DNA of 64,000 nucleotides from Synergistaceae bacterium (GTDB lineage Bacteria > Synergistota > Synergistia > Synergistales > Aminobacteriaceae). This document shows, in pieces, positions 1 to 64,000 of this stretch. The DNA is taken from assembly GCA_017439345.1 (NCBI GenBank), contig JAFSJJ010000019.1, positions 1 to 64,000 of the forward strand, given 5' to 3'. The position numbers were made by a program, and so were the translations under genes. Each line of letters opens with the position of its first letter. Positions within the stretch are counted from its first letter, which is position 1. Under the pieces are notes generated by a model. That model saw only the letters and a program-made list of their open reading frames with translations. It made no database searches and was not told the DNA's origin.

Positions 1-267
1 ACATCAAAACTTGCATATGACGGAAGCGGCGAAGTCGAACGAGATGCGAAAAACTATAGTATGTGTAAATTCTCAAATGGAAAACAATATCATTGCGACT
101 TATCAGCATCGTACAATATCGGAGCAAGATATTTTATCCGGGAAATTCTAAAATCCTTACCGGTAACGTTAAGGTTGGACATGGAGGTAAAAGTTCCTTC
201 GTGCTCTAAGAGAACCGCCTGCACCTTATCCACGTTAATTAGTCTCAATGCGGAACTTGCTGTTTAG
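1..267 (+). CDS. tnpB: TnpB-family RNA-guided nuclease, C-terminal fragment (5' end outside window)
   Basis: The frame is open from base 1 to the stop at 265-267. The visible 88 residues match the TnpB C-terminus: a zinc-finger-like stretch around TSKLAYDGSG...CKFSNGKQYHC, then CDLSASYNIGARYF, where the Asp before SASYNI corresponds to the last RuvC catalytic Asp of TnpB proteins, then a tail ending LSTLISLNAEL. An internal ATG at 61 exists but is not a start, because conserved residues precede it. TnpB proteins are RNA-guided DNA endonucleases that use an omegaRNA from the element's own right end. The protein appears intact to its natural C-terminus; whether the upstream part is intact cannot be seen. 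Confidence 0.75.
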   Translation, partial: TSKLAYDGSGEVERDAKNYSMCKFSNGKQYHCDLSASYNIGARYFIREILKSLPVTLRLDMEVKVPSCSKRTACTLSTLISLNAELAV

Positions 268-362
268 GCTGTAAAGTTCTGAGTTCTGACCATATGGCGG
301 AGAGGCAGTCCGGACAATTAAGAAGTTCGGAAGCACTCGAATTCAGTCGTGTGAGGGTTCAC
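200..362 (+). ncRNA. Putative omegaRNA (reRNA) scaffold of the TnpB element
   Basis: In TnpB elements the guide RNA overlaps the tnpB 3' end and runs past the element's right end, so the guide is copied from flanking DNA. Here the region after the tnpB stop has an inner possible stem (TCCG at 310-313 with CGGA at 328-331), a 7-bp stem with one mismatch at 334-340/347-353, and then AGGGTTCAC. The guide would start at about 363 (TAAAGCTGAG...). The 5' boundary is a guess; the 3' scaffold boundary is an inference from the layout of known elements. Confidence 0.4.
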
Positions 363-423
363 TAAAGCTGAGTGTAACTTTATATAATTCACTCGTAAAT
401 ATTATTAAGGAGGTAACTACTTC

Positions 424-1845
424 ATGAAAATTTTTGCGCTCATAATGTTACTAGTTTCATTGATGGCTGATACGTCATTTGCTCACACTGTCTTTGCTCC
501 TGATAATAAGACTCTGAAGGTTCACTGGGCAGTACTTCAGGCTAAACCAGGCAAGATGGGCGAGATGTCTGCGATAAGTTCAAGAACTGTTGCGAAGTTC
601 ACGCCTCATGAGTCAGGGAGCTATTCTCTTTACGGAGGACTCGACAAGAATAACCCGGACTTAATGAGAATTCTTGAAATCTACGAGGACGAAGCAGCGT
701 ATCAGGTTCACAGAGCAAGCGAGGGCTTCAAGGCTTTTATCTCAGAACGTGAGCCGATTTTAGAGAGCCTGAAGATCTTACCCGTTGATCCTGTAGTTCT
801 CGAACAGAAAGAGTCAGGAGTCGGGAAATGCGTTTATATGACTCTGGTAGAAGTTAAGCCGGAGAATCTTGACGAGTTCAAAGCGTTAATCACACGTGAG
901 ATGACGAAGGCAGTTGCTCAGGAGTCAGGAGTACTTGGCCTGTTCGCTACAAGTGAGCAGGGAGCAAGAAATAATTTTATTCACACGTTAGAGATTTACT
1001 CAGATGAAGACTCGCGCGGGAAATATTTAGAGTCAGCAAGCTACAAATCTTACAGGACTCAAGCAGACGAGTTTATAATTTCACGTAAAGTTTTCGCCAA
1101 TTATCCGGCAAATATTATATTATCAAGAAAGGGACTGCATTTAAATATGATGTCAGAATTCAAGAACTCAGACCCGGAATTTTACGAGTTTTTCACTAAC
1201 TTTGCAGGTAAAGAAGTTGTCAGTCAGTCAAAACTTGACTCAAGGACTCGTTACATGGCAATAATCGCGACTCTTCTGGGCTGTCAGGGACTCGACGAGT
1301 TCAAGGCAGTATTACCGGACGCATTAGAGGCAGGACTCACCCCGTCAGAATGCAAAGAGATAATCTATCAGGGAACGGCATATTTAGGGATCGGCAGGAC
1401 TCGCGGATTTCTCACAGCAGCTAACGAGATATTTGCTTCAAAGGGAATAAAGCTCCCGTTAGAGAACGCTTCAACTACGACTCCCGAAAATAGAATAGAG
1501 AAGGGCAACGATGCTCAAGTTGAAATTTTCGGCTCAGGAATGAAAGGCTTTCAGGACTCAGGCCCGGAGGCAACGAGACATATTAACAGATGGCTTGCGG
1601 GTAACTGCTTCGGTGATTATTACACTCGTAAAGGCTTAGATCTCAGGGAGCGCGAATTAATTACGTTCTGTTACATAGCTGCTCAGGGAGGGTGCGAGCC
1701 TCAACTAATTGCACACGCTAAAGGCAATATGAACATGGGCAATGATAAAGAGTTCTTGATTGATGTTATATCACAGTGCCTGCCGTATATCGGTTATCCC
1801 AGAAGTCTCAATGCATTAACTTGCGTAAATAAAGCAGGAGAGTAA
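424..1845 (+). CDS. Exported two-ABM, two-carboxymuconolactone-decarboxylase-domain protein
   Basis: The 473-residue product starts with a signal peptide (hydrophobic core IFALIMLLVSLMA, cleavage near FAHT). Residues about 30-110 and 135-220 resemble antibiotic-biosynthesis-monooxygenase (ABM) ferredoxin-like domains with LEIYEDEAAY and LEIYSDEDS motifs. Residues about 240-340 and 365-470 form two carboxymuconolactone-decarboxylase/AhpD-like domains; the second carries RERELITFCYIAAQGGCEPQL. A good ribosome site (AAGGAGG at 408-414) precedes the ATG, and the next gene starts 6 bases downstream. CMD-fold proteins act in peroxide or thiol chemistry or ring lactone decarboxylation; ABM domains oxidise small aromatics or act on haem. 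The substrate cannot be told. Four domains in one exported chain is unusual. Confidence 0.75.
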   Translation: MKIFALIMLLVSLMADTSFAHTVFAPDNKTLKVHWAVLQAKPGKMGEMSAISSRTVAKFTPHESGSYSLYGGLDKNNPDLMRILEIYEDEAAYQVHRASEGFKAFISEREPILESLKILPVDPVVLEQKESGVGKCVYMTLVEVKPENLDEFKALITREMTKAVAQESGVLGLFATSEQGARNNFIHTLEIYSDEDSRGKYLESASYKSYRTQADEFIISRKVFANYPANIILSRKGLHLNMMSEFKNSDPEFYEFFTNFAGKEVVSQSKLDSRTRYMAIIATLLGCQGLDEFKAVLPDALEAGLTPSECKEIIYQGTAYLGIGRTRGFLTAANEIFASKGIKLPLENASTTTPENRIEKGNDAQVEIFGSGMKGFQDSGPEATRHINRWLAGNCFGDYYTRKGLDLRERELITFCYIAAQGGCEPQLIAHAKGNMNMGNDKEFLIDVISQCLPYIGYPRSLNALTCVNKAGE

Positions 1846-1851
1846 TTTATC

Positions 1852-3231
1852 ATGAAAATTTTATTAGCGTTCGTATTAATATTTGCGTTTGTGTCGAGTT
1901 CATTTGCTGACTCCGTGAAAGGCTACAGCGATTTCGTTCACGTTCAGGGAGGCAGCTTCTTAATGGGAAGCCCTGAGTCAGAGAACTGGCGCAGTGATGA
2001 CGAATTACAGCACAGAGTTACATTAAGTGATTTCGACATTTCACGCTATGAAGTGACCCAATCAGAATATGAGTCTTTAACCGGCGAGAATCCTTCGACG
2101 TTCAAAGGTGCAAAGTTACCCGTTGACAGTGTTACATGGCTTGAGGCTGTGAAGTTCTGCAATGCTAAGAGCGAGTCAGAAGGCTTGACTCCAGCATACA
2201 AAATTGACGGTGATTCAGTAACTTGGGATTTATCATCGGACGGCTACAGACTTCCGACTGAAGCAGAATGGGAGTACGCTTGCAGGGCAGGGACTCAGAC
2301 TCCGTTCAACCTTGAGCATTCAATCGATGCAGAAGAAGCTAATTTCTATGGTCATTACCCCTATGAAATCGAGGAGAATTATTTCTCACAGCATAAACTT
2401 TCGGCTAAACCGGGAATTTACAGGGCTGAAACTGTGAACGTAGGCAGCTTCACACCTAATAAACTGGGACTCTACGATATGCACGGAAATGTAGGCGAAT
2501 GGTGCTGGGACGTTTACGGAGCATACTCGACTCAAGAGCAGAATAATCCCACCGGCCAAGAGTCAGGAACTAGGCGAGTTAATCGCGGCGGAGGCTGGAA
2601 CGACTTCGCTAAAAATATGCGTTCGGCTTACAGGGCAGCGGCTCCTCAAGATAGAAGATTGTATAACGTAGGCTTCAGGTTAGCTAAAGGCTCAATCGGT
2701 ACGGGGTTAATCACGTCAAGGGCAGTTCAGGAGACTTCAGGGAATGCAGGCAAGAAAATTTTGATAGCTTACTTCACATGGAGCGGGAACACTCAGGGCA
2801 TAGCGTACGAGATCCAGAAGCAGACAGGAGCGGACATATTCGAGATTTCACCGGTCAAAGAGTACACTGAAAGCTATAACGGGGTATTGAGAGAAGCTCA
2901 GAGAGACCAGCGCGCTCAGGCAAGACCGGCATTAAAGAATCATGTTAAAAATTTTGCTGATTATGATGTAATTATGCTCGGTTATCCTAACTGGTGGGCG
3001 AGTATCCCAATGCCTATAGCTTCGTTTCTCGAGGAGCACGACTTCACGGGAAAGATCATAATGCCCTTCTGTTCACACGGAGGCGGGAGGTTCGGGCAGA
3101 GTCTCACGGCGATTGCTAAACTTGCTCCCAAAGCATTTATCACGGACGGGCTTTCTGTTCACTATTCGGGAGGGAGTTCGTTAAAATCAGATATAGCGAA
3201 GTGGCTGAATAATAATTTATCAGGAAAATAA
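1852..3231 (+). CDS. Exported SUMF/FGE-fold protein fused to a C-terminal flavodoxin domain
   Basis: Residues 1-20 form a signal peptide (ILLAFVLIFAFVSSSFA). Residues about 30-285 have the formylglycine-generating-enzyme/SUMF fold: GSFLMGSPESE, YEVTQSEYE, YRLPTEAEWEYACRAG, GLYDMHGNVGEW, VNRGGGWND and VGFRLA. The active-site cysteine pair of true FGEs is missing near the end (RSAYRAAAP), so a catalytic sulfatase-activating role is unlikely. Residues about 300-459 are a flavodoxin: FMN phosphate loop FTWSGNTQGIA, then YPNWWASIPMPIASFLEE and PFCSHGGGRFG. Known flavodoxins are mostly cytoplasmic, so a leadered copy on a SUMF scaffold is odd. It lies between the ABM/CMD gene (6-base gap) and a CcdA-like gene, suggesting an extracytoplasmic redox set. 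Confidence 0.75.
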   Translation: MKILLAFVLIFAFVSSSFADSVKGYSDFVHVQGGSFLMGSPESENWRSDDELQHRVTLSDFDISRYEVTQSEYESLTGENPSTFKGAKLPVDSVTWLEAVKFCNAKSESEGLTPAYKIDGDSVTWDLSSDGYRLPTEAEWEYACRAGTQTPFNLEHSIDAEEANFYGHYPYEIEENYFSQHKLSAKPGIYRAETVNVGSFTPNKLGLYDMHGNVGEWCWDVYGAYSTQEQNNPTGQESGTRRVNRGGGWNDFAKNMRSAYRAAAPQDRRLYNVGFRLAKGSIGTGLITSRAVQETSGNAGKKILIAYFTWSGNTQGIAYEIQKQTGADIFEISPVKEYTESYNGVLREAQRDQRAQARPALKNHVKNFADYDVIMLGYPNWWASIPMPIASFLEEHDFTGKIIMPFCSHGGGRFGQSLTAIAKLAPKAFITDGLSVHYSGGSSLKSDIAKWLNNNLSGK

Positions 3232-3321
3232 GGCAGAACGTTAAAGGCAGCATTAGACTTTATCAAGGCATGGGATATAGAATATATGAGCTTGAATTTG
3301 TATACTATGGAGAAGATTTAA

Positions 3322-4029
3322 ATGCTAAATAATATCTTTGATTTCATGTTCTCATCAGGAGCAGTGCAATACTTAGGCGCATTTCTCTGGGGAGCTGCCA
3401 GCGTGTTATTAAGTCCCTGCGGTATAGGCATAATTCCACTTGTAATAAGCTACATCGAGAACACGGAGAACCCTACGCGTTCAAGGGCATTCAAGATTTC
3501 ATGTGCATTTTGTCTGGGAATAATATTTAACTTGATGCTGGTCGCTTTCGTAACGTCAGGAATTGGAATGCTGCTCGGAGGCTATGAGAAATTATTAACT
3601 TTATTCGTTGCTATAGTCTTTATCGTTATGGGATTGCACTTAACGGGAATAATTCACGTGAAAATATTTGCTCTGACATCAGGAGCTAAAGGCACAGAGT
3701 CCCAGAATCTCAAAGGCGCAGTTATTCTCGGCATAGTGTCAGGTCTTGCAGTAGGTCCTTGCAGTATAGCTTACGTCAGTCCCGTGTTATCTCTTGCAAT
3801 TTCAGGAGCGTCTGAGTCAGGCTTCATGTATTCAGTATCGTTAATATTATCTTATGCTATTGGCTATAGTCTCGTGATAATTCTTGCAGGAACGTTTGCT
3901 CAAGTCTTTGCGATTTACCTTCAGAGTGAACGCGGTGATAAAGTCTTGAAGTGCGTAAATATTCTCTGCGGTCTTGGCCTTATAGCTGCGGGATTATATT
4001 TCATTTACGATATGTTTTATTTATTATAA
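3322..4029 (+). CDS. CcdA/DsbD-family thiol-disulfide transmembrane protein
   Basis: The 235-residue polytopic protein has about six membrane segments and two Cys-Pro type motifs in matching helices, LLSPCGIGIIPLVISY (near residue 30) and AVGPCSIAYVSPVLSL (near residue 150). These are the paired redox cysteines of the CcdA/DsbD core. Such proteins pass electrons from cytoplasmic thioredoxin across the membrane to extracytoplasmic thiol proteins. It follows the exported CMD and flavodoxin fusions on the same strand and could supply them with reductant; that link is an inference. There is no strong ribosome site, but no other start fits better. A hairpin terminator follows. Confidence 0.78.
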   Translation: MLNNIFDFMFSSGAVQYLGAFLWGAASVLLSPCGIGIIPLVISYIENTENPTRSRAFKISCAFCLGIIFNLMLVAFVTSGIGMLLGGYEKLLTLFVAIVFIVMGLHLTGIIHVKIFALTSGAKGTESQNLKGAVILGIVSGLAVGPCSIAYVSPVLSLAISGASESGFMYSVSLILSYAIGYSLVIILAGTFAQVFAIYLQSERGDKVLKCVNILCGLGLIAAGLYFIYDMFYLL

Positions 4030-4037
4030 AGTAACAT

Positions 4038-4080
4038 GACAGCAGGGGGAATTGATAAAACTCTCTCTGCCGTCTTGATT
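4038..4080. terminator. Bidirectional rho-independent-like hairpin between ccdA-like gene and mfd
   Basis: GACAGCAGGGGGA (4038-4050) pairs with the arm ending CTGCCGTC (to 4074) with one A/C mismatch and G-T pairs, around an AT-rich loop. TTGATTTATTATTT follows on the plus side. It sits between two convergent genes. Confidence 0.6.
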
Positions 4081-4082
4081 TA

Positions 4083-7000
4083 TTATTTCGTTATGTATCT
4101 TGTATTGCGTGCCAGAAATTTTATGTATTGCTTTATGTTCTCAGGAAAATTTTTATTATCGCAGTGAACGTTAGCAACATTCTTCTTGATTTCGATTGAG
4201 TGAATCCCGTAAGCTCCCCCGAAATTTCTTAGAGCCGTAAGACCTGCAAGATATTTAGCTTCTTCCGGGATCGGCCCGAACCTGTCGAGCATCTCGCTTA
4301 ATAAATTATCAAGCTCATCAAGTCCTACAGCATTCATTACCCGCCTGTAAATCGTAACTCTAACGTCATCTTGAGGAATATAATACGGAGGAATAAGTCC
4401 GCTGCCCTTGTCTGAAGTAATTTCTGCCTTCTTGACTTTATCAGCTCCCCTGAGCCTGTTTAGTGCCTCCTCAAGCATTTTATAGAACACGCTGAAGTTT
4501 CCCTTGTGTAAATTACCGTGCTGCCGAGTGCCTCCTACAGTTCCGCTGCCCCTGATGTCTAAATCGCGTTTCGCAATGTCATAGCCCGAGCCTAATTCTG
4601 TCATCGTAGAAATAGCATCGAGTCTTTCTCGTGTCTCAGGACTGAGTCCCAGCTTGTCAGGATACATGAAATAAGCAAATGCCCTCTCGCCCCGTCTGCC
4701 TACCCTGCCTCTTAACTGGTACATTTGAGCAAGCCCTAATTCTTCAGCGTTATCGATTATGATGGTGTTTGCCCGTCCTACATCGAGTCCGCTTTCGATT
4801 ATAGTCGTCGCTATTAATATATCAGTCTGTCCTGAGTAAAATTCAAGCATAGTTTTCTCTAGTTCACGTTCGCTCATTTGACCGTGAGCAATCTTGATTT
4901 TAGCTTCAGGGAAAAACGCTTCGAGCATCTTTAAATGTTCGGGCATTCGTGCAATCTTGTTAGAGAGAAAATACACTTGGCCGCCTCTATTGAGTTCGTA
5001 TGCTATTGCTTTGCGGATAACAGCACCGTTCCAGACTCCTGCGAAAGTCGTTACAGGCAATCTGTCCTCAGGAGGTGTAGTCAAGACAGAAATGCTTCTC
5101 AAGCCCTGAAGAGCCATCGCCAATGTTCTTGGTATCGGTGTAGCTGAGAGACTTAATATATCAACAGAGCCGTAAAACTGCTTCAAGCCTTCTTTGTGCA
5201 TGACTCCGAATCTGTGCTCTTCGTCGATAACTAAGAGTCCTAACTTCTTGAACTTGATTCCCTGCTGTAATAATTTATGAGTGCCTATTAATATATCAAT
5301 GCTGCCTTCTTGAGTCTGCTTGAGAGTCTCTTTAGCCTGCTTTGAAGTTACGAATCTTGACAATAAGCCCACTTTAACCGGAAAGCCTGCGAATCTTGAC
5401 TGAAACGTTGTAAAATGCTGCTGGGCTAATATCGTCGTAGGTACAAGAATACACACTTGAAAGCCTGAGTTAATGACTCGAAATGCTGCCCTCATAGCTA
5501 CTTCAGTCTTACCGAAGCCTACATCGCCTACAAGAAGCCTGTCCATTGGGAAATTGCTTGATAGATCCTGCATGATCTCATTAACTGCTTTGAGCTGGTC
5601 AGCTGTCTCGTTGAAGGGGAATGCTTTCACGAACTCGTTATACATTTCGTTAGGTTCGTCAAAAGGAGGTCTTCTTTCGAGTTCGCGTTTTGCATATATC
5701 TCGAGTAATATTTTTGCTTCTTGCTGAGCCTGTTCAAGAGTTTTCTGAGAGCGAATCTTCCAGCCCTTGCCCTTGAGACTGTCTAAAACTGTGTTCTCGT
5801 CTTCATGTTCGTTGAGTCCTGTTATCTTGTAAGACTGCAATACAGGTATTAAGAGTCTTTGATTATTTGCGAACTCTATAACAAGAGCGTCAACCTGTGA
5901 ACCTCCTGCAGTGATATTCTCGATTCCCCTGAAGACTCCGCGTCCGTAATCATCGTGAATGACTAATTGACCAGGTGATAATTTGCCCTCGTTCCATTCG
6001 TTAGGAGCGTGCCATTTAGTTAGCTGGACGTTGACAGTTACTCCGGATAATTCGCGGTCTGAGATAAAGACTCGTTTTGAGTTATTATCGACAAAGCCTG
6101 AAGTCAAAGCAGCTTCATGAATCTCGAAAGGCAATTTGTGAAATACAGGGTTATTAGTGTATACAGCAACTTTATATTTACGTTCTTGATAATCTAAGCA
6201 TAGACGCAAAATAAAATCAGGGTCGCCTTTGAAAGCCGGTATAGCTTCGGTTGCGAGTTCTGCATTTGCCATGTCAGTTTTACCAGTAACGCGGATAACA
6301 GGATACAATGCGAGTGATTTAAAAGTTCTGTCCCATAGTTCGATTTTATATTCAGAGCCAATCTCGTTATAGACCTCACGCCACAGCCACATGAAAGACT
6401 CAGCTTGAGACTCTATCTTGTCAGGTTCGTATAACACAACGCATATATCTTCAGGGAATAACTCAACGGGAAATTTGTGCAGAATTTCTCCCAGACCGTG
6501 CAAAGTTATATCGTCCATGTTCATTAACTGCCAGCCCGTTTTCTGAGTGTCAGGGTGAAAAGATCCTATGCGTTCGATTTCGTCATCAAAGAATTCGAGT
6601 CTTACAGGCATTGAATAAGCAGGGTCAAATATGTCCATTATGAAGCCTCTTTGAACATATTGACCGGGTGCCCAGACAAGATTAGAGCTTTTATATCCGT
6701 AAGCCTCAAGCCATAATTTTATTTTATCGGGTGAAAATTTCTTTCCGCGTTCGAGCTTGAACTCAGTGTTACCCAGCAGACACGATGACATTATTGATCC
6801 CGGTGTAGCGACAAGGACTCCTGAATCTTTCAGCCAGTGCCTTATGGTCTCGCCTCGTTCTGTTAATAGTGCGCGTATTCCCGTGTTTTGCTGAGACAAG
6901 GGGAGCTCGTTCAACATGAAAATATTTCGTTCAGGGTGAAGGCTCTTGAAGTCTCGAAAGAATTCTCCTGCTTGCAGCGTGTCAGGTAATATTGCCAAAG

Positions 7001-7112
7001 TGTGAGGCTCATAGGGACAAGTGAAGGCTCTTGCGGAAATTCCTGCGCGTTCAAAAATTGCTTTGTTGGCTAATAGTCTTGAAATAGTTTTTAATGCACG
7101 ACGTTTCTTCAA
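4083..7112 (-). CDS. mfd: Transcription-repair coupling factor Mfd
   Basis: The product is 1009 residues, slightly short for Mfd (about 1100-1180). Domain order fits: a UvrB-like N-terminal module, the RNA-polymerase-interaction domain beginning around GQLVIHDDYGRGVF, then a RecG-like translocase with Walker A LLVGDVGFGKTEVAMRAA, DEEH box IDEEHRFGV, motif III LSATPIPRTL and motif VI QLRGRVGR, followed by the TRCF C-terminal domain. It frees RNA polymerase stalled at lesions and recruits UvrA. The start is TTG, supported by AAGGAG 11 bases upstream. It is a single gene, divergent from the dehydrogenase at 7222. Confidence 0.97.
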   Translation of the reverse strand: MKKRRALKTISRLLANKAIFERAGISARAFTCPYEPHTLAILPDTLQAGEFFRDFKSLHPERNIFMLNELPLSQQNTGIRALLTERGETIRHWLKDSGVLVATPGSIMSSCLLGNTEFKLERGKKFSPDKIKLWLEAYGYKSSNLVWAPGQYVQRGFIMDIFDPAYSMPVRLEFFDDEIERIGSFHPDTQKTGWQLMNMDDITLHGLGEILHKFPVELFPEDICVVLYEPDKIESQAESFMWLWREVYNEIGSEYKIELWDRTFKSLALYPVIRVTGKTDMANAELATEAIPAFKGDPDFILRLCLDYQERKYKVAVYTNNPVFHKLPFEIHEAALTSGFVDNNSKRVFISDRELSGVTVNVQLTKWHAPNEWNEGKLSPGQLVIHDDYGRGVFRGIENITAGGSQVDALVIEFANNQRLLIPVLQSYKITGLNEHEDENTVLDSLKGKGWKIRSQKTLEQAQQEAKILLEIYAKRELERRPPFDEPNEMYNEFVKAFPFNETADQLKAVNEIMQDLSSNFPMDRLLVGDVGFGKTEVAMRAAFRVINSGFQVCILVPTTILAQQHFTTFQSRFAGFPVKVGLLSRFVTSKQAKETLKQTQEGSIDILIGTHKLLQQGIKFKKLGLLVIDEEHRFGVMHKEGLKQFYGSVDILSLSATPIPRTLAMALQGLRSISVLTTPPEDRLPVTTFAGVWNGAVIRKAIAYELNRGGQVYFLSNKIARMPEHLKMLEAFFPEAKIKIAHGQMSERELEKTMLEFYSGQTDILIATTIIESGLDVGRANTIIIDNAEELGLAQMYQLRGRVGRRGERAFAYFMYPDKLGLSPETRERLDAISTMTELGSGYDIAKRDLDIRGSGTVGGTRQHGNLHKGNFSVFYKMLEEALNRLRGADKVKKAEITSDKGSGLIPPYYIPQDDVRVTIYRRVMNAVGLDELDNLLSEMLDRFGPIPEEAKYLAGLTALRNFGGAYGIHSIEIKKNVANVHCDNKNFPENIKQYIKFLARNTRYITK

Positions 7113-7153
7113 CTATAAAATTTCTCCTTAATGCTTAATAAAATACTTATGCG

Positions 7154-7173
7154 ATTATACACGCTGATATAAT
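7154..7173. promoter_or_regulatory. Divergent -10 elements for mfd (minus) and the hydroxyacid dehydrogenase (plus)
   Basis: A TATAAT on the minus strand (7159-7154) and an extended TGATATAAT on the plus strand (7165-7173) sit back to back in the 109-base gap. No good -35 boxes are visible, so this rests on the -10 sequences alone. Confidence 0.35.
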
Positions 7174-7221
7174 AACTTAAATCATTACATTAAACACTAC
7201 GCAGGAGGCAGAATTAAAATC

Positions 7222-8091
7222 ATGAACATGAAGAAAATAGCTTTTATCGGTGCAGGCAGAATGGGTAAGCCTATGATTAAGAATTTGCTTAAGCTCGGCT
7301 TTGAAGTCCATGTATACGCGCGCCAGATTCTGAAAGTCTATGACATCATAAGCAACGGTGCAAGATTTCACAGCACTATAAGCGACTGCCTCAAGAATTG
7401 TAATGTTACAATCACGATGCTTGGAATTCCCAAAGATGTCGAAGAAGTATATTTCATGAAAGATGGAGTTTTCGACAGCGCACTAAAAGATTCGTATATT
7501 ATAGACATGACAACAACGAGTCCTTCACTCTCGGAATTACTATATAAAGAAGGCTTGAAACGCGGTCTTCATGTCCTTGATGCTCCTGTGTCGGGCGGAG
7601 TAGCTGCGGCCAAGAATGCAACTCTTTCAATCATGGCAGGAGGCAGAGAGAACGACTTTCGGGACTGCTTACCCTTGTTCAGAGCAATGGGGACTAACGT
7701 AACTTACATGGGCAAACCGGGCAACGGACAGCACGCTAAACTTGCGAATCAAATCATGATGGCAGGAGCTTTAGCCGGAGTGTGTGAAGCAATGGTCTAC
7801 GCAAGAAAGCAAAACTTGAACATGATGAATTTTTTACGTGCAGCGTCAACAGGAGGAGCAGGTTCAAAGCAGCTTGATATAAACGCACCGAAAATATTAG
7901 ACCGCGACTTCACAGCAGGATTTGCCATAAAACATTTCGTGAAAGATTTACTGCTTGCTATTGACGAAGCTAATCAAGAGGGCTTAAATCTTGATGTCCT
8001 TGTTACAGTCATGAGCCACTTCAAGAAACTTGAGTCAGACGGCATGGGCGATAAGGGGACTCAGTCGCTAATAAAATACTACGGAGGATAA
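7222..8091 (+). CDS. 3-hydroxyisobutyrate dehydrogenase / tartronate semialdehyde reductase family oxidoreductase
   Basis: This 289-residue beta-hydroxyacid dehydrogenase has an N-terminal Rossmann motif IGAGRMGKPMIKNLLK, the substrate-binding signature DAPVSGGVAAAKNATLSIMAGG, shortened here to its core DAPVSGG, and the catalytic Lys in GQHAKLANQ. It reversibly oxidises a 3-hydroxyacid (3-hydroxyisobutyrate, glycerate via tartronate semialdehyde, or similar) with NAD(P). AGGAGG lies at 7203-7208. It converges with the TRAP/aroE-like operon and may act on an intermediate of the same pathway, which is inferred from position only. The exact substrate is not readable. Confidence 0.85.
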   Translation: MNMKKIAFIGAGRMGKPMIKNLLKLGFEVHVYARQILKVYDIISNGARFHSTISDCLKNCNVTITMLGIPKDVEEVYFMKDGVFDSALKDSYIIDMTTTSPSLSELLYKEGLKRGLHVLDAPVSGGVAAAKNATLSIMAGGRENDFRDCLPLFRAMGTNVTYMGKPGNGQHAKLANQIMMAGALAGVCEAMVYARKQNLNMMNFLRAASTGGAGSKQLDINAPKILDRDFTAGFAIKHFVKDLLLAIDEANQEGLNLDVLVTVMSHFKKLESDGMGDKGTQSLIKYYGG

Positions 8092-8097
8092 TAAAAA

Positions 8098-8138
8098 TTT
8101 CCCGGCCATGACTTTAACACGACCAGGAAAATATTTTT
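8098..8138 (+). terminator. Terminator-like hairpin after the hydroxyacid dehydrogenase
   Basis: TTTCCCGGCC (8098-8107) pairs imperfectly with GACCAGGAAA (8121-8130) and is followed by ATATTTTTAT. Two mismatches make it moderate in strength. Confidence 0.45.
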
Positions 8139-8160
8139 ATTGCTGCGATATATTTCTCTT

Positions 8161-9258
8161 TTACTCTGCTGGAGTCTGAGCTGGTGCTGGTGCTTCAGGC
8201 TTCGTTACTTCCGGAGCAGGGTCTTTAGGTGTAGGCTTGCTGGCTTCTGCAACTTCCGCGAGGCTCTTCTCAAGGGTGCTTGCAAGTCCGTTAGTCGCTG
8301 TGTCTATTCTCTTGTAAAGATCCTTCACTCCCTGAACTGCTAACACATCACTGAAGAACGAATTATCGTACTCAATGATAGTCATTCCGCCGGCCTTGAG
8401 CTTGTCTTTGTTAGTCTGGTCAATTGCCTCAAGTTTCGGTCTCATCTCCTGCAATGCTTCACTCACTGCCTTATCAAGTACTGCTCTGTGTTCGGGTGAG
8501 AGTGCCTTGTAAATCTTGTCGTTAATGCACATCTGGTTGCAGTATAAAATATGATTCGTGCAGGCCAAGTATTTCTGGACTTCGTCAAAGTGCGCGCTTG
8601 CACAAGTATCCGCTGCGTTCTCCTGAGCACTGACAGTACCGTTCTGAAGCGAGATATAAAGCTCTGCCCATGCTAACGGGGTAGGTTCTGCGCCGATTGC
8701 CGTCCAGAAGTCCATATGATTCTTATTTTCCATAGTGCGGATCTGAAGGCCCTTGAAGTCCGTCAATGTCTGCAAATTTTTGTTCGCCGTCGCAAGTCTG
8801 TATGTAGCATTCTGCATGAAGCCCAGTAAGTGAAGTCCTGCTCTCTCGTATGCTTTGGAAATCTGAGCGTGAAACTCTGAGTCGCCGTTGAGAACTTTGT
8901 CAATCGTATCGCCATCGTAACGAGCAAATACCATAGGCAAATCAAACACTGCAACTTCAGGGATAAAGCTGACGACCGGAGCTGTCTGGCATACTGTGAT
9001 AGCAATATAACCCTTCTGAGCCTGACGAAGCAAATCAGCATCTCCGCCTAACTCTCCATTAGGGAAATAGTCAATTACGAGTCCTGCATCAGCTGCCTTG
9101 ACTTTGTCGCGTACAAGTTCTGCAAAGACGTTGCCCGCTGCTCCCTTTGCCGTAGTATCTGAAGTAACGAGCCATGTTTCATCGAATTCTGAAGCTCCGA
9201 ACGCACAAGAACTCAATGCGAGAATAAATATTACTGACAGGGCAATAAATTTTTTCAT
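8161..9258 (-). CDS. TRAP transporter substrate-binding protein DctP
   Basis: The 365-residue exported binding protein of a tripartite ATP-independent periplasmic transporter has signal sequence MKKFIALSVIFILALSSCAF, with LSSC resembling a lipobox, so it may be a lipoprotein. DctP-family signatures include the arginine segment GLQIRTMENKNHMDFW (substrate carboxylate-binding Arg) and AELYISLQNGTVSAQENA. The last 25 or so residues are Pro/Ala/Glu-rich (KPTPKDPAPEVTKPEAPAP) and extend beyond the fold. A strong ribosome site (AAAGGAGGG) precedes it. It is last in the operon after dctQ and dctM. TRAP systems import organic acids on an ion gradient; the ligand is not determined. Confidence 0.92.
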   Translation of the reverse strand: MKKFIALSVIFILALSSCAFGASEFDETWLVTSDTTAKGAAGNVFAELVRDKVKAADAGLVIDYFPNGELGGDADLLRQAQKGYIAITVCQTAPVVSFIPEVAVFDLPMVFARYDGDTIDKVLNGDSEFHAQISKAYERAGLHLLGFMQNATYRLATANKNLQTLTDFKGLQIRTMENKNHMDFWTAIGAEPTPLAWAELYISLQNGTVSAQENAADTCASAHFDEVQKYLACTNHILYCNQMCINDKIYKALSPEHRAVLDKAVSEALQEMRPKLEAIDQTNKDKLKAGGMTIIEYDNSFFSDVLAVQGVKDLYKRIDTATNGLASTLEKSLAEVAEASKPTPKDPAPEVTKPEAPAPAQTPAE

Positions 9259-9279
9259 GATGTATATACCCTCCTTTAA

Positions 9280-10569
9280 TTAACCTACAAGCCAGGTACT
9301 TATTTCAGGAATGTAAACTATAAGCGCGAGTGCTAACAAGAATGCAACGATAAACGGGAATGCTTTCTTGGCGACGCTCATGGGCTGATCCTGTGAAATA
9401 TTTCCTGCTACGAACAAATCAAGTCCGAACGGAGGTGTTGCAAGTCCAATTGATAAGCAGCAGACTAACACGACTCCGAAGTGAACGTCATTAACTCCCA
9501 GTGCCTTGACTGCCGGAAGTAAAACAGGAGCAAGAATAATGATTGCCGGGCCTGTATCCATAATCATGCCGAGAATCAAGAATATAATTGTGCAAACGCT
9601 CAAGACTGCAAATGAACTGTGGAAGTTAGTAATTATGAACTCCTGAACCGCTGCCGTCGCATGTGTTAATGATAAGACTCTGCCGAATGCCGTTGCGAAT
9701 GCTAAGACGAATGCTAATCCGCCGTAAGTTTTCACTGAGCTGATTAAGAATGCCGGAAGAGCTGAGAACTTAATGCTTCTCTCAATGAACAAGCACACGA
9801 TGATAGCATAAAAGACAGATACGACCGCCGCTTCAGTAGGAGTAAAGAATCCTGAGTAAATGCCGCCCAGAATGATAATCGGACACATTAACGCCCAGAA
9901 AGATTCTTTGAACAAGTTCCAGAAACCTTTTGAGCTTATCTCGTCAAGTCTTGCTTTAATCTTTGCTTTATCTTCGCCCTTAGTTGCACAGTAGAAAATT
10001 GCGTAAATCATCAGGAACACACCGATTAATATACCGGGGATAATGCCTCCCAAGAACAATTTACCGGTTGAAACGTCCGTTGCGAGCGAATATAACACGA
10101 AAGGAATTGACGGGGGAATGATGACTCCCAGACCTCCAGCGACTGCGATTAGACCAGCTGCCCAAGTCTTATCATAGCCAAGTCCGACCATGAAGGGAAC
10201 GCACATAGCTCCGACTGCTGCCGTAGTTGCAGGGCCTGAACCGGAAATAGCTCCGTAGAATAAGCACGTTAAGACGACTGCGCAGGGAACTCCTCCAGTG
10301 AATCTGCCTACGAAATAAGCAAAGAAGTTGAAGAGTTTCTTAGAAATTCCGCCCTCAGCCATGATGACTCCGCCCAAGATAAATAACGGAACTGCAAGAA
10401 TAGGCGTAGAGTTTGCACCGCTCAAAGTGTTATCTATTATCTGGGGAATGACTCCGCCTCTGGCCATCATTAAAATCGGAGCTACTGAGCCGAGAATCAT
10501 ACTCACTCCGATCGGAATCGATAAAATTATAGCTACAAGGAATACTACAAAGACTAATAACGCTGCCAT
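9280..10569 (-). CDS. TRAP transporter large permease DctM
   Basis: At 429 residues with about 12 membrane segments it has the usual DctM size. Family motifs include the N-terminal IPIGVSMILG, ILAVPLFILGGVIMAEGG, GAISGSGPATTAAVGAM and IIPPSIPFVLY, and in the second half FTPTEAAVVSVFYA, MDTGPAIIILAP and GLATPPFGLDLFV. It forms the sodium-coupled transport channel with DctQ. It starts 3 bases after dctQ ends, so the two are translationally linked. Confidence 0.95.
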   Translation of the reverse strand: MAALLVFVVFLVAIILSIPIGVSMILGSVAPILMMARGGVIPQIIDNTLSGANSTPILAVPLFILGGVIMAEGGISKKLFNFFAYFVGRFTGGVPCAVVLTCLFYGAISGSGPATTAAVGAMCVPFMVGLGYDKTWAAGLIAVAGGLGVIIPPSIPFVLYSLATDVSTGKLFLGGIIPGILIGVFLMIYAIFYCATKGEDKAKIKARLDEISSKGFWNLFKESFWALMCPIIILGGIYSGFFTPTEAAVVSVFYAIIVCLFIERSIKFSALPAFLISSVKTYGGLAFVLAFATAFGRVLSLTHATAAVQEFIITNFHSSFAVLSVCTIIFLILGMIMDTGPAIIILAPVLLPAVKALGVNDVHFGVVLVCCLSIGLATPPFGLDLFVAGNISQDQPMSVAKKAFPFIVAFLLALALIVYIPEISTWLVG

Positions 10570-10572
10570 TGA

Positions 10573-11145
10573 TTACTTGCCTCCCTCTGCTCTGAGTCCT
10601 GCTTCAGCTTCTGCCTTAGCGTCTAACTGGGTCTGCTCAAGTGTCGTAAGTTCTTTGACTCCGAAATTCTTAACGTGAATAAAGAACATCTGAACAGCTC
10701 TTAACGTTGCGATAATAAATCCGAACAGGGCAACAGCATAAAGCCACCACATAGGCCAGCCCATAGCCGGTGAAGTCTCAGCCCTTGCGCCTTCTAACAT
10801 AGTACCTGCCGACCACTTGAGGCACTCTACGGAATGATACGCAAGAAGAGCCATGCACGCAGCTACGATGACATCAACGCATAAATTTATAACTTTTCGC
10901 AGTGACTGGGGTAATAAGTCAAGTACTACGCTGACTCGTAACATGTTGCCTTTTCTTATCGTGTAAGCTAACGAGATAAATACGCTCATAATCCACATGA
11001 AGCGCGAGAACTCTTCAGCCCACGTCAAAGACTGAATGAAGGGAATTTTGCGCACTATAACCTGAAGCATCATTACACATGAGATCAGGATTAAGAATAT
11101 GACCATAAGGCACTCTTCAAAATGCTCATCAAGCCACTTTATCAT
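10573..11145 (-). CDS. TRAP transporter small permease DctQ
   Basis: This 190-residue four-helix membrane protein has the DctQ signature WAEEFSRFMWIMSVFISLAY and a C-terminal hydrophilic tail (QTQLDAKAEAEAGLRAEGGK). It pairs with the adjacent DctM. AAGGAGG precedes the start, 27 bases after the HMG-CoA-lyase-like gene. Confidence 0.9.
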   Translation of the reverse strand: MIKWLDEHFEECLMVIFLILISCVMMLQVIVRKIPFIQSLTWAEEFSRFMWIMSVFISLAYTIRKGNMLRVSVVLDLLPQSLRKVINLCVDVIVAACMALLAYHSVECLKWSAGTMLEGARAETSPAMGWPMWWLYAVALFGFIIATLRAVQMFFIHVKNFGVKELTTLEQTQLDAKAEAEAGLRAEGGK

Positions 11146-11172
11146 TAATTTACTTCCTCCTTACTTGAATAT

Positions 11173-12099
11173 TTACTCAGACTGGGACGCTATTAAATCC
11201 TTTGAACGTCCTGCCCTCAAGACATAAGAATCTAATCCGTGTCCGATTAACTCGCTTACTTTTCGAGACAACGCCATAACTTTTAGAACGTCAATGCCTG
11301 TTTCGATTCCCATTTCGTCGAGCATATTTATTACATCTTCAGATGAAATATTGCCTGCTGCTCCGGGAACGAACGGACAACCGCCCAAGCCTCCGAATGA
11401 AGCGTCAAATCGTGTCATGCCTGCCTGCATAGCCGCAAGAATATTAGCCATTGCCGCGCCCCGTGTATTATGGAAATGAAGCCACCATGAAGCCTCTGAA
11501 TATTTCTCTCGAACGTGTTTGCAAAGCTCGTAAACCTGATTAGGAACTGCCTGGCCTGAAGCGTCAGATAACGAAATCTCATTAATTCCGACCTTGAGAT
11601 ATGCTTCAATAATTGCGTCAACGTCCTCAACAGGAGTCCTGCCCTCCCACGGTGAAGCAAAGGGCATCGAGATTGAACCGGAAATAGCAATATTGTTCTC
11701 GTTCGCCATCTTCACACAGTCTGCGAAACCTGCAACGCTCTCTTCAGGTGTGCGATTTAGATTCTTGAGGTTGTGCATTCTGCTCGCCGATACGTTTAAT
11801 TTTACTTTCTTACATCCGCAGTCTACAGCCCTCTGAACGCCTCGTGTATTCGGGATTAACGCTCTGAGTTCGACACCTTCAGGAACTTGGCCGATTCTCT
11901 TGAATATTTCGTCAGTGTCCGCCATCTGAGGGACTTTCTTGGGGTGCATGAACGATCCGACCTCGATAACTTTATAGCCTGCATCAATGAAGCCGTGTAA
12001 TAACTCTAACTTGTCATCAGTAGAGGGGATAACTTTTTCATTCTGCAAGCCGTCTCTGAGTCCGACCTCGCAAATAGTAACTTTTTCGGGTAAATTCAT
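11173..12099 (-). CDS. HMG-CoA lyase-like DRE-TIM metallolyase
   Basis: The 308-residue protein has all HMGL landmarks: the catalytic Arg-Asp in EVGLRDGLQNE, the metal His pair in LHFHNTRGAA, and the flexible-loop cysteine in FGGLGGCPFVPGAAGN. DRE-TIM lyases of this group cleave acyl-CoA thioesters such as 3-hydroxy-3-methylglutaryl-CoA or citramalyl-CoA. No leucine-degradation partner genes are present. Its place between an isomerase/dehydratase gene (2-base gap) and the TRAP permease suggests cleavage of a CoA ester made from the imported acid, which is an inference. Confidence 0.88.
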   Translation of the reverse strand: MNLPEKVTICEVGLRDGLQNEKVIPSTDDKLELLHGFIDAGYKVIEVGSFMHPKKVPQMADTDEIFKRIGQVPEGVELRALIPNTRGVQRAVDCGCKKVKLNVSASRMHNLKNLNRTPEESVAGFADCVKMANENNIAISGSISMPFASPWEGRTPVEDVDAIIEAYLKVGINEISLSDASGQAVPNQVYELCKHVREKYSEASWWLHFHNTRGAAMANILAAMQAGMTRFDASFGGLGGCPFVPGAAGNISSEDVINMLDEMGIETGIDVLKVMALSRKVSELIGHGLDSYVLRAGRSKDLIASQSE

Positions 12100-12101
12100 A
12101 G

Positions 12102-12950
12102 CTAGTTAATTCCGTTCTCTGCAAAATATTTCTTTGCTACTTCAAGACATCTTGCAGCGTGACCAGCAACTCCGCGAGCCTTAATCTCTTTCAAGTTGGG
12201 AAGCTCTATAGACAGCGGAATTTCGGGCATTGCCTTAACCATTTCAGCAATCTTTATGTCGCCTTCACCGGGATAGAATCTAGCCTCACGAGCAGTATAC
12301 AGCATGAGATCATCTTTTATGTTGTCAAGAACTGTGTCCTTGCACTCTGCACCTTCGGGAGCCGGGCCGTCGCATAAGTGAATGAAGTTGAAATATTTTC
12401 GGGGAGTCCTGGCGAGCTCTGCACCTGTAACACCTGCTCTGCCTGCGTGAAGGGTATCGACCATGACAAAAACGTTGTCGCGTCCTAAGTCGTCAATCAG
12501 GGTAATATCTTCCTGAAGATTTCTGACTCCTGCCCACGGTAAAAACTCGATGTTGAACTTGAGTCCGAACTCTTTAGCCATGTCTGCAACTTTTCCGGCT
12601 GTCTCTGTGTACCATGCTCTATCACGAGTCCAAACACTGCCCAGAACGTCCGTTGCTCCTAACTTTGCTGCTGCCTCGAATGCGGGTTTATACTCGTTGA
12701 TGTCTAAATCTTTGCGGATTCGTGCGAGTTCAATATCCATTAACGGCATGTCGTACTCTTTAAGAGCTGCTCTGATAGCTTCAAACAGTGCGGGGTCTTT
12801 CTGCGGTAAAAATTCAGGTTCACCGGGTAAATGCATGGGAATCGTTCGGAGGCTTACGAAATCATAGCCTGCTTCTTTTGCAATCTTGATTTGATCCATC
12901 GGGTTAGTTCCGGGAATCGTGAGATAAGCTAACGAAAATTTACGTGCCAT
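12102..12950 (-). CDS. Sugar-phosphate isomerase/epimerase-family TIM barrel (hydroxypyruvate isomerase or 3-dehydroshikimate dehydratase-like)
   Basis: Translated as 282 residues from ATG 12950, because AAAGGAGC sits just upstream and the longer in-frame start at 12971 would encode the ribosome site itself. Xylose-isomerase-like TIM-barrel motifs with candidate metal ligands are NIEFLPWAGV, VMVDTLHAGRAG, NFIHLCDG and SIELPN. Members of the family act as hydroxypyruvate isomerases, inosose dehydratases or 3-dehydroshikimate dehydratases. With an AroE-like dehydrogenase directly upstream in the operon, a dehydroshikimate dehydratase role is attractive but unproven. Confidence 0.8.
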   Translation of the reverse strand: MARKFSLAYLTIPGTNPMDQIKIAKEAGYDFVSLRTIPMHLPGEPEFLPQKDPALFEAIRAALKEYDMPLMDIELARIRKDLDINEYKPAFEAAAKLGATDVLGSVWTRDRAWYTETAGKVADMAKEFGLKFNIEFLPWAGVRNLQEDITLIDDLGRDNVFVMVDTLHAGRAGVTGAELARTPRKYFNFIHLCDGPAPEGAECKDTVLDNIKDDLMLYTAREARFYPGEGDIKIAEMVKAMPEIPLSIELPNLKEIKARGVAGHAARCLEVAKKYFAENGIN

Positions 12951-13016
12951 AAAAAATTTTGCTCCTTTCATAAATTACCGTCCATGAGAGAGTCACAGAC
13001 GGCATAAAGTTTTTAC

Positions 13017-13886
13017 TTACTTACCTGCAAGAATATCCATAAGAGTCTGGCGCATGACATCAAGGGGTACTGCCTGACCGCCCGTCCAAAGCTGAATTTG
13101 TCTCAAGCCCTGATATAGCGACATACCGAGTCCGTTAATGGTTGTAGCTCCGACTTCTTTAGCCTCTTTTAAGAAACGAGTCTCAGCAGGATTATACGTA
13201 GCATCAAAGCAAACGTGCGAGGGCTTAATATATTTCTTGTCAACGCATGTATACTCTTCTTTGCCCCTCATTCCGAGTCCTGATAAATTAAGAATAACGT
13301 CCGTCTCATCGAGGGCCTTAGCAACTCCTGCCTCATCAGCTGCTCTTACGGGGACGCATACGCCTGGGAAGAATCTATTAATCTCTTCGCTGAGAGTCTC
13401 GCATTTCTCTGAACGTGATGATATATAAATTTTCTTTGCGCCTTCATTAGCAAGCTCAAGACACACAGAACGCCCCGTACCGCCTGCACCGAACGAGAAC
13501 ATAACTTTATCTTTAATGGGTATGTTATGCTCTTTGATGTCTCGTAAAGCTCCGTAACCGTCAGTGTTGTAGCCTATTAACTTTCCGCCTTCGGTCTTGA
13601 CGACTGTATTAGATGAACCGATTTTCTTGCACAGGGGATCAAGATCATCAAGATACTGCATGACGGCCTCTTTATTTGGCTTCGTAACTGCACAGCCTAA
13701 GAACGTGGGCATATAGCGAATCCCGTCAATAATTTCCTTGAGGTGGGTGTTGTCTGCCTCGCAATAGCAATAGACCATGTTGAAGCCTGCCGCCTGGTAC
13801 GCTGAGTTCTGCATACGGGCTGCAAAGGACTGACTCAAAGGAGTCCCGATAAGTGCGATAAGTCTGCTGTTAATATCAATCTGCAT
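13017..13886 (-). CDS. Shikimate/quinate dehydrogenase-like protein (catabolic AroE paralogue?)
   Basis: ATG 13886 (MQIDINSRL) is preferred: CAGGAG lies 9 bases upstream and the family N-terminus starts here; an in-frame start at 13943 would add unrelated residues. The catalytic Lys (TKPNKEAV), the Asp in GYNTDGYG, the NADP-site loop FGAGGTGRSV and the C-terminal GLGMSLYQGLRQIQLW are all present. In the N-terminal substrate motif the usual PxxHSxSPxxHN reads PLSQSFAARMQN. One of the two carboxylate-binding serines is Ala, and His is replaced by Gln. First gene of a TRAP operon, so it is likely catabolic, acting on quinate, shikimate or another hydroxyacid. Confidence 0.82.
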   Translation of the reverse strand: MQIDINSRLIALIGTPLSQSFAARMQNSAYQAAGFNMVYCYCEADNTHLKEIIDGIRYMPTFLGCAVTKPNKEAVMQYLDDLDPLCKKIGSSNTVVKTEGGKLIGYNTDGYGALRDIKEHNIPIKDKVMFSFGAGGTGRSVCLELANEGAKKIYISSRSEKCETLSEEINRFFPGVCVPVRAADEAGVAKALDETDVILNLSGLGMRGKEEYTCVDKKYIKPSHVCFDATYNPAETRFLKEAKEVGATTINGLGMSLYQGLRQIQLWTGGQAVPLDVMRQTLMDILAGK

Positions 13887-13935
13887 AGTTAACGCTCCTG
13901 ACATATAAAATTTTTTAGTGAATGATTTGTGAATC

Positions 13936-13975
13936 GATTGCAAATAATTTTAGCGCGTGAAATTAACATTGCAAA
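13936..13975 (-). promoter_or_regulatory. Promoter of the aroE-like/TRAP operon with twin TTTGCAAT sites
   Basis: On the minus strand TTGCAA (13974-13969) and TAAAAT (13952-13947) are spaced by 16 bases, close to sigma-A spacing. The same 8-mer (TTTGCAAT on the minus strand) recurs at 13943-13936, so two TTGCAA palindromes flank the -10 box. That is a plausible operator pair for a dedicated regulator. Confidence 0.45.
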
Positions 13976-14005
13976 GATATTTTTACTGGTATTGAAGATT
14001 GAAGA

Positions 14006-15247
14006 TTATTTTTTCTCCCCCGCCTGCAAAATCATTATAAACATGACCTGAAGAACTGCGAAAATAGATATAGAGTAATTAAAATACGTCCAGCCGTGCC
14101 CCGAATGCCCTGCCATTACGAATACCCATACAACCGGATAGGACGCAATAAATAAATACGGGAGCGAGTCCTTCCAGCGTGTGTAAGCCTTCCTGTAAAT
14201 TAACACAGCAAGAAAAATTAATACAGTTATTATCATGAAGTCGCGTTTAAATCTTGATGTTATCAGCAGTCTCATAAATACGCGGTAATTCATTGCAAGC
14301 CTGTTATATAAGCTGCCTCCTGAATAGTGCTGTACCTGCCCCTTTCCTGCAAGCGTCAGACCAAAAGCTGAGGAAAGAAATACTTTTGTGAACGTTGTAA
14401 CAGCATAACCTGTCAGCCAGCTCGCAGAATATTTTATAATCGAGTAAATATCATGTTTCAAGTCGTGATTATTATTCCTGAAGATTAAATAACATACGAG
14501 CATGAACCCCACAGAAAGCATCGGAGTTATAAGCATAGAAGTAAAGCCTACAAGAGCACCGACAGCCGCAAAGAGTTCATCAAGATAATAATTATTCCCG
14601 CGCTTTATAAAACGTATTACAAGCAGAGACCCAAGCAGCATAAAGAAAATATCATTAAAGAATAATAACGACAACGCCTCAAGCTGAAAGTTAAAGAAAA
14701 GAAACGCACACATAAACGGAATGATGGCGAAAAAATTCTTGTAGTGATCAAGTATTAATATACACAAAATGAACGATAACGCATAAACCAGCCAGGCACA
14801 CAAGACTCGTATATCCTGAATGGGATACCTGATTAAAAGAGGACGCAGATAAATTCTAAAGCCGTCCCACATATATGAATGACTGAAATGAAGCTTAGGT
14901 GTTATTGTCTCGCTTTCAAAAACTGTCTGATAAAATTTCGTGAGTCCGTCCTTGCCGCTCCCTGACTGGTAAGAATCAATCGCGCTGTAAAAAGGATTGT
15001 CATTTTTTCTGTTAATCGTGATTGCAATGCACGCACCATCAGTGAAATTGTCAAGAAAGCTCCCTGACGCATAAATATCAGGGTAAACGCCCTCTTTATA
15101 TAATTTCTCAGCAGAGATTCTCACGTTCTTATCGAGCAAATTATCAGGAATACAGTAAACAAGAACGAGCAGAAGATAGCCGGTTATTATAATGCCGGCC
15201 GTTATGAGCAAATTTTTTAATACGTGTTCGGATAAATAATTTTTCAT
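14006..15247 (-). CDS. Polytopic membrane protein, possible GT-C-type glycosyltransferase
   Basis: The 413-residue protein has an N-terminal membrane anchor, an extracytoplasmic loop of about 100 residues (DNFTDGACIAIT...YMWDGFRIYLRPLL) and then some eight or nine membrane segments. A late loop reads VMAGHSGHGWTYFNYS. The overall plan, first loop between helices 1 and 2 plus many helices, resembles lipid-phosphate-sugar-dependent GT-C transferases, but no diagnostic motif was recognised. It follows HAD and UbiA-type genes in an apparent operon (18-base gap), so it may use their lipid-linked sugar. Treat the function as unknown. Confidence 0.65.
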   Translation of the reverse strand: MKNYLSEHVLKNLLITAGIIITGYLLLVLVYCIPDNLLDKNVRISAEKLYKEGVYPDIYASGSFLDNFTDGACIAITINRKNDNPFYSAIDSYQSGSGKDGLTKFYQTVFESETITPKLHFSHSYMWDGFRIYLRPLLIRYPIQDIRVLCAWLVYALSFILCILILDHYKNFFAIIPFMCAFLFFNFQLEALSLLFFNDIFFMLLGSLLVIRFIKRGNNYYLDELFAAVGALVGFTSMLITPMLSVGFMLVCYLIFRNNNHDLKHDIYSIIKYSASWLTGYAVTTFTKVFLSSAFGLTLAGKGQVQHYSGGSLYNRLAMNYRVFMRLLITSRFKRDFMIITVLIFLAVLIYRKAYTRWKDSLPYLFIASYPVVWVFVMAGHSGHGWTYFNYSISIFAVLQVMFIMILQAGEKK

Positions 15248-15265
15248 GATAAATAATGTCCTCCT

Positions 15266-15874
15266 TTAGAAATTTTTTACATCAAGGTAATCAATACCTG
15301 CCCCCTGAGCGCATAGTCCGTCTTTATCGTATCTGTCGCCGATGTACAACACCTCGCTTTTATTGAGTCCCAAAAAGTGAATTATATTTATCAAGCCTTG
15401 AGAGTCAGGCTTCATGCAGTGAATAATTTCGTCGCAGCTCCAGAACGCATAATCAGGAGTGAAATTTATCGCGCAGATCTTTTCTTTTACGGGGTTGTCA
15501 GAGTAAATAATTATCTTCGTGCCTGCCTTCTGACAAAATTTTAATTTCTCAAGCAGTTTTCTCCGCCTGAAGAGTATTATGAATCTCAATGGTCTCTTTA
15601 TCATCCAGAGCTTTATAATTTCTTCGGTATTTATATTTATATCTGCGTGTGCCTTGAGTGCTGCCTCTCTTAATTGCAAGTGATAGAAGTTCCGTGACCC
15701 GCTCATGAATCTTTGCTCTTGAAGCCGTCTGTAATTCTTAATGACAAGAAGCTCGCGAAGTCTTAAAGGGTGAACGAGGTAATAAATCACGAGCCAGAGA
15801 GCCATTAAGACTCTAACCGGAGCTTGATAATATAACGTTCCGTCAAAGTCCGTAATAATTGCTTTGTATTTCAT
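15266..15874 (-). CDS. HAD-superfamily phosphatase
   Basis: 202 residues. HAD motif I is DFDGTLYY (near residue 9), motif II is IIYSDNP and motif IV is YIGDRYDKDG. The cap region is alpha-helical and basic (RRLLEKLKF). It starts 8 bases after the UbiA-type gene stops. In lipid-linked pentose synthesis a phosphatase removes the 5-phosphate from decaprenyl-phosphoryl-ribose-5-phosphate; in several bacteria UbiA and HAD domains are adjacent or fused. That role is inferred from the neighbour. Confidence 0.8.
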   Translation of the reverse strand: MKYKAIITDFDGTLYYQAPVRVLMALWLVIYYLVHPLRLRELLVIKNYRRLQEQRFMSGSRNFYHLQLREAALKAHADININTEEIIKLWMIKRPLRFIILFRRRKLLEKLKFCQKAGTKIIIYSDNPVKEKICAINFTPDYAFWSCDEIIHCMKPDSQGLINIIHFLGLNKSEVLYIGDRYDKDGLCAQGAGIDYLDVKNF

Positions 15875-15881
15875 GTATTAT

Positions 15882-16951
15882 TTATCTCAGAGAAATTAAT
15901 TCGGTGTTCGTGAAAAACTTCAATGCAGGAATATGTATTATTAACAGCACTATGAACAGGACGGTCAAGCCGGCGCAGTAAAGCATTAAGCCTTTCTCGT
16001 GATATAACTTTTCGGGTTTCTGGACTGCGGAGTCATTCTCGAACGACAAGTAGAAATAATAACAGAACAGACCGGTCAAAGCAGGCATGAATAATATTAA
16101 TTCGATTCTGTACTTGATAAGAAAAACTCCCGTGAAGAACACAGAACACATTGCGTAAAAGAACGAGCTGATTAACAAAGACTTTTCTGAATAATACTTG
16201 AACGATCTGCGATAGAGTCCTGCAAGTTTCGAGTCATTAATCATTCTGTACTCGGCAAATCTCTTTACAGCCATCAAGAACGCTCCTCCGAACCAGTAGC
16301 CTGCAATGAGACTCACAGGAGGCAGGGTAGACTCAGAGATTATGAACCAGCCCGCTATTAATCTTATTGCGTTATTAATCGACTCAGTCAAGACATCGAG
16401 ATACACAATATCTTTTGTCCTGAATGGCTTAACGTTGTAAAGTATTCCCATCAGCCAGAGCCATATTATGACAGCCAGAAAGTTTATGCTTAACAAAGAA
16501 CTTGCTGCGAAGCCTGCGAGACTCAAAGCTGCCCATAAAGCCCAGACTATCGAGCCTTTGACTCCGCCTGATACAACACTGCGGAATTTTTTTACAGGGT
16601 GATATTTGTCAAATTCTGCGTCAAGATATTCGTTAATAGCATAATTAGCCGAAGCAATGAGACTCACAGCAATGAAGCCGAGTATAATATTAATTGAGTG
16701 TTCTGAATCGAATTTTGATTTCGTGAGGAGAAGAGCAGCTATTGAACCTGGAACTATGAAGAACTGCTTGACCCAATGATCGGGACGTAGTATCTTTATA
16801 TACTTAGTTAATGTCTTATTGTTGTTGCCTTGTTGTTGCCTTGTTGTTGCCTTGTTGTTGCCTTGTTGTTGCCTTGTTGTTGCCTTGTTGTTGCCTTGTT
16901 GTTGCCTTGTTGTTGCCTTGTTGTTGCCTTGTTGTTGCCTTGCATTATCAT
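15882..16951 (-). CDS. UbiA-type decaprenyl-phosphate phosphoribosyltransferase-like gene with a frame-shifting tandem repeat at its 5' end (apparently OFF)
   Basis: The conserved frame runs from about 16820 to the stop at 15882. It includes ILRPDHWVKQFF, the prenyl-diphosphate motif NEYLDAEFD (NxxxDxxxD), FRSVVSGG and LDVLTESINNAIRLIAG, all typical of the UbiA branch containing DPPR synthase. About eight membrane helices follow. The only start codon in the conserved frame, GTG 16667, lies inside the first conserved block and would drop the first helix and the RPDHW motif. A convincing start, ATG 16951 with AGGAG at 16967-16963, lies on the far side of 11 copies of an 11-bp repeat in another frame. 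That frame ends at the TAA 16810-16808; 10 or 13 copies would join ATG to the conserved frame. Annotated here as one phase-variable gene. Confidence 0.75.
16821..16941. repeat. Perfect 11-bp tandem repeat, 11 copies
   Basis: GTTGTTGCCTT on the plus strand (AAGGCAACAAC on the coding strand) is repeated 11 times without a mismatch, 121 bases in all. The unit is not divisible by 3 and has no stop codon in any frame on the coding strand, so each gain or loss of a unit changes the reading frame passing through it. The coding-strand translation cycles through KATTRQQQGNN. Confidence 0.97.
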
Positions 16952-16967
16952 TATTATCAAATCTCCT
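16945..16967 (-). promoter_or_regulatory. Ribosome binding site and start codon leading into the 11-bp repeat
   Basis: AGGAG (16967-16963) is followed after 11 bases by ATG (16951-16949), with a second in-frame ATG at 16945. Translation from here reads MIMQGNN and then the repeat. There is no other start with a ribosome site upstream of the prenyltransferase body. Confidence 0.7.
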
Positions 16968-16984
16968 GTATGAATTTATTGCGT

Positions 16985-17008
16985 GTTACTAATACATTTA
17001 CTAATACA
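16985..17008. repeat. Twin TTACTAATACA element, copy 1
   Basis: GTTACTAATACA followed by TTTACTAATACA, that is, two 12-base direct repeats. It matches the element at 44641-44664 at 23 of 24 positions. It lies between the flhB stop and the start of the UbiA-type gene. Confidence 0.8.
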
Positions 17009-17042
17009 AGAACTGCCCGTTAATCTTTATGCCTATTAACTT

Positions 17043-18116
17043 TTACGACGCTCTTAATTTATATACCATCGCGAGAATCTCTGCGACTCCTCTGTAAAGA
17101 TCTTCAGGAATTTCACCGCCGATGTCAACGTTCTCATACAATGCCCATGCAAGCGGTTTGTTCTCGATAACAGGTATTAAATTATTTTCTGCGATCTCTC
17201 TGATTCTCTTTGCGAGATAATCTGCTCCCTTTGCGATAACTTGAGGCGCGCCCATTAGTTCACGGTCATAGACAAGAGCTACTGCAATGTGAGTAGGGTT
17301 AGTGATTACAACGTCAGCTTTAGGAACGTCCTGCATCATTCTCTGCTTGGCCATTTCTCTTTGCTTCTGTCTTATCTTCTGCTTGACTTGCGGGTCTCCT
17401 TCCATTTGTTTATATTCGTCCTTGATTTCCTTCTTGCTCATTCGTATAGATTTCTCGAAGTCCCACTTCTGGTAAAAGTAATCAGCGAACGCCATAACTA
17501 ACAGCATTAGAGCTAACCTTATTGCCATTCTCCAGAGCATGTCCCAGAAGCCCAGAGCTCCGACTATTAACGGCATTTGCATAGCTTTTGATGATGTGGG
17601 CAGATAATTTCTTATAGCGTTATAGACCATGACAGCGAATATACTTGCTTTGAGTAATCCCTTGAGAAGCTCAACGATAGATCTTAGCGAGATAATTTTC
17701 TTCATGCCTGTGAAAGGATTCAATCTGTCAAATTTCGGCCCGAAAGGTTCACCGGACATCGCAAAGCCTACCTGAGCAATGACTGTACATGTTGAGAATA
17801 ACACGACTAACGCACCCAGAGGCAGCCACGATGCAAAATATTTTTTCAGGGCCTCCCACGAGACAAGATACAGCCAGCCGTCCTGAAGCAAAGCCTGATC
17901 ACCCATGAAGCGAATCATAAACTGAAGCATTGAAGTCAGAGTCTTCCACATCATAGTCCCTAACATTGCAAGAGCTAACAACGCCGTAATAATTCCTACT
18001 GCTGCATTTAAATCTTTGCTGACACAGACTCTGCCCTCTTCACGAACTTTTTCACGCTTTCGGGGTGTAGCTTCTTCCGTGCGTTCTTCGGCGAAAAATT
18101 GAAGGTCAAATATCAT
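17043..18116 (-). CDS. flhB: Flagellar export switch protein FlhB
   Basis: The 357-residue product has the FlhB N-terminus EERTEEATPRKREKVREEG, four membrane segments, a basic linker (KSIRMSKKEIKDEYKQMEGD) and the autocleavage motif NPTH in VVITNPTHIAVALVYD. Cleavage there switches export specificity from rod/hook to filament proteins. It overlaps fliR by 4 bases. It is the last flagellar gene of this cluster, and only about 90 bases separate it from the UbiA-type gene. Confidence 0.98.
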   Translation of the reverse strand: MIFDLQFFAEERTEEATPRKREKVREEGRVCVSKDLNAAVGIITALLALAMLGTMMWKTLTSMLQFMIRFMGDQALLQDGWLYLVSWEALKKYFASWLPLGALVVLFSTCTVIAQVGFAMSGEPFGPKFDRLNPFTGMKKIISLRSIVELLKGLLKASIFAVMVYNAIRNYLPTSSKAMQMPLIVGALGFWDMLWRMAIRLALMLLVMAFADYFYQKWDFEKSIRMSKKEIKDEYKQMEGDPQVKQKIRQKQREMAKQRMMQDVPKADVVITNPTHIAVALVYDRELMGAPQVIAKGADYLAKRIREIAENNLIPVIENKPLAWALYENVDIGGEIPEDLYRGVAEILAMVYKLRAS

Positions 18117-18907
18117 AATACAGGTCTCCAGAATCGAATAACGCTCAAGGCAAACTCTACCCAGTGTTCAAATTGAGTGTAAATCAAATCAAGAGTCAAA
18201 GGCAACACAGCAGCAAGGACCATGAAGCCCAGCATGACTTTAACAGGTAAGCCTACGACAAAGATATTCATTTGAGGAACTGTACGCGCTAAGAAGCCTA
18301 AGCCTATATCAGATAATACAAGCGAACAATAGAACGGCACGACTATACGAATTCCCAAGATAAATAAACTCTGAAGCCACGAACCTAACGACAAATCACC
18401 AGCAGGAAATAAAGAAATCTGACCGGGAGGCACGAGCTTTAGACTCTCGATTACAGCCTGAAGCATTATTAAATGTCCGTTCCATCTGAAATAGCACCAC
18501 ATAGCCATTAAAAAATGTAATTGCCCTAATATTGAAGTCTCGCTCTGAGTCGTAGGATCCATAACTTGAGCCATCGAGAAGCCCATTGTTGAGCCTATCT
18601 GTTCACCTGCGACCCGTAAAGCAAACAGGGGCAGTGATGATATAAAGCCTAACGCAATGCCTATGACAAGTTCGCGGATAAAAATTGCAGCAAGAAAAGT
18701 TACGCTGTCAAAATAAAGCATGGGAATTGACTCAGTCTTAATAACTCCGACTGAACACACAGTGAGCATTACAGCAAATAAATATCTCAGGGGAGTCGGA
18801 GTCATCGCAGCAGTAAAAATTGGCGAGCTGAACATCAACCCTATGAATCTCAGGTGAAGCAGCAGATAAATTACTAATAATTGAGCTGGTAACTCAAGAC
18901 CTTTCAC
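18113..18907 (-). CDS. fliR: Flagellar export apparatus protein FliR
   Basis: The 264-residue polytopic protein carries the FliR segments LRFIGLMFSSPIFT, ELVIGIALGFISSLPLFALR, GEQIGSTMGFSMAQVMDP and RTVPQMNIFVVGLPVKVMLG. It is part of the FliPQR export gate. It overlaps fliQ and flhB by 4 bases each. Confidence 0.97.
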   Translation of the reverse strand: MKGLELPAQLLVIYLLLHLRFIGLMFSSPIFTAAMTPTPLRYLFAVMLTVCSVGVIKTESIPMLYFDSVTFLAAIFIRELVIGIALGFISSLPLFALRVAGEQIGSTMGFSMAQVMDPTTQSETSILGQLHFLMAMWCYFRWNGHLIMLQAVIESLKLVPPGQISLFPAGDLSLGSWLQSLFILGIRIVVPFYCSLVLSDIGLGFLARTVPQMNIFVVGLPVKVMLGFMVLAAVLPLTLDLIYTQFEHWVEFALSVIRFWRPVL

Positions 18908-19179
18908 TGAATGAATCTCTCAAGCTGGCCGAGAATCTCGCGCGTCATTACCAGCATTCTTTGACTTATCCACGGCGATAATATGACTATGCAGAAGAAC
19001 ACGGCTAAAATTTTCGGGATAAATATTAGAGTCTGCTCCTGAATTGACGTAGCTGTCTGAAGTATGCCTATCAACAAGCCTATAATCATTGCAGTTAATA
19101 AGATCGGCAGGGTAACAGCAAGCATTGTCCATATTGCACCGCTTAGAATATCAAATAAACTCAGATTAGTTACCGGCAT
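18904..19179 (-). CDS. fliQ: Flagellar export apparatus protein FliQ
   Basis: 91 residues, two membrane helices, with the FliQ core LPILLTAMIIGLLIGILQT, ATSIQEQTLIFIPKI and the following helix. It belongs to the FliPQR gate and lies in the usual P-Q-R order, 24 bases after fliP. Confidence 0.97.
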   Translation of the reverse strand: MPVTNLSLFDILSGAIWTMLAVTLPILLTAMIIGLLIGILQTATSIQEQTLIFIPKILAVFFCIVILSPWISQRMLVMTREILGQLERFIQ

Positions 19180-19203
19180 TTATTCTCTCTCCTTAAATAT
19201 CTA

Positions 19204-20010
19204 TTACGGGACGTTAGTAAAACTTTTCAGGACGCTCATAACGACAAGATTCCAGCCGTCAGCCATTACGAATAATAATATCTTGAACGGCAGCGAAATC
19301 ATCATAGGAGGCAGCATCATCATTCCCATAGCAAGCAATACGCTTGAGACGACCATATCAACGACTAAGAACGGAATATAAATCACGACTCCCATTTGAA
19401 ACGCCGTTTTTAACTCGCTCAACATGAAAGCAGGGATTAAGACTCTTGTCGGGACTTCAGATTGATTTGCAGGTCTCGGAGTCTCTGACATTGATATGAT
19501 TAACGAAAGCTCCTCCTGACGTGTATATCTAAACATGAATTCGCGTATAGGATTTATAGAATTTTCCCACGCCTGCTGTGAGTTAATTCTGCCTGACATA
19601 TAAGGCTCGAGGGCATTATTATAGACTCGATTCCAGGTCGGATACATCGTGAACATCGTCAAGAATAACGCGAGTCCTGCTATGACCTGCTGGGGGGGCG
19701 ACTGCTGAAGACCTATTGCGCGCTGGACGAATCCCAGAACTACAATAGTTCTTGTGAAGCTCGTTACCATTAACAGAATTGCAGGGACGAGGCTTAACAC
19801 AGTCATCAATGCCAGAACTTGAAGCGTCAAAGCAACATCGCGGGGAGAGTCAGCCGGAGCAGCTCCAAAACTTATAGTAGGCAGCGGAATAGAAGGCACA
19901 TCAGGTAATCTTGCCGGAGCAGTTGCAGCAAATGAATTACTCACGAACGCAAGAATAATTATCAACGCGAGAAATATTTTATGAATCAATACTCTTGAGC
20001 CAGTCCTCAT
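19204..20010 (-). CDS. fliP: Flagellar export apparatus protein FliP
   Basis: The 268-residue protein begins with a cleavable signal peptide (IFLALIIILAFVSNSFA). FliP signatures include SFTRTIVVLGFVQRAIG, GLALFLTMFTMYP, VLIPAFMLSELKTAFQMG and MVVSSVLLAMGMMMLPP. ATG 20010 has AGGTGGAG just upstream and overlaps fliO by 32 bases. Confidence 0.98.
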   Translation of the reverse strand: MRTGSRVLIHKIFLALIIILAFVSNSFAATAPARLPDVPSIPLPTISFGAAPADSPRDVALTLQVLALMTVLSLVPAILLMVTSFTRTIVVLGFVQRAIGLQQSPPQQVIAGLALFLTMFTMYPTWNRVYNNALEPYMSGRINSQQAWENSINPIREFMFRYTRQEELSLIISMSETPRPANQSEVPTRVLIPAFMLSELKTAFQMGVVIYIPFLVVDMVVSSVLLAMGMMMLPPMMISLPFKILLFVMADGWNLVVMSVLKSFTNVP

Positions 20011-20248
20011 AACTCCACCTGCCCATTAAGAACGAACCGCCTGAGCCAGTAACAAACGCAATGACATCGGGGCCGCAGTGAACGACTAAAAATATATCCC
20101 TGCCAGTTATCCGCAGGGACGAAATTATCTCGATATTAGATGCGCTCTTTGCATTGGGGTTGTATTTCCTGAATAATTTAACGAGAACGAATGCACCAAG
20201 CGACATGATTATTAACACGCTAACGGCACGAATTAAATACGCCGTCAA
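19979..20248 (-). CDS. fliO: Flagellar biosynthesis protein FliO (small)
   Basis: 89 residues with one N-terminal membrane helix (AVSVLIIMSLGAFVLVKLF) and a short cytoplasmic beta-rich domain containing SSLRITGRDIFLVVHCGPD and a GGSFLMG tail. Size, topology and position directly before fliP identify it as FliO, the FliP assembly helper. It starts 20 bases after cheY ends. Confidence 0.82.
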   Translation of the reverse strand: MTAYLIRAVSVLIIMSLGAFVLVKLFRKYNPNAKSASNIEIISSLRITGRDIFLVVHCGPDVIAFVTGSGGSFLMGRWSYEDWLKSIDS

Positions 20249-20268
20249 AGATATGTCCTGAATTATTT

Positions 20269-20631
20269 TTACGACAGCACCTTTGTTATAGCTTCAATAA
20301 CTCTCTCAGGCTGGAAGGGCTTAACGATAAAGTCATTTGCTCCGGCCTGAATTGCTTCTATGACCATTGGCTGCTGACCCATTGCTGAGACCATTACGAT
20401 TTTAACGCTGGGGTCGAGTGCCTTTATTGCCTTGACTGCATCGATTCCGTTCATTTCGGGCATAGTAATATCCATCGTGATAATATCAGGCTTGTATTTC
20501 TGGAATGCAGCTACACCTGCCTTGCCGTTTTCAGCTTCTGCGACGACCTCAAAATCGTTCTTAGTGAGTATATCCTTTAACATCATGCGCATGAAGGCTG
20601 CGTCATCGACTATCAAAACTTTTTTTCCCAT
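20269..20631 (-). CDS. cheY: Chemotaxis response regulator CheY
   Basis: A stand-alone receiver domain of 120 residues: acidic pair Asp9-Asp10, phospho-acceptor Asp54 (TMDITMP), Ser in VSAMG and Lys in VKPF. It is closest to the CheY type found with fliY/fliM. It lies inside the flagellar cluster, 35 kb from cheA, ahead of fliO. GGAGTATTCACG provides the ribosome site. Confidence 0.95.
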   Translation of the reverse strand: MGKKVLIVDDAAFMRMMLKDILTKNDFEVVAEAENGKAGVAAFQKYKPDIITMDITMPEMNGIDAVKAIKALDPSVKIVMVSAMGQQPMVIEAIQAGANDFIVKPFQPERVIEAITKVLS

Positions 20632-20685
20632 CGTGAATACTCCTCTTAAAGATTTATATTAATTTACAAAGAATGAATGCAAAAA

Positions 20686-20694
20686 ATTATAACA
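20686..20694 (-). promoter_or_regulatory. Extended -10 promoter element upstream of cheY
   Basis: TGTTATAAT on the minus strand gives an extended -10 (TGnTATAAT). The longer string GTGTTATAAT recurs upstream of the aconitase-like gene at 44493-44502. No good -35 was seen. Confidence 0.4.
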
Positions 20695-20747
20695 CGAAAA
20701 AATTTTTTTCACTCCATTTCACGATATGTTTAACTGCATGTCAGAAT

Positions 20748-21347
20748 TTATTCTTCTTCACTGCCGAAAAATTTTCCTGCGATTAAACCTGCGAGTCCTC
20801 CTATAGCTGCCCCTGCTGCCATGCCAAGAGGTCCCCCAAAAACTCCCATAGCAAGACCGAGCTGCGCACCTGTTCCGAGTCCTACAGCAGTTCCTGTTAC
20901 TGCAGCTGTTGCCGATGCTGCCTTAGCTAATTTTGCCTGACGTTCTTTATCAGCTTTTATGATCTCCTTGACTTCGGGGCTTTCTTCAGGCTTTGACTCT
21001 TTTATATCTATTTCAGGGATTGAATCAGAGTTAAAATTTTGTGCCTGTAACTCTATTCTTAGAGCGTTAATCTTTTCGTTGAATTCTTTATATAATCTTT
21101 CTTCTAGCGCGTTAAGACTATTTTGCAGAACCTCACTTGCTGCTTTATCTTCTTTTCGAGTCATAGATACAGCAAACCAGCTTATGAGACATCCAATCAT
21201 AACACCTGCTGCAAGACCTATTAAAGAAAATATTATGACGTACAAGCCTTCGCCGTAAAGAGATTTACCTATATCACTGCCGACGTTGTAAAAGAATCCT
21301 CCCAAAGGAAACACCAGAGCTGCAAACACTGCTATATTACCGCTCAT
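20748..21347 (-). CDS. Membrane protein with coiled-coil and glycine-zipper tail, unknown function
   Basis: ATG 21347 (MSGNIAVFAAL) is chosen because GAGGTG lies just upstream; the frame is open further (to 21446) but that part covers a promoter and terminator. The protein has about 200 residues: two N-terminal membrane helices, a charged coiled-coil (KEDKAASEVLQNSLNALEER), an acidic Pro-rich linker, and a C-terminal Ala/Gly-rich hydrophobic stretch with repeated GxxxG-like spacing (GTAVGLGTGAQLGLAMGVFG) ending GSEEE. It stands alone between fliY and cheY with its own promoter and is not a known flagellar gene. Confidence 0.7.
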   Translation of the reverse strand: MSGNIAVFAALVFPLGGFFYNVGSDIGKSLYGEGLYVIIFSLIGLAAGVMIGCLISWFAVSMTRKEDKAASEVLQNSLNALEERLYKEFNEKINALRIELQAQNFNSDSIPEIDIKESKPEESPEVKEIIKADKERQAKLAKAASATAAVTGTAVGLGTGAQLGLAMGVFGGPLGMAAGAAIGGLAGLIAGKFFGSEEE

Positions 21348-21390
21348 GAAACACACCTCGTTCGATAAATTTTTTTTTCTGATTAAGTAA

Positions 21391-21421
21391 ATTATACGAA
21401 TAAGGAGGGGGGTATTGTCAA
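21391..21421 (-). promoter_or_regulatory. Sigma-A type promoter for the glycine-zipper gene
   Basis: Consensus TTGACA (21421-21416) and TATAAT (21396-21391) on the minus strand are separated by 19 bases, slightly long. It lies directly downstream of the fliY terminator and about 45 bases before the ATG. Confidence 0.55.
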
Positions 21422-21427
21422 GCGCAT

Positions 21428-21462
21428 AAAAAAATTTCCCCGCCATTCAAACAGTGGGGATA
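21428..21462 (-). terminator. Rho-independent terminator after fliY
   Basis: On the minus strand TCCCC...GGGGA forms the stem around an ACTGTTTGAATGGC-type loop, followed by AAATTTTTTT. It separates flbD-motAB-fliLM-fliY from the downstream genes. Confidence 0.6.
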
Positions 21463-21488
21463 ATCTATTTCGTGATTACATAAATTTT

Positions 21489-22544
21489 TTATGAAGCTGC
21501 CCTTGCTCCTCCGGGAATAATATCAGTGATTCTGACCCCGAAGTTTTCATCAATTACGACAACTTCACCATGAGCTATTAATTTGCCGTTCACGAGAATA
21601 TCAACAGGTTCGCCTGCCATCTTGTCGAGTTCTACAACTGCACCTGCTGTCAATGCAAGAATTTCTGAGACGCTCTTGCGCGCCTTGCCGAGTTCTACAG
21701 TGACTCTAACAGGAATATCAGCAATTAAATCTATTGGACTTGGAGCACCTCCTCCAGCACCGCCTCCTAAAGGCTGAAATGCTGCAGGTCTTACGTCAAC
21801 AGCCGGGCCTGCGGTCTGTCTTCCTCCTCCCATTGGTCCTCCACCTCCTGTATTATTATTGCTTGATGTGTTAATAGGCTTACCTTCTGCTATATTGCGC
21901 ATTGCTGAAGCGAAATCCAGAGCCGAGTCAAGAGTCAGGCATGTCCAAATGTTAAAAGGCTTCAATCCGTCAATCGTAACGCTTACAGGACTTGCCCAAA
22001 TTTTTTTGTCAGCAGGTTCAAGAGAAAACGCTCTCCAGTCATCTTCACCGAGTGCAGAACTCGTGTTATCAGGAATTAGAGTCCTGTTGCCTAAGAGACC
22101 GCTCAAACCTGTAAACGCAGACCCTACGACCTGACTTAAGCCTTCTTGTGCAGCGTTCCAGTATAAATCGCTTGGTTCGGGAAGCTGAGTCCCTCCTCCG
22201 CCCATCATGAGATCTGCCAGGGTCAATGCTCCTTTTTGATCTACAACGATTGCTAAGGGTTTATCGTCAAAGCCTTTGAACGTACACGAGAATAAAAACG
22301 GAATCTCTGAAAACTTGCCGTTAAAATCACTCTGAGGCATGACCTGATAGCTGCCTATATTAGTAGTAACGTTCTTGCCTGCGAGCATATTTATTACGCT
22401 GTTCTCTGCGTTTGCGAATGTATCTGCAAATTTTGCAAGCTGTTCTGAGTCACTCGAAGAAAGTTCATCGACATCGCCGAAGTCTCCTCCGTCTCCTGAA
22501 AGCAGGGCGTTTATTTCATCAGGACTTAATAAATCATCAGGCAT
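21489..22544 (-). CDS. fliY: Flagellar motor switch protein FliY (CheC-like plus FliN domain)
   Basis: 351 residues. The N-terminal peptide LLSPDEINALLSG resembles the CheY-P-binding tail; residues about 30-200 form a CheC-like domain; a Gly/Pro-rich linker (NNNTGGGGPMGGG) leads to a C-terminal SpoA/FliN domain (DIPVRVTVELGKARKSVSEI, FGVRITDI). The segment matching the second CheC catalytic helix reads QEGLSQVVGSA, with Ser where the catalytic Asn is expected, and no clear E..N motif is seen in the first. It may therefore be a structural rotor part with little CheY-P phosphatase activity. It follows fliM by 27 bases. Confidence 0.93.
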   Translation of the reverse strand: MPDDLLSPDEINALLSGDGGDFGDVDELSSSDSEQLAKFADTFANAENSVINMLAGKNVTTNIGSYQVMPQSDFNGKFSEIPFLFSCTFKGFDDKPLAIVVDQKGALTLADLMMGGGGTQLPEPSDLYWNAAQEGLSQVVGSAFTGLSGLLGNRTLIPDNTSSALGEDDWRAFSLEPADKKIWASPVSVTIDGLKPFNIWTCLTLDSALDFASAMRNIAEGKPINTSSNNNTGGGGPMGGGRQTAGPAVDVRPAAFQPLGGGAGGGAPSPIDLIADIPVRVTVELGKARKSVSEILALTAGAVVELDKMAGEPVDILVNGKLIAHGEVVVIDENFGVRITDIIPGGARAAS

Positions 22545-22571
22545 ATATTACCCTTCTCCTTTCATGCTAAA

Positions 22572-23588
22572 TTATTCTCCTTGTGATGATTCTCCAGTTA
22601 GTGCCGGCATCTCGTCAGTCAGCACGCTCGTTAATTCTACAGCCATATGACCGTTAAGAGTCCCCGGACGCGCCTTAAATCTTATCTGATTGCCGACTCT
22701 AACGTCAATATTTGCGTCTTTGAGTTCATCGAGTTTGATTACATCGCCGACTTGAAGAGCGTATACGTCATTGAGCGATAAAACAGTGTGTCCAAGTTCC
22801 ATAGCCATTGGCATTTTGACTTGTCTGATTGAGTTATTGAGCCAGGTCTTGACTTCATCGTCTGCTTTATGACTAGTCGAAGCGAACCACTGCTGACTCG
22901 ATAATCTGTCCATGATAGGCTCCATTAAGAAATACGGGAAGCATAAACTAACCATGCCTTCAACGTCTGAGACTCTTAATTTCATGATAACTACTAAGAC
23001 CATATCACTTGGCGAACAGATCTGCACAAAGAAAGGGTTGCTTTCCATGCTCTCAAATCTAAATCTTACGTCAACAACGGTGCTCCAGCTGTCTTCGAGT
23101 AATTCAAGAATTCGCATAATAACTCGTTCTATTACGGTCTTCTCAATGTCAGTTAATTCTCTTACGTTGCCGGAGAAAGTGCCTCTGCCTCCTAACATTC
23201 TGTCAATAATCGTGAAGACTAACGAGGGATTTATTTCGATTAACATGCTGCCTTCAAACGGATGCATTTCTATCATGCCTATAACTGTAGGCTGAACCAT
23301 GTAATTAACAAATTCTTCGTATGCTAGCTGCTCAACTGAAGCGATCTCGGCTGACACTATAGAACGAATCAGAGTCGATAACACAGTTGTCATCTGTCTT
23401 GCAAACGACTCGTGAATCATCTGGATTGCTCTTAACTGGTCTTTGCTGAACTTGTCGGGACGCTTGAAATCATAAACTTTTAACTTTGCGTATTCGTCAG
23501 TCTTGGCAGCAATGGCGTTAATATCTGCACCGCTTGATATAGACTTTAGCAGGGCATCAATATCGTTTTGTGATAATACATCGGGCAT
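22572..23588 (-). CDS. fliM: Flagellar motor switch protein FliM
   Basis: 338 residues with the CheY-P-binding N-terminal motif VLSQNDIDALLKS, the middle domain (YDFKRPDKFSKDQLRAIQMI, GRGTFSGNVRELTDIE) and a C-terminal SpoA domain (DVYALQVGDVIKLDE). Part of the C-ring that reverses rotation on CheY-P binding. A GAAAG-rich ribosome site lies upstream; 20 bases after fliL. Confidence 0.97.
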   Translation of the reverse strand: MPDVLSQNDIDALLKSISSGADINAIAAKTDEYAKLKVYDFKRPDKFSKDQLRAIQMIHESFARQMTTVLSTLIRSIVSAEIASVEQLAYEEFVNYMVQPTVIGMIEMHPFEGSMLIEINPSLVFTIIDRMLGGRGTFSGNVRELTDIEKTVIERVIMRILELLEDSWSTVVDVRFRFESMESNPFFVQICSPSDMVLVVIMKLRVSDVEGMVSLCFPYFLMEPIMDRLSSQQWFASTSHKADDEVKTWLNNSIRQVKMPMAMELGHTVLSLNDVYALQVGDVIKLDELKDANIDVRVGNQIRFKARPGTLNGHMAVELTSVLTDEMPALTGESSQGE

Positions 23589-23607
23589 TCTTTCACCTGA
23601 ACTTTCT

Positions 23608-24063
23608 TTACTGCAAGACTATGCTCTCGAATAAGACATTAACAATCGGAGCTTCACCGCCTACGTCCGGCAGCATTCGATTTAGAGAGCGTTTTATGTC
23701 CGCAGCAAATTGCAGAGTCCCTTCTGCGCTTGTCAAGTCATCATAGACTCTGTCTTTAATTAACATGAATATCTCATTGCGGATTCTCATTAACCAGCCG
23801 GGAGTCTGAATAAGTGCGCTTGCTCCGTCCTTCTCTACCAGTTCAAGTGAAAGCGCAAAACTTATTACGTGACGGCCTGCTCCTGCGAGATTGCTTGTGA
23901 ATTCACCGATTGAGACGATGGGGCCGGGATTCTGAATAACTTTTCCTGCGCCTATGCCGTTATCGTCCTTAGGTGCCATTGTACGGCCGAGAATTAAGCC
24001 TCCTCCGAAGCCTGCTCCGAACATTACGAGTCCTACTATTGCGAAAATTAATATACGTTTCAT
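23608..24063 (-). CDS. fliL: Flagellar basal-body-associated protein FliL
   Basis: 151 residues: one N-terminal membrane helix (IFAIVGLVMFGAGFGGGLIL) and a periplasmic domain with SIGEFTSNLAGAGRHVIS, the FliL hallmark, and a C-terminal IVNVLFESIVLQ. It supports stator-rotor coupling. It lies between motB and fliM. Confidence 0.94.
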   Translation of the reverse strand: MKRILIFAIVGLVMFGAGFGGGLILGRTMAPKDDNGIGAGKVIQNPGPIVSIGEFTSNLAGAGRHVISFALSLELVEKDGASALIQTPGWLMRIRNEIFMLIKDRVYDDLTSAEGTLQFAADIKRSLNRMLPDVGGEAPIVNVLFESIVLQ

Positions 24064-24084
24064 AACTTTATTACTGCCCCTTCT

Positions 24085-24813
24085 TTAACGTTTTGGGTAT
24101 TGCGACAAAAACACTATCTCAACGCGCCTGTTCAATGCCCTGTGTTCCGGACTGTCATTAGGCACAATCGGTTGAGCTGAACTGAATCCCACTGCCTGAA
24201 GTTTCAACGGGTCAAAGCCTCCTGCGCTCTCCATGTAACTGGCAACAGCTGCTGCCCTCATTGATGAAAGCCCCCAGTTATCCCGATATATTCCGCCGTT
24301 CAAGACTCCTGAGTCAGTATGTCCTTCTACTGCGACGGCCGGGACAACGTTTCGGGTCAATTCAGAAATTTTGTATAAAGCTCTCTGGCCTTCGGGTCTA
24401 ATATCAGCCCGCCCTGGTAAAAATAAAAACTGATCGCTGATTGAGACTGCAACGCCCCTTTGATTTATCGACACTTGGATTTCATGAGTCAAATTCTCTG
24501 ATCTCAAGAATGAATTCAACGTGTATGCAACGTGCCTTGTATCGAGTTCTAATCTTTCACTTGCTCCGGGACTGATACCCTGTTCGCCGCTCTTGTTGGG
24601 ATCTGTTGACTCTTCATTTGTAACGCCGCCTTTTAACACTCCGAGTGAGCCTCTTAATGAGAGTAAAGCCTTCTGGAATTTTTGCGAGTCTACTGAGGAC
24701 ATAGCGAATAACAATATAAAGAAGCAAAGTATAAGCGTAACCATGTCCCCGTAAGTTCCCATATAGAACGGTGCAGATAATCCCGGCTCTTCAGGTTTCT
24801 TTTGACGTGCCAT
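24085..24813 (-). CDS. motB: Flagellar stator protein MotB
   Basis: 242 residues. The single membrane helix contains the proton-path Asp (GDMVTLILCFFILLFAM). The C-terminal OmpA-like peptidoglycan-binding domain has VEGHTDSGVL and LSSMRAAAVASYM, ending NRRVEIVF. Forms the ion-driven stator with MotA, whose gene ends 5 bases upstream. Confidence 0.97.
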   Translation of the reverse strand: MARQKKPEEPGLSAPFYMGTYGDMVTLILCFFILLFAMSSVDSQKFQKALLSLRGSLGVLKGGVTNEESTDPNKSGEQGISPGASERLELDTRHVAYTLNSFLRSENLTHEIQVSINQRGVAVSISDQFLFLPGRADIRPEGQRALYKISELTRNVVPAVAVEGHTDSGVLNGGIYRDNWGLSSMRAAAVASYMESAGGFDPLKLQAVGFSSAQPIVPNDSPEHRALNRRVEIVFLSQYPKR

Positions 24814-24818
24814 TGTGT

Positions 24819-25592
24819 TTAGCCCTCTTCCTGGTTGAAAGCCTCACGCATTGCAGGAGGTAAGTAGACCTTCAATTTCTCTTCGACTATTCGCGGGTTC
24901 TCGCCTGCCTGAATAGCTAATATGCCCTCGACCATAAGCTCCATTGATTTGACCTCAGCAGCACTTTTCGCAGCAAGTTTTTTACTCACAGGAGAGCCGA
25001 ACATGTTAGCCATCATTGAGCCGTACATTGTAGTAATCAATGCGACTGCCATACCGGGACCGAGTGCGCTGACATCCTGAAGGTTTCCTAACATTGCGAT
25101 TAAGCCTATGAGCGTTCCTATCATTCCGAAAGAAGGTGCAAATTCTGTCAAGTGATCAAAGACTGCTTTATTTGCCGAGTGCCTGTCCTCGAAGTTGCCT
25201 ATTTCAGTATCAAGAATAGCTCTGACAAGTTCCGGGTCAGTGCCGTCAACTACGAGCTGCATTGCCTTGCGCATAAAATCACTGTCGACTTCAGCAATGT
25301 CCGCCTCGAGAGCTAAGAGTCCCTCACGCCGTGCCTTCTCTGCGAAACTTACTATCATTTGAACCATTCCGACTAAATCAATCTGCTGATTAAAGAATAC
25401 GTTCTTGAGACAGCCGCCTATTGTCTTGAGCCTTGCGCCGGGGTTAGAGATTATTGTTGCGCCGATTGCTCCTCCGATTGTTATCATCAGTGAAGGGACA
25501 TCGAAATATGCTCCGATATTGCCTCCTGATGCCATTGAAGCAACGACTAGAATCCATGTTGCGAGAAATCCTAAAAGACTTGTTAAATCCAA
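24819..25592 (-). CDS. motA: Flagellar stator protein MotA
   Basis: 257 residues with four membrane helices: GGNIGAYFDVPSLMITIGG near the N-terminus, a cytoplasmic charged loop (AEKARREGLLALEADI), and helices 3/4 with FAPSFGMIGTLIGLIAML and GPGMAVALITTMYGSMMAN. The conserved channel prolines are present. It is co-transcribed with motB. Confidence 0.97.
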   Translation of the reverse strand: MDLTSLLGFLATWILVVASMASGGNIGAYFDVPSLMITIGGAIGATIISNPGARLKTIGGCLKNVFFNQQIDLVGMVQMIVSFAEKARREGLLALEADIAEVDSDFMRKAMQLVVDGTDPELVRAILDTEIGNFEDRHSANKAVFDHLTEFAPSFGMIGTLIGLIAMLGNLQDVSALGPGMAVALITTMYGSMMANMFGSPVSKKLAAKSAAEVKSMELMVEGILAIQAGENPRIVEEKLKVYLPPAMREAFNQEEG

Positions 25593-25631
25593 AACGCTTT
25601 CACCTCTATAGTAGTGTGTATATATTATTTA

Positions 25632-25865
25632 TCATTCTTTGGTCTCGTCTGCAGTATTTGCGATTATGCATGTATAACCTGCAGCTTTCCTGAAGGCGAT
25701 AATTTTTTTATACACGTCCCGAACCTTCTCGCGCACTATGTATCTATGGCCGTTCAGAAGACGCAATACAGTATCAGGGGTAACGTCAATTGTTTCGATC
25801 ATGTCGGAATTAATCAGAAATGCTTCACCGTTCAGACGATGTACTTCAATCATTTTATAAAACAC
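25632..25865 (-). CDS. flbD: FlbD-family flagellar protein
   Basis: A small protein whose core MIEVHRLNGEAFLINSDMIE and the segment TVLRLLNGHRYIVRE match the FlbD family found before motA in Clostridia, spirochaetes and Synergistota. GTG 25865 is supported by AGAAGG just upstream. ATG 25853 would give the more usual MIEV start but lacks a ribosome site. It heads the minus-strand motility operon. Its biochemical role is poorly known. Confidence 0.85.
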   Translation of the reverse strand: MFYKMIEVHRLNGEAFLINSDMIETIDVTPDTVLRLLNGHRYIVREKVRDVYKKIIAFRKAAGYTCIIANTADETKE

Positions 25866-26056
25866 GCCAGCCCTTCTCGTTTAAAATTTATGATGTTCAT
25901 GATTAATAAAAGCATTCTCTCTATATAATATATAATCATAATAAATTGCTAAATTTTTATTTTCGGGATAATTCACGCGATATATTATACGATTTTGAAG
26001 GCAAAAAGCGATAAAATAAAGAGCAAAAAATTTTTTCACGGAGGATTATTAATTTC

Positions 26057-27454
26057 ATGTCAGAAAATATTAACGAACTTTACAACAAAATAGATTTTCT
26101 CGTCAACGGAGGAGCCTTGAAGAGCTTAACGGACTTCCTTGCTTCCAAATCAATTAATGCCCTCATTGCTGAACCTTCTGACTCTGAGTCTGACTCGCAT
26201 TCAAGCACCCTTAATATTCTTGACGCTTCCGGAGTCGTCCCTCAGAGCCTGACTATCGAGGACAATATAACAAAACTTTTTTCACGGGGAATAACTCGCG
26301 AGTCATTCGAGCTTGATTACTCAGACGGCACCAAAGATTATCCCGGCATTGTAAGAATTCGCGGCTCTCATTGGGAGATATATATATTAATGACTGCAAA
26401 GCCATCTTCACCTGATGGGTTAATCAACGAGCTTAAACCGTATGCAGGCTTAATAAGACTCTGGCAGACGTTCAAGAGAATATCAGACACTGAGAAAAAG
26501 TTATCGCGTCTTTCATATATGATTCTAGCGACCAAGAACACGTTAGCTTCAATCTTTGAGCCTATGCCCCTGCAATATTTCGCTTCGTTCTTAACTGATG
26601 TCCTGCGTGAGAGTCTGTTCCCTAAGTCAATAGTAATTCTACGCGACGAAGGCAATTATCTCACTGTCTTTAACGGCAAGGCTGACAACATACCCGAACG
26701 CAAGGGCATTTACTCTTCACAAATTCTGCCTCCGACTCCTGTTGTTACGAAGAGCGATGCTCCTGTTGAAGTCGTCCTGCCTGTAGCTGAAGGAAATTGC
26801 AGACTCTTTGCTATTATGCATTGGGACGAGCTTCCTGATGACCAGACAATGAATTTTCTTGAGCTGCTTGGCAATCTCGCTGTCAGGGCAATTGCAATCA
26901 ACAATTTACGCGCTCAATCACAGCAGGCCGAAGCAAATATCTCAACCGGTGAGTTCACTGTGTTATCGCTCTCGAACGTGTTAAAAGTCTTACGCGGTGC
27001 AGGGAGTCAGAGCAAGTTCTTATCTCTCTTAGTTGAGATATTCGTTGAACAAGGGAGAATGCCTAACTGCTTATTAGCTGTCTGGAACAAATCAAGCAAA
27101 GGCTATACACTATCAGAAGGACGCACAGGACATTTCAAAGCTACTCTTGATACGACCCTTCTGCCTTCACCGAACGGAGCTGTCTCGAACGAAAAAGTTT
27201 CAGAGCCTCACTATGATTTAAGCACGAATTCACCTGACTCAATCTTTAAATCATGGGGACTTGCCGGCTGTCCATGGAAGGAAGCATTTAAATCTTCAGC
27301 GATAAAATATATTTTCCCGATCTGTGATGATAACTCGTTAGCAGGAATAATTGCTCTGGGTTCGAGTTCAGGGTCAGGGCTTGACCGTTCACAGCTTGCT
27401 TCATTGCAGTTAATCGCACAATTTGCTGCCTATGAGTTCAGACGCTTTGAATAA
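26057..27454 (+). CDS. GAF-like sensory domain protein, unknown role
   Basis: 465 residues with no membrane segments. The order of secondary structure and segments such as FPKSIVILRDEGNYLTVFNG, VVLPVAEGNCRLFAIMHWDE and NSLAGIIALGSSSGSGLDRS suggest two or three GAF-like folds linked by helices; no catalytic or DNA-binding domain was seen. GGAGG precedes the ATG. Its last 32 bases overlap the chosen dxs start, so the two are probably co-expressed. It is divergent from the flagellar operon and may sense a small ligand; the function is unknown. Confidence 0.65.
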   Translation: MSENINELYNKIDFLVNGGALKSLTDFLASKSINALIAEPSDSESDSHSSTLNILDASGVVPQSLTIEDNITKLFSRGITRESFELDYSDGTKDYPGIVRIRGSHWEIYILMTAKPSSPDGLINELKPYAGLIRLWQTFKRISDTEKKLSRLSYMILATKNTLASIFEPMPLQYFASFLTDVLRESLFPKSIVILRDEGNYLTVFNGKADNIPERKGIYSSQILPPTPVVTKSDAPVEVVLPVAEGNCRLFAIMHWDELPDDQTMNFLELLGNLAVRAIAINNLRAQSQQAEANISTGEFTVLSLSNVLKVLRGAGSQSKFLSLLVEIFVEQGRMPNCLLAVWNKSSKGYTLSEGRTGHFKATLDTTLLPSPNGAVSNEKVSEPHYDLSTNSPDSIFKSWGLAGCPWKEAFKSSAIKYIFPICDDNSLAGIIALGSSSGSGLDRSQLASLQLIAQFAAYEFRRFE

Positions 27455-29291
27455 TAATAATTTTACTCTGCTTCATCCGGGATTTACCCGCGATGATTTG
27501 TTAAGGCTTAATGAAGATATGCTGCCCGTGCTGGCTGAGGAGGTGCGGGCATTTATTATAGATACTGTGAACAAGAACGGCGGACATTTAGGCTCATCAC
27601 TGGGAGTCGTTGAGCTTACTATTGCAATGCTGAGAAAGTTTGACCCGTTTAACGACAGAATTATATTTGATGTCGGTCATCAGTCTTACCCGTACAAGAT
27701 ATTAACTGATAGATTCGATAGATTTCACACGTTGAGACTCAAAGACGGCATATCAGGCTTCCCAAGACGCAATGAGAGTCCCTGCGACCACTTCAACACA
27801 GGACACAGCAGCACTTCTATATCGGCGGCATTGGGATTTGCTAAGGCACGCGACTTACTGAACGAGAACAGACACATAATAGCTTTTATCGGCGACGCTT
27901 CACTAATAAACGGACTCGCTTTCGAGGCACTGAATTATATTCACGAGACTCAGACAAGATTAATAATTATTCTCAACGACAACAGGCACTCAATCAGCAA
28001 CAGAGTCGGCGGCTTCTCTACGATACTTGCGAGACTTTCAGCTAACACAACATACAGGAGACTCAAGAATGCAATTCGCAAATATGCAGGAGTCAGATTC
28101 AGCAAACCCCTTGAGAGAATAAGAGATCACATCAAGAACTTAATCAAGCCAAGCAACTTATTTGACTCGATAGATATAAATTACTGGGGACCGTTTGACG
28201 GTCATGATATTAAGAACGCTGAGAAAATTTTAGAACTCGCAAAGAATTATGATCGTCCTGTACTCTTACACTTTAACACGGTGAAGGGCAAAGGACTCCC
28301 CGAAGCAGAAGCAGACCCTACGAAATATCATCAGGTATCGCCCTCAGGTCAGGCCAAGTCCAGGACATGGAGTGAAGCAGCCAGTGAGATAGCCGAAGAG
28401 TTAGCACTAAATGACCCAAGAATAGTATGCTTTACCGCAGCAATGGTTACAGGAGTCAAGCTCGAGAAATTTGCGCGTGAATTCCCTGACAGATTCTTTG
28501 ACGTGGGAATTGCAGAGAGTCATATGCTCACGATGGCAGCAGGTCTGGCAGCTGGCGGAGTCCGTCCTTGGGTATTTATTTACTCGACTTTCTTACAGCG
28601 TGCAATGGATCAATTAATGCATGATATAGCCTTGCAGAATTTACCGGTTGTTATCATGGTCGACAGGGCAGGGCTTGCAGGTTCGGACGGTGATACCCAT
28701 CAAGGATTGCTTGATATTCCGTGGGTTAGGGCAGTCCCTAATTTCGAGATTTACTCGCCTTGTGATGAAGACTCGCTTAGAGAGGCAATGTTAATCGCTT
28801 CAAGACGTAACGGGCCGACTCTGATTCGCTATCCAAGGGGCAGCATTCCTGTTAAAAATATCAGTGTGTCGAGTTCTGAGTCTGAATTTGAGTCAGGAAT
28901 TGTGAAAATTTGCGATGGGACTCAGTGGGCATTGCTTGGACACGGTGCCAGCGTCTGGACTATGATAGAGACTCGAAAACTTGCAGAACATGAAGGCGTT
29001 GACGTTCCTGCTGTATATAACGCTAAGAGAATCAAGCCCCTTGACATGAATGCTCTTGACGAAATTTTGAGTCATTATAAGACTCTTGCAGTACTTGAAG
29101 AGAATTACATGCCCGGAGGACTCGGCGAAGGTGTCGGAGCGGTTATAGCCGAGAGAGCTTCACATGTGAAATTAATGCGCTTCGGAGTCCCTGATGTGTG
29201 CGTTAAACATGCGACTCAATCTGAACAAAGAGAGTTATACGGACTGACACCGGAGAATATAATCAAGCAATATAAATCACATGAAGAATAA
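27423..29291 (+). CDS. dxs: 1-deoxy-D-xylulose-5-phosphate synthase
   Basis: 622 residues. Thiamine-diphosphate enzyme of the MEP isoprenoid pathway, joining pyruvate and glyceraldehyde-3-phosphate. Motifs: GGHLGSSLGVVELTIAML, DVGHQSYPYKILT, the TPP site GDASLINGLAFEALN...ILNDN, and the transketolase-type pyrimidine domain with FDVGIAESHMLTMAAGLA and the Asp-rich SDGDTHQG. Start 27423 or ATG 27432 are both possible; both overlap the previous gene. It feeds polyprenyl phosphate synthesis, which the UbiA-type module would need. Confidence 0.96.
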   Translation: MLPMSSDALNNNNFTLLHPGFTRDDLLRLNEDMLPVLAEEVRAFIIDTVNKNGGHLGSSLGVVELTIAMLRKFDPFNDRIIFDVGHQSYPYKILTDRFDRFHTLRLKDGISGFPRRNESPCDHFNTGHSSTSISAALGFAKARDLLNENRHIIAFIGDASLINGLAFEALNYIHETQTRLIIILNDNRHSISNRVGGFSTILARLSANTTYRRLKNAIRKYAGVRFSKPLERIRDHIKNLIKPSNLFDSIDINYWGPFDGHDIKNAEKILELAKNYDRPVLLHFNTVKGKGLPEAEADPTKYHQVSPSGQAKSRTWSEAASEIAEELALNDPRIVCFTAAMVTGVKLEKFAREFPDRFFDVGIAESHMLTMAAGLAAGGVRPWVFIYSTFLQRAMDQLMHDIALQNLPVVIMVDRAGLAGSDGDTHQGLLDIPWVRAVPNFEIYSPCDEDSLREAMLIASRRNGPTLIRYPRGSIPVKNISVSSSESEFESGIVKICDGTQWALLGHGASVWTMIETRKLAEHEGVDVPAVYNAKRIKPLDMNALDEILSHYKTLAVLEENYMPGGLGEGVGAVIAERASHVKLMRFGVPDVCVKHATQSEQRELYGLTPENIIKQYKSHEE

Positions 29292-30081
29292 AGAACGACT
29301 CGATAAATTACTGCCTGAACTTGGCCTAGTTGATACCAGGAATAAAGCTCAGGCATTAATAATGTCAGGAAAAGTGCGCGTTAATGGTCAAGTAATCACT
29401 AAAGCAGGAGCAATGTTTTCACGCGATGACTCTATGACCCTTGATGAAGTATCACAATGGGCGAGTCGGGGAGCTAAGAAATTGTTACGAGCGTTTGAAG
29501 TCTTTGATGATCTCTCAGTGAAAAATAAAATCTGCGCTGATTTCGGAGCTTCAACAGGAGGCTTCACTGATGTATTGCTCTCTAACGGTGCTGCTAAGGT
29601 CTACGCAATAGATGTCGGCTACGGTCAATTAATCTGGAGGCTTGCCAGTGACTCTCGTGTTGTCGTTATGGACAGAACTAATGCAAGATATTTGACCCGC
29701 GAAAATTTTCATGACTCAATAGATTTTGCATCGTGTGATGTGTCGTTTATCTCGTTGAAATTAATTCTGCCTGTGATTAATAATGTCGTGAATGATAAAG
29801 GCTGTGCGGTCGTGTTAATCAAGCCTCAGTTCGAAGCCGGCCGGGATAAAATCTCAAAAGGCGTAGTTCGTGATAGAAGTATTCATTCAGAAGTCCTTGA
29901 AGGCATAATAAATTTTATAGAGTACAATACTAATTTTTTCATCGCAGGATTGACTCACTCGCCCATAACAGGACCTGAAGGCAACATAGAATTTCTGTGT
30001 TACCTGACGCGTAAAGAGAGTGATTTTATCCCTGACGTTAATAGCATTCTTGACGAGGCATATAAATTTTTTGAGAGGTGA
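29281..30081 (+). CDS. tlyA: TlyA-family rRNA 2'-O-methyltransferase/hemolysin
   Basis: 266 residues: an N-terminal S4 RNA-binding domain (RLDKLLPELGLVDTRNKAQ, GKVRVNGQVI) and a C-terminal FtsJ-like methyltransferase with ADFGASTGGFTDVLL, AIDVGYGQLIWR and VLIKPQFEAGR. TlyA methylates 16S/23S rRNA. It overlaps the dxs stop by 11 bases, the usual dxs-tlyA pairing. Confidence 0.95.
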   Translation: MKNKERLDKLLPELGLVDTRNKAQALIMSGKVRVNGQVITKAGAMFSRDDSMTLDEVSQWASRGAKKLLRAFEVFDDLSVKNKICADFGASTGGFTDVLLSNGAAKVYAIDVGYGQLIWRLASDSRVVVMDRTNARYLTRENFHDSIDFASCDVSFISLKLILPVINNVVNDKGCAVVLIKPQFEAGRDKISKGVVRDRSIHSEVLEGIINFIEYNTNFFIAGLTHSPITGPEGNIEFLCYLTRKESDFIPDVNSILDEAYKFFER

Positions 30082-30091
30082 TTAAACTTTC

Positions 30092-30691
30092 ATGAACCGT
30101 GAAGAGTTTTTGATTATCTGCGCAAACGGTACAGGCGAACAAGTCATAAAAGCAATCAAATCCGGAGCAGACCCTAATGAGATATTTCATCCTGCTTCAG
30201 GAATAACGAAAAATGCTCTAGATATAGCAGTTACTATGAATAACACAGAGACAGCCGCAGCTTTACTCGCCAACGGTGCAAAACCTGACTGTCAAGACTC
30301 TCGAGGCAGGACAGCATTAATGTACTCTGTTCTAGTGAGTTCCGAAATGGTAAAAATATTGCTCGAGGGCGGGGCAGATCCTAATATCCGCGACATGAAC
30401 GGCAGGACAGCACTTGGGATGGCAGTAGCAGGACATGACATGAGCATAGAAAGATTTATTTACGTAATGATTCAAATACGAGGCTTTAAGGCTGATTACT
30501 GGAAAGATTTATTATTTGCTGCTCTGATCTCGTCAAGTTACTCAAGGCAGGAACAGCTAAAAACAGTCCGCGAACTCTTGAATAACGGTGCTGATATTAC
30601 GATTTGCGATAATTCAGGGATGAACGCTCCGGCTTATGCGATGATGTCAAACGATGATGAAATATTTGCGATGCTCACAGGGATAAATTAA
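30092..30691 (+). CDS. Ankyrin-repeat protein
   Basis: 199 residues with about four ankyrin repeats, for example TAAALLANGAKPDCQDSRGR, TALMYSVLVSSEMVKILLEG, GADPNIRDMNGRTALGMAV and NGADITICDNSGMNAPAYAM. No signal peptide or other domain. It is probably a protein-binding adaptor. It lies 10 bases after tlyA and ahead of the wzm gene; the partner is unknown. Confidence 0.85.
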   Translation: MNREEFLIICANGTGEQVIKAIKSGADPNEIFHPASGITKNALDIAVTMNNTETAAALLANGAKPDCQDSRGRTALMYSVLVSSEMVKILLEGGADPNIRDMNGRTALGMAVAGHDMSIERFIYVMIQIRGFKADYWKDLLFAALISSSYSRQEQLKTVRELLNNGADITICDNSGMNAPAYAMMSNDDEIFAMLTGIN

Positions 30692-30715
30692 TTTAAGGAG
30701 GTATGATTTATAGTT

Positions 30716-31585
30716 ATGAAAGTAAGAAGCACTCTAAGAAAAGTTATCATGGGTGACGGTCACGGTGAATTTGATATAGTAATCGAACCTAATAAAACTA
30801 CGGTTGATTATTTCAGAGAGTTAATCAAGTTCCGCGAGTTATTTTTCTTTCTGGCATGGCGCGATATTATAGTACGCTACAAGCAGACAGTAGTAGGCGT
30901 TGCATGGAGTCTTATTCGTCCGTTCCTTAGCATGATAGTCTTCACAGTAGTATTCGGCAAGATAGCAAAACTTCCAAGTGAAGGAGTCCCCTATCCCATA
31001 TTAGTATTCTCGGCTCTGATTCCGTGGCAGTATTTCGCGAATGCCCTTCAGCGTACGGCAGGTTCTGTCTTGGGAGGAGGAGGAATGATCAACAAAATTT
31101 ATTTCCCGCGTCTAGTCCTTCCGATTTCGGCTGTAATAGTCAATGCTGTTGATACATTGATTTCATTTGCGTTATTATGCCTGTTGATGCTTATATATGG
31201 TTTCATGCCCTCGCCGCTGATAATTCTGCTGCCGTTCTTCGTAATGGTCGCTACCCTTGCAGCTATGGGAGTAGGCTTCTGGTTTGCAGCTATAGGAGTC
31301 AGATACAGAGATTTTAATCACATAGTGCCTTTTATCGTCCAGTTTGGTTTATATGCTTCACCGGTCGGCTTCTCAAGTTCGATTATTCCTGAAAGATGGC
31401 GTTTGATTTACAGCTTAAATCCTATGGTCGGAGTCATTGACGGCTTCAGATGGTGCATTCAGGGTACTTCGGTATCGTTATATATTCCGGGATTTATTAT
31501 CTCGCTGATAGCTTCATCTGTAATATTTTATTACGGTCAGAAATTTTTCCGCAAGATGGAAAGATCTTTTGCAGATTATATCTAA
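30716..31585 (+). CDS. wzm: Polysaccharide ABC exporter permease (Wzm-like)
   Basis: 289 residues, six membrane helices. ABC-2/Wzm features: the N-terminal cytoplasmic helix FRELIKFRELFFFLAWRDI, IIVRYKQTVVGVAWSLIRP, and the late YSLNPMVGVIDGFRWCIQG. With the neighbouring Wzt-like ATPase it would export a lipid-linked O-antigen or other glycan. AAGGAGG lies 14 bases before the ATG. Confidence 0.94.
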   Translation: MKVRSTLRKVIMGDGHGEFDIVIEPNKTTVDYFRELIKFRELFFFLAWRDIIVRYKQTVVGVAWSLIRPFLSMIVFTVVFGKIAKLPSEGVPYPILVFSALIPWQYFANALQRTAGSVLGGGGMINKIYFPRLVLPISAVIVNAVDTLISFALLCLLMLIYGFMPSPLIILLPFFVMVATLAAMGVGFWFAAIGVRYRDFNHIVPFIVQFGLYASPVGFSSSIIPERWRLIYSLNPMVGVIDGFRWCIQGTSVSLYIPGFIISLIASSVIFYYGQKFFRKMERSFADYI

Positions 31586-31600
31586 GGCAGGTGACAGAAC

Positions 31601-32884
31601 ATGCAGGCAGTAAAAATTGAGAATCTTGCCAAGAAATATTTAATCCGTCACCAAATGAACTGGCGTTTATATGATGCTCTGGGTGACTGGTTCGCAAGAA
31701 TAGGACGCAGGATAAGGCATCCGTTTATAGAGAGATCTATTCCCCGCAATATCGAAGAGTTCTGGGCACTGAAAAATTTATCGTTCGGAGTCGAAAAGGG
31801 CGAACGAGTCGCAATAGTCGGCCATAACGGAGCAGGAAAATCTACGCTCTTAAAGATACTCAGCAGGATAACAGCACCGACTGAAGGCAGAATTTCACTC
31901 AAGGGCAGAGTCGCAAGTCTTCTCGAAGTAGGCACAGGCTTTCACCCTGAACTAACAGGACGAGAGAATATATATTTAAATGCAGCAATTCTCGGAATGA
32001 GACGGCACGAGATCAAGAAAAATTTTGACGCAATCGTTGACTTCTCAGGAGTCGAGAAATTTTTAGATACCCCGATTAAGAGATACTCAAGCGGAATGTC
32101 AGTAAGACTTGCATTTGCAATCGCGGCGCATTTAACTTCTGAGATATTAATAGTCGATGAAGTTCTTGCAGTCGGAGATTTGGAATTTCAGAAAAAGTGC
32201 ATGGGCAAGATGGACGAGATCAGCCACTCTGAAGGCAGGACAATTTTATTCGTGAGTCATAATATGGGAGCAGTGTTGCAGCTGTGCAGCCGAATAATAT
32301 GCCTCGAACACGGCCAGATGGTATTTGATACGTATGACGTTGTTGACGGTGCAAATAGATATATGAGCCTTGCCAAAGTCGATGAGTATATTTCAGAATG
32401 GGTTAATCCAGGCGGTAAATACGAGAATGATTATTTCAAGCCGCTTAGATTTGGACTCTATCGTCCTGACGGCAGCAAGAACTCCGGAGCATTAAGGCGC
32501 AGTGATGAATTATTTGTCGAGATAGAAGGCGTTGTCAAGAAACCTAATAAAGCATTATGCGTAGGCTATTGCATGAAGGATCAGGCAGGAAACGTAATAT
32601 ACTGGACATATCAAAGCGATCAAGTCAAGTGTCCTAATGAGATTCCGACTCTTGAAGGTCATGTATGTTTAAGATCCCGTGTGCCTCTTGAGATTTTGAA
32701 TCTGGGCAAGAAAAATCTTGAACTCGCAATAAGAATATATAACGGCGAATGGATAGCAGCTCCAGGAGGAAGCAAGCCACCTGCGTTGACTTTCATGGTT
32801 GAAGGCCCCGTGAACGACTCGCCCTATTGGGTAATTCCTAGAACAGGGACTAATGCAATTAACGGGACATGGAAACTTGCATAA
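31601..32884 (+). CDS. wzt: Polysaccharide ABC exporter ATPase with C-terminal glycan-recognition domain (Wzt-like)
   Basis: 427 residues. ATPase: Walker A GHNGAGKSTLLKIL, signature KRYSSGMSVRLAFAIAAHL, Walker B ILIVDEVLAVGD, H-loop FVSHNMGAV. Residues about 270-420 form a beta-rich C-terminal domain like the Wzt carbohydrate-binding domain that reads the glycan's end cap (VGYCMKDQAGNVIYW). It follows wzm by 15 bases. No glycosyltransferases are nearby. Confidence 0.94.
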   Translation: MQAVKIENLAKKYLIRHQMNWRLYDALGDWFARIGRRIRHPFIERSIPRNIEEFWALKNLSFGVEKGERVAIVGHNGAGKSTLLKILSRITAPTEGRISLKGRVASLLEVGTGFHPELTGRENIYLNAAILGMRRHEIKKNFDAIVDFSGVEKFLDTPIKRYSSGMSVRLAFAIAAHLTSEILIVDEVLAVGDLEFQKKCMGKMDEISHSEGRTILFVSHNMGAVLQLCSRIICLEHGQMVFDTYDVVDGANRYMSLAKVDEYISEWVNPGGKYENDYFKPLRFGLYRPDGSKNSGALRRSDELFVEIEGVVKKPNKALCVGYCMKDQAGNVIYWTYQSDQVKCPNEIPTLEGHVCLRSRVPLEILNLGKKNLELAIRIYNGEWIAAPGGSKPPALTFMVEGPVNDSPYWVIPRTGTNAINGTWKLA

Positions 32885-32900
32885 AGAATAATGATAAGAC

Positions 32901-32935
32901 AGCCTGACTCACTCAAAGCCAGGCTTTAATTTTTA
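32901..32935 (+). terminator. Rho-independent terminator after wzt
   Basis: AGCCTG (32901-32906) pairs with CAGGCT (32920-32925) and is followed by TTAATTTTT. It lies between the convergent wzt and manA genes. Confidence 0.7.
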
Positions 32936-33946
32936 TTAACAGCTTACGTTCAGAATTTGCGCCCTGCCGTGCAACGTTAATTTAATGCTCTCAGCAGGAA
33001 TAAATATACAGTCTCCCTTGAAGAAGTTCATAGTAAAGTCTTGGCCGAATAACACTCCGCAGCCTTCGATACATAATAAAGCATGAAAAGTGTTTGAGCC
33101 CGTCTGAAATTCTGTTAGGACTCTGTTTTGAGTGTTTAATAGCATTCGTTCAACCTGAAAATATTTGCACCTAGCGAGCAATTCATATGCACAGCCTGAT
33201 TTATATTTTAATACCCTCATTGGCTGTCTGGGAGTCATTGATGACTCGAGCTTGGCAACGTCAAGAGCCTTCTTAACGTGAAGAGTACGTTTATTGCCGT
33301 ACTTGTCGACCCTGTCATAATCATAGAGCCTGTATGTCAAGTTAGAACTCTGTTGAATCTCAGCGATTAAGCACCCTGCTCCGATTGCGTGAACTGTCCC
33401 TGACTCGATATAGAAAATATCATCTTTATGAACAGGAACATAATTAAGCAGCTCGTTAATATTTTTATTCTCTATTGCATTAATCACGCAATTTTTATCT
33501 ACATCTTGATTGAAGCCGTATACGAGTCGCGCATCATTCTTTGCCCCTAACACATACCACATTTCAGTTTTTCCCCATTGACCTTCGAATTTATTTGCGT
33601 AATCATCATCGGGGTGAACTTGAACTGACAAATTATCTTTCGCGTCAATTAACTTGATTAATATGGGAAGTTCTGCCCGGCCTTCAGTCAATTGCAGGAC
33701 GTGAGAGCCTAAATACTCAGGGTGCTTGATTAACACTTCAGACAGATATAATTCACTACCGCTGACTATAGAGACTCCGTCAGAATGAGTCGAACATACC
33801 CACGCTTCGGCAAAAGGAGATACAGGAATATCAAAATTAAACTCATCGTTGAGGCGGCTTCCTCCCCATAAGTAATCTTTTACCGCAGGTCTTAATATAA
33901 ACGGCAGGTTTTTATCACAGGGGCATTTCGTATTTTCTCTTGTCAT
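32936..33946 (-). CDS. manA: Class I-type mannose-6-phosphate isomerase
   Basis: About 336 residues from ATG 33946; a TTG 21 bases upstream is also in frame but lacks a ribosome site. Motifs: AVKDYLWGGSRLNDEF, zinc ligands in LSVQVHPDDDYA, GKTEMWYVLG and the IESGTVHAIGAG His. Interconverts fructose-6-phosphate and mannose-6-phosphate. It overlaps the 3' end of manC, and the next genes complete the route to GDP-fucose. Confidence 0.93.
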   Translation of the reverse strand: MTRENTKCPCDKNLPFILRPAVKDYLWGGSRLNDEFNFDIPVSPFAEAWVCSTHSDGVSIVSGSELYLSEVLIKHPEYLGSHVLQLTEGRAELPILIKLIDAKDNLSVQVHPDDDYANKFEGQWGKTEMWYVLGAKNDARLVYGFNQDVDKNCVINAIENKNINELLNYVPVHKDDIFYIESGTVHAIGAGCLIAEIQQSSNLTYRLYDYDRVDKYGNKRTLHVKKALDVAKLESSMTPRQPMRVLKYKSGCAYELLARCKYFQVERMLLNTQNRVLTEFQTGSNTFHALLCIEGCGVLFGQDFTMNFFKGDCIFIPAESIKLTLHGRAQILNVSC

Positions 33947-35249
33947 GGACGCTGATATTTTTTCCAAGCTGGACTTCGATTAACTGAAGACCTGACTCAC
34001 CTGCAATAATCGTATGTTTGCAGCCTGCTTCGATAGTAATAACATCACCGGGCTTCACAGGCTGTTTCATTCCGTCGACTATAGTATGACCTTCACCGCT
34101 TATTACTGACCAGATTTCATCGCGCTTGTCGTGGCTGTGATAATTCATTCTGTGACTCGGCTTCAAAGTAACTTTTATAGTCATGCTGTCCTCTTCAACG
34201 TCGAGGACCCTATATGAACCCCAGCTCTTTTCTGCAAACATAACCTGCTGGTCTATATCGTCAACAAAGGGCTTGATATACGAACTCTGCTCTTTATCTG
34301 ATACTAGAATACCTTCAGGCGATGCACTGACTACTATATTTTTCAGACCCATTAATAAAATCGGCAGGCCAAGTTCATTTACAGCATGAACGTTTGAGCA
34401 TGTCTCATTGAGTCTTACATCGCCGACTGTTGAGCCTTCCATAGCTTCGGTCAAAGTGTTCCATGTTCCCAGATCTTTCCATGTTCCGGAGTAGCGTATA
34501 ACTTCAATGCTTGTTTCATGTTCAACGACTGCGTAATCAAACGAAATCTTCTTGAGGCTCTCATAGTTCTTGAATAACTCTTCATAATCGCTTGTGCCTA
34601 AAAGTTCTCTGCTCTTGTCTAATACGTAACGCAGCTTGTAAGCAAAGACTCCGCCGTTCCACATTGCGCCTTGAGAGATGTATTCGGCTGCCTTCTCAAG
34701 ATTTGGCTTCTCGGTGAAAGTATAGCCCTGATTACTTGGCTTGATATATCCGTATTTCTCGCTTGGGTAAGTTGGTTCTATTCCCATTAAGATAATATTT
34801 TTCGAGTCATTCTTAGCAGAATAATACATGTCTTCAAGAGTCCTGAAATAATCATCTTCAACATACGGATCAACAGGACAGACTACAACAGCTTCGTTAT
34901 CAGGAATATTTTTCACGTCATGAAGATATGCTGTAGCGAGGGCAATTGCTGCAAACGTGTCGCGTCTGTAAGGCTCTATCGAAATATCAACGTCGACTCC
35001 TAATTGATTATGAATCGCCGAAACTTGTGATTTTGACGTAGCAATAACTATATTTGCACTCGGTGTAACTGTCCTGATTTGACGGTAAACGCGCTGTAAC
35101 ATTGACTCATATTTGCCGCTGTACTCAGTACCCATAGGTATAGAGTGAGCAGGCTTCTTGAATATCTTGATAAACTGCTTGCTTCTAATATCATTGCTGA
35201 GAGGCCATAATCTTTTGCCCGAACCGCCGGACAACAAAATAATATTCAT
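33915..35249 (-). CDS. manC: Mannose-1-phosphate guanylyltransferase (bifunctional ManC type)
   Basis: 444 residues. N-terminal nucleotidyltransferase: LLSGGSGKRLWPLSND, VCPVDPYVED, FTEKPNLEKAAEYI, GAMWNGGVFAYK. The C-terminal cupin carries type II phosphomannose-isomerase motifs (KPSHRMNYHSHDKRDEIW, GDVITIEAG). It makes GDP-mannose; the cupin may also isomerise mannose-6-phosphate, which would duplicate manA. Confidence 0.95.
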   Translation of the reverse strand: MNIILLSGGSGKRLWPLSNDIRSKQFIKIFKKPAHSIPMGTEYSGKYESMLQRVYRQIRTVTPSANIVIATSKSQVSAIHNQLGVDVDISIEPYRRDTFAAIALATAYLHDVKNIPDNEAVVVCPVDPYVEDDYFRTLEDMYYSAKNDSKNIILMGIEPTYPSEKYGYIKPSNQGYTFTEKPNLEKAAEYISQGAMWNGGVFAYKLRYVLDKSRELLGTSDYEELFKNYESLKKISFDYAVVEHETSIEVIRYSGTWKDLGTWNTLTEAMEGSTVGDVRLNETCSNVHAVNELGLPILLMGLKNIVVSASPEGILVSDKEQSSYIKPFVDDIDQQVMFAEKSWGSYRVLDVEEDSMTIKVTLKPSHRMNYHSHDKRDEIWSVISGEGHTIVDGMKQPVKPGDVITIEAGCKHTIIAGESGLQLIEVQLGKNISVHDKRKYEMPL

Positions 35250-35255
35250 GATTGA

Positions 35256-36197
35256 TTATCTCTCTGCCCTAATTGGATTATTCAGAAAATCTTGATACGC
35301 GAGTCTTATGCCGTCCTCAAGTTCTGTTTTATACCGCCAGCCTAAAGACTCAGCTTTACTCACGTCTAATAACTTTCTGGGAGTCCCGTTAGGTTTAGTA
35401 ACGTCCCATTCGATTTTGCCTTTATAGCCTACGACTTTAGCAACAAGTTCTGTTAACTCTTTAATCGTTAATTCTTTGCCTGTGCCAGCGTTCACTGTCT
35501 CATTGCCTGAGTAATTATTCATCAGGAAGACGCAGAGATCCGCTAAGTCATCGACATAGAGAAATTCTCTCAATGGTGAGCCGTCTCCCCAGCATGTAAC
35601 TGACTCTGAGTTATTAATCTTGGCCTCGTGAAATCTTCGAATTAAAGCGGGTAAAACGTGGCTGTGAGTCGGGTGATAATTATCATTAGGGCCGTATAAG
35701 TTCGTAGGCATGACGGAAATATAATCAGTGCCGTATTGAGTATTCAAGAATTCGCAGTACTTGAGTCCGGAAATTTTCGCGAGGGCGTATGCTTCGTTGG
35801 TCTTCTCAAGTTCGCCGGTTAATAAACATGACTCCTTCATTGGCTGGGGTGCCATTCTGGGATAAATACACGATGAGCCTAAGAATTCAAGTTTCTTGCA
35901 ATTATTCTCAAACGCTGAGTGAATAACATTCATTTCGAGCATCATGTTATCATACATGAAATCTGCTAGGGCGTTCTGATTTGCCATGATACCGCCGACT
36001 TTTGCAGCAGCAAGAAAGACATATTCAGGACGTTCTGATTCAAAAAATTCTTGAACTTTATCTTGACGCTTTAAATCTAATTCAGTGTGAGTCCGTGTTA
36101 TTATGTTCGTGTAGCCCTGACGTTCAAGCTCTCGGACTATTGCAGAGCCTACCATGCCTCTATGTCCTGCGACGTAAATTTTTGAGTCTTTATTCAT
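35256..36197 (-). CDS. fcl: GDP-L-fucose synthase
   Basis: 313 residues, extended short-chain dehydrogenase: NADP motif [29 protein letters not shown] before the catalytic Tyr-Lys in [13 protein letters not shown], and [20 protein letters not shown]. It epimerises and reduces the GDP-4-keto-6-deoxymannose made by Gmd. It is 6 bases from manC and 2 bases from gmd. Confidence 0.97.
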
Positions 36198-36199
36198 AA

Positions 36200-37246
36200 T
36201 TAATTTCTCACAGCTTCTTTCTTGATTTTATTAATGTCATGTTCGACCATAATTTTAACGAGTTCTTCAAAGCTGGTCTTAGTGGGATTCCAATTAAGTT
36301 TCTGCCTTGCTTTAGCCGGATCGCCTAATAAATTCACTACATCAGTAGGCCTGTAAAATTCCGGACTGACTTCAACGATAACTCGCCCCGTTCGTGAGTC
36401 AATGCCCTTCTCGTTGATGCCCTCGCCCTTCCATTCAAGATTAATCCCTGCGTAGTGAAAAGCAAGAGTCGCGAACTCCCTGACGCTGTGTTGAGTCCCT
36501 GTAGCAATCACGAAATCTTCGGGTTTATCCTGCTGTAAGATAAGCCACATGCATTCAACATAATCTTTTGCGTAACCCCAGTCCCTGAGAGATGACAAAT
36601 TGCCAAGATATAATTTATCCTGTTTGCCTTGAGAGATTCTAGCAGCTGCAAGAGTTATTTTGCGGGTTACAAAAGTTTCACCGCGCCGTTCTGACTCGTG
36701 ATTAAATAAAATTCCTGAACAGCAGAACATGTTATAAGCCTCTCTGTATTCTTTCGTTATCCAGAAGCCGTATTGCTTTGCGACTGCATAGGGGCTGTAG
36801 GGGTGAAAGGGTGTGTTCTCGTTTTGAGGGACTGCTTCGACCTTGCCGTATAACTCGCTTGTACTGGCCTGGTAAATCCTGCATGTATTCGCAAGACCGC
36901 AGACTCTAACAGCTTCTAATATTCTTAACACTCCTGTTGCGTCAACGTCCGCCGTGAATTCAGGGACATCAAACGAAACTTGAACGTGAGACTGAGCAGC
37001 CAAGTTATAAATCTCGTCAGGCTTAACAAGCGCAATAACTTTCACGAGACTTAATGAGTCAGAAAGATCACCGTAATGAATGTGAAAATGTGAATTTGAC
37101 TCAAGATGACTGATTCGCTCTCGAAAATCAACGCTTGAACGCCTTATAATTCCGTGAACATCGTAGCCCTTCTCTAGCAAGAACTCAGCAAGATATGAGC
37201 CGTCCTGACCTGTTACACCTGTAATTAATGCTTCCCTGCTCAACAT
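36200..37246 (-). CDS. gmd: GDP-mannose 4,6-dehydratase
   Basis: 348 residues with [20 protein letters not shown], the catalytic Thr-Glu region [31 protein letters not shown], and [16 protein letters not shown]. It starts GDP-L-fucose synthesis. First gene of gmd-fcl-manC-manA, an operon that gives GDP-mannose and GDP-fucose for surface glycans. Confidence 0.97.
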
Positions 37247-37259
37247 TTAGCCTCCTAAA

Positions 37260-40220
37260 TTAATTATCATCATCGTCATCATTATTATCATCATTATCAC
37301 CTGCGAGGCTTTCACCTTTGAATTCACCTTTACGGCACAGGCTTTTAACGCGGCACCAGCTGCAAGAGTCTGAATCGTATTCGGGTTCAAATTCTCCTGA
37401 GTTAAGAATCACAGCAGCGCACTTCATAGCGTAACCGCCTTCATCAATTCTGTCGTCAATAGTTGAAGGGGTCTTCTTTTTCTTGAGCGTATCATCAAGA
37501 TAATCTGTGAAGTAAGATATTTCATCAAGTGTGAAAGTCCCTGCGAGCCTGCCGTCTTCGAGTCCCAGAATGTAAACTCCTGCAAGAGATATATTCTTAT
37601 GACACGTCTTGAAGAGTGAAGCATAACACGAAAGCTGAAGTCCGAACTTGAAATCTTTGCGTCCTTCCAAGTTCCAGCTTAACGACTCTATTTTCTTCAA
37701 GCCTGACTCTGATTTAATAGCCCTGCCTTCTTTGTAGTCAGCGATAAAAGCAATCTCTTGACCAGCTGGACTCCGTAAAATTTCTATTCTGTCGCATTGT
37801 CCAAGAAAAGTTATGTTATCGATATTAGCCTTCAAGTGAGCATCTTCCTCAAGCAAAATTTTTGAGTGTTCATAGCCTGCCTCGTGCAATTTGTCGAGTA
37901 TAGCCGCCTGAGTCAAAGCAAGCCTGTCGACTCTGAATTTAACGCCCTCAAGATGTCTTGCAAGCCTGAAGTCTTTAACGAGTTTTGCATATTTCTCGTA
38001 GTCTCCTGACTCGCCGGAGTTCAATAATTTTTCCCATTCGTCATTAACAATGCTCAAGAAAAATTTTCCTGAAGCCTTCATATCGACTCTATAACGCTTC
38101 CAGACGCACTCCCATAATTTATGAATCATATTGCCCCATTCAACTGGTAATATTATCTCTGAGTCAGGTTCGTATAATCTTGCTTGACTCCTTTGGAACC
38201 ATAAGAACGGACATGATAAAAGAGTCTTTATGTCGCTTGCTCCTACACCTGATAATTTGCTCTTCAGTACAGGCTTTGCTCTGGGAGTCTTTTCACGCGG
38301 TGAGTCAACTTCAGGAAATATAAAATTATCACGGCCAAGCAATATGCTTATTCCTGACGGCTTAGCTTTTACTCTCTTCCAGTCGGGAAGGTCATCAAGA
38401 AATCTTTGCATGAACGGGGACTCAGAAATCGGCCTGTCCTCTTCATCGAGTTCAGGACGTGAAATTATAGTGAGCTTCTCTCCTGTGTGAATTAGTCTCC
38501 TGAATAGGGCTTCTCTCTGAATTGCTTTCTCTGAAGTCGTAGGCAGGTGAGCGTCATTATCTGAAAGTTTAGCTCTCTCTTCATTGCCTAACAAGGGAGA
38601 ACTTGTTATATTCGCGCTCCAAGTCTTTTGTGTTACTCCTGTCATTATCCAGACCGGAAGCGAACATAATACAGGGGGCTGACCTGTGAAGATTCTCACT
38701 GAGTTAGATATTTGCAAAGGCGCGCGCGTGTTAGTCTCTCTGCACCAGCTCTCGAGATAGTCAAATGCTTCGTCATTATTAATTCTTGTGTCTTGAACCG
38801 GGCCAAGATCAGGCATTAACTCTTCAAGGCGCAAAACTTTTTCTCCGATAGTCTGAATTGCACTCGCTGTTATTCGTGTAGTCTCGTCAAGTTCGGGAAG
38901 CTCTGAGGCTTTGTTCATTCTGTCGAGCCATAATCCAGGAGCCGTTATGAACTCATGAAAGGCTCTCATTATTCCTGCCGGGGTCTTCTTGAGCTTTAGT
39001 GAGTCGCAAAATCTCTGTATTGACTGTATAGCAAGTAAAGCTGTCATGAAAGTCTGAGAGTCTGAGTCAGTGAGCTTCGTTAAATATTCAGTCCATCCGT
39101 CAAGACCTGAATAACCTGCCCTGTAAGCACTCATTACCGGGAAATTGAGTCCTGCAAAACATTCCTGAGTCAACAACAACGCTGTCTCATAAGTCGGGAA
39201 TTGTCTGGCGTTGAGATGTCTTATCGATGCTAAAATTTTTCCAGGAAGAGTCAAATTGATTCTGATTCCTGACTGCAAATTATAGGGGACTCCGTAACGC
39301 TTGAAGGCCTGAGCAAATAAATCTTCTCGTCCCTGAGCAATCATCATGCCGATTGAGTCAAATCCCGGAAATTCTTTATATTCCTGCCATTTACCCTGAG
39401 ACCATAGGGCAAGAGTGCGCGCTATAACTTCTGGTTCGAGTCCCGGCTCATAAACTGGGAGTTCAATAATGACTCCTGATGACTTCTTTGACTCAGAGTC
39501 AGAGTCAGACTTAACGTTTAACTGCGCCCGAGTGTCTCTGAAGTTCGCTAAGTTTGCCTCAGGCTGAATGATGATTAACTCCCTGCATCTGTCTTGAAGG
39601 GCATATAATAATTCTAGCTGGCCGTGAGTGAATGAAAGAAAGCCGACAAATATAATGCTTAAACTTTTTCCCCACTCTAAATTTTTGAGTATCTCTTCAA
39701 GTGACTCCGTCCAGATTCGCGCGCTGTCTAATAAATTATTATTATCGAGATAATCAAGATAGCGTTTATACACTTCCGGAAGCATGAACTCTGAAGGCTC
39801 ATTGCTGTTAGAGTCATTAATCATCTGTTCTGGTTTAACGGCCTCGTTGAGAAGCTCTCTAATATCACTCGATAAGACATCAGGAAAGCCTGCCCTTGAG
39901 AGTCCCGGCCACTGTGAGGCTTTATCGGCGTGTTCGTTGAGTACGTCATTCAATATAGCTTTTAGAATCAGCATGTGATCAGGAGGTGAGAGAATTCTTT
40001 TGCGGTTGACGCTGCCGGACTTGCAAATGTCTTCATAAAGTTCTTCCCAAGTCCATATATATTTAATATCGTCAAGTTCCAGCTTCCAGATTTTATCTTT
40101 TCGTGACGGAATAACAAAGCGTGTTGTCTCTTCACGGCCTGCGAATCTTGCTTTCATGTCATTAATTATTTGCGAGAGTTCTGAGCCGTTGTGATAAGTC
40201 AATATTTTTGCGTTATTCAT
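37260..40220 (-). CDS. AddB/RecB-like PD-(D/E)XK nuclease family protein
   Basis: 986 residues. The N-terminus resembles inactive helicase-like AddB (KILTYHNGSELSQIINDMKA) with no Walker A motif. The C-terminal third carries the nuclease core, with CPFLWFQRSQARLYEP, CDRIEILRSP and IADYKEGRA (catalytic D and DxK), and the four-cysteine iron-sulfur staple of AddB: the Cys in LLSCPF plus CSWCRVKSLC. It ends in a run of Asp/Asn (DNDDNNDDDDDN) coded by a GAT/AAT-rich tract. No addA lies next to it. It probably acts in double-strand-break end processing with a helicase coded elsewhere. Confidence 0.8.
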   Translation of the reverse strand: MNNAKILTYHNGSELSQIINDMKARFAGREETTRFVIPSRKDKIWKLELDDIKYIWTWEELYEDICKSGSVNRKRILSPPDHMLILKAILNDVLNEHADKASQWPGLSRAGFPDVLSSDIRELLNEAVKPEQMINDSNSNEPSEFMLPEVYKRYLDYLDNNNLLDSARIWTESLEEILKNLEWGKSLSIIFVGFLSFTHGQLELLYALQDRCRELIIIQPEANLANFRDTRAQLNVKSDSDSESKKSSGVIIELPVYEPGLEPEVIARTLALWSQGKWQEYKEFPGFDSIGMMIAQGREDLFAQAFKRYGVPYNLQSGIRINLTLPGKILASIRHLNARQFPTYETALLLTQECFAGLNFPVMSAYRAGYSGLDGWTEYLTKLTDSDSQTFMTALLAIQSIQRFCDSLKLKKTPAGIMRAFHEFITAPGLWLDRMNKASELPELDETTRITASAIQTIGEKVLRLEELMPDLGPVQDTRINNDEAFDYLESWCRETNTRAPLQISNSVRIFTGQPPVLCSLPVWIMTGVTQKTWSANITSSPLLGNEERAKLSDNDAHLPTTSEKAIQREALFRRLIHTGEKLTIISRPELDEEDRPISESPFMQRFLDDLPDWKRVKAKPSGISILLGRDNFIFPEVDSPREKTPRAKPVLKSKLSGVGASDIKTLLSCPFLWFQRSQARLYEPDSEIILPVEWGNMIHKLWECVWKRYRVDMKASGKFFLSIVNDEWEKLLNSGESGDYEKYAKLVKDFRLARHLEGVKFRVDRLALTQAAILDKLHEAGYEHSKILLEEDAHLKANIDNITFLGQCDRIEILRSPAGQEIAFIADYKEGRAIKSESGLKKIESLSWNLEGRKDFKFGLQLSCYASLFKTCHKNISLAGVYILGLEDGRLAGTFTLDEISYFTDYLDDTLKKKKTPSTIDDRIDEGGYAMKCAAVILNSGEFEPEYDSDSCSWCRVKSLCRKGEFKGESLAGDNDDNNDDDDDN

Positions 40221-40405
40221 GACTGCGATTTTTCCTTTAATGCTATAAATTCGCTCATTAATCTGAAGTCGTCCTGTTTGAGCTTCTTATTTGCCTTGAA
40301 TCTTTTCCACTCTTCAAATAAATCACGTTTTCGCAAAAAGTTCACGTGAGCCTGATAAATAATATCGCGCCATTGTTCAGAAAATGATTTTGTGTTGTCG
40401 GGCAT
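40217..40405 (-). CDS. Small conserved-looking protein of unknown function
   Basis: 62 residues, highly charged and helical (QWRDIIYQAHVNFLRKRDLF). GGAGG stands 6 bases before ATG 40405, and the end overlaps the start of the AddB-like gene by 4 bases (ATGA), which argues that it is a real, translationally coupled gene. No family was recognised. Confidence 0.6.
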   Translation of the reverse strand: MPDNTKSFSEQWRDIIYQAHVNFLRKRDLFEEWKRFKANKKLKQDDFRLMSEFIALKEKSQS

Positions 40406-40430
40406 GTTTTGACCTCCATAATATAAATAA

Positions 40431-40456
40431 AGCAGGACTCATCGTTAAGCCCTGCC
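40431..40456 (-). terminator. Hairpin terminator after the Cys-rich small gene
   Basis: On the minus strand GCAGG...CCTGC closes a stem, followed by TTTATTTATATTAT. It separates the Cys-rich gene from the 62-residue gene. Confidence 0.5.
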
Positions 40457-40475
40457 TTCAAGTGCAAGATGTGAT

Positions 40476-40760
40476 TTAGCCTCCGCAGCTTCCCCCGCAG
40501 CTTGCGCAGTTTCCTCCGCATGAACCTGCCCTCCAAGCATTGATAACAGGTACAAAAATTTCGAGTATCTCCTGAAGTTCGCTGACTCCCTCGTCTGACT
40601 CTTCAAGTGCAAGGATCTGCATAATGTCTTCGCGGGTCTCGTAGCCCTCAAGTATTGCCTGAACTATATCGCGCAGATAAATATCTTTCTCAGGACAAAC
40701 AGGAGTGTCTGCCGGTGCCCTGTTCCAGTCAATGCGTTCTGATGTTTTACGTTCTTCCAT
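40476..40760 (-). CDS. Small protein with a Cys-Gly rich C-terminal tail
   Basis: 94 residues from ATG 40760 (MEERKTSERIDW), preceded by GGAGGT; the frame is open upstream but that stretch covers the icd terminator. Residues about 25-75 are helical (IYLRDIVQAILEGYETREDI), loosely like BFD-type or nitrogenase-associated small folds. The tail GSCGGNCASCGGSCGG holds four cysteines in a symmetric CX3CX2CX3C array, which looks like a metal or iron-sulfur site. It lies directly after icd, behind a terminator. No firm family assignment. Confidence 0.65.
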   Translation of the reverse strand: MEERKTSERIDWNRAPADTPVCPEKDIYLRDIVQAILEGYETREDIMQILALEESDEGVSELQEILEIFVPVINAWRAGSCGGNCASCGGSCGG

Positions 40761-40794
40761 GGTGAATAAATTTACCTCCGACAAATAAAATAAA

Positions 40795-40825
40795 TCCGCA
40801 GGACTCGCAATGAATCCTGCGAACG
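40795..40825 (-). terminator. Rho-independent terminator after icd
   Basis: On the minus strand CGCAGGA (after the icd stop) pairs perfectly with TCCTGCG across an 11-base loop and is followed by GATTTATTTTATTT. Confidence 0.65.
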
Positions 40826-40851
40826 TAATTATATCGCTTGAATCAATTAAT

Positions 40852-42051
40852 TTATAACTTTGCTGCGATTGCCTGAATGAACTGCTTCGAGTCAACAACC
40901 TGAGGAGTTACTCCCTCGCAAAGTCCTGATAAGTCCTTCGTCATGACTCCGCTTTCGATAGTGGAAATAGTAGCCTTCTCGAGTTTGTCTGCAAATGCTA
41001 CAAGTTCAGTGTTGCCGTCAAGTTCTCCGCGCTTTCTTAATGCTCCGCTCCATGCAAAGATAGTAGCAACGGGATTCGTTGAGGTCATCTTGCCTTCGTC
41101 TCTGTATCTGTAATAGTGCTTCGTAACTGTTCCGTGAGCAGCTTCGTATTCAAAATTGCCGTCCGGTGAAACAAGTACGCTGGTCATCATTGCCAGTGAA
41201 CCGAACGCAGTAGAGACCATATCGCTCATAACGTCGCCGTCGTAGTTCTTGCAAGCCCAGATGAATCCGCCCTCGCTTCTCATGACACGTGCAACAGCGT
41301 CATCAATTAACGTGTAGAAATAAGTAATGCCTGCTGCGTCAAACTTTGCTTTGTACTCAGACTCAAAAATTTCCTGGAAGAGTAATTTAAATGTCTGGTC
41401 GTACTGCTTAGAGATCGTATCTTTTGACGAGAACCAGAGATCCTGTTTTGTTGACAACGCATACTCAAAGCATGAACGTGCAAATGATTTAATCGAAGTG
41501 TCCTTGTTGTACATTGCCTGCAAGACTCCGGGACATTCGTAATCGTAAACTGTCTCGCGGAATGTAGCTCCGTTCTTGCCTGTGAAGACTAACTCAGCCT
41601 TGCCGGGTTCTGGGACTCTGTATTCTGTGCCTCTGTAGACATCACCGTAAGCATGACGTGCAATAGTAATAGGCTTCTTCCAGTTCTTTACGACAGGTCT
41701 AATGCAGCTCGTGAGAATAGGAGCTCTGAACACAGTACCGTCAAGGACAGCCCTAATCGTTCCGTTCGGGGACTTCCACATTTCGTGCAGGTTATACTCT
41801 TCAACGCGCTGTTTGTTAGGTGTGATAGTTGCGCACTTGACTCCGACGTGGTGCTTCTTGATTGCCTCAGCAGCTGCCCATGTTACTTTGTCGCCTGTCT
41901 TGTCTCTCTCAGGTAAACCCAGATCATAATATTCCATGTTAAGCTCAACGAAAGGATTCAGCAGGTCATCTTTGATAATCTGCCAAAGGACTCGAGTCAT
42001 TTCGTCGCCGTCCATCTCAACGATAGGATTTGCCATTTTTATTTTGCCCAT
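40852..42051 (-). CDS. icd: NADP-dependent isocitrate dehydrogenase (eukaryote-like homodimeric type)
   Basis: 399 residues beginning KMANPIVEMDGDEMTRVLWQ, typical of the IDP/IDH1-type subfamily rather than the E. coli type. Substrate and metal residues appear in KSPNGTIRAVLDGTVFR, ARHAYGDVYRGTEY and IDDAVARVMRSEGGFIWACK, and NADP site AAHGTVTKHYYR. Makes 2-oxoglutarate. It is followed (in transcription order, after the aconitase-family gene) as the next step of citrate conversion. GGGAG ribosome site upstream. Confidence 0.96.
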   Translation of the reverse strand: MGKIKMANPIVEMDGDEMTRVLWQIIKDDLLNPFVELNMEYYDLGLPERDKTGDKVTWAAAEAIKKHHVGVKCATITPNKQRVEEYNLHEMWKSPNGTIRAVLDGTVFRAPILTSCIRPVVKNWKKPITIARHAYGDVYRGTEYRVPEPGKAELVFTGKNGATFRETVYDYECPGVLQAMYNKDTSIKSFARSCFEYALSTKQDLWFSSKDTISKQYDQTFKLLFQEIFESEYKAKFDAAGITYFYTLIDDAVARVMRSEGGFIWACKNYDGDVMSDMVSTAFGSLAMMTSVLVSPDGNFEYEAAHGTVTKHYYRYRDEGKMTSTNPVATIFAWSGALRKRGELDGNTELVAFADKLEKATISTIESGVMTKDLSGLCEGVTPQVVDSKQFIQAIAAKL

Positions 42052-42100
42052 TGGAAAAAACTCCCTTCAGATAATATTTATTTATTATAAAGCGTGAGTC

Positions 42101-42140
42101 CCCCTGACTCGTGAATATAAATCAGGAGGAGTGTTACCAG
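42101..42140 (-). terminator. Hairpin after the aconitase-family gene
   Basis: On the minus strand TCCTCCTGA pairs with TCAGGGGGA over nine positions with one G-T pair. The following sequence is only weakly T-rich, so termination may be partial and allow read-through into icd. Confidence 0.4.
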
Positions 42141-42146
42141 AATTTA

Positions 42147-44414
42147 TTAACGCTGCTTGTTCTTGTTGAAGTTGATTAAGCAGCCTGCTTTAACTATAGT
42201 GCGCTCGTTCTCGGTCATGTCCTGAATGTAAAGCTCTGCCTCGTGAGCCTTGCCGCCCTTAATGACGTATGCTTTAATGCTGCCGAGTTCGTTTTTATCA
42301 AGCGCGCTTCTAATTCCCGGTACATAGACGTAATCTCCGACTTCAAAATCAGGCTGTCCCTTCAGATGGAAAGGAATCATGCCCCAGTTCATGCAGTTAG
42401 AACGATAACGCTTTGTAGCATATTCTTGAGTTATGTTAGCTAATGCTCCCAAGACTCTCTGACATGAAGCTGCCTGCTCTCGTGCGCTGCCATCACCTGG
42501 TTTATTCGCGTAAATCGTTGAGCCTATTTCGATCGCCTTAACGTCAACGCCTTCCTGTCCGGGTATTGCTTTTATTGCCGCGTAGACTTCTGCAAGTTCC
42601 GGAGTCTCTTCACCCTTGAGTCTTGCCTTCTCGATCTTCTGAACTGCTTTAGCACGTCCTACGTATTCAGGATCTCTTCTCGATAACGTGAACTCAGCGA
42701 GTCCCAAAGGATTAGATCTGAATGATGAAGTCTCGCCCGACGGGATAAGCTCATCAGTTGTAGTAACGTCGTCAAGGATCTTAGATACAACACGAAGCAA
42801 GATATTTTCTGCAAGTTCTTCCTGCTCCGGCCAGTCTTTGATATTAGGCCCGAAACGAATTTCTTTGCTCTCGTCAGCCTTGCCGAAACCCCAGTAGACT
42901 CTTGACTTGTAAGCCTTATCGTCATAGTGATATGCGGGAATGTCTCCCCAGCAGTCGAGTTCTTCAGCTGATGTTAATTTGCCTCCGTTTGCTGCCGTTG
43001 CTGCGATTGAACGTGCGTCCATGAGTGCAACCGCTGACATTTGACCGTTACCGGGCTTTGAGCCTTCTCTGTTCGGGAAGTTACGGGTTGTGTGTCTGAT
43101 TGAGAAAGCGTTATTTGCGGGAGTGTCTCCTGCTCCGAAGCAAGGTCCGCAGAAAGCTGTCCTGATAATTGCGCCTGCGTCCATTAAGTCAGCTAAGAAA
43201 CCTTTGCGATCCAAATCAACGAATACGGGCTGAGATGACGGGTAAACACTAAGATAGAATTCATCAAATCCGCACGTCTTGCCTTTGAGAGCGTGTGCTG
43301 CTTCTACAACGTTCGTATAATTTCCTCCTGCACAGCCTCCGATGACTCCCTGCTGAACCATTAATTTTCCGTCAGGTGTAATCTTGTCCATGAGGGTGAA
43401 TGTTGCTCTGCCTCCTGCGACTTTGGCGGCTCTCTTCTCTGTGTCTGCAAGAATATCTTTCAGGTTAGCATAAAGTTCTGAAATCTCGTAAGCGTTCGAC
43501 GGGTGGAAGGGCATAGCTATCATTGGCTTAATAGTTGATAAGTCAATCTCAACGCATCCGTCATAGTATGCAACATCAGCGGGGTTTAACTCTTTGTAGT
43601 CGCCCTCTCTGCCGTGTTCAGCCAAGAATGCCTTAGTGTCCGAGTCAGTCCGCCATACTGATGAAAGGCACGTTGTCTCAGTGGTCATGACATCAACGCC
43701 GTTTCTGTAGTCAGTGGTCATGCTTGCAACGCCGGGGCCTACGAACTCCATGACTTTATTCTTGACGTAGCCCTTCTCAAAGACTGCTTTGACGAGAGCA
43801 ATTGCTATATCATGGGGTCCGACATAGGGAGCAGGTTTGCCCTTGAGATAAATTGCGACTACTCCGGGGTAAGCTACATCGTAAGTGTCCTGTAATAACT
43901 GCTTGACGAGTTCGCCGCCGCCCTCACCGATTGCCATTGTGCCTAAAGCTCCGTAGCGTGTGTGAGAGTCAGAGCCGAGAATCATTTTTCCGCAGCCTGC
44001 AAACATTTCGCGCATGAACTGATGAATGACTGCAATGTGAGGAGGGACGTAAATTCCGCCATATTTCTTTGCCGCACTGAGTCCGAAATAGTGATCGTCA
44101 TCGTTGATAGTTCCGCCGACTGCGCAGAGTGAATTATGGCAGTTAGTCATGACATAGGGCAGAGGAAATTTTTTCATGCCGCTTGCTCTTGCAGTTTGTA
44201 TAATTCCTACGAACGTAATATCATGGCTCGCCATTGAGTCAAATTTTATTTTCAGGTGCTCCATGTTGTCAGAAGTGTTGTGCGACTTCATGATACCATA
44301 AGCAATAGTGCCCTTCTTGGCTTCGGCTTTATTGTACTGGTTAGCAGCCTGGCTTTCAGGGACTATTTGATCGCCGTTGATTAAATAAATTCCTTCATCG
44401 TAGAGCTTAATCAT
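42147..44414 (-). CDS. Aconitase-family hydratase
   Basis: 755 residues of the bacterial aconitase-like hydratase group (shorter than AcnA/AcnB, found in many anaerobes). Iron-sulfur ligands: [14 protein letters not shown] and [13 protein letters not shown]. Substrate residues: [20 protein letters not shown], and the C-terminal swivel domain with [13 protein letters not shown]. Next to icd, so aconitate hydratase is the natural reading, though another hydroxy-tricarboxylate is possible. GAGGGGG ribosome site upstream. Confidence 0.88.
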
Positions 44415-44492
44415 ATAAATAATATACCCCCTCGAAATTTATATTAATGTGTAAAATTTTTGTGAATTGTGTGAATGATTTTATTGATATGA

Positions 44493-44501
44493 ATTATAAC
44501 A
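44493..44501 (-). promoter_or_regulatory. Extended -10 promoter for the aconitase-family gene
   Basis: TGTTATAAT on the minus strand, 80 bases before the ATG, is the same ten-base GTGTTATAAT word found upstream of cheY. No clear -35. Confidence 0.45.
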
Positions 44502-44640
44502 CGCAAAATAATTTAGCTTCTCTGTGAATTTGTGTATTTGTCGCGAAAAAATTTTTGACTCAATGCTCGTTAAGTGATAATCTCTTAGCGGCTCATCAAT
44601 AACGAATCAGCTTCATGACTCACAAGCAGGCTCAGGGCGA

Positions 44641-44664
44641 GTTACTAATACAATTACTAATACA
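44641..44664. repeat. Twin TTACTAATACA element, copy 2
   Basis: GTTACTAATACA plus ATTACTAATACA, 23 of 24 bases identical to 16985-17008 and in the same orientation. Confidence 0.8.
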
Positions 44665-44740
44665 GAAGGCCTTGACTCATTCACTCACAGCAAAGTATAA
44701 CGCAGAAAAATTTTTTGCTAACGAGTCATTATTCACGCAT

Positions 44741-44773
44741 AAAAAAATTCCCCCCGATGTGAGTCGAGAGGAA
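44741..44773 (-). terminator. Rho-independent terminator after the hydrogenase operon
   Basis: On the minus strand TTCCTCTCG pairs with CGGGGGGAA (nine pairs, two G-T) over an 8-base loop, followed by TTTTTTT. Confidence 0.75.
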
Positions 44774-44789
44774 AATATTATTTATTAAC

Positions 44790-46514
44790 TTACTTCCAAA
44801 GCTCCCACTTTGATTGATCCGTGTGAAGCAGATGATGAGACTTTTCTCCCAGAGGTTCGCCCAAATATTCTTTATAGCACTGAATAATAGAAGGGTTCTC
44901 GTGTGAGAATCTCAAGTTCATCTTCTTGTCCAAGTCAAGCAGAATACGCCCGCGTCCTTCGCCAAGTTCTTTGCCCTCTTCAATTGGCTGGCCTCCTCCG
45001 CCTGCGCACCCTGTAGGACATGCCATGCACTCGACAAAATCATAGTGGACTCTACCGGCTTGAATGTCCTCGCAAAGTTTCCTGATATTTCCCAGACCGT
45101 GAGCTACTGCTATTCTTAATTTAATGCCTGCAATCTCGAACTCAGTCTCTTTGATGCCGTCATAGTCGCGTACATACTTGAATGCGTTTGCGTCAGGGTT
45201 GCTGCCTGTAACAACTTTATATGCCGTTCTTAATGCTGCCTCCATGACTCCGCCCGTAGTTCCGAAAATATGACCTGCTCCTGAAGCTGTGCCTAAAGGT
45301 GCATCGAATTCTGACTCTTCAAGTGATTTTGCGTCAATGCCTTCTGATTTAATCAGCCTGTCGAGTTCTCTGACTGTCAAGACAACGTCAATGTCGCGCG
45401 CTCCTGAAGCGTTCATGCACTCAACATCGCACTCGTATTTTTTCGCAGTACAAGGCATTATTGAGACGTGATAAATTTTTTCGGGTTCGACTCCCAAAAT
45501 CTGAGCGTACCACGTTTTTATAATTGCTCCGAACATTTGTTGCGGTGATTTCGCGCTTGATAACTGAGGCACTAAATCAGGAAATTCCATCTTGATAAAT
45601 CTTACCCAGCCCGGACAGCATGAAGTGAACATAGGATACTGTTTTAACTCGCCTGCTTTGAACCTGTGAAGGAACTCATTAGCTTCTTCCATGATCGTCA
45701 AGTCAGCAGAAAAGTCCGTATCAAAGACGTAATTAAATCCTACTGCACGTAACGCACTCGCTAAACGATTCTGAGTCGCTTCCTCATGAGTCAAGCCTAA
45801 CTTCTCGCCCCATGAAGTTCTGACAGCAGGAGCAACTGAAGCAATCATGATTTTATCGCCTGAAGCAAAGGCATCGCGTACCTTCTGAGTGTCATCGCGT
45901 ACTGTTAATGCTCCGACAGGGCAGTGAGTTATACATTGTCCGCAAATTGTGCAGTTGACTTTTGTAATGTCCTGGCCGTCCCTGACATCGACTGTAGTGC
46001 GTGAACCTGTTCTTGATATATCCCAGACGTTCATTTTCTGGATATTGTCGCAAACCTGAACACAGCGCATACACTTAATACACTTCTGAGCGTTTCGTAT
46101 TAACGGGAAATCCATATTCCAGTCAAACGCGGGCAGGTCTTCATGATATGGAAATTCGTTAATGCCTAAGTCGTTCGCCACTGTCTGAAGTTCGCAGTTC
46201 CCTGACCTGACACACTCGGCGCAACGTGCATTGTGCTGGCTGAGAATTAATTCAACGTTGACTCTTCTTGCTTGTCTTGCTTTAGGTGAATTAGTGATGA
46301 CCTTCATACCTTCCTGTAAAATCGTATTGCATGAAGATACGAGTCTGTCCTGGCCTTCTATTTCGACAACGCAGACTCTACAGGCTCCGATCTCGTTTAC
46401 TTTTTTCAAGTAGCACAGGTGGGGAATCGTTATATTATTTAATTTCGCGGCCTCAAGTATCGTTGTGTTCTCGGGAACCTGTACAGCTTTTCCGTTAATT
46501 GTCGCGTTTACCAT
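44790..46514 (-). CDS. [FeFe]-hydrogenase catalytic subunit (HndD/HydA type)
   Basis: 574 residues. Order: [2Fe-2S] domain (CYLKKVNEIGACRVC), His-Cys3 [4Fe-4S] (HNARCAECVRSGNC), two-cluster ferredoxin domain (CIKCMRCVQVC, CTICGQCITHCP), then the H-cluster domain with all three motifs: L1 TSCCPGWVRF, L2 MPCTAKKYECD and L3 ECMACPTGCAGGGGQP, and a small-subunit-like tail. It evolves or consumes H2. It overlaps the GltD-like partner by 7 bases. This layout matches NAD(P)-linked hydrogenases rather than simple ferredoxin ones. Confidence 0.95.
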   Translation of the reverse strand: MVNATINGKAVQVPENTTILEAAKLNNITIPHLCYLKKVNEIGACRVCVVEIEGQDRLVSSCNTILQEGMKVITNSPKARQARRVNVELILSQHNARCAECVRSGNCELQTVANDLGINEFPYHEDLPAFDWNMDFPLIRNAQKCIKCMRCVQVCDNIQKMNVWDISRTGSRTTVDVRDGQDITKVNCTICGQCITHCPVGALTVRDDTQKVRDAFASGDKIMIASVAPAVRTSWGEKLGLTHEEATQNRLASALRAVGFNYVFDTDFSADLTIMEEANEFLHRFKAGELKQYPMFTSCCPGWVRFIKMEFPDLVPQLSSAKSPQQMFGAIIKTWYAQILGVEPEKIYHVSIMPCTAKKYECDVECMNASGARDIDVVLTVRELDRLIKSEGIDAKSLEESEFDAPLGTASGAGHIFGTTGGVMEAALRTAYKVVTGSNPDANAFKYVRDYDGIKETEFEIAGIKLRIAVAHGLGNIRKLCEDIQAGRVHYDFVECMACPTGCAGGGGQPIEEGKELGEGRGRILLDLDKKMNLRFSHENPSIIQCYKEYLGEPLGEKSHHLLHTDQSKWELWK

Positions 46515-48364
46515 TTGAATTCACGCCCCTCCCTGAATTTTCCGAAACCGTAATAATCACATCTTAAGCAGCGGTTTGACTCCTGTTCCATTTCTTCCTG
46601 AGTCATGCCTTTCTCTACGAGCTTGAAATCATGTACGCGTTCATCGATTGGACGTTCACGCATTTTGACTCTTCCGCAAGCTGGTCTGTTATGAGGTACA
46701 GGATCAGGAATCTCAACAGGAATCTCAATAGGATGATGGAAGCCGAGATACTCATCAATATTTGCTGCTGCGACTTTACCTGCTGCTATAGCGCGTATAA
46801 CTGTTGCAGGACCTGAGACGCAATCTCCGCCGGAAAATACTCCGTCCATGTTTACGCCCTTGACCTGTTCGCTGTCGAAAGCCTCAATGCAGCCCCATTT
46901 AACTGCGATGCCTGACTCCTCGAAGTTGTGAGAGTCGATTCCTTGACCAATTGCAACGACGATAATATCAGCCTCGAGTCTTATCGGTTCTGCGCTTGCA
47001 TCTTTAGGCGCGGGTCTGCCTCCTTTGATGTTGCTTATCATTTGCTGCTTGACCCACAGGGCTTTAGCTTTGCCGTCACTGCCGACTTCGACTTTCAACG
47101 GTGCTGCAAGTTCGAGAATTTCACAGCCTTCAACTTCTGTAGCTTCAACTTCTTCAGCCAGGGCCGTCATGTCATCTTTGCGTCTTCTGTAAGCAAGGGT
47201 TACTTTGTCAGCGTTTAATCTCAGTGAAGATCTTGCGCAGTCCATTGCAACGTTACCGCCTCCGACAACGACAACTTTTTTGCCTCTGAAGTCAGGGTAT
47301 TCGTCATCGCCTATCATTCGCAGTAATTTAACGGCCGACATGACTCCTTCTGCATCTTCGCCGGGAATCTTGAGAGTCTTGTCAGTGTGGGCACCGATTG
47401 CTATATAAATTGCGTCGAACTCAGAACGTAACTTTGAGAGCGGATAGTCAGGGCCTCCGATTGAGACTTCTTTATGAACCTTAATATCACCGGCTGTTAA
47501 TAGAGTCTCTATCTCTTCATGTAAAACTTCTCTGGGCAGACGATATGAAGGGATACCGTAACGCAGCATACCTCCGAGTCTCTTTCTCTGTTCGAAAATT
47601 TCTACTGAATGACCCATCATACCGAGATAGTACGCAGCACTTATACCGCTTGGGCCTCCGCCGATGATTGCTACTTTCTTACCTGTTGCAGGAGCAGGCT
47701 TCTCACCTTCGCGATATACAGGGACGTGGCCTGAATGATCTATTGCGTAGAGTTTCAAGCCTCTGATATTAATTGCGTCATCGACCATACGTCTACGGCA
47801 TTTATTTTCGCAAGGGTGTTCGCAGACCATAGCGCAGACACTTGGGAAGGGGTTATCTTTGCGTATTAATCTAACAGCGTCGGCGTATCGTCCTGCGTTG
47901 ACAAGGGCAATATATCCGGGAATATCGACATGTGCGGGGCAGAGAGTCACACAAGGTACAGCGTGGAAACCGTCTGAATTGCATTTGTGATTCTTTGCGT
48001 GGGACTCGTAATCATCGCGGAAGCCCTTTACACCTTTCAAGACCATGTTAGCGGCCTCGTAACCTATTGCGCAGTCAGCTGAATCTGAAATTGTCTGAGC
48101 AGTCTTCTCAATCTGAGATACTGTCTTCATGCTGCCTTTACCGTCAATAAGATCATCGATCAGTCTTTCGAGCTGAGGCAGACCTACACGGCAGGGGACA
48201 CACTTTCCGCATGTCTGGGCTGAACATACTTTGAGATAACTGCTTGCTACATCGAGAGGACAAAGACCGGGAGGCGCACCTTTAACGCGTCGTTCTAAAT
48301 CAGTGTGAAGCGACTCTACAGTGGCCTGAGCTTTTGTCTCGTTCATAATGCTAAGGCGGCTCAA
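46508..48364 (-). CDS. NuoF-cluster plus GltD-like NAD(P)H oxidoreductase, hydrogenase partner
   Basis: 618 residues. TTG 48364 is supported by AGGGAG 9 bases upstream. Residues about 45-110 have the NuoF-type [4Fe-4S] site (CGKCVPCRVG and DSADCAIG) without the NuoF flavin domain. Next comes a GltD-like ferredoxin segment (VPCVTLCPAHVDIPGYI, CEHPCENKCRRR), an FAD site (IIGGGPSGISAAYYLG), an NAD(P) site (VVGGGNVAMDCARSSLRL, YRRRKDDM, favouring NADP), and a final CLRCDYYG. It probably passes electrons between NAD(P)H and the hydrogenase, replacing HydB/HydC. Possible electron bifurcation is an inference. Confidence 0.85.
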   Translation of the reverse strand: MSRLSIMNETKAQATVESLHTDLERRVKGAPPGLCPLDVASSYLKVCSAQTCGKCVPCRVGLPQLERLIDDLIDGKGSMKTVSQIEKTAQTISDSADCAIGYEAANMVLKGVKGFRDDYESHAKNHKCNSDGFHAVPCVTLCPAHVDIPGYIALVNAGRYADAVRLIRKDNPFPSVCAMVCEHPCENKCRRRMVDDAINIRGLKLYAIDHSGHVPVYREGEKPAPATGKKVAIIGGGPSGISAAYYLGMMGHSVEIFEQRKRLGGMLRYGIPSYRLPREVLHEEIETLLTAGDIKVHKEVSIGGPDYPLSKLRSEFDAIYIAIGAHTDKTLKIPGEDAEGVMSAVKLLRMIGDDEYPDFRGKKVVVVGGGNVAMDCARSSLRLNADKVTLAYRRRKDDMTALAEEVEATEVEGCEILELAAPLKVEVGSDGKAKALWVKQQMISNIKGGRPAPKDASAEPIRLEADIIVVAIGQGIDSHNFEESGIAVKWGCIEAFDSEQVKGVNMDGVFSGGDCVSGPATVIRAIAAGKVAAANIDEYLGFHHPIEIPVEIPDPVPHNRPACGRVKMRERPIDERVHDFKLVEKGMTQEEMEQESNRCLRCDYYGFGKFREGREFKW

Positions 48365-48463
48365 AAAAGATCACTCCCTCGTTATTGTTTGTTTGATTAT
48401 TTTGTTGTGAAAAAAATTTTTTACCCCTTGAATGTGAAATATTATACATGATTCATGATTGCA

Positions 48464-48500
48464 TAAAAAAAACAGAAGACCTGATTAACAAGTCTCCTGT
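48464..48500 (-). terminator. Strong rho-independent terminator after the Rpn-family gene
   Basis: On the minus strand ACAGGAGACTTG and CAGGTCTTCTGT form a 12-pair stem (with G-T pairs) around a 5-base loop, followed by eight T. Confidence 0.8.
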
Positions 48501-48519
48501 CATGATGTGTTAATTTAAT

Positions 48520-49456
48520 TTACTGATTTGCTTTGAGGGTCTTAGCGAGTCTCTTGACTGCTGTCATTGAGAGTCCTGAGTACTCGACTATTTCATCAAG
48601 AGCGAGTTTGCCGGCTTGAAGCATCCTGAGAGCAAACGATTCTTTTTCCTGTTTAGCTGCTTGAGCTGCATCTTTAGTAGCTTGTTTAAAATTCTGCTCG
48701 ACTTGTTCTACAGCTTGTTGCACAGCTTGTTCTACCATCTGTTTTGCTAATTTCAGGGCGCGTTTCTCAGCAAGTTTCTCAGCACGTTTATCGGCTTCAA
48801 TATTGATACTTTCTTCCCATACTCCTGCCACTTCTATCACCCCCTCCGGCTCTTGCTTGAAGTGCCTTGTTCTCTCTGCAAGCGGCTTGTAATTCATTTT
48901 GTCAGGATTGACACACAATAAATCATGTATCAGTTTACCGAGTGCAGTGTCTCTATCTTTGTGAGATGCATTCACGTAAATAATGTGAGACTCATCACCG
49001 AACTTTTTACCCGTCTCGTTAATGACTCTGTCAATCGTGTAAATCGGCAGGCCTCCCTTGAGAATGTCTTTCTCTGTGATAAATATAACGTAGACTTCAG
49101 GAAGCGGTTCAAACGTTTTTGTTCCCGGCTCAAGACTTCTTACATCAATCATGCTGCTGTGATACCTGGCTCGTTTAGGCTTAGCTCCCTTGTTAGCGCG
49201 CTGAAATTCAATATCGTATTTACGACCCTTCTTGTCAGTCGCTAATATATCGAGTCTCACTTCACGCTCCGGACCTGTCAAAGTTTCTTGTATCGCTGAC
49301 GACAACACGATTAAATCATCGCGGTTAAGAATGATTCTGAATTATAAGTTCAACGCATTCGTTGTGTCCTTCAAAGCATAGTTTCATTAAAGCATCGTCC
49401 ATGAGGCACAAACTTGCGGCAAGATCATAATCTTTCTGAGTTAATTTACGAGTCAT
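48520..49456 (-). pseudogene. Rpn/PD-(D/E)XK nuclease-family transposase-like gene with a frameshift
   Basis: The main frame (GTG 49308 to 48520, 262 residues) has the PD-(D/E)XK core VRLDILATDKKGRKYDIEFQ and a long Gln/Ala/Lys coiled tail. Family proteins begin about 50 residues earlier. Those residues are found in another frame from ATG 49456 (MTRKLTQKDYDLAAS, CLMDDALMKLCFEGHNECVE), which has a GGAG ribosome site and overlaps the galT stop by 4 bases. That frame stops near 49330. Skipping one base near 49346 joins ELII to RIILNRDDLIVLSS, exactly the family continuation. A one-base insertion has broken the gene, or there is a sequence error. Confidence 0.8.
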
Positions 49457-50967
49457 GCAAGAACCTTCTCCGCGAACCTGTCAAACGCTGCGAGTCCTTC
49501 AGGTGTCCTCTTATAGACTCCGCTGTCAGTCAGAACCTGAGCAAACACTTGGCCGACTTCAGAGCGAATCATATTTTTAATCGTTAAATCATCGTTGCAG
49601 GCTTTCAAGTCCTCATGTTTAACGCGCAGAGTTTTATACCAGTCCGAATGAATGCTTAAATCTTCACTGAGAGAGTCTCTGCCCTCAAGCCATGACGTGC
49701 AAATTTTCTCGAGAGACGCTTTCAATCTTGCAGGCAGGACAGCGAGTCCCATGACTTCGATTAAGCCTATGTTCTCCTTCTTGATGTGATGGACTTCACT
49801 ATGAGGGTGAAAGATTCCCAAAGGATGCTCTTCACTTGTTCTGTTATTGCGCAGGACTAAATCAATCTCGTAGTTATCGCCCCGTCGTCTTGCAATAGGC
49901 GTTATAGTGTTATGGGCTTCTCCGTCAGAGTATGCAAATATATTCGCTTCCTCGTCAGTCCATTCGCGCCACGCTGATAAAATTTTATCGGACATAGCTG
50001 CAAGTTTTTCAGGATTGCGTGAGAATAATCTTATCGCAGACATTGGCCACTTGATTCTACCGGCTGTAATATCATCGTCTGATAACGTGTAGTGCTTCTC
50101 AAACGGTGCATTATCCATCGCAAAGACGTAACGCCCTCCCTGATAGTGATCATGTGAGAGTATAGAACCTCCGACAATGGGCAGGTCAGCATTCGAGCCT
50201 ATGAAGTAGTGAGGAAATCTCTCAATGAACGCAAAGAGGTTGTCAAATGTCTCACGCGAAATCAGCATAGGGACATGATTAGAGTCAAGGACTATGCAGT
50301 GTTCGTTATAATAACTGTACGGCGAATACTGGAAGAACCATTTATGACCGTTGAACTCTAAGGGTATAAGTCTTATGTTCTGACGCGCGGGGTGTCCGTG
50401 ATGACCGTAAAAGCCTTCGTTCTCAGGGCATAATAAACACTTCGGGTAACCTGTAGACTTCATTGCACGAGCCTTAGCTATGTCTCTTGGATCCTTCTCA
50501 GGCTTGCTCATGTTAATAGTTATATCAAGCTCCCCGAACTCAGTTAGAGTCTTCCAGCAGATATTTTTTGCAGTACGTTCTGAGCGAATATAATTTGAAG
50601 ATATTCCCAGAGAGTAAAAATAATTTGTAGCGTCAACAGGTGAATTTTTTCTCAGGGACTCGAATCTTTCTATCACATCAGAAGGGCGGGGCGTTAATAC
50701 TCCCATTAATTTAGTGTCGAGTAAGTCGCGTTCTGTCTCAGTGTTCTCGATTAAGTTATTCTCTGCTGACCAGTCAAGAATTTTCGCGAGAATTGAGTCC
50801 GGTGAAGCTGAGAAGTCCTGCGAGTCAACTTCTTCAAATTCAAACGAATTGAGTCCGAGAATGCCTATCAACGAGTTAGCAGCCCATATTTTGTCTTCAG
50901 GATTGATTAAGCCGTGATAGAGAGCAAACGCAATCAGATTATTAATTTCGTGATTAACGTTAATCAT
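49453..50967 (-). CDS. galT: Galactose-1-phosphate uridylyltransferase, class II (GalT)
   Basis: 504 residues, typical of the longer Firmicutes-type GalT. Motifs: CLLCPENEGFYGHHGHPARQN, FQYSPYSYYNEHCIVL, LSHDHYQGGRYVFAMD and FHPHSEVHHIKKENIGLIEV. Exchanges UMP between UDP-glucose and galactose-1-phosphate. No galK or galE is adjacent. It lies 3 bases after the exported-protein gene and 4 bases over the Rpn start, so they form one operon. Confidence 0.95.
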   Translation of the reverse strand: MINVNHEINNLIAFALYHGLINPEDKIWAANSLIGILGLNSFEFEEVDSQDFSASPDSILAKILDWSAENNLIENTETERDLLDTKLMGVLTPRPSDVIERFESLRKNSPVDATNYFYSLGISSNYIRSERTAKNICWKTLTEFGELDITINMSKPEKDPRDIAKARAMKSTGYPKCLLCPENEGFYGHHGHPARQNIRLIPLEFNGHKWFFQYSPYSYYNEHCIVLDSNHVPMLISRETFDNLFAFIERFPHYFIGSNADLPIVGGSILSHDHYQGGRYVFAMDNAPFEKHYTLSDDDITAGRIKWPMSAIRLFSRNPEKLAAMSDKILSAWREWTDEEANIFAYSDGEAHNTITPIARRRGDNYEIDLVLRNNRTSEEHPLGIFHPHSEVHHIKKENIGLIEVMGLAVLPARLKASLEKICTSWLEGRDSLSEDLSIHSDWYKTLRVKHEDLKACNDDLTIKNMIRSEVGQVFAQVLTDSGVYKRTPEGLAAFDRFAEKVLA

Positions 50968-50970
50968 GAT

Positions 50971-51639
50971 TTACTCTGCTCCTCGTCCGTCGTCCTTCCA
51001 TTCGACTCTGAGTGAAAGTATCGACCATGTGTTTTTACTGCCCCACTTGTAAGGCCTTGCTGTTGCTGTGAAGTATGCAGGTCTCTCGGATTTCTTCTTG
51101 AGGTTGTAGAGTTCGCCTTCCATTGTGATAACGCGCTTGTTTCTTCTGACCTCTTGAACGTCTGCATAATAAATCTTGTCTTCGCCCCAGCTCTTAGCGT
51201 CAAAGTGATAATTATCTCCGTCAAAGTATGCTTCAGGAGCGTAACCCAGAATGCTTTGATGTTCAATGTCATCGATTGCAAAATATTTTCTGATTGGTCT
51301 TAACACGTCATCAGCTGCCATGATGTTAGGGCCGTATTCACATTTTCTGCGTCTGCATTTCTTGAGGGTACTCTTAGGGTTATTGATGATGTTATGAGCT
51401 ATTCCGAATCGAATCAAGTCGCCTGCGTTGTCAGGATTTCCCAAATGCAAAATAGAGTCATCGCCGTCTTCTTCCAAGTCAAAGTTATAGAGTCCCTGTT
51501 CAGTGAAGTTGCTGATGAAGATTCCCATTCTGTGAAGCTCGTCATCATCCCTTGAAGCTGCGATTGAACTTGAAGCCGAAGCCAGAGAGAATATAGCGAT
51601 AGTTACGAGAATTGCTGCGATAAAAATTTTACGTTTCAT
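50971..51639 (-). CDS. Exported protein of unknown function
   Basis: About 222 residues from ATG 51639, chosen for the GGAGG upstream and the signal peptide that follows it (KRKIFIAAILVTIAIFSLASA). The frame is open upstream to 51804 but that part lacks protein character. The mature part is beta-rich and charged, with ELHRMGIFISNFTEQGLYNF, LHLGNPDNAGDLIRFGIAHN and YAPEAYFDGDNYHFDAKSWG. No cysteine pair or catalytic motif was recognised. It precedes galT in the same operon. An extended -10 (TGCTATAAT) lies at 51676-51684 on the minus strand. Confidence 0.75.
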   Translation of the reverse strand: MKRKIFIAAILVTIAIFSLASASSSIAASRDDDELHRMGIFISNFTEQGLYNFDLEEDGDDSILHLGNPDNAGDLIRFGIAHNIINNPKSTLKKCRRRKCEYGPNIMAADDVLRPIRKYFAIDDIEHQSILGYAPEAYFDGDNYHFDAKSWGEDKIYYADVQEVRRNKRVITMEGELYNLKKKSERPAYFTATARPYKWGSKNTWSILSLRVEWKDDGRGAE

Positions 51640-51767
51640 GATTAATGACCTCCATATATAATAAATGTGAATAAGATTATAGCAACAAGATAAAATTTTC
51701 TGTTTTATTGCTTTTCGTGTAAAATACAGTCTAAATTTTTTCCAGTTATCATTATTAATGAACGGGG

Positions 51768-53939
51768 ATGATTTTAACATTGGCAGAGGCCGCAGGAGTT
51801 TCACAAGTATCCGGCATTCGTAAGAAAGTACAGAGCTATTCTGACATCGGAGTAGCTCTCTTAATGGTGCTTATAATTATTATGATGGTCGTGCCTCTTC
51901 CTACATGGTTAATAGATATGCTGCTTGCCATGAATATAACTCTCGGAGTAGTGACTCTCTTAGTTACGTTCTATGTAAAGCGCGCGTTAGACCTCTCGAT
52001 ATTCCCTACTCTGTTATTAATCTCTACACTATTTAGACTCTCTCTTAACGTATCGACAACGAGATTAATCTTGCTTTACGGCAACGCAGGAGAGTTAATC
52101 AATGCATTCGGAAATTTCGTAGTCGGAGGCAATTACGTAGTCGGAATAATTATGTTCTTGATTCTCGTAATCATTCAGATGTTAGTCATCACTAAAGGCG
52201 CAGAGAGAGTCGCAGAGGTCGCAGCAAGATTCACCCTTGACGCAATGCCCGGCAAACAAATGTCAATCGATGCAGATTTGAACTCAGGCCTTATAGACGA
52301 ACAGGGAGCTAAACAGCGAAGACAGGACATTCAACGCGAGGCAGACTTTTACGGAGCTATGGACGGTGCAAGCAAATTCGTTAAGGGAGACGCAATAGCA
52401 GGACTCATAATAACGACCATAAATATAATCGGAGGCTTATCAATCGGGATATTCATGAGGGGCATGGACGCGGCTCAAGCGGCAGGACACTACAGCTTAT
52501 TAACTGTCGGTGATGGTCTTGTCGGTCAGATACCTGCGCTTTTGATGTCTACAGCAATGGGCGTTATAGTTACGAGGGCGGCAGCAAGTTCTGAACTCGG
52601 CCCGGACTTAATTAACTCCTTCACTATGTATCCCAGACCTTTATATATTGCTTCAGGAATGCTCTTATGTTTGGGAGTAATGCCCGGTCTTCCTACAGCA
52701 CCGTTTTTAGCGTTGTCGTTATTGATGGGCTTTCTTGGCTACACTGTAGGACGTGAAGCGAACGTTGCAGCAATCGAAGCAGATGAACAGGCAGCAAAGT
52801 CAGGAACACCTCAAGCACCTTCAGGAGCAGGAGGAGCAATGGCACCAGCAGGAGCAGCCCCCGGAGCAGCTGAAGCCCCGGCCAAGTCCGAACCTGTATC
52901 ACCTGACGACGTTATGAAATTATTGACCGTTGAACCTATGGAAGCAGAGATCGGTTATGCGATTATCCCGTTGATTGACCCTGCTCAAGGCGGAGACATG
53001 TTAGACCGAATAGGCACGATACGAAAGCAGATGGCTCTTGAAATGGGAATTGTAGTCCCTCCTATAAGAATTCGCGATAATATTCAAATTAAGCCTACAG
53101 AATATATTTTGCGGGTCAAGGGAGCTGAAGCAGGAAGAGGAGAATTGCTACCCGATCACTATTTAGCAATGAACACAGGAGCAGTAGAAGAAGATTTAAT
53201 CGGAGTGCCGACTAAAGAACCTGCGTTTGGTCTGCCTGCGTTGTGGATCTCACCTGACTTAAGAGACAAAGCCGAAGCTATGGGTTACACAGTTGTTGAT
53301 GCGCCGAGCGTCTTAGCTACTCACTTATCAGAAGTAATACGCAAGAACGGAGCAGAGTTATTGACACGTCAGGAAGTCCAGAAATTAACTGACATGGTCA
53401 AAGAGACTGCGCCCGCTGTTGTAGGTGAATTGTTAGCATCGCTTTCACTCGGAGAGATCCAGAAAGTATTGCAGAACTTAATACGTGAACAGATTCCGAT
53501 TAGAGATCTTGTTACTATATTTGAGGCTCTGGCAGATTTCGGCAAGATGTCAAGAAGTGTAGATTTCCTGACTGAACGGGCAAGAGAAGCATTATCGCGC
53601 TTAATATCGCTCAAGATTCAGGGCCCTGACGGAGTCATAACAGCAGCTACTCTTTCACCGAACTGGGAGCATAAAATCATGTCAGGAGTCGACGGCGATT
53701 TGACTCGAGGCTGGCAGCTGAACTTAGACCCCAGAGAAGTCCAGAAGATGATCAGCGCAATATCGCGGGCAATGGAAGATATGATCGTTAAGAATCTGCC
53801 TCCTGTATTGCTCGTTCACCCTGATGTAAGATTAATAGTTCGAAGGCTTATCGAAGGCTCAATAAGTAATATATTCGTTGTGTCTTATAATGAGATAACA
53901 CGCGGCGTTCAGATTAAGACGGTCGGAATGGTGGAATAG
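51768..53939 (+). CDS. flhA: Flagellar export apparatus protein FlhA
   Basis: 723 residues; ATG 51768 is used, TTG 51780 is possible. FHIPEP signatures: IFPTLLLISTLFRLSLNVST, PGKQMSIDADLNSGLIDE and GAMDGASKFVKGDAIAGLII, with about eight membrane helices. A Pro/Ala/Gly-rich linker (TPQAPSGAGGAMAPAGAAPG) separates these from the cytoplasmic domain that binds chaperone-substrate complexes. It heads the plus-strand flagellar/chemotaxis operon and lies 26 kb from fliPQR-flhB. Confidence 0.97.
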   Translation: MILTLAEAAGVSQVSGIRKKVQSYSDIGVALLMVLIIIMMVVPLPTWLIDMLLAMNITLGVVTLLVTFYVKRALDLSIFPTLLLISTLFRLSLNVSTTRLILLYGNAGELINAFGNFVVGGNYVVGIIMFLILVIIQMLVITKGAERVAEVAARFTLDAMPGKQMSIDADLNSGLIDEQGAKQRRQDIQREADFYGAMDGASKFVKGDAIAGLIITTINIIGGLSIGIFMRGMDAAQAAGHYSLLTVGDGLVGQIPALLMSTAMGVIVTRAAASSELGPDLINSFTMYPRPLYIASGMLLCLGVMPGLPTAPFLALSLLMGFLGYTVGREANVAAIEADEQAAKSGTPQAPSGAGGAMAPAGAAPGAAEAPAKSEPVSPDDVMKLLTVEPMEAEIGYAIIPLIDPAQGGDMLDRIGTIRKQMALEMGIVVPPIRIRDNIQIKPTEYILRVKGAEAGRGELLPDHYLAMNTGAVEEDLIGVPTKEPAFGLPALWISPDLRDKAEAMGYTVVDAPSVLATHLSEVIRKNGAELLTRQEVQKLTDMVKETAPAVVGELLASLSLGEIQKVLQNLIREQIPIRDLVTIFEALADFGKMSRSVDFLTERAREALSRLISLKIQGPDGVITAATLSPNWEHKIMSGVDGDLTRGWQLNLDPREVQKMISAISRAMEDMIVKNLPPVLLVHPDVRLIVRRLIEGSISNIFVVSYNEITRGVQIKTVGMVE

Positions 53940-53950
53940 AGTAATAAATC

Positions 53951-55477
53951 ATGAGAGTTACGAATCAAATTACATTTACAGCAAAAGATGATGCAGAAGC
54001 ACTCAGACTCGCAGCAGAGAGACTCGGACGAGATGCAGTAATTCTGTCTACTCAGGTCATAAAAGAAGGCGGAGTGTTAGGACTCTTTCAACGTTCTGTG
54101 CTGAAAGTTACAGCAGGAATTCTTGAGGACGATGACACTAGACCCCAGCCCAAGCCCAGACAAGCAAATAATAATTCATCAGCTTCAACGATCTCAACGA
54201 TGGACGATGACACACGGCGCGAGAACTTAATAGCGTTCCAAAAGTTAATGGAGTTCAAGGAGCGTTCATCAAGCGGGAGTTTCCCGACTCCCAGCCAGCG
54301 TCCTTCACCTGCGAGAAATATGAATGCCGGCCAGGATAATGCAGTATTACTCGGCGAAGAAGGTTACATGCTGCCTTCTGATAACGTCAGAATTTCACCT
54401 GAAGGTCTGCGCAACGCTTACGGACTCACGACAAGACCTGCACCGGTTCAGACTCAGACTCAAGTGCCGCCTCAGATTCAGCAGCCTCAATTTCAGACTC
54501 AGAATCAGCCTCAGACTTCAGGAATGTCAAACGATGATGCAAGGCTTCTCAAGGATCAAGTCGGAGCATTGGCAGACAGAATCGATGTATTGCTTCAGAG
54601 ATTAACGGCGGTAGAGAGCGGTTTTGCTTCAGTTCGTCAAGGGAATGCAGGCTATCAAGTTTCAGGTCAGCCTCAGATGATGCCGCCAATGACAGGCGAT
54701 GACTCAGGAGTTGAAGGCAGGCTCAGGGCTTCGGAAGTTGACGAGAAATATATTAGAAAGCTCTTAGCAGATTATCAGGTTATGACCCGTAAAGACAAGA
54801 CTAAGAAATTACCGTTTACGAAATGGCTTGCAACTAGAATCGAATGCGCAGGCGATAACGGAGGCGATGCAGCAGGAGGACGCAAAGTAATGCTTCTCGG
54901 TCCCACTGGAGTCGGGAAGACTACGACGATAGCGAAACTTGCAGCGATAAAAGCTCTCTGGGAACATAAGAAAGTATTATTATTAACCAGTGATACATAT
55001 AGAATAGCAGCGGTCGAACAGTTAAAGACTTACGCTAAAATATTGGGCGTTCCGATTGAAATTATATTCGACATGGCAGCAATTCCCGGAGTCGTAGACG
55101 AACACGAAAACGCTGATATTATATTGCTCGATACTGCGGGACGTTCACAGAGGGACAAAAAGAATATGGAGCTGTTTGAGAATTTATACAACACTTTTAC
55201 ACCTGACGCGGTGCATCTGGTGCTTGCGGCAAACATGAAATATAAAGACATGCTTGATGTAGTCGAACATATTCCGAATATACCTGTTTCACATTTATTA
55301 TTCACAAAACTTGACGAAACAGTGAGTTACGGATCAATATTTAATATTCAGCAGGTTATGGGCTGTCCTGTGTCATTCTTGACAGTGGGTCAGAACGTTC
55401 CTAAAGATATAGAAACAGCTTCAGGCACGAGAATAGCAGAATTTCTCATGAAGTCTGAAGAAGAACGGAAGCGTTAA
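53951..55477 (+). CDS. flhF: Flagellar SRP-type GTPase FlhF
   Basis: 508 residues. N-terminal domain ITFTAKDDAEALRLAAERLG, a Gln/Pro-rich linker (TQTQVPPQIQQPQFQTQNQP), then the SRP GTPase: LLGPTGVGKTTTIAKLAA, LLTSDTYRIAAVEQLKTYA, ILLDTAGRSQRD and FTKLDET. It sets flagellar number and place together with FlhG, which follows after 5 bases. Confidence 0.96.
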   Translation: MRVTNQITFTAKDDAEALRLAAERLGRDAVILSTQVIKEGGVLGLFQRSVLKVTAGILEDDDTRPQPKPRQANNNSSASTISTMDDDTRRENLIAFQKLMEFKERSSSGSFPTPSQRPSPARNMNAGQDNAVLLGEEGYMLPSDNVRISPEGLRNAYGLTTRPAPVQTQTQVPPQIQQPQFQTQNQPQTSGMSNDDARLLKDQVGALADRIDVLLQRLTAVESGFASVRQGNAGYQVSGQPQMMPPMTGDDSGVEGRLRASEVDEKYIRKLLADYQVMTRKDKTKKLPFTKWLATRIECAGDNGGDAAGGRKVMLLGPTGVGKTTTIAKLAAIKALWEHKKVLLLTSDTYRIAAVEQLKTYAKILGVPIEIIFDMAAIPGVVDEHENADIILLDTAGRSQRDKKNMELFENLYNTFTPDAVHLVLAANMKYKDMLDVVEHIPNIPVSHLLFTKLDETVSYGSIFNIQQVMGCPVSFLTVGQNVPKDIETASGTRIAEFLMKSEEERKR

Positions 55478-55482
55478 ACAAA

Positions 55483-56475
55483 ATGCCCCGTTATGCAAAT
55501 AATTATAATCCTGACCAGGCAAGGGAATTAAGGCGAATGGTATTAGACAACAGGGAAAAAATTAAAACTCCTCCACCCAGACTGCACACTTTATCTATAT
55601 TAAGCGGCAAGGGCGGAGTCGGAAAGAGCAACATAGCAGCAGCATTGTCGTTTGCATTGGCAGACTTCGGCAAAAGAGTCGTGTTAATCGATGCAGATTT
55701 AGGCATGGCGAATCTTGATATACTCTGCGGAGTAACGAATGCAAGATATAATATCGCGAATTTAATCGACGGTTCACGCAATCTTAATGAAATACTCGTC
55801 CACTTCAGGGCTTCACAGAGAGCAGCAGCCAGAAACGGCGGAGTAGCTTTGTTACCCGGAGGCACAGGACTCAAGGAGATTGCAGACCTCGATGAATATT
55901 CAATGGAAAGATTGTTTGCGTCTCTCTCAGGTCTCGAAGAGCTCACGGACTACTTAATCATGGACGCAGGAGCAGGAATTCACAGAGGCGTATTATCGTT
56001 TGCTTATGCTTCTGAATACACTGTAGTAGTTACGACTCCTGAACCTACCAGTATGCGCGATGCCTACGGTGTTATAAAATCTCTTGGCAGTATGGCATGG
56101 CAGGGACTCGAGGGCAATAATGCGGGGTTAATGCTTGTCGTGAACATGGCCTCAAGCAGCAGGGAAGCTCACGATGTCGCAGAGAGAATACGCAGGGCTT
56201 CAATGCAGTTCTTAGGAAATGCTCCGGTTTATCTGGGTTACGTATTGAAAGATGACAGCGTTGAGAGATCCGTCAAGAACTGGAAAATTTTCTACAGGGC
56301 AGACCCTGAGTCTACAGCTAGTATTTGCGTCAGAAATCTTGCAGGCGAGCTTTTGAGACTCTATGAAGGTGCAAATATCCAGCATGAGTCAGTGCCTCGT
56401 AAGTCAGGAGGGGTAAAATCATTTTTCAAGAGGCTTGCTCAGAGTCTCTTCTCGGATAATGATGACAAGCAATAA
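55483..56475 (+). CDS. flhG: MinD-like ATPase FlhG
   Basis: 330 residues with the deviant Walker A SGKGGVGKSNIAAALSFA, LIDADLGMANLDILCGV, MDAGAGIHRGVL and the late membrane-binding helix region (VKSFFKRLAQSLFS). The N-terminal PDQARELRRMV is like the FlhG segment that stimulates FlhF GTPase. Follows flhF directly; the pair controls flagellar number. Confidence 0.95.
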   Translation: MPRYANNYNPDQARELRRMVLDNREKIKTPPPRLHTLSILSGKGGVGKSNIAAALSFALADFGKRVVLIDADLGMANLDILCGVTNARYNIANLIDGSRNLNEILVHFRASQRAAARNGGVALLPGGTGLKEIADLDEYSMERLFASLSGLEELTDYLIMDAGAGIHRGVLSFAYASEYTVVVTTPEPTSMRDAYGVIKSLGSMAWQGLEGNNAGLMLVVNMASSSREAHDVAERIRRASMQFLGNAPVYLGYVLKDDSVERSVKNWKIFYRADPESTASICVRNLAGELLRLYEGANIQHESVPRKSGGVKSFFKRLAQSLFSDNDDKQ

Positions 56476-56575
56476 AAGTAATATAAAGTAATAAATAAGA
56501 AATAAATAATATATAAAGTTATAATAAACATGAATTTATATAAATCATAAAGACATAATGAGAAAGGAGGACATT

Positions 56576-57667
56576 ATGCCCCCTACAGGAAAGAAAATAA
56601 GAGTGCTTGTAGTTGATGACAGCGCGTTAATGAGGCAGTTCATAAGCGATATATTAAATTCTGATCCAAGAATAGAAGTCGCAGGTACAGCCAGAGACGG
56701 CAGAGACGCATTAAAGCAAATACAGCTTCTACGTCCCGACTTAGTTACAATGGATGTGGAAATGCCCAACATGAGCGGACTTCAGGCACTCGAGGAAATC
56801 ATGAAGACTAATCCCCTTCCCGTAATAATGGTAAGTTCTGTTACTCAGGAAGGCGCAGACACTACTATGAAGGCCCTTGCCCTAGGCTGTGTAGATTTCA
56901 TAGGCAAGCCCTCAGGTTCAATCTCGCTGAACATCAGGGACATAGGACAGGACCTAATTGACAAAGTCATAGCGGCAAGTACTGCAAGAATCAGGACACG
57001 TTCAGGAATTTTCGGAGGCGGCGGAGTCAAAGTTCCGGAGTTAAATTTAAATTCAGGTTTCAGGAGAATGGCTCCACCGGTTAATATTATAGGCAGACGC
57101 GATATTGTAGCGATTGCAAGTTCAACGGGCGGACCTATGGCTCTGAGTGATTTAATACCCAAACTGCCTAAAAAATTTCCCGTTCCTATTGTGATTACCC
57201 AGCACATGCCGAAAGAATTTACGAGTTCATTTGCAAGAAGATTAAACGAGTCTTCAGAAGTTGAAGTCGTAGAAGGTTTTGACGGATTGACTCTCAAGCC
57301 CGGACGTGTAGTAATTGCCCCCGGAGGCAGTCATTTAATCGTCAAGAGGCGTTCAGGTGTAGCAGTTTGCGGATTGAGTGATGCTCCTCCCGTGTTGAGC
57401 GTTAAACCGGCAGCAAATATAATGTTCATGAGCGTTGCAGATGAGTACGGCGGAAATGTCTTATGTGTGATATTAACAGGCATGGGACGAGACGGAACTG
57501 ACGGGGCAGTTGCTCTCAAGAGAAAGGGCGCGTATGTCATAGCAGAGAGTCAGAAGACTTGCGTAGTATACGGAATGCCTAAAGCAGCAGTTGATGCAGG
57601 TGTAGTTGATGAAGTTTTGCCGTTGAACGAAATAGCTGATGCAATGGTCAGGCTTGTAAAAAATTAA
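56576..57667 (+). CDS. cheB: Chemotaxis methylesterase/glutaminase CheB
   Basis: 363 residues from ATG 56576; AAAGGAGG sits 5 bases before it, so the in-frame ATG at 56558 would encode the ribosome site. Receiver domain: VVDDSALMRQF and TMDVEMPNMSG. Catalytic domain: Ser in AIASSTGGPMAL, His in TQHMPKEFTSSFA, Asp in TGMGRDGTDGA. Removes methyl groups from chemoreceptors. A 100-base AT-rich spacer precedes it. No cheR is in the window. Confidence 0.97.
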   Translation: MPPTGKKIRVLVVDDSALMRQFISDILNSDPRIEVAGTARDGRDALKQIQLLRPDLVTMDVEMPNMSGLQALEEIMKTNPLPVIMVSSVTQEGADTTMKALALGCVDFIGKPSGSISLNIRDIGQDLIDKVIAASTARIRTRSGIFGGGGVKVPELNLNSGFRRMAPPVNIIGRRDIVAIASSTGGPMALSDLIPKLPKKFPVPIVITQHMPKEFTSSFARRLNESSEVEVVEGFDGLTLKPGRVVIAPGGSHLIVKRRSGVAVCGLSDAPPVLSVKPAANIMFMSVADEYGGNVLCVILTGMGRDGTDGAVALKRKGAYVIAESQKTCVVYGMPKAAVDAGVVDEVLPLNEIADAMVRLVKN

Positions 57668-57684
57668 AGGGGGAATAAAACACT

Positions 57685-59730
57685 TTGGCAGATATGGATA
57701 TGAGTCAGTATCTGGGAGCATTCTTAGATGAAACTGACGATAACGTACAAAAATTAGATGATTTATTGCTTGCTCTGGAAAAAAATATGGTCGATATGGA
57801 CGTAATTAACGAAATTTTCAGGGCTGCCCACACTCTTAAAGGTATGGCGGGAACTATGGGCTTCACGAATATGATGGGTCTTACTCACGCAATGGAAGAC
57901 AGACTCGACGCTGCTAGAAAGGGTACAAGGCCTTTGACTGAGAACGATATGAACATGCTTTTCACAGGTCTTGACACGTTACAGGCAATGGCTGACTCAA
58001 TCAGGGGAGGCGGCAATGATGCTCATATAGATGTCTCTGAAATGGTTCATAATTTGCGAAACGAAGGCCCGGCACCTGCTCCGGCGGCACAGGCTCAAGC
58101 TCAGGGCGATTCAAGTTCAGGAGGCTCATTCAGTCAGGATACAGAGTGGGTCAAGAAAGCAAATGAAGGCGGCGCAAATGCATACAGCGTTCATGTTACT
58201 TTGAGTCAAAGCTGTCTGCTCAAAGCTGCACGTGCTTATATGGTCGTCAACAGGCTCGAGGAAATGGGCGAGATTGCAAGGTCTGAACCTCCTACGGATG
58301 CCCTTGAGAGAGAAGAATTCGAGTTTGACTTCACGATTTATGTTGCGACTCCTGCTCCTGCTGAAGAAGTCAAAGCAGCTGTTGAGAAAATAGGCGACGT
58401 TCAAAGCGCAGAAGTTTCTGAAGTCAAAGTAGAAGCAGCTCCTGCTCCTGCACAAGCTCCAGCACCTGCTCAGACCCCTGCACCTGCCCCGGCAGCCCAA
58501 GCTCCGACTCCAGCTCAAGCTCAGACTCCAGCAGCTCCTGCAGCACCAGTCAAGAAAGATAGTGTTAAAAAGAGCGGTCAGACAGTTAGAGTCGACATAG
58601 GCAGACTCGATAAGTTAATGAATCTCGTAGGAGAGTTAGTTATTTCCCGTGCCAGAATCGAGAGGCTCGTTCAGGAAGCAAGATTAAGACAATTTGATGA
58701 TACGTTATCTCAATTAGGCAGAATTTCAGGCGACATTCAGGAACTCGTTACTAAATTGCGAATGGTCCCGGTATCTTTCACGTTCGACAGATTCCCCAGA
58801 TTAATTCGAGATTTGTGCAAGACCCTGAATAAAAACGTTGAGCTTGTCTTAGAAGGTGAAGACACAGAACTTGACAGGACAGTTATAGACGAGATCGGCG
58901 ACCCTATGGTTCACTTGATTCGTAACTCAATGGATCACGGCATCGAACACCCTGATGAACGCAAGGCACTCGGCAAACCTGAGAAGGGAATATTAAAGAT
59001 TGCAGCTTATCAGGAAGGTTCAGGAGTCGTTATAGAAGTATCAGATGACGGGGCAGGCATTGACCCTGAGAAAGTCAAGAAGAAGGCAATAGAACGAGGC
59101 ATCATAACTGAAGACAGAGCTAATATAATGACCGATGATGAGGCAACTCAAATAGTGCTTTTACCCGGCTTCAGCATGGCAAAGCAGATTACGGACTTAT
59201 CAGGGCGCGGAGTCGGTATGGACGCTGTCAAGACCAAAGTTGAACAGTTAGGCGGACAGTTTGATTTAGTCAGCAAAAAGAATGAAGGTACTCATGTTTA
59301 TATCAGGCTGCCTTTGACTCTTGCAATAGTTCTTTCGTTATTGATTAAAGTCGGCAATGAAACATACGCTATTTCACTTGAGAACGTTGAAGAGACTATC
59401 ATGGTCCGCAAAGAAGATATAAAGACAGTTCACGGTGAGCCTACGACTTTACTGCGCGGTGAAGTTCTTTCACTGAATGACTTGGGCGATATTCTAGGCT
59501 CAGAAGGAGTCGAGACAGATAGAATCGAATACCCTGTAGTAGTTGTAAAAATAGGCAAGAATAAAATAGGCTTTATCGTAAGCGAATTAATAGGCCAGCA
59601 GGAAATAGTTATAAAATCACTGGGAAGGTTCTTAGCCAAGATAGATGGGATTACCGGCGGGACAATTCTCGGTGACGGCAACGTTGCATTAATTCTTGAT
59701 GTAGCTTCGTTTTATTCGACTAAAGGTTAA
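57685..59730 (+). CDS. cheA: Chemotaxis histidine kinase CheA
   Basis: 681 residues; TTG 57685 has AAAGGGGG 12 bases upstream, and ATG 57694 is the alternative. Order: Hpt with phospho-His in AAHTLKGMAGTMGF, P2 CheY-binding domain, a low-complexity PAPAQAP linker, dimer domain, ATPase (LIRNSMDHGIEHPDER, VSDDGAGIDPEKV, SGRGVGMDAVKTKVEQLGG) and CheW-like regulator domain. It phosphorylates CheY, whose gene is in the other cluster, and CheB. Confidence 0.97.
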   Translation: MADMDMSQYLGAFLDETDDNVQKLDDLLLALEKNMVDMDVINEIFRAAHTLKGMAGTMGFTNMMGLTHAMEDRLDAARKGTRPLTENDMNMLFTGLDTLQAMADSIRGGGNDAHIDVSEMVHNLRNEGPAPAPAAQAQAQGDSSSGGSFSQDTEWVKKANEGGANAYSVHVTLSQSCLLKAARAYMVVNRLEEMGEIARSEPPTDALEREEFEFDFTIYVATPAPAEEVKAAVEKIGDVQSAEVSEVKVEAAPAPAQAPAPAQTPAPAPAAQAPTPAQAQTPAAPAAPVKKDSVKKSGQTVRVDIGRLDKLMNLVGELVISRARIERLVQEARLRQFDDTLSQLGRISGDIQELVTKLRMVPVSFTFDRFPRLIRDLCKTLNKNVELVLEGEDTELDRTVIDEIGDPMVHLIRNSMDHGIEHPDERKALGKPEKGILKIAAYQEGSGVVIEVSDDGAGIDPEKVKKKAIERGIITEDRANIMTDDEATQIVLLPGFSMAKQITDLSGRGVGMDAVKTKVEQLGGQFDLVSKKNEGTHVYIRLPLTLAIVLSLLIKVGNETYAISLENVEETIMVRKEDIKTVHGEPTTLLRGEVLSLNDLGDILGSEGVETDRIEYPVVVVKIGKNKIGFIVSELIGQQEIVIKSLGRFLAKIDGITGGTILGDGNVALILDVASFYSTKG

Positions 59731-59757
59731 AGAAAAAGCTAAAGGAGTAAATTAATA

Positions 59758-60396
59758 ATGGCTGATATAGCGTCGTTCAATGCGCTTCAGCTTGATGCAA
59801 TTCGTGAAGTCGGCAATATAGGCACAGGCAATGCGGCTACGGCTCTGAGCGGTTTATTATCGAGAATGATTCATATGAGCGTCCCTCAGACTGAGTTAGT
59901 CTCGATATATGAACTGGGCGAACATTACGGCGATCCTATGGAGATAGTAGGGGCAGTGTTTGTGCGTTCAACAGGAGGCTTTCATTGCAGCTTGATATTT
60001 ATCCAGCATGAAGAAGATGCTAATTTAATGGTCGAGCTGTTATTAAAGCAGCAGTTCGGGACTCATATTCCGATTGACGAATTGCCCCAGGAAATTATAG
60101 ACAGCGCATTAAGTGAGGTAGGCAATATAGTATTAAGCTCATTCCTGAACGCTATAAACTTGTTATTAGGGACTCAGCACCAGATAAGCGTACCCGGTGT
60201 AGCTCATGACATGCTGAGTTCAATTCTGGACGTAGTAGCTTCGATTTATGGGCAGATGGGAGAAACTGCACTGCTTGTTAATACTGAACTAAGTGTAGAA
60301 GGACTTGAACACGGCCGCAAAATTTCCGGTCATATTATATTAATCCCGGATCCTGATGCCCTTGATCTGCTCTTAAGAAAGCTGAAGGTGTTGTGA
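59758..60396 (+). CDS. cheC: CheY-P phosphatase CheC
   Basis: 212 residues with two CheC active-site helices, IREVGNIGTGNAATALSGLL and SALSEVGNIVLSSFLNAI, each keeping the E..N pair. Dephosphorylates CheY-P and binds CheD. Ends in TGATG with cheD. Confidence 0.96.
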   Translation: MADIASFNALQLDAIREVGNIGTGNAATALSGLLSRMIHMSVPQTELVSIYELGEHYGDPMEIVGAVFVRSTGGFHCSLIFIQHEEDANLMVELLLKQQFGTHIPIDELPQEIIDSALSEVGNIVLSSFLNAINLLLGTQHQISVPGVAHDMLSSILDVVASIYGQMGETALLVNTELSVEGLEHGRKISGHIILIPDPDALDLLLRKLKVL

Positions 60397-60887
60397 TGGC
60401 TGAAAATAGTGTAGTTCTCGGCATGGCTGATTTGCTCGTCATGAAAGCTCCTGTGAAATTAATAACGCTTGGGCTTGGCTCATGCATAGGTCTTGTATTA
60501 TTCGATAATGTAGCGCGGGTTGCAGGTATGGCTCATATAATGCTGCCTGACTCAAGGGGGCTTCAGGGCTCTGAGAAAGTCGGCAAGTATGCAGATACAG
60601 CAGTCCCGGCTCTGGTAGAAGCGATGCTTAAGCAGGGTGCAGCACAGTCAAGGCTTCGTGCCAAGATCGCAGGAGGTGCCCAGATGTTCGCATTGCCAGG
60701 AATAAATGCAGAATTTCTGACAGTAGGAGCAAAGAATGTCCGTGAGACAACGAGACGATTAAGAGATTTCGGAATAAGGCTCGCAGCTTCTGATACAGGA
60801 GGCAATAAAGGGCGTACGATAGAATTTTCGACAAGCAACTGGATGTTGAAAGTAAAAACTCTCGGCAAGGGAGTAAATGAAATATGA
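60396..60887 (+). CDS. cheD: Chemoreceptor glutamine deamidase CheD
   Basis: 163 residues; ATG 60396 follows GTG 60393 and GAAGGTG. The catalytic Cys and His are in GLGSCIGLVLFD and VAGMAHIMLPDS. Deamidates receptor glutamines and activates the CheA pathway; sequestered by CheC. Overlaps the sigma-factor start by 4 bases. Confidence 0.95.
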   Translation: MAENSVVLGMADLLVMKAPVKLITLGLGSCIGLVLFDNVARVAGMAHIMLPDSRGLQGSEKVGKYADTAVPALVEAMLKQGAAQSRLRAKIAGGAQMFALPGINAEFLTVGAKNVRETTRRLRDFGIRLAASDTGGNKGRTIEFSTSNWMLKVKTLGKGVNEI

Positions 60888-61675
60888 CCAGTGTTTTTAA
60901 TGCTGTTAATGCTAGTGCTAATGTTAAATCAGACGAGAAAAAATTATGGGAGGAGTTCTCGCGTTCAAGAGCTTTAAGTGTACGTGATGAGCTCGTGAAA
61001 AGATATCTGCCGTTAATAAAATATGTCGTCGGCAGAATGGCTGTCTCTCCTCCTCAGGGTCTTGACTATGAAGATATATTAAGTTTCGGAGTGTTCGGCC
61101 TGCTCGATGCAATTGACAAGTTCGAGCCTGCAAAAGGTTTCGTGTTCCAGACTTATGCAATTCCCAGAATAAGAGGCGCAATTCTCGACGAGTTAAGAAA
61201 ATGCGACTGGTTCTCCCGTACAGGACGCGAGAAGGTGCAGAGACTCAATAAGGCTATGGAAAAAATTCTGCGCGATAAAGGCGAACTCAAGGACGAATGG
61301 CTGATGGCTGAACTAGGCATTGACGAAGCAGAATATTATGAAGTTCAGGAATTAGCTTCACGGGGCTATATAACTTCACTTGATGATACGACTCCACTTG
61401 ATGACGGCGATGTTCCCGTTGAGGCGACTTTAGCTGACGACAGAGAAGGTGCTCCTGAGAGATTAGACGATGAGAGCGACAAACAGCAGTTAATCGAAGC
61501 TCTTAAAGAATTACCTGAAAGAGAACGTCAAATGCTGAGTCTTTATTATTATGAAGGCTTGACCCTAAAAGAAATCGGGCAGGTCATGGGAGTATCTGAA
61601 AGCAGGGTCTCACAGATTCACGGCAAAGGTTTATCGATATTGAGGACGATTCTTAAAGCAAAATTGAACGAGTGA
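60884..61675 (+). CDS. fliA: Flagellar RNA polymerase sigma factor FliA (sigma-28/WhiG type)
   Basis: 263 residues: region 2 VRDELVKRYLPLIKYVVGRM, GLDYEDILSFGVFGLLDAID and FQTYAIPRIRGAILDELRK, region 3, and region 4 LPERERQMLSLYYYEGLTLK plus the helix-turn-helix GVSESRVSQIHGKGLS. Transcribes late flagellar genes. Acidic insert between regions 3 and 4 (DDTTPLDDGDVPVEATLADD). Confidence 0.97.
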   Translation: MTSVFNAVNASANVKSDEKKLWEEFSRSRALSVRDELVKRYLPLIKYVVGRMAVSPPQGLDYEDILSFGVFGLLDAIDKFEPAKGFVFQTYAIPRIRGAILDELRKCDWFSRTGREKVQRLNKAMEKILRDKGELKDEWLMAELGIDEAEYYEVQELASRGYITSLDDTTPLDDGDVPVEATLADDREGAPERLDDESDKQQLIEALKELPERERQMLSLYYYEGLTLKEIGQVMGVSESRVSQIHGKGLSILRTILKAKLNE

Positions 61676-61710
61676 AAATTTGAAAATTTTTACAGGAGGT
61701 GAATAAATAA

Positions 61711-63327
61711 TTGCTAAATAAAGAAATTTTTGATTTACATGCTCAAGACGACGGGATATATCTTTCATGTTACTCCGAAGACTTTAAAGAGGGCGATGTA
61801 TATGCGTTTCTCAAAGAGTTCGGGATCGTCCGCTATGACGTTAAGGCAATAAGAAATTTTCTCAGGGACAAGAAGACCTGCAAAATCTGCTCGCGTAATC
61901 CTGCGTTCGAGAAAGATGCAAAAATTATAGTCTCGATCTCAAAAGATAAGATGTCAGCAAGCGTTAAGATTGAACCGCCGTTCTTTGCAAAGCCCTGGCC
62001 AAGTGAACATGACGTGTTAAAGACTCTTGAAGCTCACGGAATAAAGATCGGCATAGATAATAAAGCAATACAGTCAATGATTGCACGAAGACTCGCAGAT
62101 GAAGAAGTAATCGTTGCTAATGGAATTCCGCCGGTTGAAGGCCATGACGCATGGATTGAATTAATAAAAGATCCCGACAAGCCTTTTGAAGTTCGCGATG
62201 ACGAGAAAATAGACTTCTGGAGCCGAAGCACTATAGTTACAGTTCACCCCGGACAGGAAATAGCAATCAAGCACCCTTTAGAGAACGGCAAAAACGGTGT
62301 CGACGTTACAGGGGCAGTAGTCAGGTCTAATACGGTCAGAAATATTGAGTTCTCGTTCGGTGAAGGACTAAAGCGCGATGAGGAAAATTCTTTATTGCTC
62401 GTTGCTACAGCAGAAGGCCAGCTCAAGAATGAACGAGGAAGATTAGTTATATTGCCTGAATTAGATATTCATAATGATATAAACTTTGCAGTAGGCAGCA
62501 TTGACTTCACCGGAGCTGTAAAGATTCACGGCTCAGTTCAAGAGGGCTTTCACGTTACTGCTCAGGGCAATATAGATATTCATGGAACTGTCGAAGGCGC
62601 AGATATTGACTCTCAAGGCGTTGTCATCGTTCACGGGGGAATTCGAGGCATGGGCAAAGGCACAGTCAGAGCTAACGGCGATATAAGTCTCAGCTTTGCA
62701 GATCAGGCCACAATCAGGAGCGGAGGGACTATCTTAGCCAAGAACTCTATACTTCACAGCAGATTATACGCGGGCCGGGCAGTCGTTGCACTGGGAAGCG
62801 GCAAGCACTCTCAAATAGCAGGAGGCAGAATCGAAGCAGGACTCGAAGTCTCATGCAATATATTAGGCTCTGAAATGGGTACTAAGACAGAAGTTATTGT
62901 CGGTCTTCCGCCTGAGATGTTAGAGAAGCGAAAAGTTTTCACGACTGAGATAAAACGCTGCGAGGAGAATCTCGAGAAGATAGAACCAAATTTTATTTTG
63001 CTCAAGAAGTTAGAGGCAGCAGGCAAACTAGATGACAATAAACGAGTCATGATGATGAACTTGACCAAGATGAAATTTCAGTTACAGGCAACACTTGAGG
63101 CAATGCAGAACGAATTGAAAGCTCTTGAAGAAAATCTTGCCCTAGTCCGCGACAAAGGCATTGTCAGAGTCAAAGATACTTGTTATTCAGGAGTGTATGT
63201 CTCAATCAGAGGCTTGAATTATATAGTCCGCGAAACTTGCAAATATACTTCATTTATTGCAGATGACGAGAAACGCTGTATAGTCTTAGCTCCGTTTGAT
63301 TATATGGCAGGCCGTCTTGGAGGTTAA
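61711..63327 (+). CDS. FapA-family (DUF342) polymer-forming-like protein
   Basis: 538 residues, TTG start with AGGAGGTG 10 bases upstream. The middle has the FapA core VHPGQEIAIKHPLENGKNGV followed by a right-handed beta-helix with repeated turns (GSVQEGFHVTAQGNIDIHG, GGIRGMGKGTVRANGDISLS), and the end is a coiled-coil (QLQATLEAMQNELKALEENL). DUF342 genes often follow fliA in flagellar operons; the role is not settled. Confidence 0.9.
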   Translation: MLNKEIFDLHAQDDGIYLSCYSEDFKEGDVYAFLKEFGIVRYDVKAIRNFLRDKKTCKICSRNPAFEKDAKIIVSISKDKMSASVKIEPPFFAKPWPSEHDVLKTLEAHGIKIGIDNKAIQSMIARRLADEEVIVANGIPPVEGHDAWIELIKDPDKPFEVRDDEKIDFWSRSTIVTVHPGQEIAIKHPLENGKNGVDVTGAVVRSNTVRNIEFSFGEGLKRDEENSLLLVATAEGQLKNERGRLVILPELDIHNDINFAVGSIDFTGAVKIHGSVQEGFHVTAQGNIDIHGTVEGADIDSQGVVIVHGGIRGMGKGTVRANGDISLSFADQATIRSGGTILAKNSILHSRLYAGRAVVALGSGKHSQIAGGRIEAGLEVSCNILGSEMGTKTEVIVGLPPEMLEKRKVFTTEIKRCEENLEKIEPNFILLKKLEAAGKLDDNKRVMMMNLTKMKFQLQATLEAMQNELKALEENLALVRDKGIVRVKDTCYSGVYVSIRGLNYIVRETCKYTSFIADDEKRCIVLAPFDYMAGRLGG

Positions 63328-63336
63328 ATATTTATT

Positions 63337-63702
63337 ATGCAGCCGGTAAGTTTATTAATGTCAAATCTCAACGTTGCATCAGAGACAAGCGTTAAATATG
63401 CTCCTAATGCAGGGGCAGCAGCTCAGGACACAGGGCAGAGTCAGGAAATAGTGCGAGAAGGCATCAGGAGAGTCCAGACAGTCCAGGCCAGCGAGGCAAT
63501 GTCTAAATCACAGAGAGTTCACAGAAAGAATGAAAATGATGATCAAGATAAACAAGAACACGGCAGGGACTCGAGAGACTCTTTTGAACGCACTGAAGCT
63601 AAATCTGAAGCTAAAGACTCAGACTCACAAGATCATAATCAAGAGCAGCAATTAATTCATAAGAACGTCAGGAGTAAGAAAAGTTTTGAGTTCATTGCGT
63701 AA
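63337..63702 (+). CDS. Hydrophilic flagellar-operon protein of unknown function
   Basis: 121 residues, start ATG after GGAGGTT. Very polar, low complexity in the second half (SFERTEAKSEAKDSDSQDHN), no membrane segment, ending KKSFEFIA. Small disordered proteins in this position after FapA-like genes occur in related flagellar operons. No domain recognised. Confidence 0.6.
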   Translation: MQPVSLLMSNLNVASETSVKYAPNAGAAAQDTGQSQEIVREGIRRVQTVQASEAMSKSQRVHRKNENDDQDKQEHGRDSRDSFERTEAKSEAKDSDSQDHNQEQQLIHKNVRSKKSFEFIA

Positions 63703-63715
63703 GAATAATAATTAA

Positions 63716-63772
63716 ATCCCTCCGGCCAAGTAATATTATTTTATTTATCAGCTGGAGGGAATTTTTTATGAG
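63716..63772 (+). terminator. Rho-independent terminator closing the flhA-fapA operon
   Basis: TCCCTCCGGC pairs with GCTGGAGGGA (one G-T) over a long AT-rich loop, followed by ATTTTTTA. It lies between convergent genes and may serve both. Confidence 0.7.
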
Positions 63773-64000
63773 CTAAAATCCTGCGACAGGTTCAAGCTGT
63801 TCTTGTGAAGTTAATAATTTCTCGATTCTTTCACGTTCGCCTTTTGAGAATTCGTAAACGCTGCTTTGTTCGTCAAGAATAGTTTTCACATCATGATATT
63901 CAAGTGCAGGCTTGAGCATTAACGCTATAACGAGGCTGTTATGAATCTCTTCACCGGACTTGTATTTATTATCAAGAAAATCTGAAGCTCTCTCAGCATA
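63773..64000 (-). CDS. Unknown protein, C-terminal part (start outside window)
   Basis: The minus-strand frame is open from the window edge to TAG at 63775-63773, about 75 residues. It is helical and charged, with SGEEIHNSLVIALMLKPALE, YEFSKGERERIEKLLTSQEQ and the end LEPVAGF. Codon use is like the neighbours. No family recognised. Confidence 0.55.
   Translation of the reverse strand, partial: YAERASDFLDNKYKSGEEIHNSLVIALMLKPALEYHDVKTILDEQSSVYEFSKGERERIEKLLTSQEQLEPVAGF

Follow-up and report, generated by a model that had tools for sequence, protein, structure and literature searches.

Organisation of the locus

In the window, which is the whole stretch of 64,000 nucleotides that was analysed, from a member of the Synergistales that lives in the gut or rumen, three genes lie close together on the minus strand, flanked by flhB on one side and by an aroE-like gene on the other. 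The first (15882..16951, from an ATG at 16951 to the end of the enzyme core at 15882) is for a UbiA-type polyprenyl-phosphate phosphoribosyltransferase (PPPRS-like). The second (15266..15874) encodes a HAD-family phosphatase of 202 aa, proposed to be a 5'-phosphoribose phosphatase, and the third (14006..15247) a polytopic membrane protein of 413 aa from a family without a name, proposed to be a GT-C enzyme on the grounds of its topology, a pair of Asp residues and its gene context. The gaps of 8 and 18 bases between these genes, reported in an earlier note on this DNA, are present. Between the start codon and the enzyme core of the first gene, on the same strand, is a perfect tandem array of 11.3 copies of an 11 bp unit, GGCAACAACAA (16819..16942).

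The flhB gene ends at 17043 and the ATG at 16951 follows about 90 bases downstream; this is the distance at which the module had been said to begin, although the frame of this ATG is not that of the UbiA core. The flagellar role that had been suggested from this proximity is rejected because the location of the module is not conserved. In two of the five congeners carrying it (G021 and G029) it is found elsewhere, and in G030, which has the closest relative of this flhB, the junction between flhB and aroE is empty. Across the genus, flhB is present in 40 of 43 genomes, as against five of 43 for an intact UbiA gene. A run of aroE-like, TIM-barrel sugar-isomerase-like, HMG-CoA-lyase-like and TRAP transporter genes at 9280-13943, also found beside the site of the module in G005 and G007, looks like a system that imports and degrades an organic acid.

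The UbiA-type enzyme and its phosphatase

The product of the first gene matches the UbiA family of Pfam. Its top NCBIfam models are PRK08238 and decaprenyl-phosphate phosphoribosyltransferase, with those for quinone and haem synthesis scoring far lower; no equivalog name is claimed, because the clade is divergent and the scores of 75-82 bits are under the cut-offs of 207-474. The sole strong match among solved structures is Rv3806c, the mycobacterial DPPR synthase (PDB 8j8j, E 1e-15; 8e-17 with a profile). A structure model of the protein, made from 34 sequences (pLDDT 91), retrieves 8j8j at rank 1 with Foldseek (TM 0.77/0.83) and superposes on it with a Z of 27.8 and an rmsd of 2.6 over 284 residues, the next UbiA structure reaching a Z of 23.3.

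The residues of Rv3806c that contact PRPP, Mg and the lipid phosphate were taken from PMC10994848. R22, K28, Y70, N73, D77, K87, R90, Y138 and K191 are identical here and invariant in 34 relatives, K143 is replaced by Arg in the window protein, and Q135, Y157 and D74 are Gly, Asn and Glu throughout the clade. The positions of loops II and IV that have been tested in the Citrobacter enzyme are also kept, barring a change from Asp to Glu. The conservation of these contacts makes PRPP the likely substrate, and the replacement of Q135, Y157 and D74 implies that sugar recognition may differ from that of Rv3806c. Both the matches and the model support the prediction that this protein belongs to the phosphoribosyl-transferring branch of the UbiA family, as the earlier note had proposed. 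Descent from the quinone or haem branches, the objection that the same note had raised, is ruled out by the NCBIfam and PDB scores and by the fold. A comparison of the UbiA alignment with viral contigs found no viral relatives.

The second gene likewise bears out its earlier description, encoding an intact HAD protein in which the DFDGT and GDxxxxD motifs are readable. A homologue directly adjoins the UbiA gene in 48 of the 76 clustered UbiA loci and lies close by in more, and in Citrobacter a single fusion protein carries both domains, UbiA and HAD (PMC11127046). When relatives were checked for the three-gene order, this adjacency held in most of them and the third position varied, being occupied by GT87-like proteins in G021, G029 and Selenomonadaceae, and by no gene at the locus in G005 and G007, both of which have GT87-type genes elsewhere. 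In five loci of Lachnospiraceae (L050, L053, L058, L062 and L071) the gene for a radical SAM protein, about 483 aa long, separates the UbiA and HAD genes. These proteins (cluster 10) match PF04055, with a weak match to a B12-binding domain, and possibly carry out an extra sugar-modifying step; a role for a protein of this type as the epimerase was considered and set aside, there being none at the window locus.

The third gene

The 413-aa protein has no match in Pfam or NCBIfam, nor in the PDB by profile search, and its structure model, for which three sequences were eligible, has a pLDDT of 42. A family of 15 members was collected. Comparison with the GT87 alignment using hhalign returned a probability of 0.5, and hence no relationship between the two families is shown. 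The layout of the family, in which a first transmembrane segment (TM1) is followed by a loop some 115 residues long and then by at least seven further hydrophobic segments, matches that described for GT-C enzymes, and two residues in the loop, D66 and D70, are invariant. Six of the relatives that adjoin a gene for a GT2 protein were scanned, and in every case the closest models for the GT2 neighbour were AglJ and dolichyl- or polyprenyl-phosphate sugar synthases; the one neighbour also compared with the PDB has dolichol-phosphate mannose synthase as its best match. A relative is found near or beside a UbiA gene in Diplocloster modestus and in one Clostridia genome. The earlier assignment of this protein as a putative GT-C glycosyltransferase is consequently weakly supported, agreeing with the layout, the Asp pair and the gene context but not with any family or fold match.

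It is rather unlikely that the protein is instead a flippase or some other membrane component. Such a role would supply something the module otherwise lacks, since no MATE-family or other flippase is found in it and its neighbours are flhB and the aroE-like gene, and it would fit with the lack of a glycosyltransferase family match and the negative comparison with GT87. It would account less readily for the long loop with its invariant Asp pair, for the pairing of relatives with polyprenyl-phosphate sugar synthases, or for the presence of GT87 proteins in the same position in sister loci.

The donor sugar

No epimerase gene is seen among the neighbours of the module, between 9 and 21 kb of the window, and a search for genes with the ALO domain of DprE1, which was positive in a Corynebacterium control, found none in the 43 congeneric genomes. 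This argues against a DprE-type pathway to an arabinosyl donor, and makes a ribosyl donor the simplest predicted product; the earlier note, which saw no DprE-type epimerase nearby, had likewise suggested a ribosyl donor.

A donor carrying another pentose, either xylose or arabinose, with the epimerase encoded elsewhere, has a low probability. It is considered because a second PPPRS gene in the same genome, on contig C4, has genes for an SDR and a radical SAM protein beside it, and the reading gains from the formation of xylofuranose by an SDR in Citrobacter O2 and from the change in the window enzyme of the residue touching O3 of ribose. Against it stand the lack of an epimerase in the module and of a DprE1-type gene in the genus. 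The second PPPRS gene (G000:C4:1-2912) is more canonical (PRK12324-type, 181 bits) and lies downstream of the radical SAM and SDR genes, on a contig that begins inside an array of AGTTC repeated 5.2 times.

A tandem array within the PPPRS gene

The GGCAACAACAA array covers 124 bp at 100% identity (score 248), which makes it by far the strongest in the window, and it has no second occurrence elsewhere in the genome. The sequence AGGAG at 16967-16963 is a plausible distance from the ATG at 16951. In the assembly this ATG and the UbiA core, the frame of which runs from about 16829, are in different frames, and the first gene is therefore not the single open frame from 16951 that had been described. 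At the 11 assembled copies, a number taken from a short-read assembly in which a miscount is possible, the frame of the ATG continues for 47 codons and then stops. When the reading frame was rebuilt computationally for 6-16 copies, the ATG was joined to the core at 7, 10, 13 or 16. The core frame has no ATG, GTG or TTG between the array and the conserved domain, which implies that the assembled allele is OFF, and the mechanical list of ORFs gives as the sole start of the UbiA gene a GTG at 16667, inside the conserved domain, because the ATG at 16951 belongs to another frame than the core.

A perfect non-triplet repeat thus lies inside the 5' coding region. By computation its copy number sets whether the gene is read, and G007, with its own array, provides an in-frame allele. 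Judged from sequence, the PPPRS locus looks like a phase-variable, or contingency, locus, switched by slippage and OFF in this assembly. The idea of a switchable decoration in the earlier note appears to have been right, on a ground it did not contain, namely the repeats at the beginning of the coding sequence.

The UbiA gene is found in six of the 43 genomes of the genus and is intact in five, and in every one of these five a perfect array immediately precedes the conserved YxKILRxDHW. The units of these arrays differ, that of the window being 11 bp, those of G005 and G007 10 bp (AAGAACAGCA), and those of G021 and G029 7 bp (AAGAAGC and GAGCCAA respectively), and none of these lengths is divisible by three. 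By contrast, none of 79 relatives outside the Synergistales in public genomes has an array at this position, and most of them start at, or a few codons upstream of, the conserved YIKI(A/M)RxDHW. In G007 the gene is in frame from an ATG; in the window, G021 and G029 it is out of frame with a usable start (three of the four readable alleles, each a single allele as there is one genome per species). In G005 the assembly breaks inside the array, which is borne by both contig ends, and the frame is unreadable. In a tree, the genes of these five genomes group together as a single clade (100/98) that lies within sequences from Bacillota. The simplest account of this distribution is a single horizontal acquisition, with the array added between the start and the core and its unit later replaced. 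A sixth genome, G015, has a truncated UbiA remnant (L021:11933-12376), which lacks the array and the N-terminus and occupies the TauE/SafE-like permease locus that holds the intact module in G021 and G029.

Comparison of the UbiA cores of the window and G005 gives a dN of 0.15 with dS saturated, and that of G005 and G007 a dN of 0.048 and a dS of 0.43. These values indicate that the coding core is under purifying selection, which argues against the OFF allele being simply a product of decay.

There is only a small chance that the module is a constitutive pentofuranose donor system, in which the array does no more than encode an N-terminal tail that is polar and variable, and the repeat was miscounted in assembly, giving the out-of-frame state. 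The tail that the array would encode (QQQGNNKATTR) could be tolerated, one allele is in frame, and the break in G005 suggests that the lengths of these arrays are hard to assemble. A tolerated tail, however, gives no reason why the units should never be triplets or should have been repeatedly replaced at one site, nor does it fit with most readable alleles being out of frame or with the many further non-triplet arrays at the starts of putative surface-glycan genes in this genome. That the window copy is a decaying pseudogene, its frameshift being damage, is highly improbable, for while its ATG frame is broken and G015 retains a truncated remnant, the core shows no other damage, keeps every key residue and is under strong purifying selection, and the break falls exactly at a perfect repeat, of which every intact homologue in the genus has some form.

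Repeats across the genome and genus

The background of repeats was surveyed in about 789 kb of the same genome, with the window and the C4 locus included, using units of 4-14 bp, at least three copies and a length of at least 20 bp. This identified 18 perfect non-triplet arrays, many of which, in the present reading, precede genes for putative glycosyltransferases, LicD proteins, acyltransferases, pyruvyltransferases or methyltransferases. Thirteen of the 18 start directly after a TTGACA promoter-like element, as opposed to none of 16 arrays with triplet units. In this they differ from the window array, which sits in the coding start. The heptamer ATCGGTT forms arrays in eight of the 43 congeneric genomes, with many loci in G040, and repeat-linked genes are accordingly a feature of the genus rather than of this genome alone.

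An extended promoter-like pattern, AAAGG-N0-6-TTGACA-N16-18-TANNNT, occurs as 20 elements in the whole genome (one with a reversed-pattern control), of which 17 are followed by an array of 5- or 7-bp units, mostly before putative surface-glycan genes. Examples of such promoter-linked arrays (among L203-L222) are at C13:12296-12397, C17:11324-11389, C29:945-1064, C36:10484-10556 and 11713-11799, C37:1130-1198 and C42:19132-19197. At four of these loci (L206, L207, L215 and L217) the frame of the gene extends unbroken from the array to inside the conserved domain and has no early start codon. A further array, of 9.8 copies of the 8-bp unit GAACAATC following ATGATAATTATGAAA (G000:C33:2680-2757, L193), lies upstream of a methyltransferase-like frame and is of the coding-start type, like that of the window.

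A proposed phase-variable source of lipid-linked ribose

The most favoured reading, and a probable one, is that the locus is a horizontally acquired module for a lipid-linked ribosyl donor, whose first committed step is under the control of a phase switch made of repeats. The HAD protein, to judge from its family and its adjacency, would strip the 5'-phosphate from the product of the PPPRS enzyme. The resulting polyprenyl-phosphate ribofuranose would be flipped by a transporter encoded elsewhere, and the GT-C-like 413-aa protein would use it outside the membrane, decorating a surface glycan. Slippage of the 11-bp array in living cells would shift the PPPRS reading frame, such that by frame arithmetic 7, 10 and 13 copies are ON and 11 copies are OFF, giving the 47-codon peptide.

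Repeat-driven phase variation has been studied mainly in a few pathogens. Here repeat switching would be found in an uncultured commensal of the Synergistales, acting on the donor synthase instead of on a transferase; with the switch at this position, a single slippage event would abolish an entire class of decoration. As close species have different units at one site, they offer a natural series on the origin and renewal of such switches, and the locus also suggests an unnamed candidate GT-C family. The wider picture, which combines a large repeat-switched set of surface-glycan genes, a phase-variable first step in ribose donor synthesis, repeated unit replacement that keeps a frame-shifting length, and an undescribed GT-C family acting on the acceptor, is put forward with moderate confidence.

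Comparison with known systems

The module most resembles the three-component systems for pentofuranose side chains, such as ORF12/14/15 of Citrobacter youngae O1/O2 (Kelly et al. 2024, PMC11127046), in which a UbiA-type PPPRS and a HAD protein make polyprenyl-phosphate ribofuranose beside a candidate GT-C; here the first two of these activities are predicted from sequence, the PPPRS and HAD components being encoded by adjacent genes. In contrast to the Citrobacter system, UbiA and HAD are separate genes, the third protein has no match to a named family, and the PPPRS gene bears a tandem array, phase variation not being mentioned in the text of PMC11127046. The module also has no MATE-family flippase in the cluster, and for this reason it is not classed as a full member of these systems.

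With Rv3806c and the DPA pathway (PMC10994848) the window enzyme shares the UbiA fold, the contacts to PRPP and Mg and a lipid phosphate acceptor. It differs in that the window has no DprE1/E2 step, a HAD-type phosphatase unlike Rv3807c, and replacements at Q135 and Y157. Periplasmic glucosylation of the GtrB/GtrC type (PMC11127046) similarly combines a lipid-linked donor synthase with a GT-C, and relatives of the third protein adjoin GT2 synthases; the donor synthase of the window, however, is UbiA-type and would use PRPP, rather than being a GT2 enzyme.

Contingency loci of Haemophilus, Neisseria and Campylobacter (PMC2651432, PMC6321876) resemble this locus in having a surface-glycan gene whose coding sequence contains, towards its 5' end, a perfect array of non-triplet units, and in expression that depends on frame. 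They differ from the present case, in which units of 11, 10 and 7 bp have been swapped at one site, on a lipid-donor synthase, in uncultured Synergistales. Within a partial coverage of the literature, no paper was found on repeat phase variation in Synergistetes or Synergistota, on phase-variable polyprenyl-phosphate ribose, or on a unit-swapping 11/10/7-bp switch on a lipid-donor synthase. Hence the type of pathway is known (PMC11127046), and the apparent novelty lies in the switching of the donor synthase by repeats, the turnover of the repeat unit, the host group and the unnamed family of the third protein.

Follow-up and report, generated by a model that had tools for sequence, protein, structure and literature searches.

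The locus described here raises the question of how a membrane prenyltransferase gene can be expressed when a perfect tandem repeat separates it, out of register, from its start site, and whether that repeat acts as a switch. It lies in a 64,000-nucleotide stretch of a Synergistaceae genome (G000; positions 1 to 64,000 of contig JAFSJJ010000019.1, assembly GCA_017439345.1), referred to below as the window, and our analysis leads us to regard it as very probably a real slipped-strand phase-variation locus, for which copy-number switching is predicted.

On the minus strand, TRF delimited at 16819–16942 a tandem array of the unit AAGGCAACAAC with a period of 11, 11.3 copies, 100% match and no indels, eleven full units of which span 16941–16821. 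This proposed switch sits between an ATG start candidate (16949–16951, with a second in-frame ATG at 16945–16943) and an intact UbiA-family frame of 312 codons plus stop (15882–16820, minus strand), which is in another register. A Shine-Dalgarno-like AGGAG (16963–16967), inferred from its position, precedes the ATG by 11 nt, a spacing above the ideal. The array is open in all three frames; the frame set by the ATG at 16951 reads through all copies as repeats of KATTRQQQGNN and stops after 47 codons at a TAA (16808–16810), leaving the prenyltransferase gene of the 11-copy assembly out of frame, that is, OFF. With 13 copies, the computed translation is a 363-aa fusion to the UbiA frame and, by the same arithmetic, 10 copies give 352 aa. 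The initial annotation had described this perfect 11-bp by 11 array between AGGAG-N11-ATG and the prenyltransferase frame and had predicted from it that 10 or 13 copies would be ON and 11 OFF, and our recalculation agrees with it on both points. The count of 11 is nominal, because the assembly is a 46-contig draft and the 124-bp array is close to short-read length. A doubled AAGGCAACAAC unit was absent from the rest of the 2.54-Mb genome and from 42 other genomes of the genus.

Other ways of starting the prenyltransferase were considered. Between the upstream stop and GTG 16667, the conserved frame contains no ATG, GTG or TTG, so that this GTG is, as first proposed, the earliest internal start candidate; we rejected it as the normal start, as a protein begun there would lack 51 N-terminal residues, among them the conserved DHWVKQFF stretch. 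Programmed ribosomal frameshifting was likewise rejected, since reading of the array and its flanks revealed neither a slippery heptamer nor a homopolymer run. In homologues from other taxa (Lachnospiraceae, Selenomonadaceae and others), a start codon stands about 10 residues ahead of the DHW motif, whereas the sequences from the genus have none at that place, and none of 80 loci from other taxa carries a comparable array at the gene start. Because the outside homologues have a normal start and the genus sequences have none there, the array region has evidently replaced the original start of the gene.

The identification of the product as a UbiA-type prenyltransferase held up in both Pfam (PF01040, 1.8e-21) and PDB searches (8j8j, 1.1e-15), the latter entry being the mycobacterial decaprenyl-phosphate phosphoribosyltransferase (DPPR synthase). 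Like 8j8j, the window gene belongs to the UbiA family and carries the D-rich and HPxKxFR motifs (NxxxDxExDxxHPxKxFR), NEYLDAEFDKYHPVKKFR aligning to NDVRDVEADREHPTKRFR, and the KR-AE motif is also kept. Unlike it, the window gene scores only 78.6, 75.3 and 74.3 bits against NCBIfam equivalog cut-offs of 474, 234 and 207, and it is followed by a HAD-type hydrolase. Because it lies so far below these cut-offs, we call it only DPPR-synthase-like: its product resembles decaprenyl-phosphate phosphoribosyltransferase, with the substrate a prediction. The HAD-family hydrolase gene (15266–15874, minus strand; Pfam) is next, an order kept in three related genomes (G017, G024 and G033), and beyond it a 413-aa membrane protein without a Pfam match (14006–15247, minus strand, from gene calls and a Pfam search) probably shares the operon. 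In G024 and G033, by our reading, the operon is followed by SbcD-like genes.

Close UbiA homologues occur in five of 37 genomes of the genus, namely G000, G017, G024, G033 and, as a broken remnant, G004. The G017 gene is 79% identical to that of G000, lies at the same place directly after flhB and likewise begins ATGATA, but its array is built of a 10-mer, AAGAACAGCA; its copy count is uncertain because an assembly break splits the array between two contigs, which hold about 11 and 13.7 units. G024 has AAGAAGC x7 (49 bp) and G033, a red deer Synergistales MAG, AAGAGCC x6.3 (44 bp). Thus, an array is kept at this gene in four species with four different units of 11, 10, 7 and 7 bp, none a multiple of three, and what is conserved at the locus is the presence of such an array and not its sequence. 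Rather than the fixed count of 11 with an alternative start that had been put forward as the contrary outcome, the relatives show differing units and copy numbers. In all three species in which gene and start share a contig (G000, G024 and G033) the gene is out of frame, which is compatible with chance (8/27) and also with a mostly silent gene. Two further UbiA sequences deserve mention. The G004 remnant (G004:C28:15787-16327; L013, L019) is joined to an upstream promoter-like sequence and has neither array nor start codon, and G025 has a distant UbiA paralogue with a 10-mer array, ACAGCAAAGC x7.6 (L015 1401–1476), about 78 bp upstream of it; this array seems to fall within, or close to, the end of the gene before.

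These relatives bear on two rival explanations. The true count in G000 could be 10 or 13 and the assembly wrong, the gene being constitutively in frame and the array a variable N-terminal tail selected in frame. The draft status of the genome, an array near short-read length and the frequent breakage of contigs in repeats, in G017 in this very array, are all compatible with such an error, which we nonetheless consider improbable, as an in-frame tail would favour units that are multiples of three and the four species have none, and as the G024 and G033 arrays, short enough for safe assembly, are also out of frame. Still less probable, in our estimate, is a decaying pseudogene severed from its start in the window genome by neutral repeat expansion. 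The gene is indeed missing from most genomes of the genus and broken in G004, but its 312-codon frame is intact, arrays at the same place in four species are not what one neutral accident would produce, and dN/dS is about 0.04 between the G000 and G017 genes and about 0.10 between those of G000 and G024 (dS being saturated or close to it). The low dN/dS therefore indicates that the UbiA protein is under purifying selection and is kept.

We thus return to the switch. At the window locus, the 5' end of a gene carries a perfect short tandem repeat whose unit is not a multiple of three, and only one register would, by frame, express the gene; we judge it highly likely, from the sequence, that it is a translational phase-variation (contingency) switch of the slipped-strand type. 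Slipped-strand mispairing during replication would add or remove 11-bp units and, because 11 is not a multiple of three, a change of a single unit can move the start site into or out of the prenyltransferase frame. Cells with 10 or 13 copies would make a protein of 352 or 363 aa that carries the repeats as an N-terminal tail, whereas with 11 or 12 copies translation would end just after the array, and in the OFF register the downstream hydrolase and membrane protein genes may also drop in expression, by polarity. Depending on the register, a polyprenyl-linked sugar precursor, and with it a surface glycan feature, would be present or absent. A high slippage rate, expression that depends on frame and a role of the product in surface glycans are what we infer from this arrangement.

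Signs of array instability are seen elsewhere in the genome. Thirteen of 72 sampled contig ends fall inside a tandem repeat, compared with 0.1% of random points. The G000 contigs C1, C4, C5, C23, C25, C26, C29, C30, C38 and C41 begin in repeats and C2, C9 and C26 end in them; the end of C2 and the start of C29 look like halves of one module with the unit AGCCACG, as do the starts of C25 and C1 for another with the unit AGACC. Moreover, the arrays of two tandem paralogues at L138, whose genes share 93% identity in their first 300 bases, are exactly two units apart in length. The contig breaks and the L138 difference fit changing or long arrays, and stop short of proving switching in a population.

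The window array has many counterparts. In a sample of 1.04 Mb of the 2.54-Mb G000 genome (about 41%, taken as stretches in which contig ends are over-represented), we identified 20 arrays of 5-, 7-, 8- or 11-mers with at least three copies. Once contig halves are joined and two minimal arrays set aside, these reduce to 16 loci, a minimum for the whole genome. According to Pfam, the genes downstream in G000 encode GT2 and GT1/4 glycosyltransferases, polysaccharide pyruvyl transferase, FkbM and other methyltransferases, sugar-transfer ATP-grasp, acyltransferase 3 and LicD proteins, to which other species add MBOAT, bacterial sugar transferase, GT8, radical SAM, nitroreductase and phosphoribosyltransferase. 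Most of these targets are typical surface-polysaccharide genes, the last three families being less typical. The proposed switch is one of many in the genus, most of them at surface-glycan genes. Repeats that differ between species at one spot, together with similar arrays before many other surface-sugar genes, speak for a switching system that evolved as such rather than for an accident, and the phase-variation reading first proposed for the window locus alone is strengthened by the different arrays in three other species and by the many further arrays in the genome. Loss of mismatch repair as the cause of the arrays was rejected, MutS being present in G000 and in the relatives searched. Hexamer arrays are about as common in the G000 sample, most of them inside long coding frames (for example TCAGAG or GACTCA, at L107 16635–16730, L131 5997–6337, L116 4706–4734 and others), where length could vary in frame; they too are present at several contig ends. 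At L135 (2680–2757, plus strand), an 8-mer array GAACAATC x9.8 is read by a start frame that enters a methyltransferase-like N-terminus and then meets an in-frame TAG, so that this copy apparently has a nonsense codon in addition to its array.

Most of the sampled loci share an arrangement in which the array begins 0–2 bp after TTGACA-N16-18-TAnnnT (often TATAAT), with a Shine-Dalgarno-like AAAGGA immediately before the TTGACA, so that the promoter consensus overlaps the Shine-Dalgarno/start region; a promoter score of at least 10/12 occurs at only about 0.5% of random positions. The start codon lies within the promoter spacer, 7–10 nt after the Shine-Dalgarno sequence in most G000 loci and 12–15 nt after it in several loci of G031 and G033. 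As the TATAAT stands in differing frames relative to the start codon, what is kept appears to be the DNA sequence rather than an encoded peptide. Examples from the G000, G031, G033 and G024 samples (L102–L201) are L138 11791 and 10548 and L164 4699, all on the minus strand. The TTGACA-TATAAT sequence is thus a candidate promoter that overlaps the start codon. The strict pattern AAAGG-N1-5-TTGACA-N16-18-TATAAT was found in 26 of 37 genomes of the genus compared with three of 24 other genomes of the order, and it runs straight into an array at 22 of the 27 genus sites with flanking sequence (16 heptamers and six pentamers) but at none of the three sites outside the genus. Altogether, we collected 39 distinct modules, 30 with heptamers and nine with pentamers, none having a 6- or 9-mer unit.

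The window locus is a simpler form, without the −10 box of this module. No clear promoter could be identified before the G000 gene, where G017 has TGATATAAT, and no TATAAT-like −10 box stands directly before its array as it does in promoter repeats of the hmw type. Close by, a double element TGTATTAGTAA-N-TGTATTAGTAA occupies window positions 16986–17008, with another at 44642–44664 and one at L102 6460–6497; sampled G000 DNA has 21 such sites, several just upstream of likely promoters, while the sampled parts of G024, G031 and G033 have none. It is possibly a binding site or the trace of a mobile element.

This module arrangement is also what might suggest that repeat number acts on transcription or on the mRNA instead of through the reading frame, as in hmw1A of Haemophilus influenzae, whose promoter P2 has a heptamer array overlapping its −10 box, expression falling as repeats are added (PMC8262952). 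For the window locus we find this very improbable: its array lacks a preceding −10 box, and such a mechanism does not require units other than multiples of three, yet 6- and 9-mers are absent and a frame links to the gene in 29 of 34 modules, those cut by contig edges (five of the 39) being left out. Among the 39 modules, 13 have one frame that runs directly into the gene, a fusion like that proposed for the window locus, and in 16 the gene has its own start 30–170 bp past the array, reached by a single leader frame whose stop overlaps or borders that start codon (ATGA, GTGA, TAATG) or lies a few bases into the gene; five (L181, the second L203 site, L211, L212 and L222) could be assigned to neither type, partly owing to the ends of the stretches. 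In the first loci of the coupled type, 12 of 12 leaders reached the start, against 24.5% per locus in a control on 74 intergenic genes, a clear excess even though the nominal 5e-8 is too optimistic, because the loci are not fully independent, two of them being the L138 paralogues, and the span used for the count was set after the first loci had been seen. A leader ORF that ends at the start codon suggests, by its anatomy, translational coupling. Where a start is visible in G000, L115, L116 and one L138 copy are ON and the rest OFF, a share near the one third expected of freely switching loci.

A broader reading, which we put forward tentatively, is not confined to the frame. A genus-wide cassette of AAAGGA-TTGACA-N16-18 (containing the start codon)-TATAAT followed by a 5- or 7-mer array may precede many surface-glycan genes of every genome, copy number setting the frame of the fusion or leader and possibly, because the array lies at the start point of a consensus promoter, the transcript level as well. 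The window locus would be a relative of this cassette without the promoter box.

Our searches of open-licence literature, directed at phase variation in Synergistetes or Synergistaceae and, separately, at repeats combined with translational coupling, yielded nothing on such a system and no description of a coupled leader combined with overlap of promoter, Shine-Dalgarno sequence and start codon. An array right after a promoter that overlaps the start codon, together with coupled leaders, suggests a switch design for which we found no precedent. Genomes with many phase-variable loci have been described in a review as apparently restricted to pathogens, an open question that may reflect database bias (PMC11868660), and a gut/rumen Synergistales genus with many frame-switching arrays permits a direct test of that restriction. 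In practice, automatic annotation is likely to label such genes as truncated or as pseudogenes, and short-read assemblies break at the arrays.

Among known systems, the hmw1A layout is the nearest analogue of the genus module: the promoter heptamers of hmw1A and hmw2A share with it, and not with the window locus, an array at the −10 box. The hmw arrays differ in that they tune the level of expression from the 5' untranslated region, whereas in the genus module the reading frame opened by a start codon in the promoter spacer crosses the array, and one register leads to the gene or to its start codon. The window locus itself is closer to the contingency loci of Haemophilus influenzae and Neisseria, with which it shares a perfect 5' tandem repeat, a surface-structure gene as the probable target, a unit that is not a multiple of three and a copy number that would set the frame, and the genus resembles these bacteria in having many such loci per genome. 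The H. influenzae repeats are mostly tetranucleotides, with some 5-, 7- and 8-mers and few longer units, in a survey that covered units up to 9 only and found those above 7 to be infrequent (PMC2651432). Units are thus mostly of 4 bp there and of 5, 7, 8, 10 and 11 bp here. Moreover, the host here is an uncultured gut Synergistales lineage known from MAGs, in which, unlike Haemophilus and Neisseria, the repeat unit has been replaced wholesale between species at one gene.
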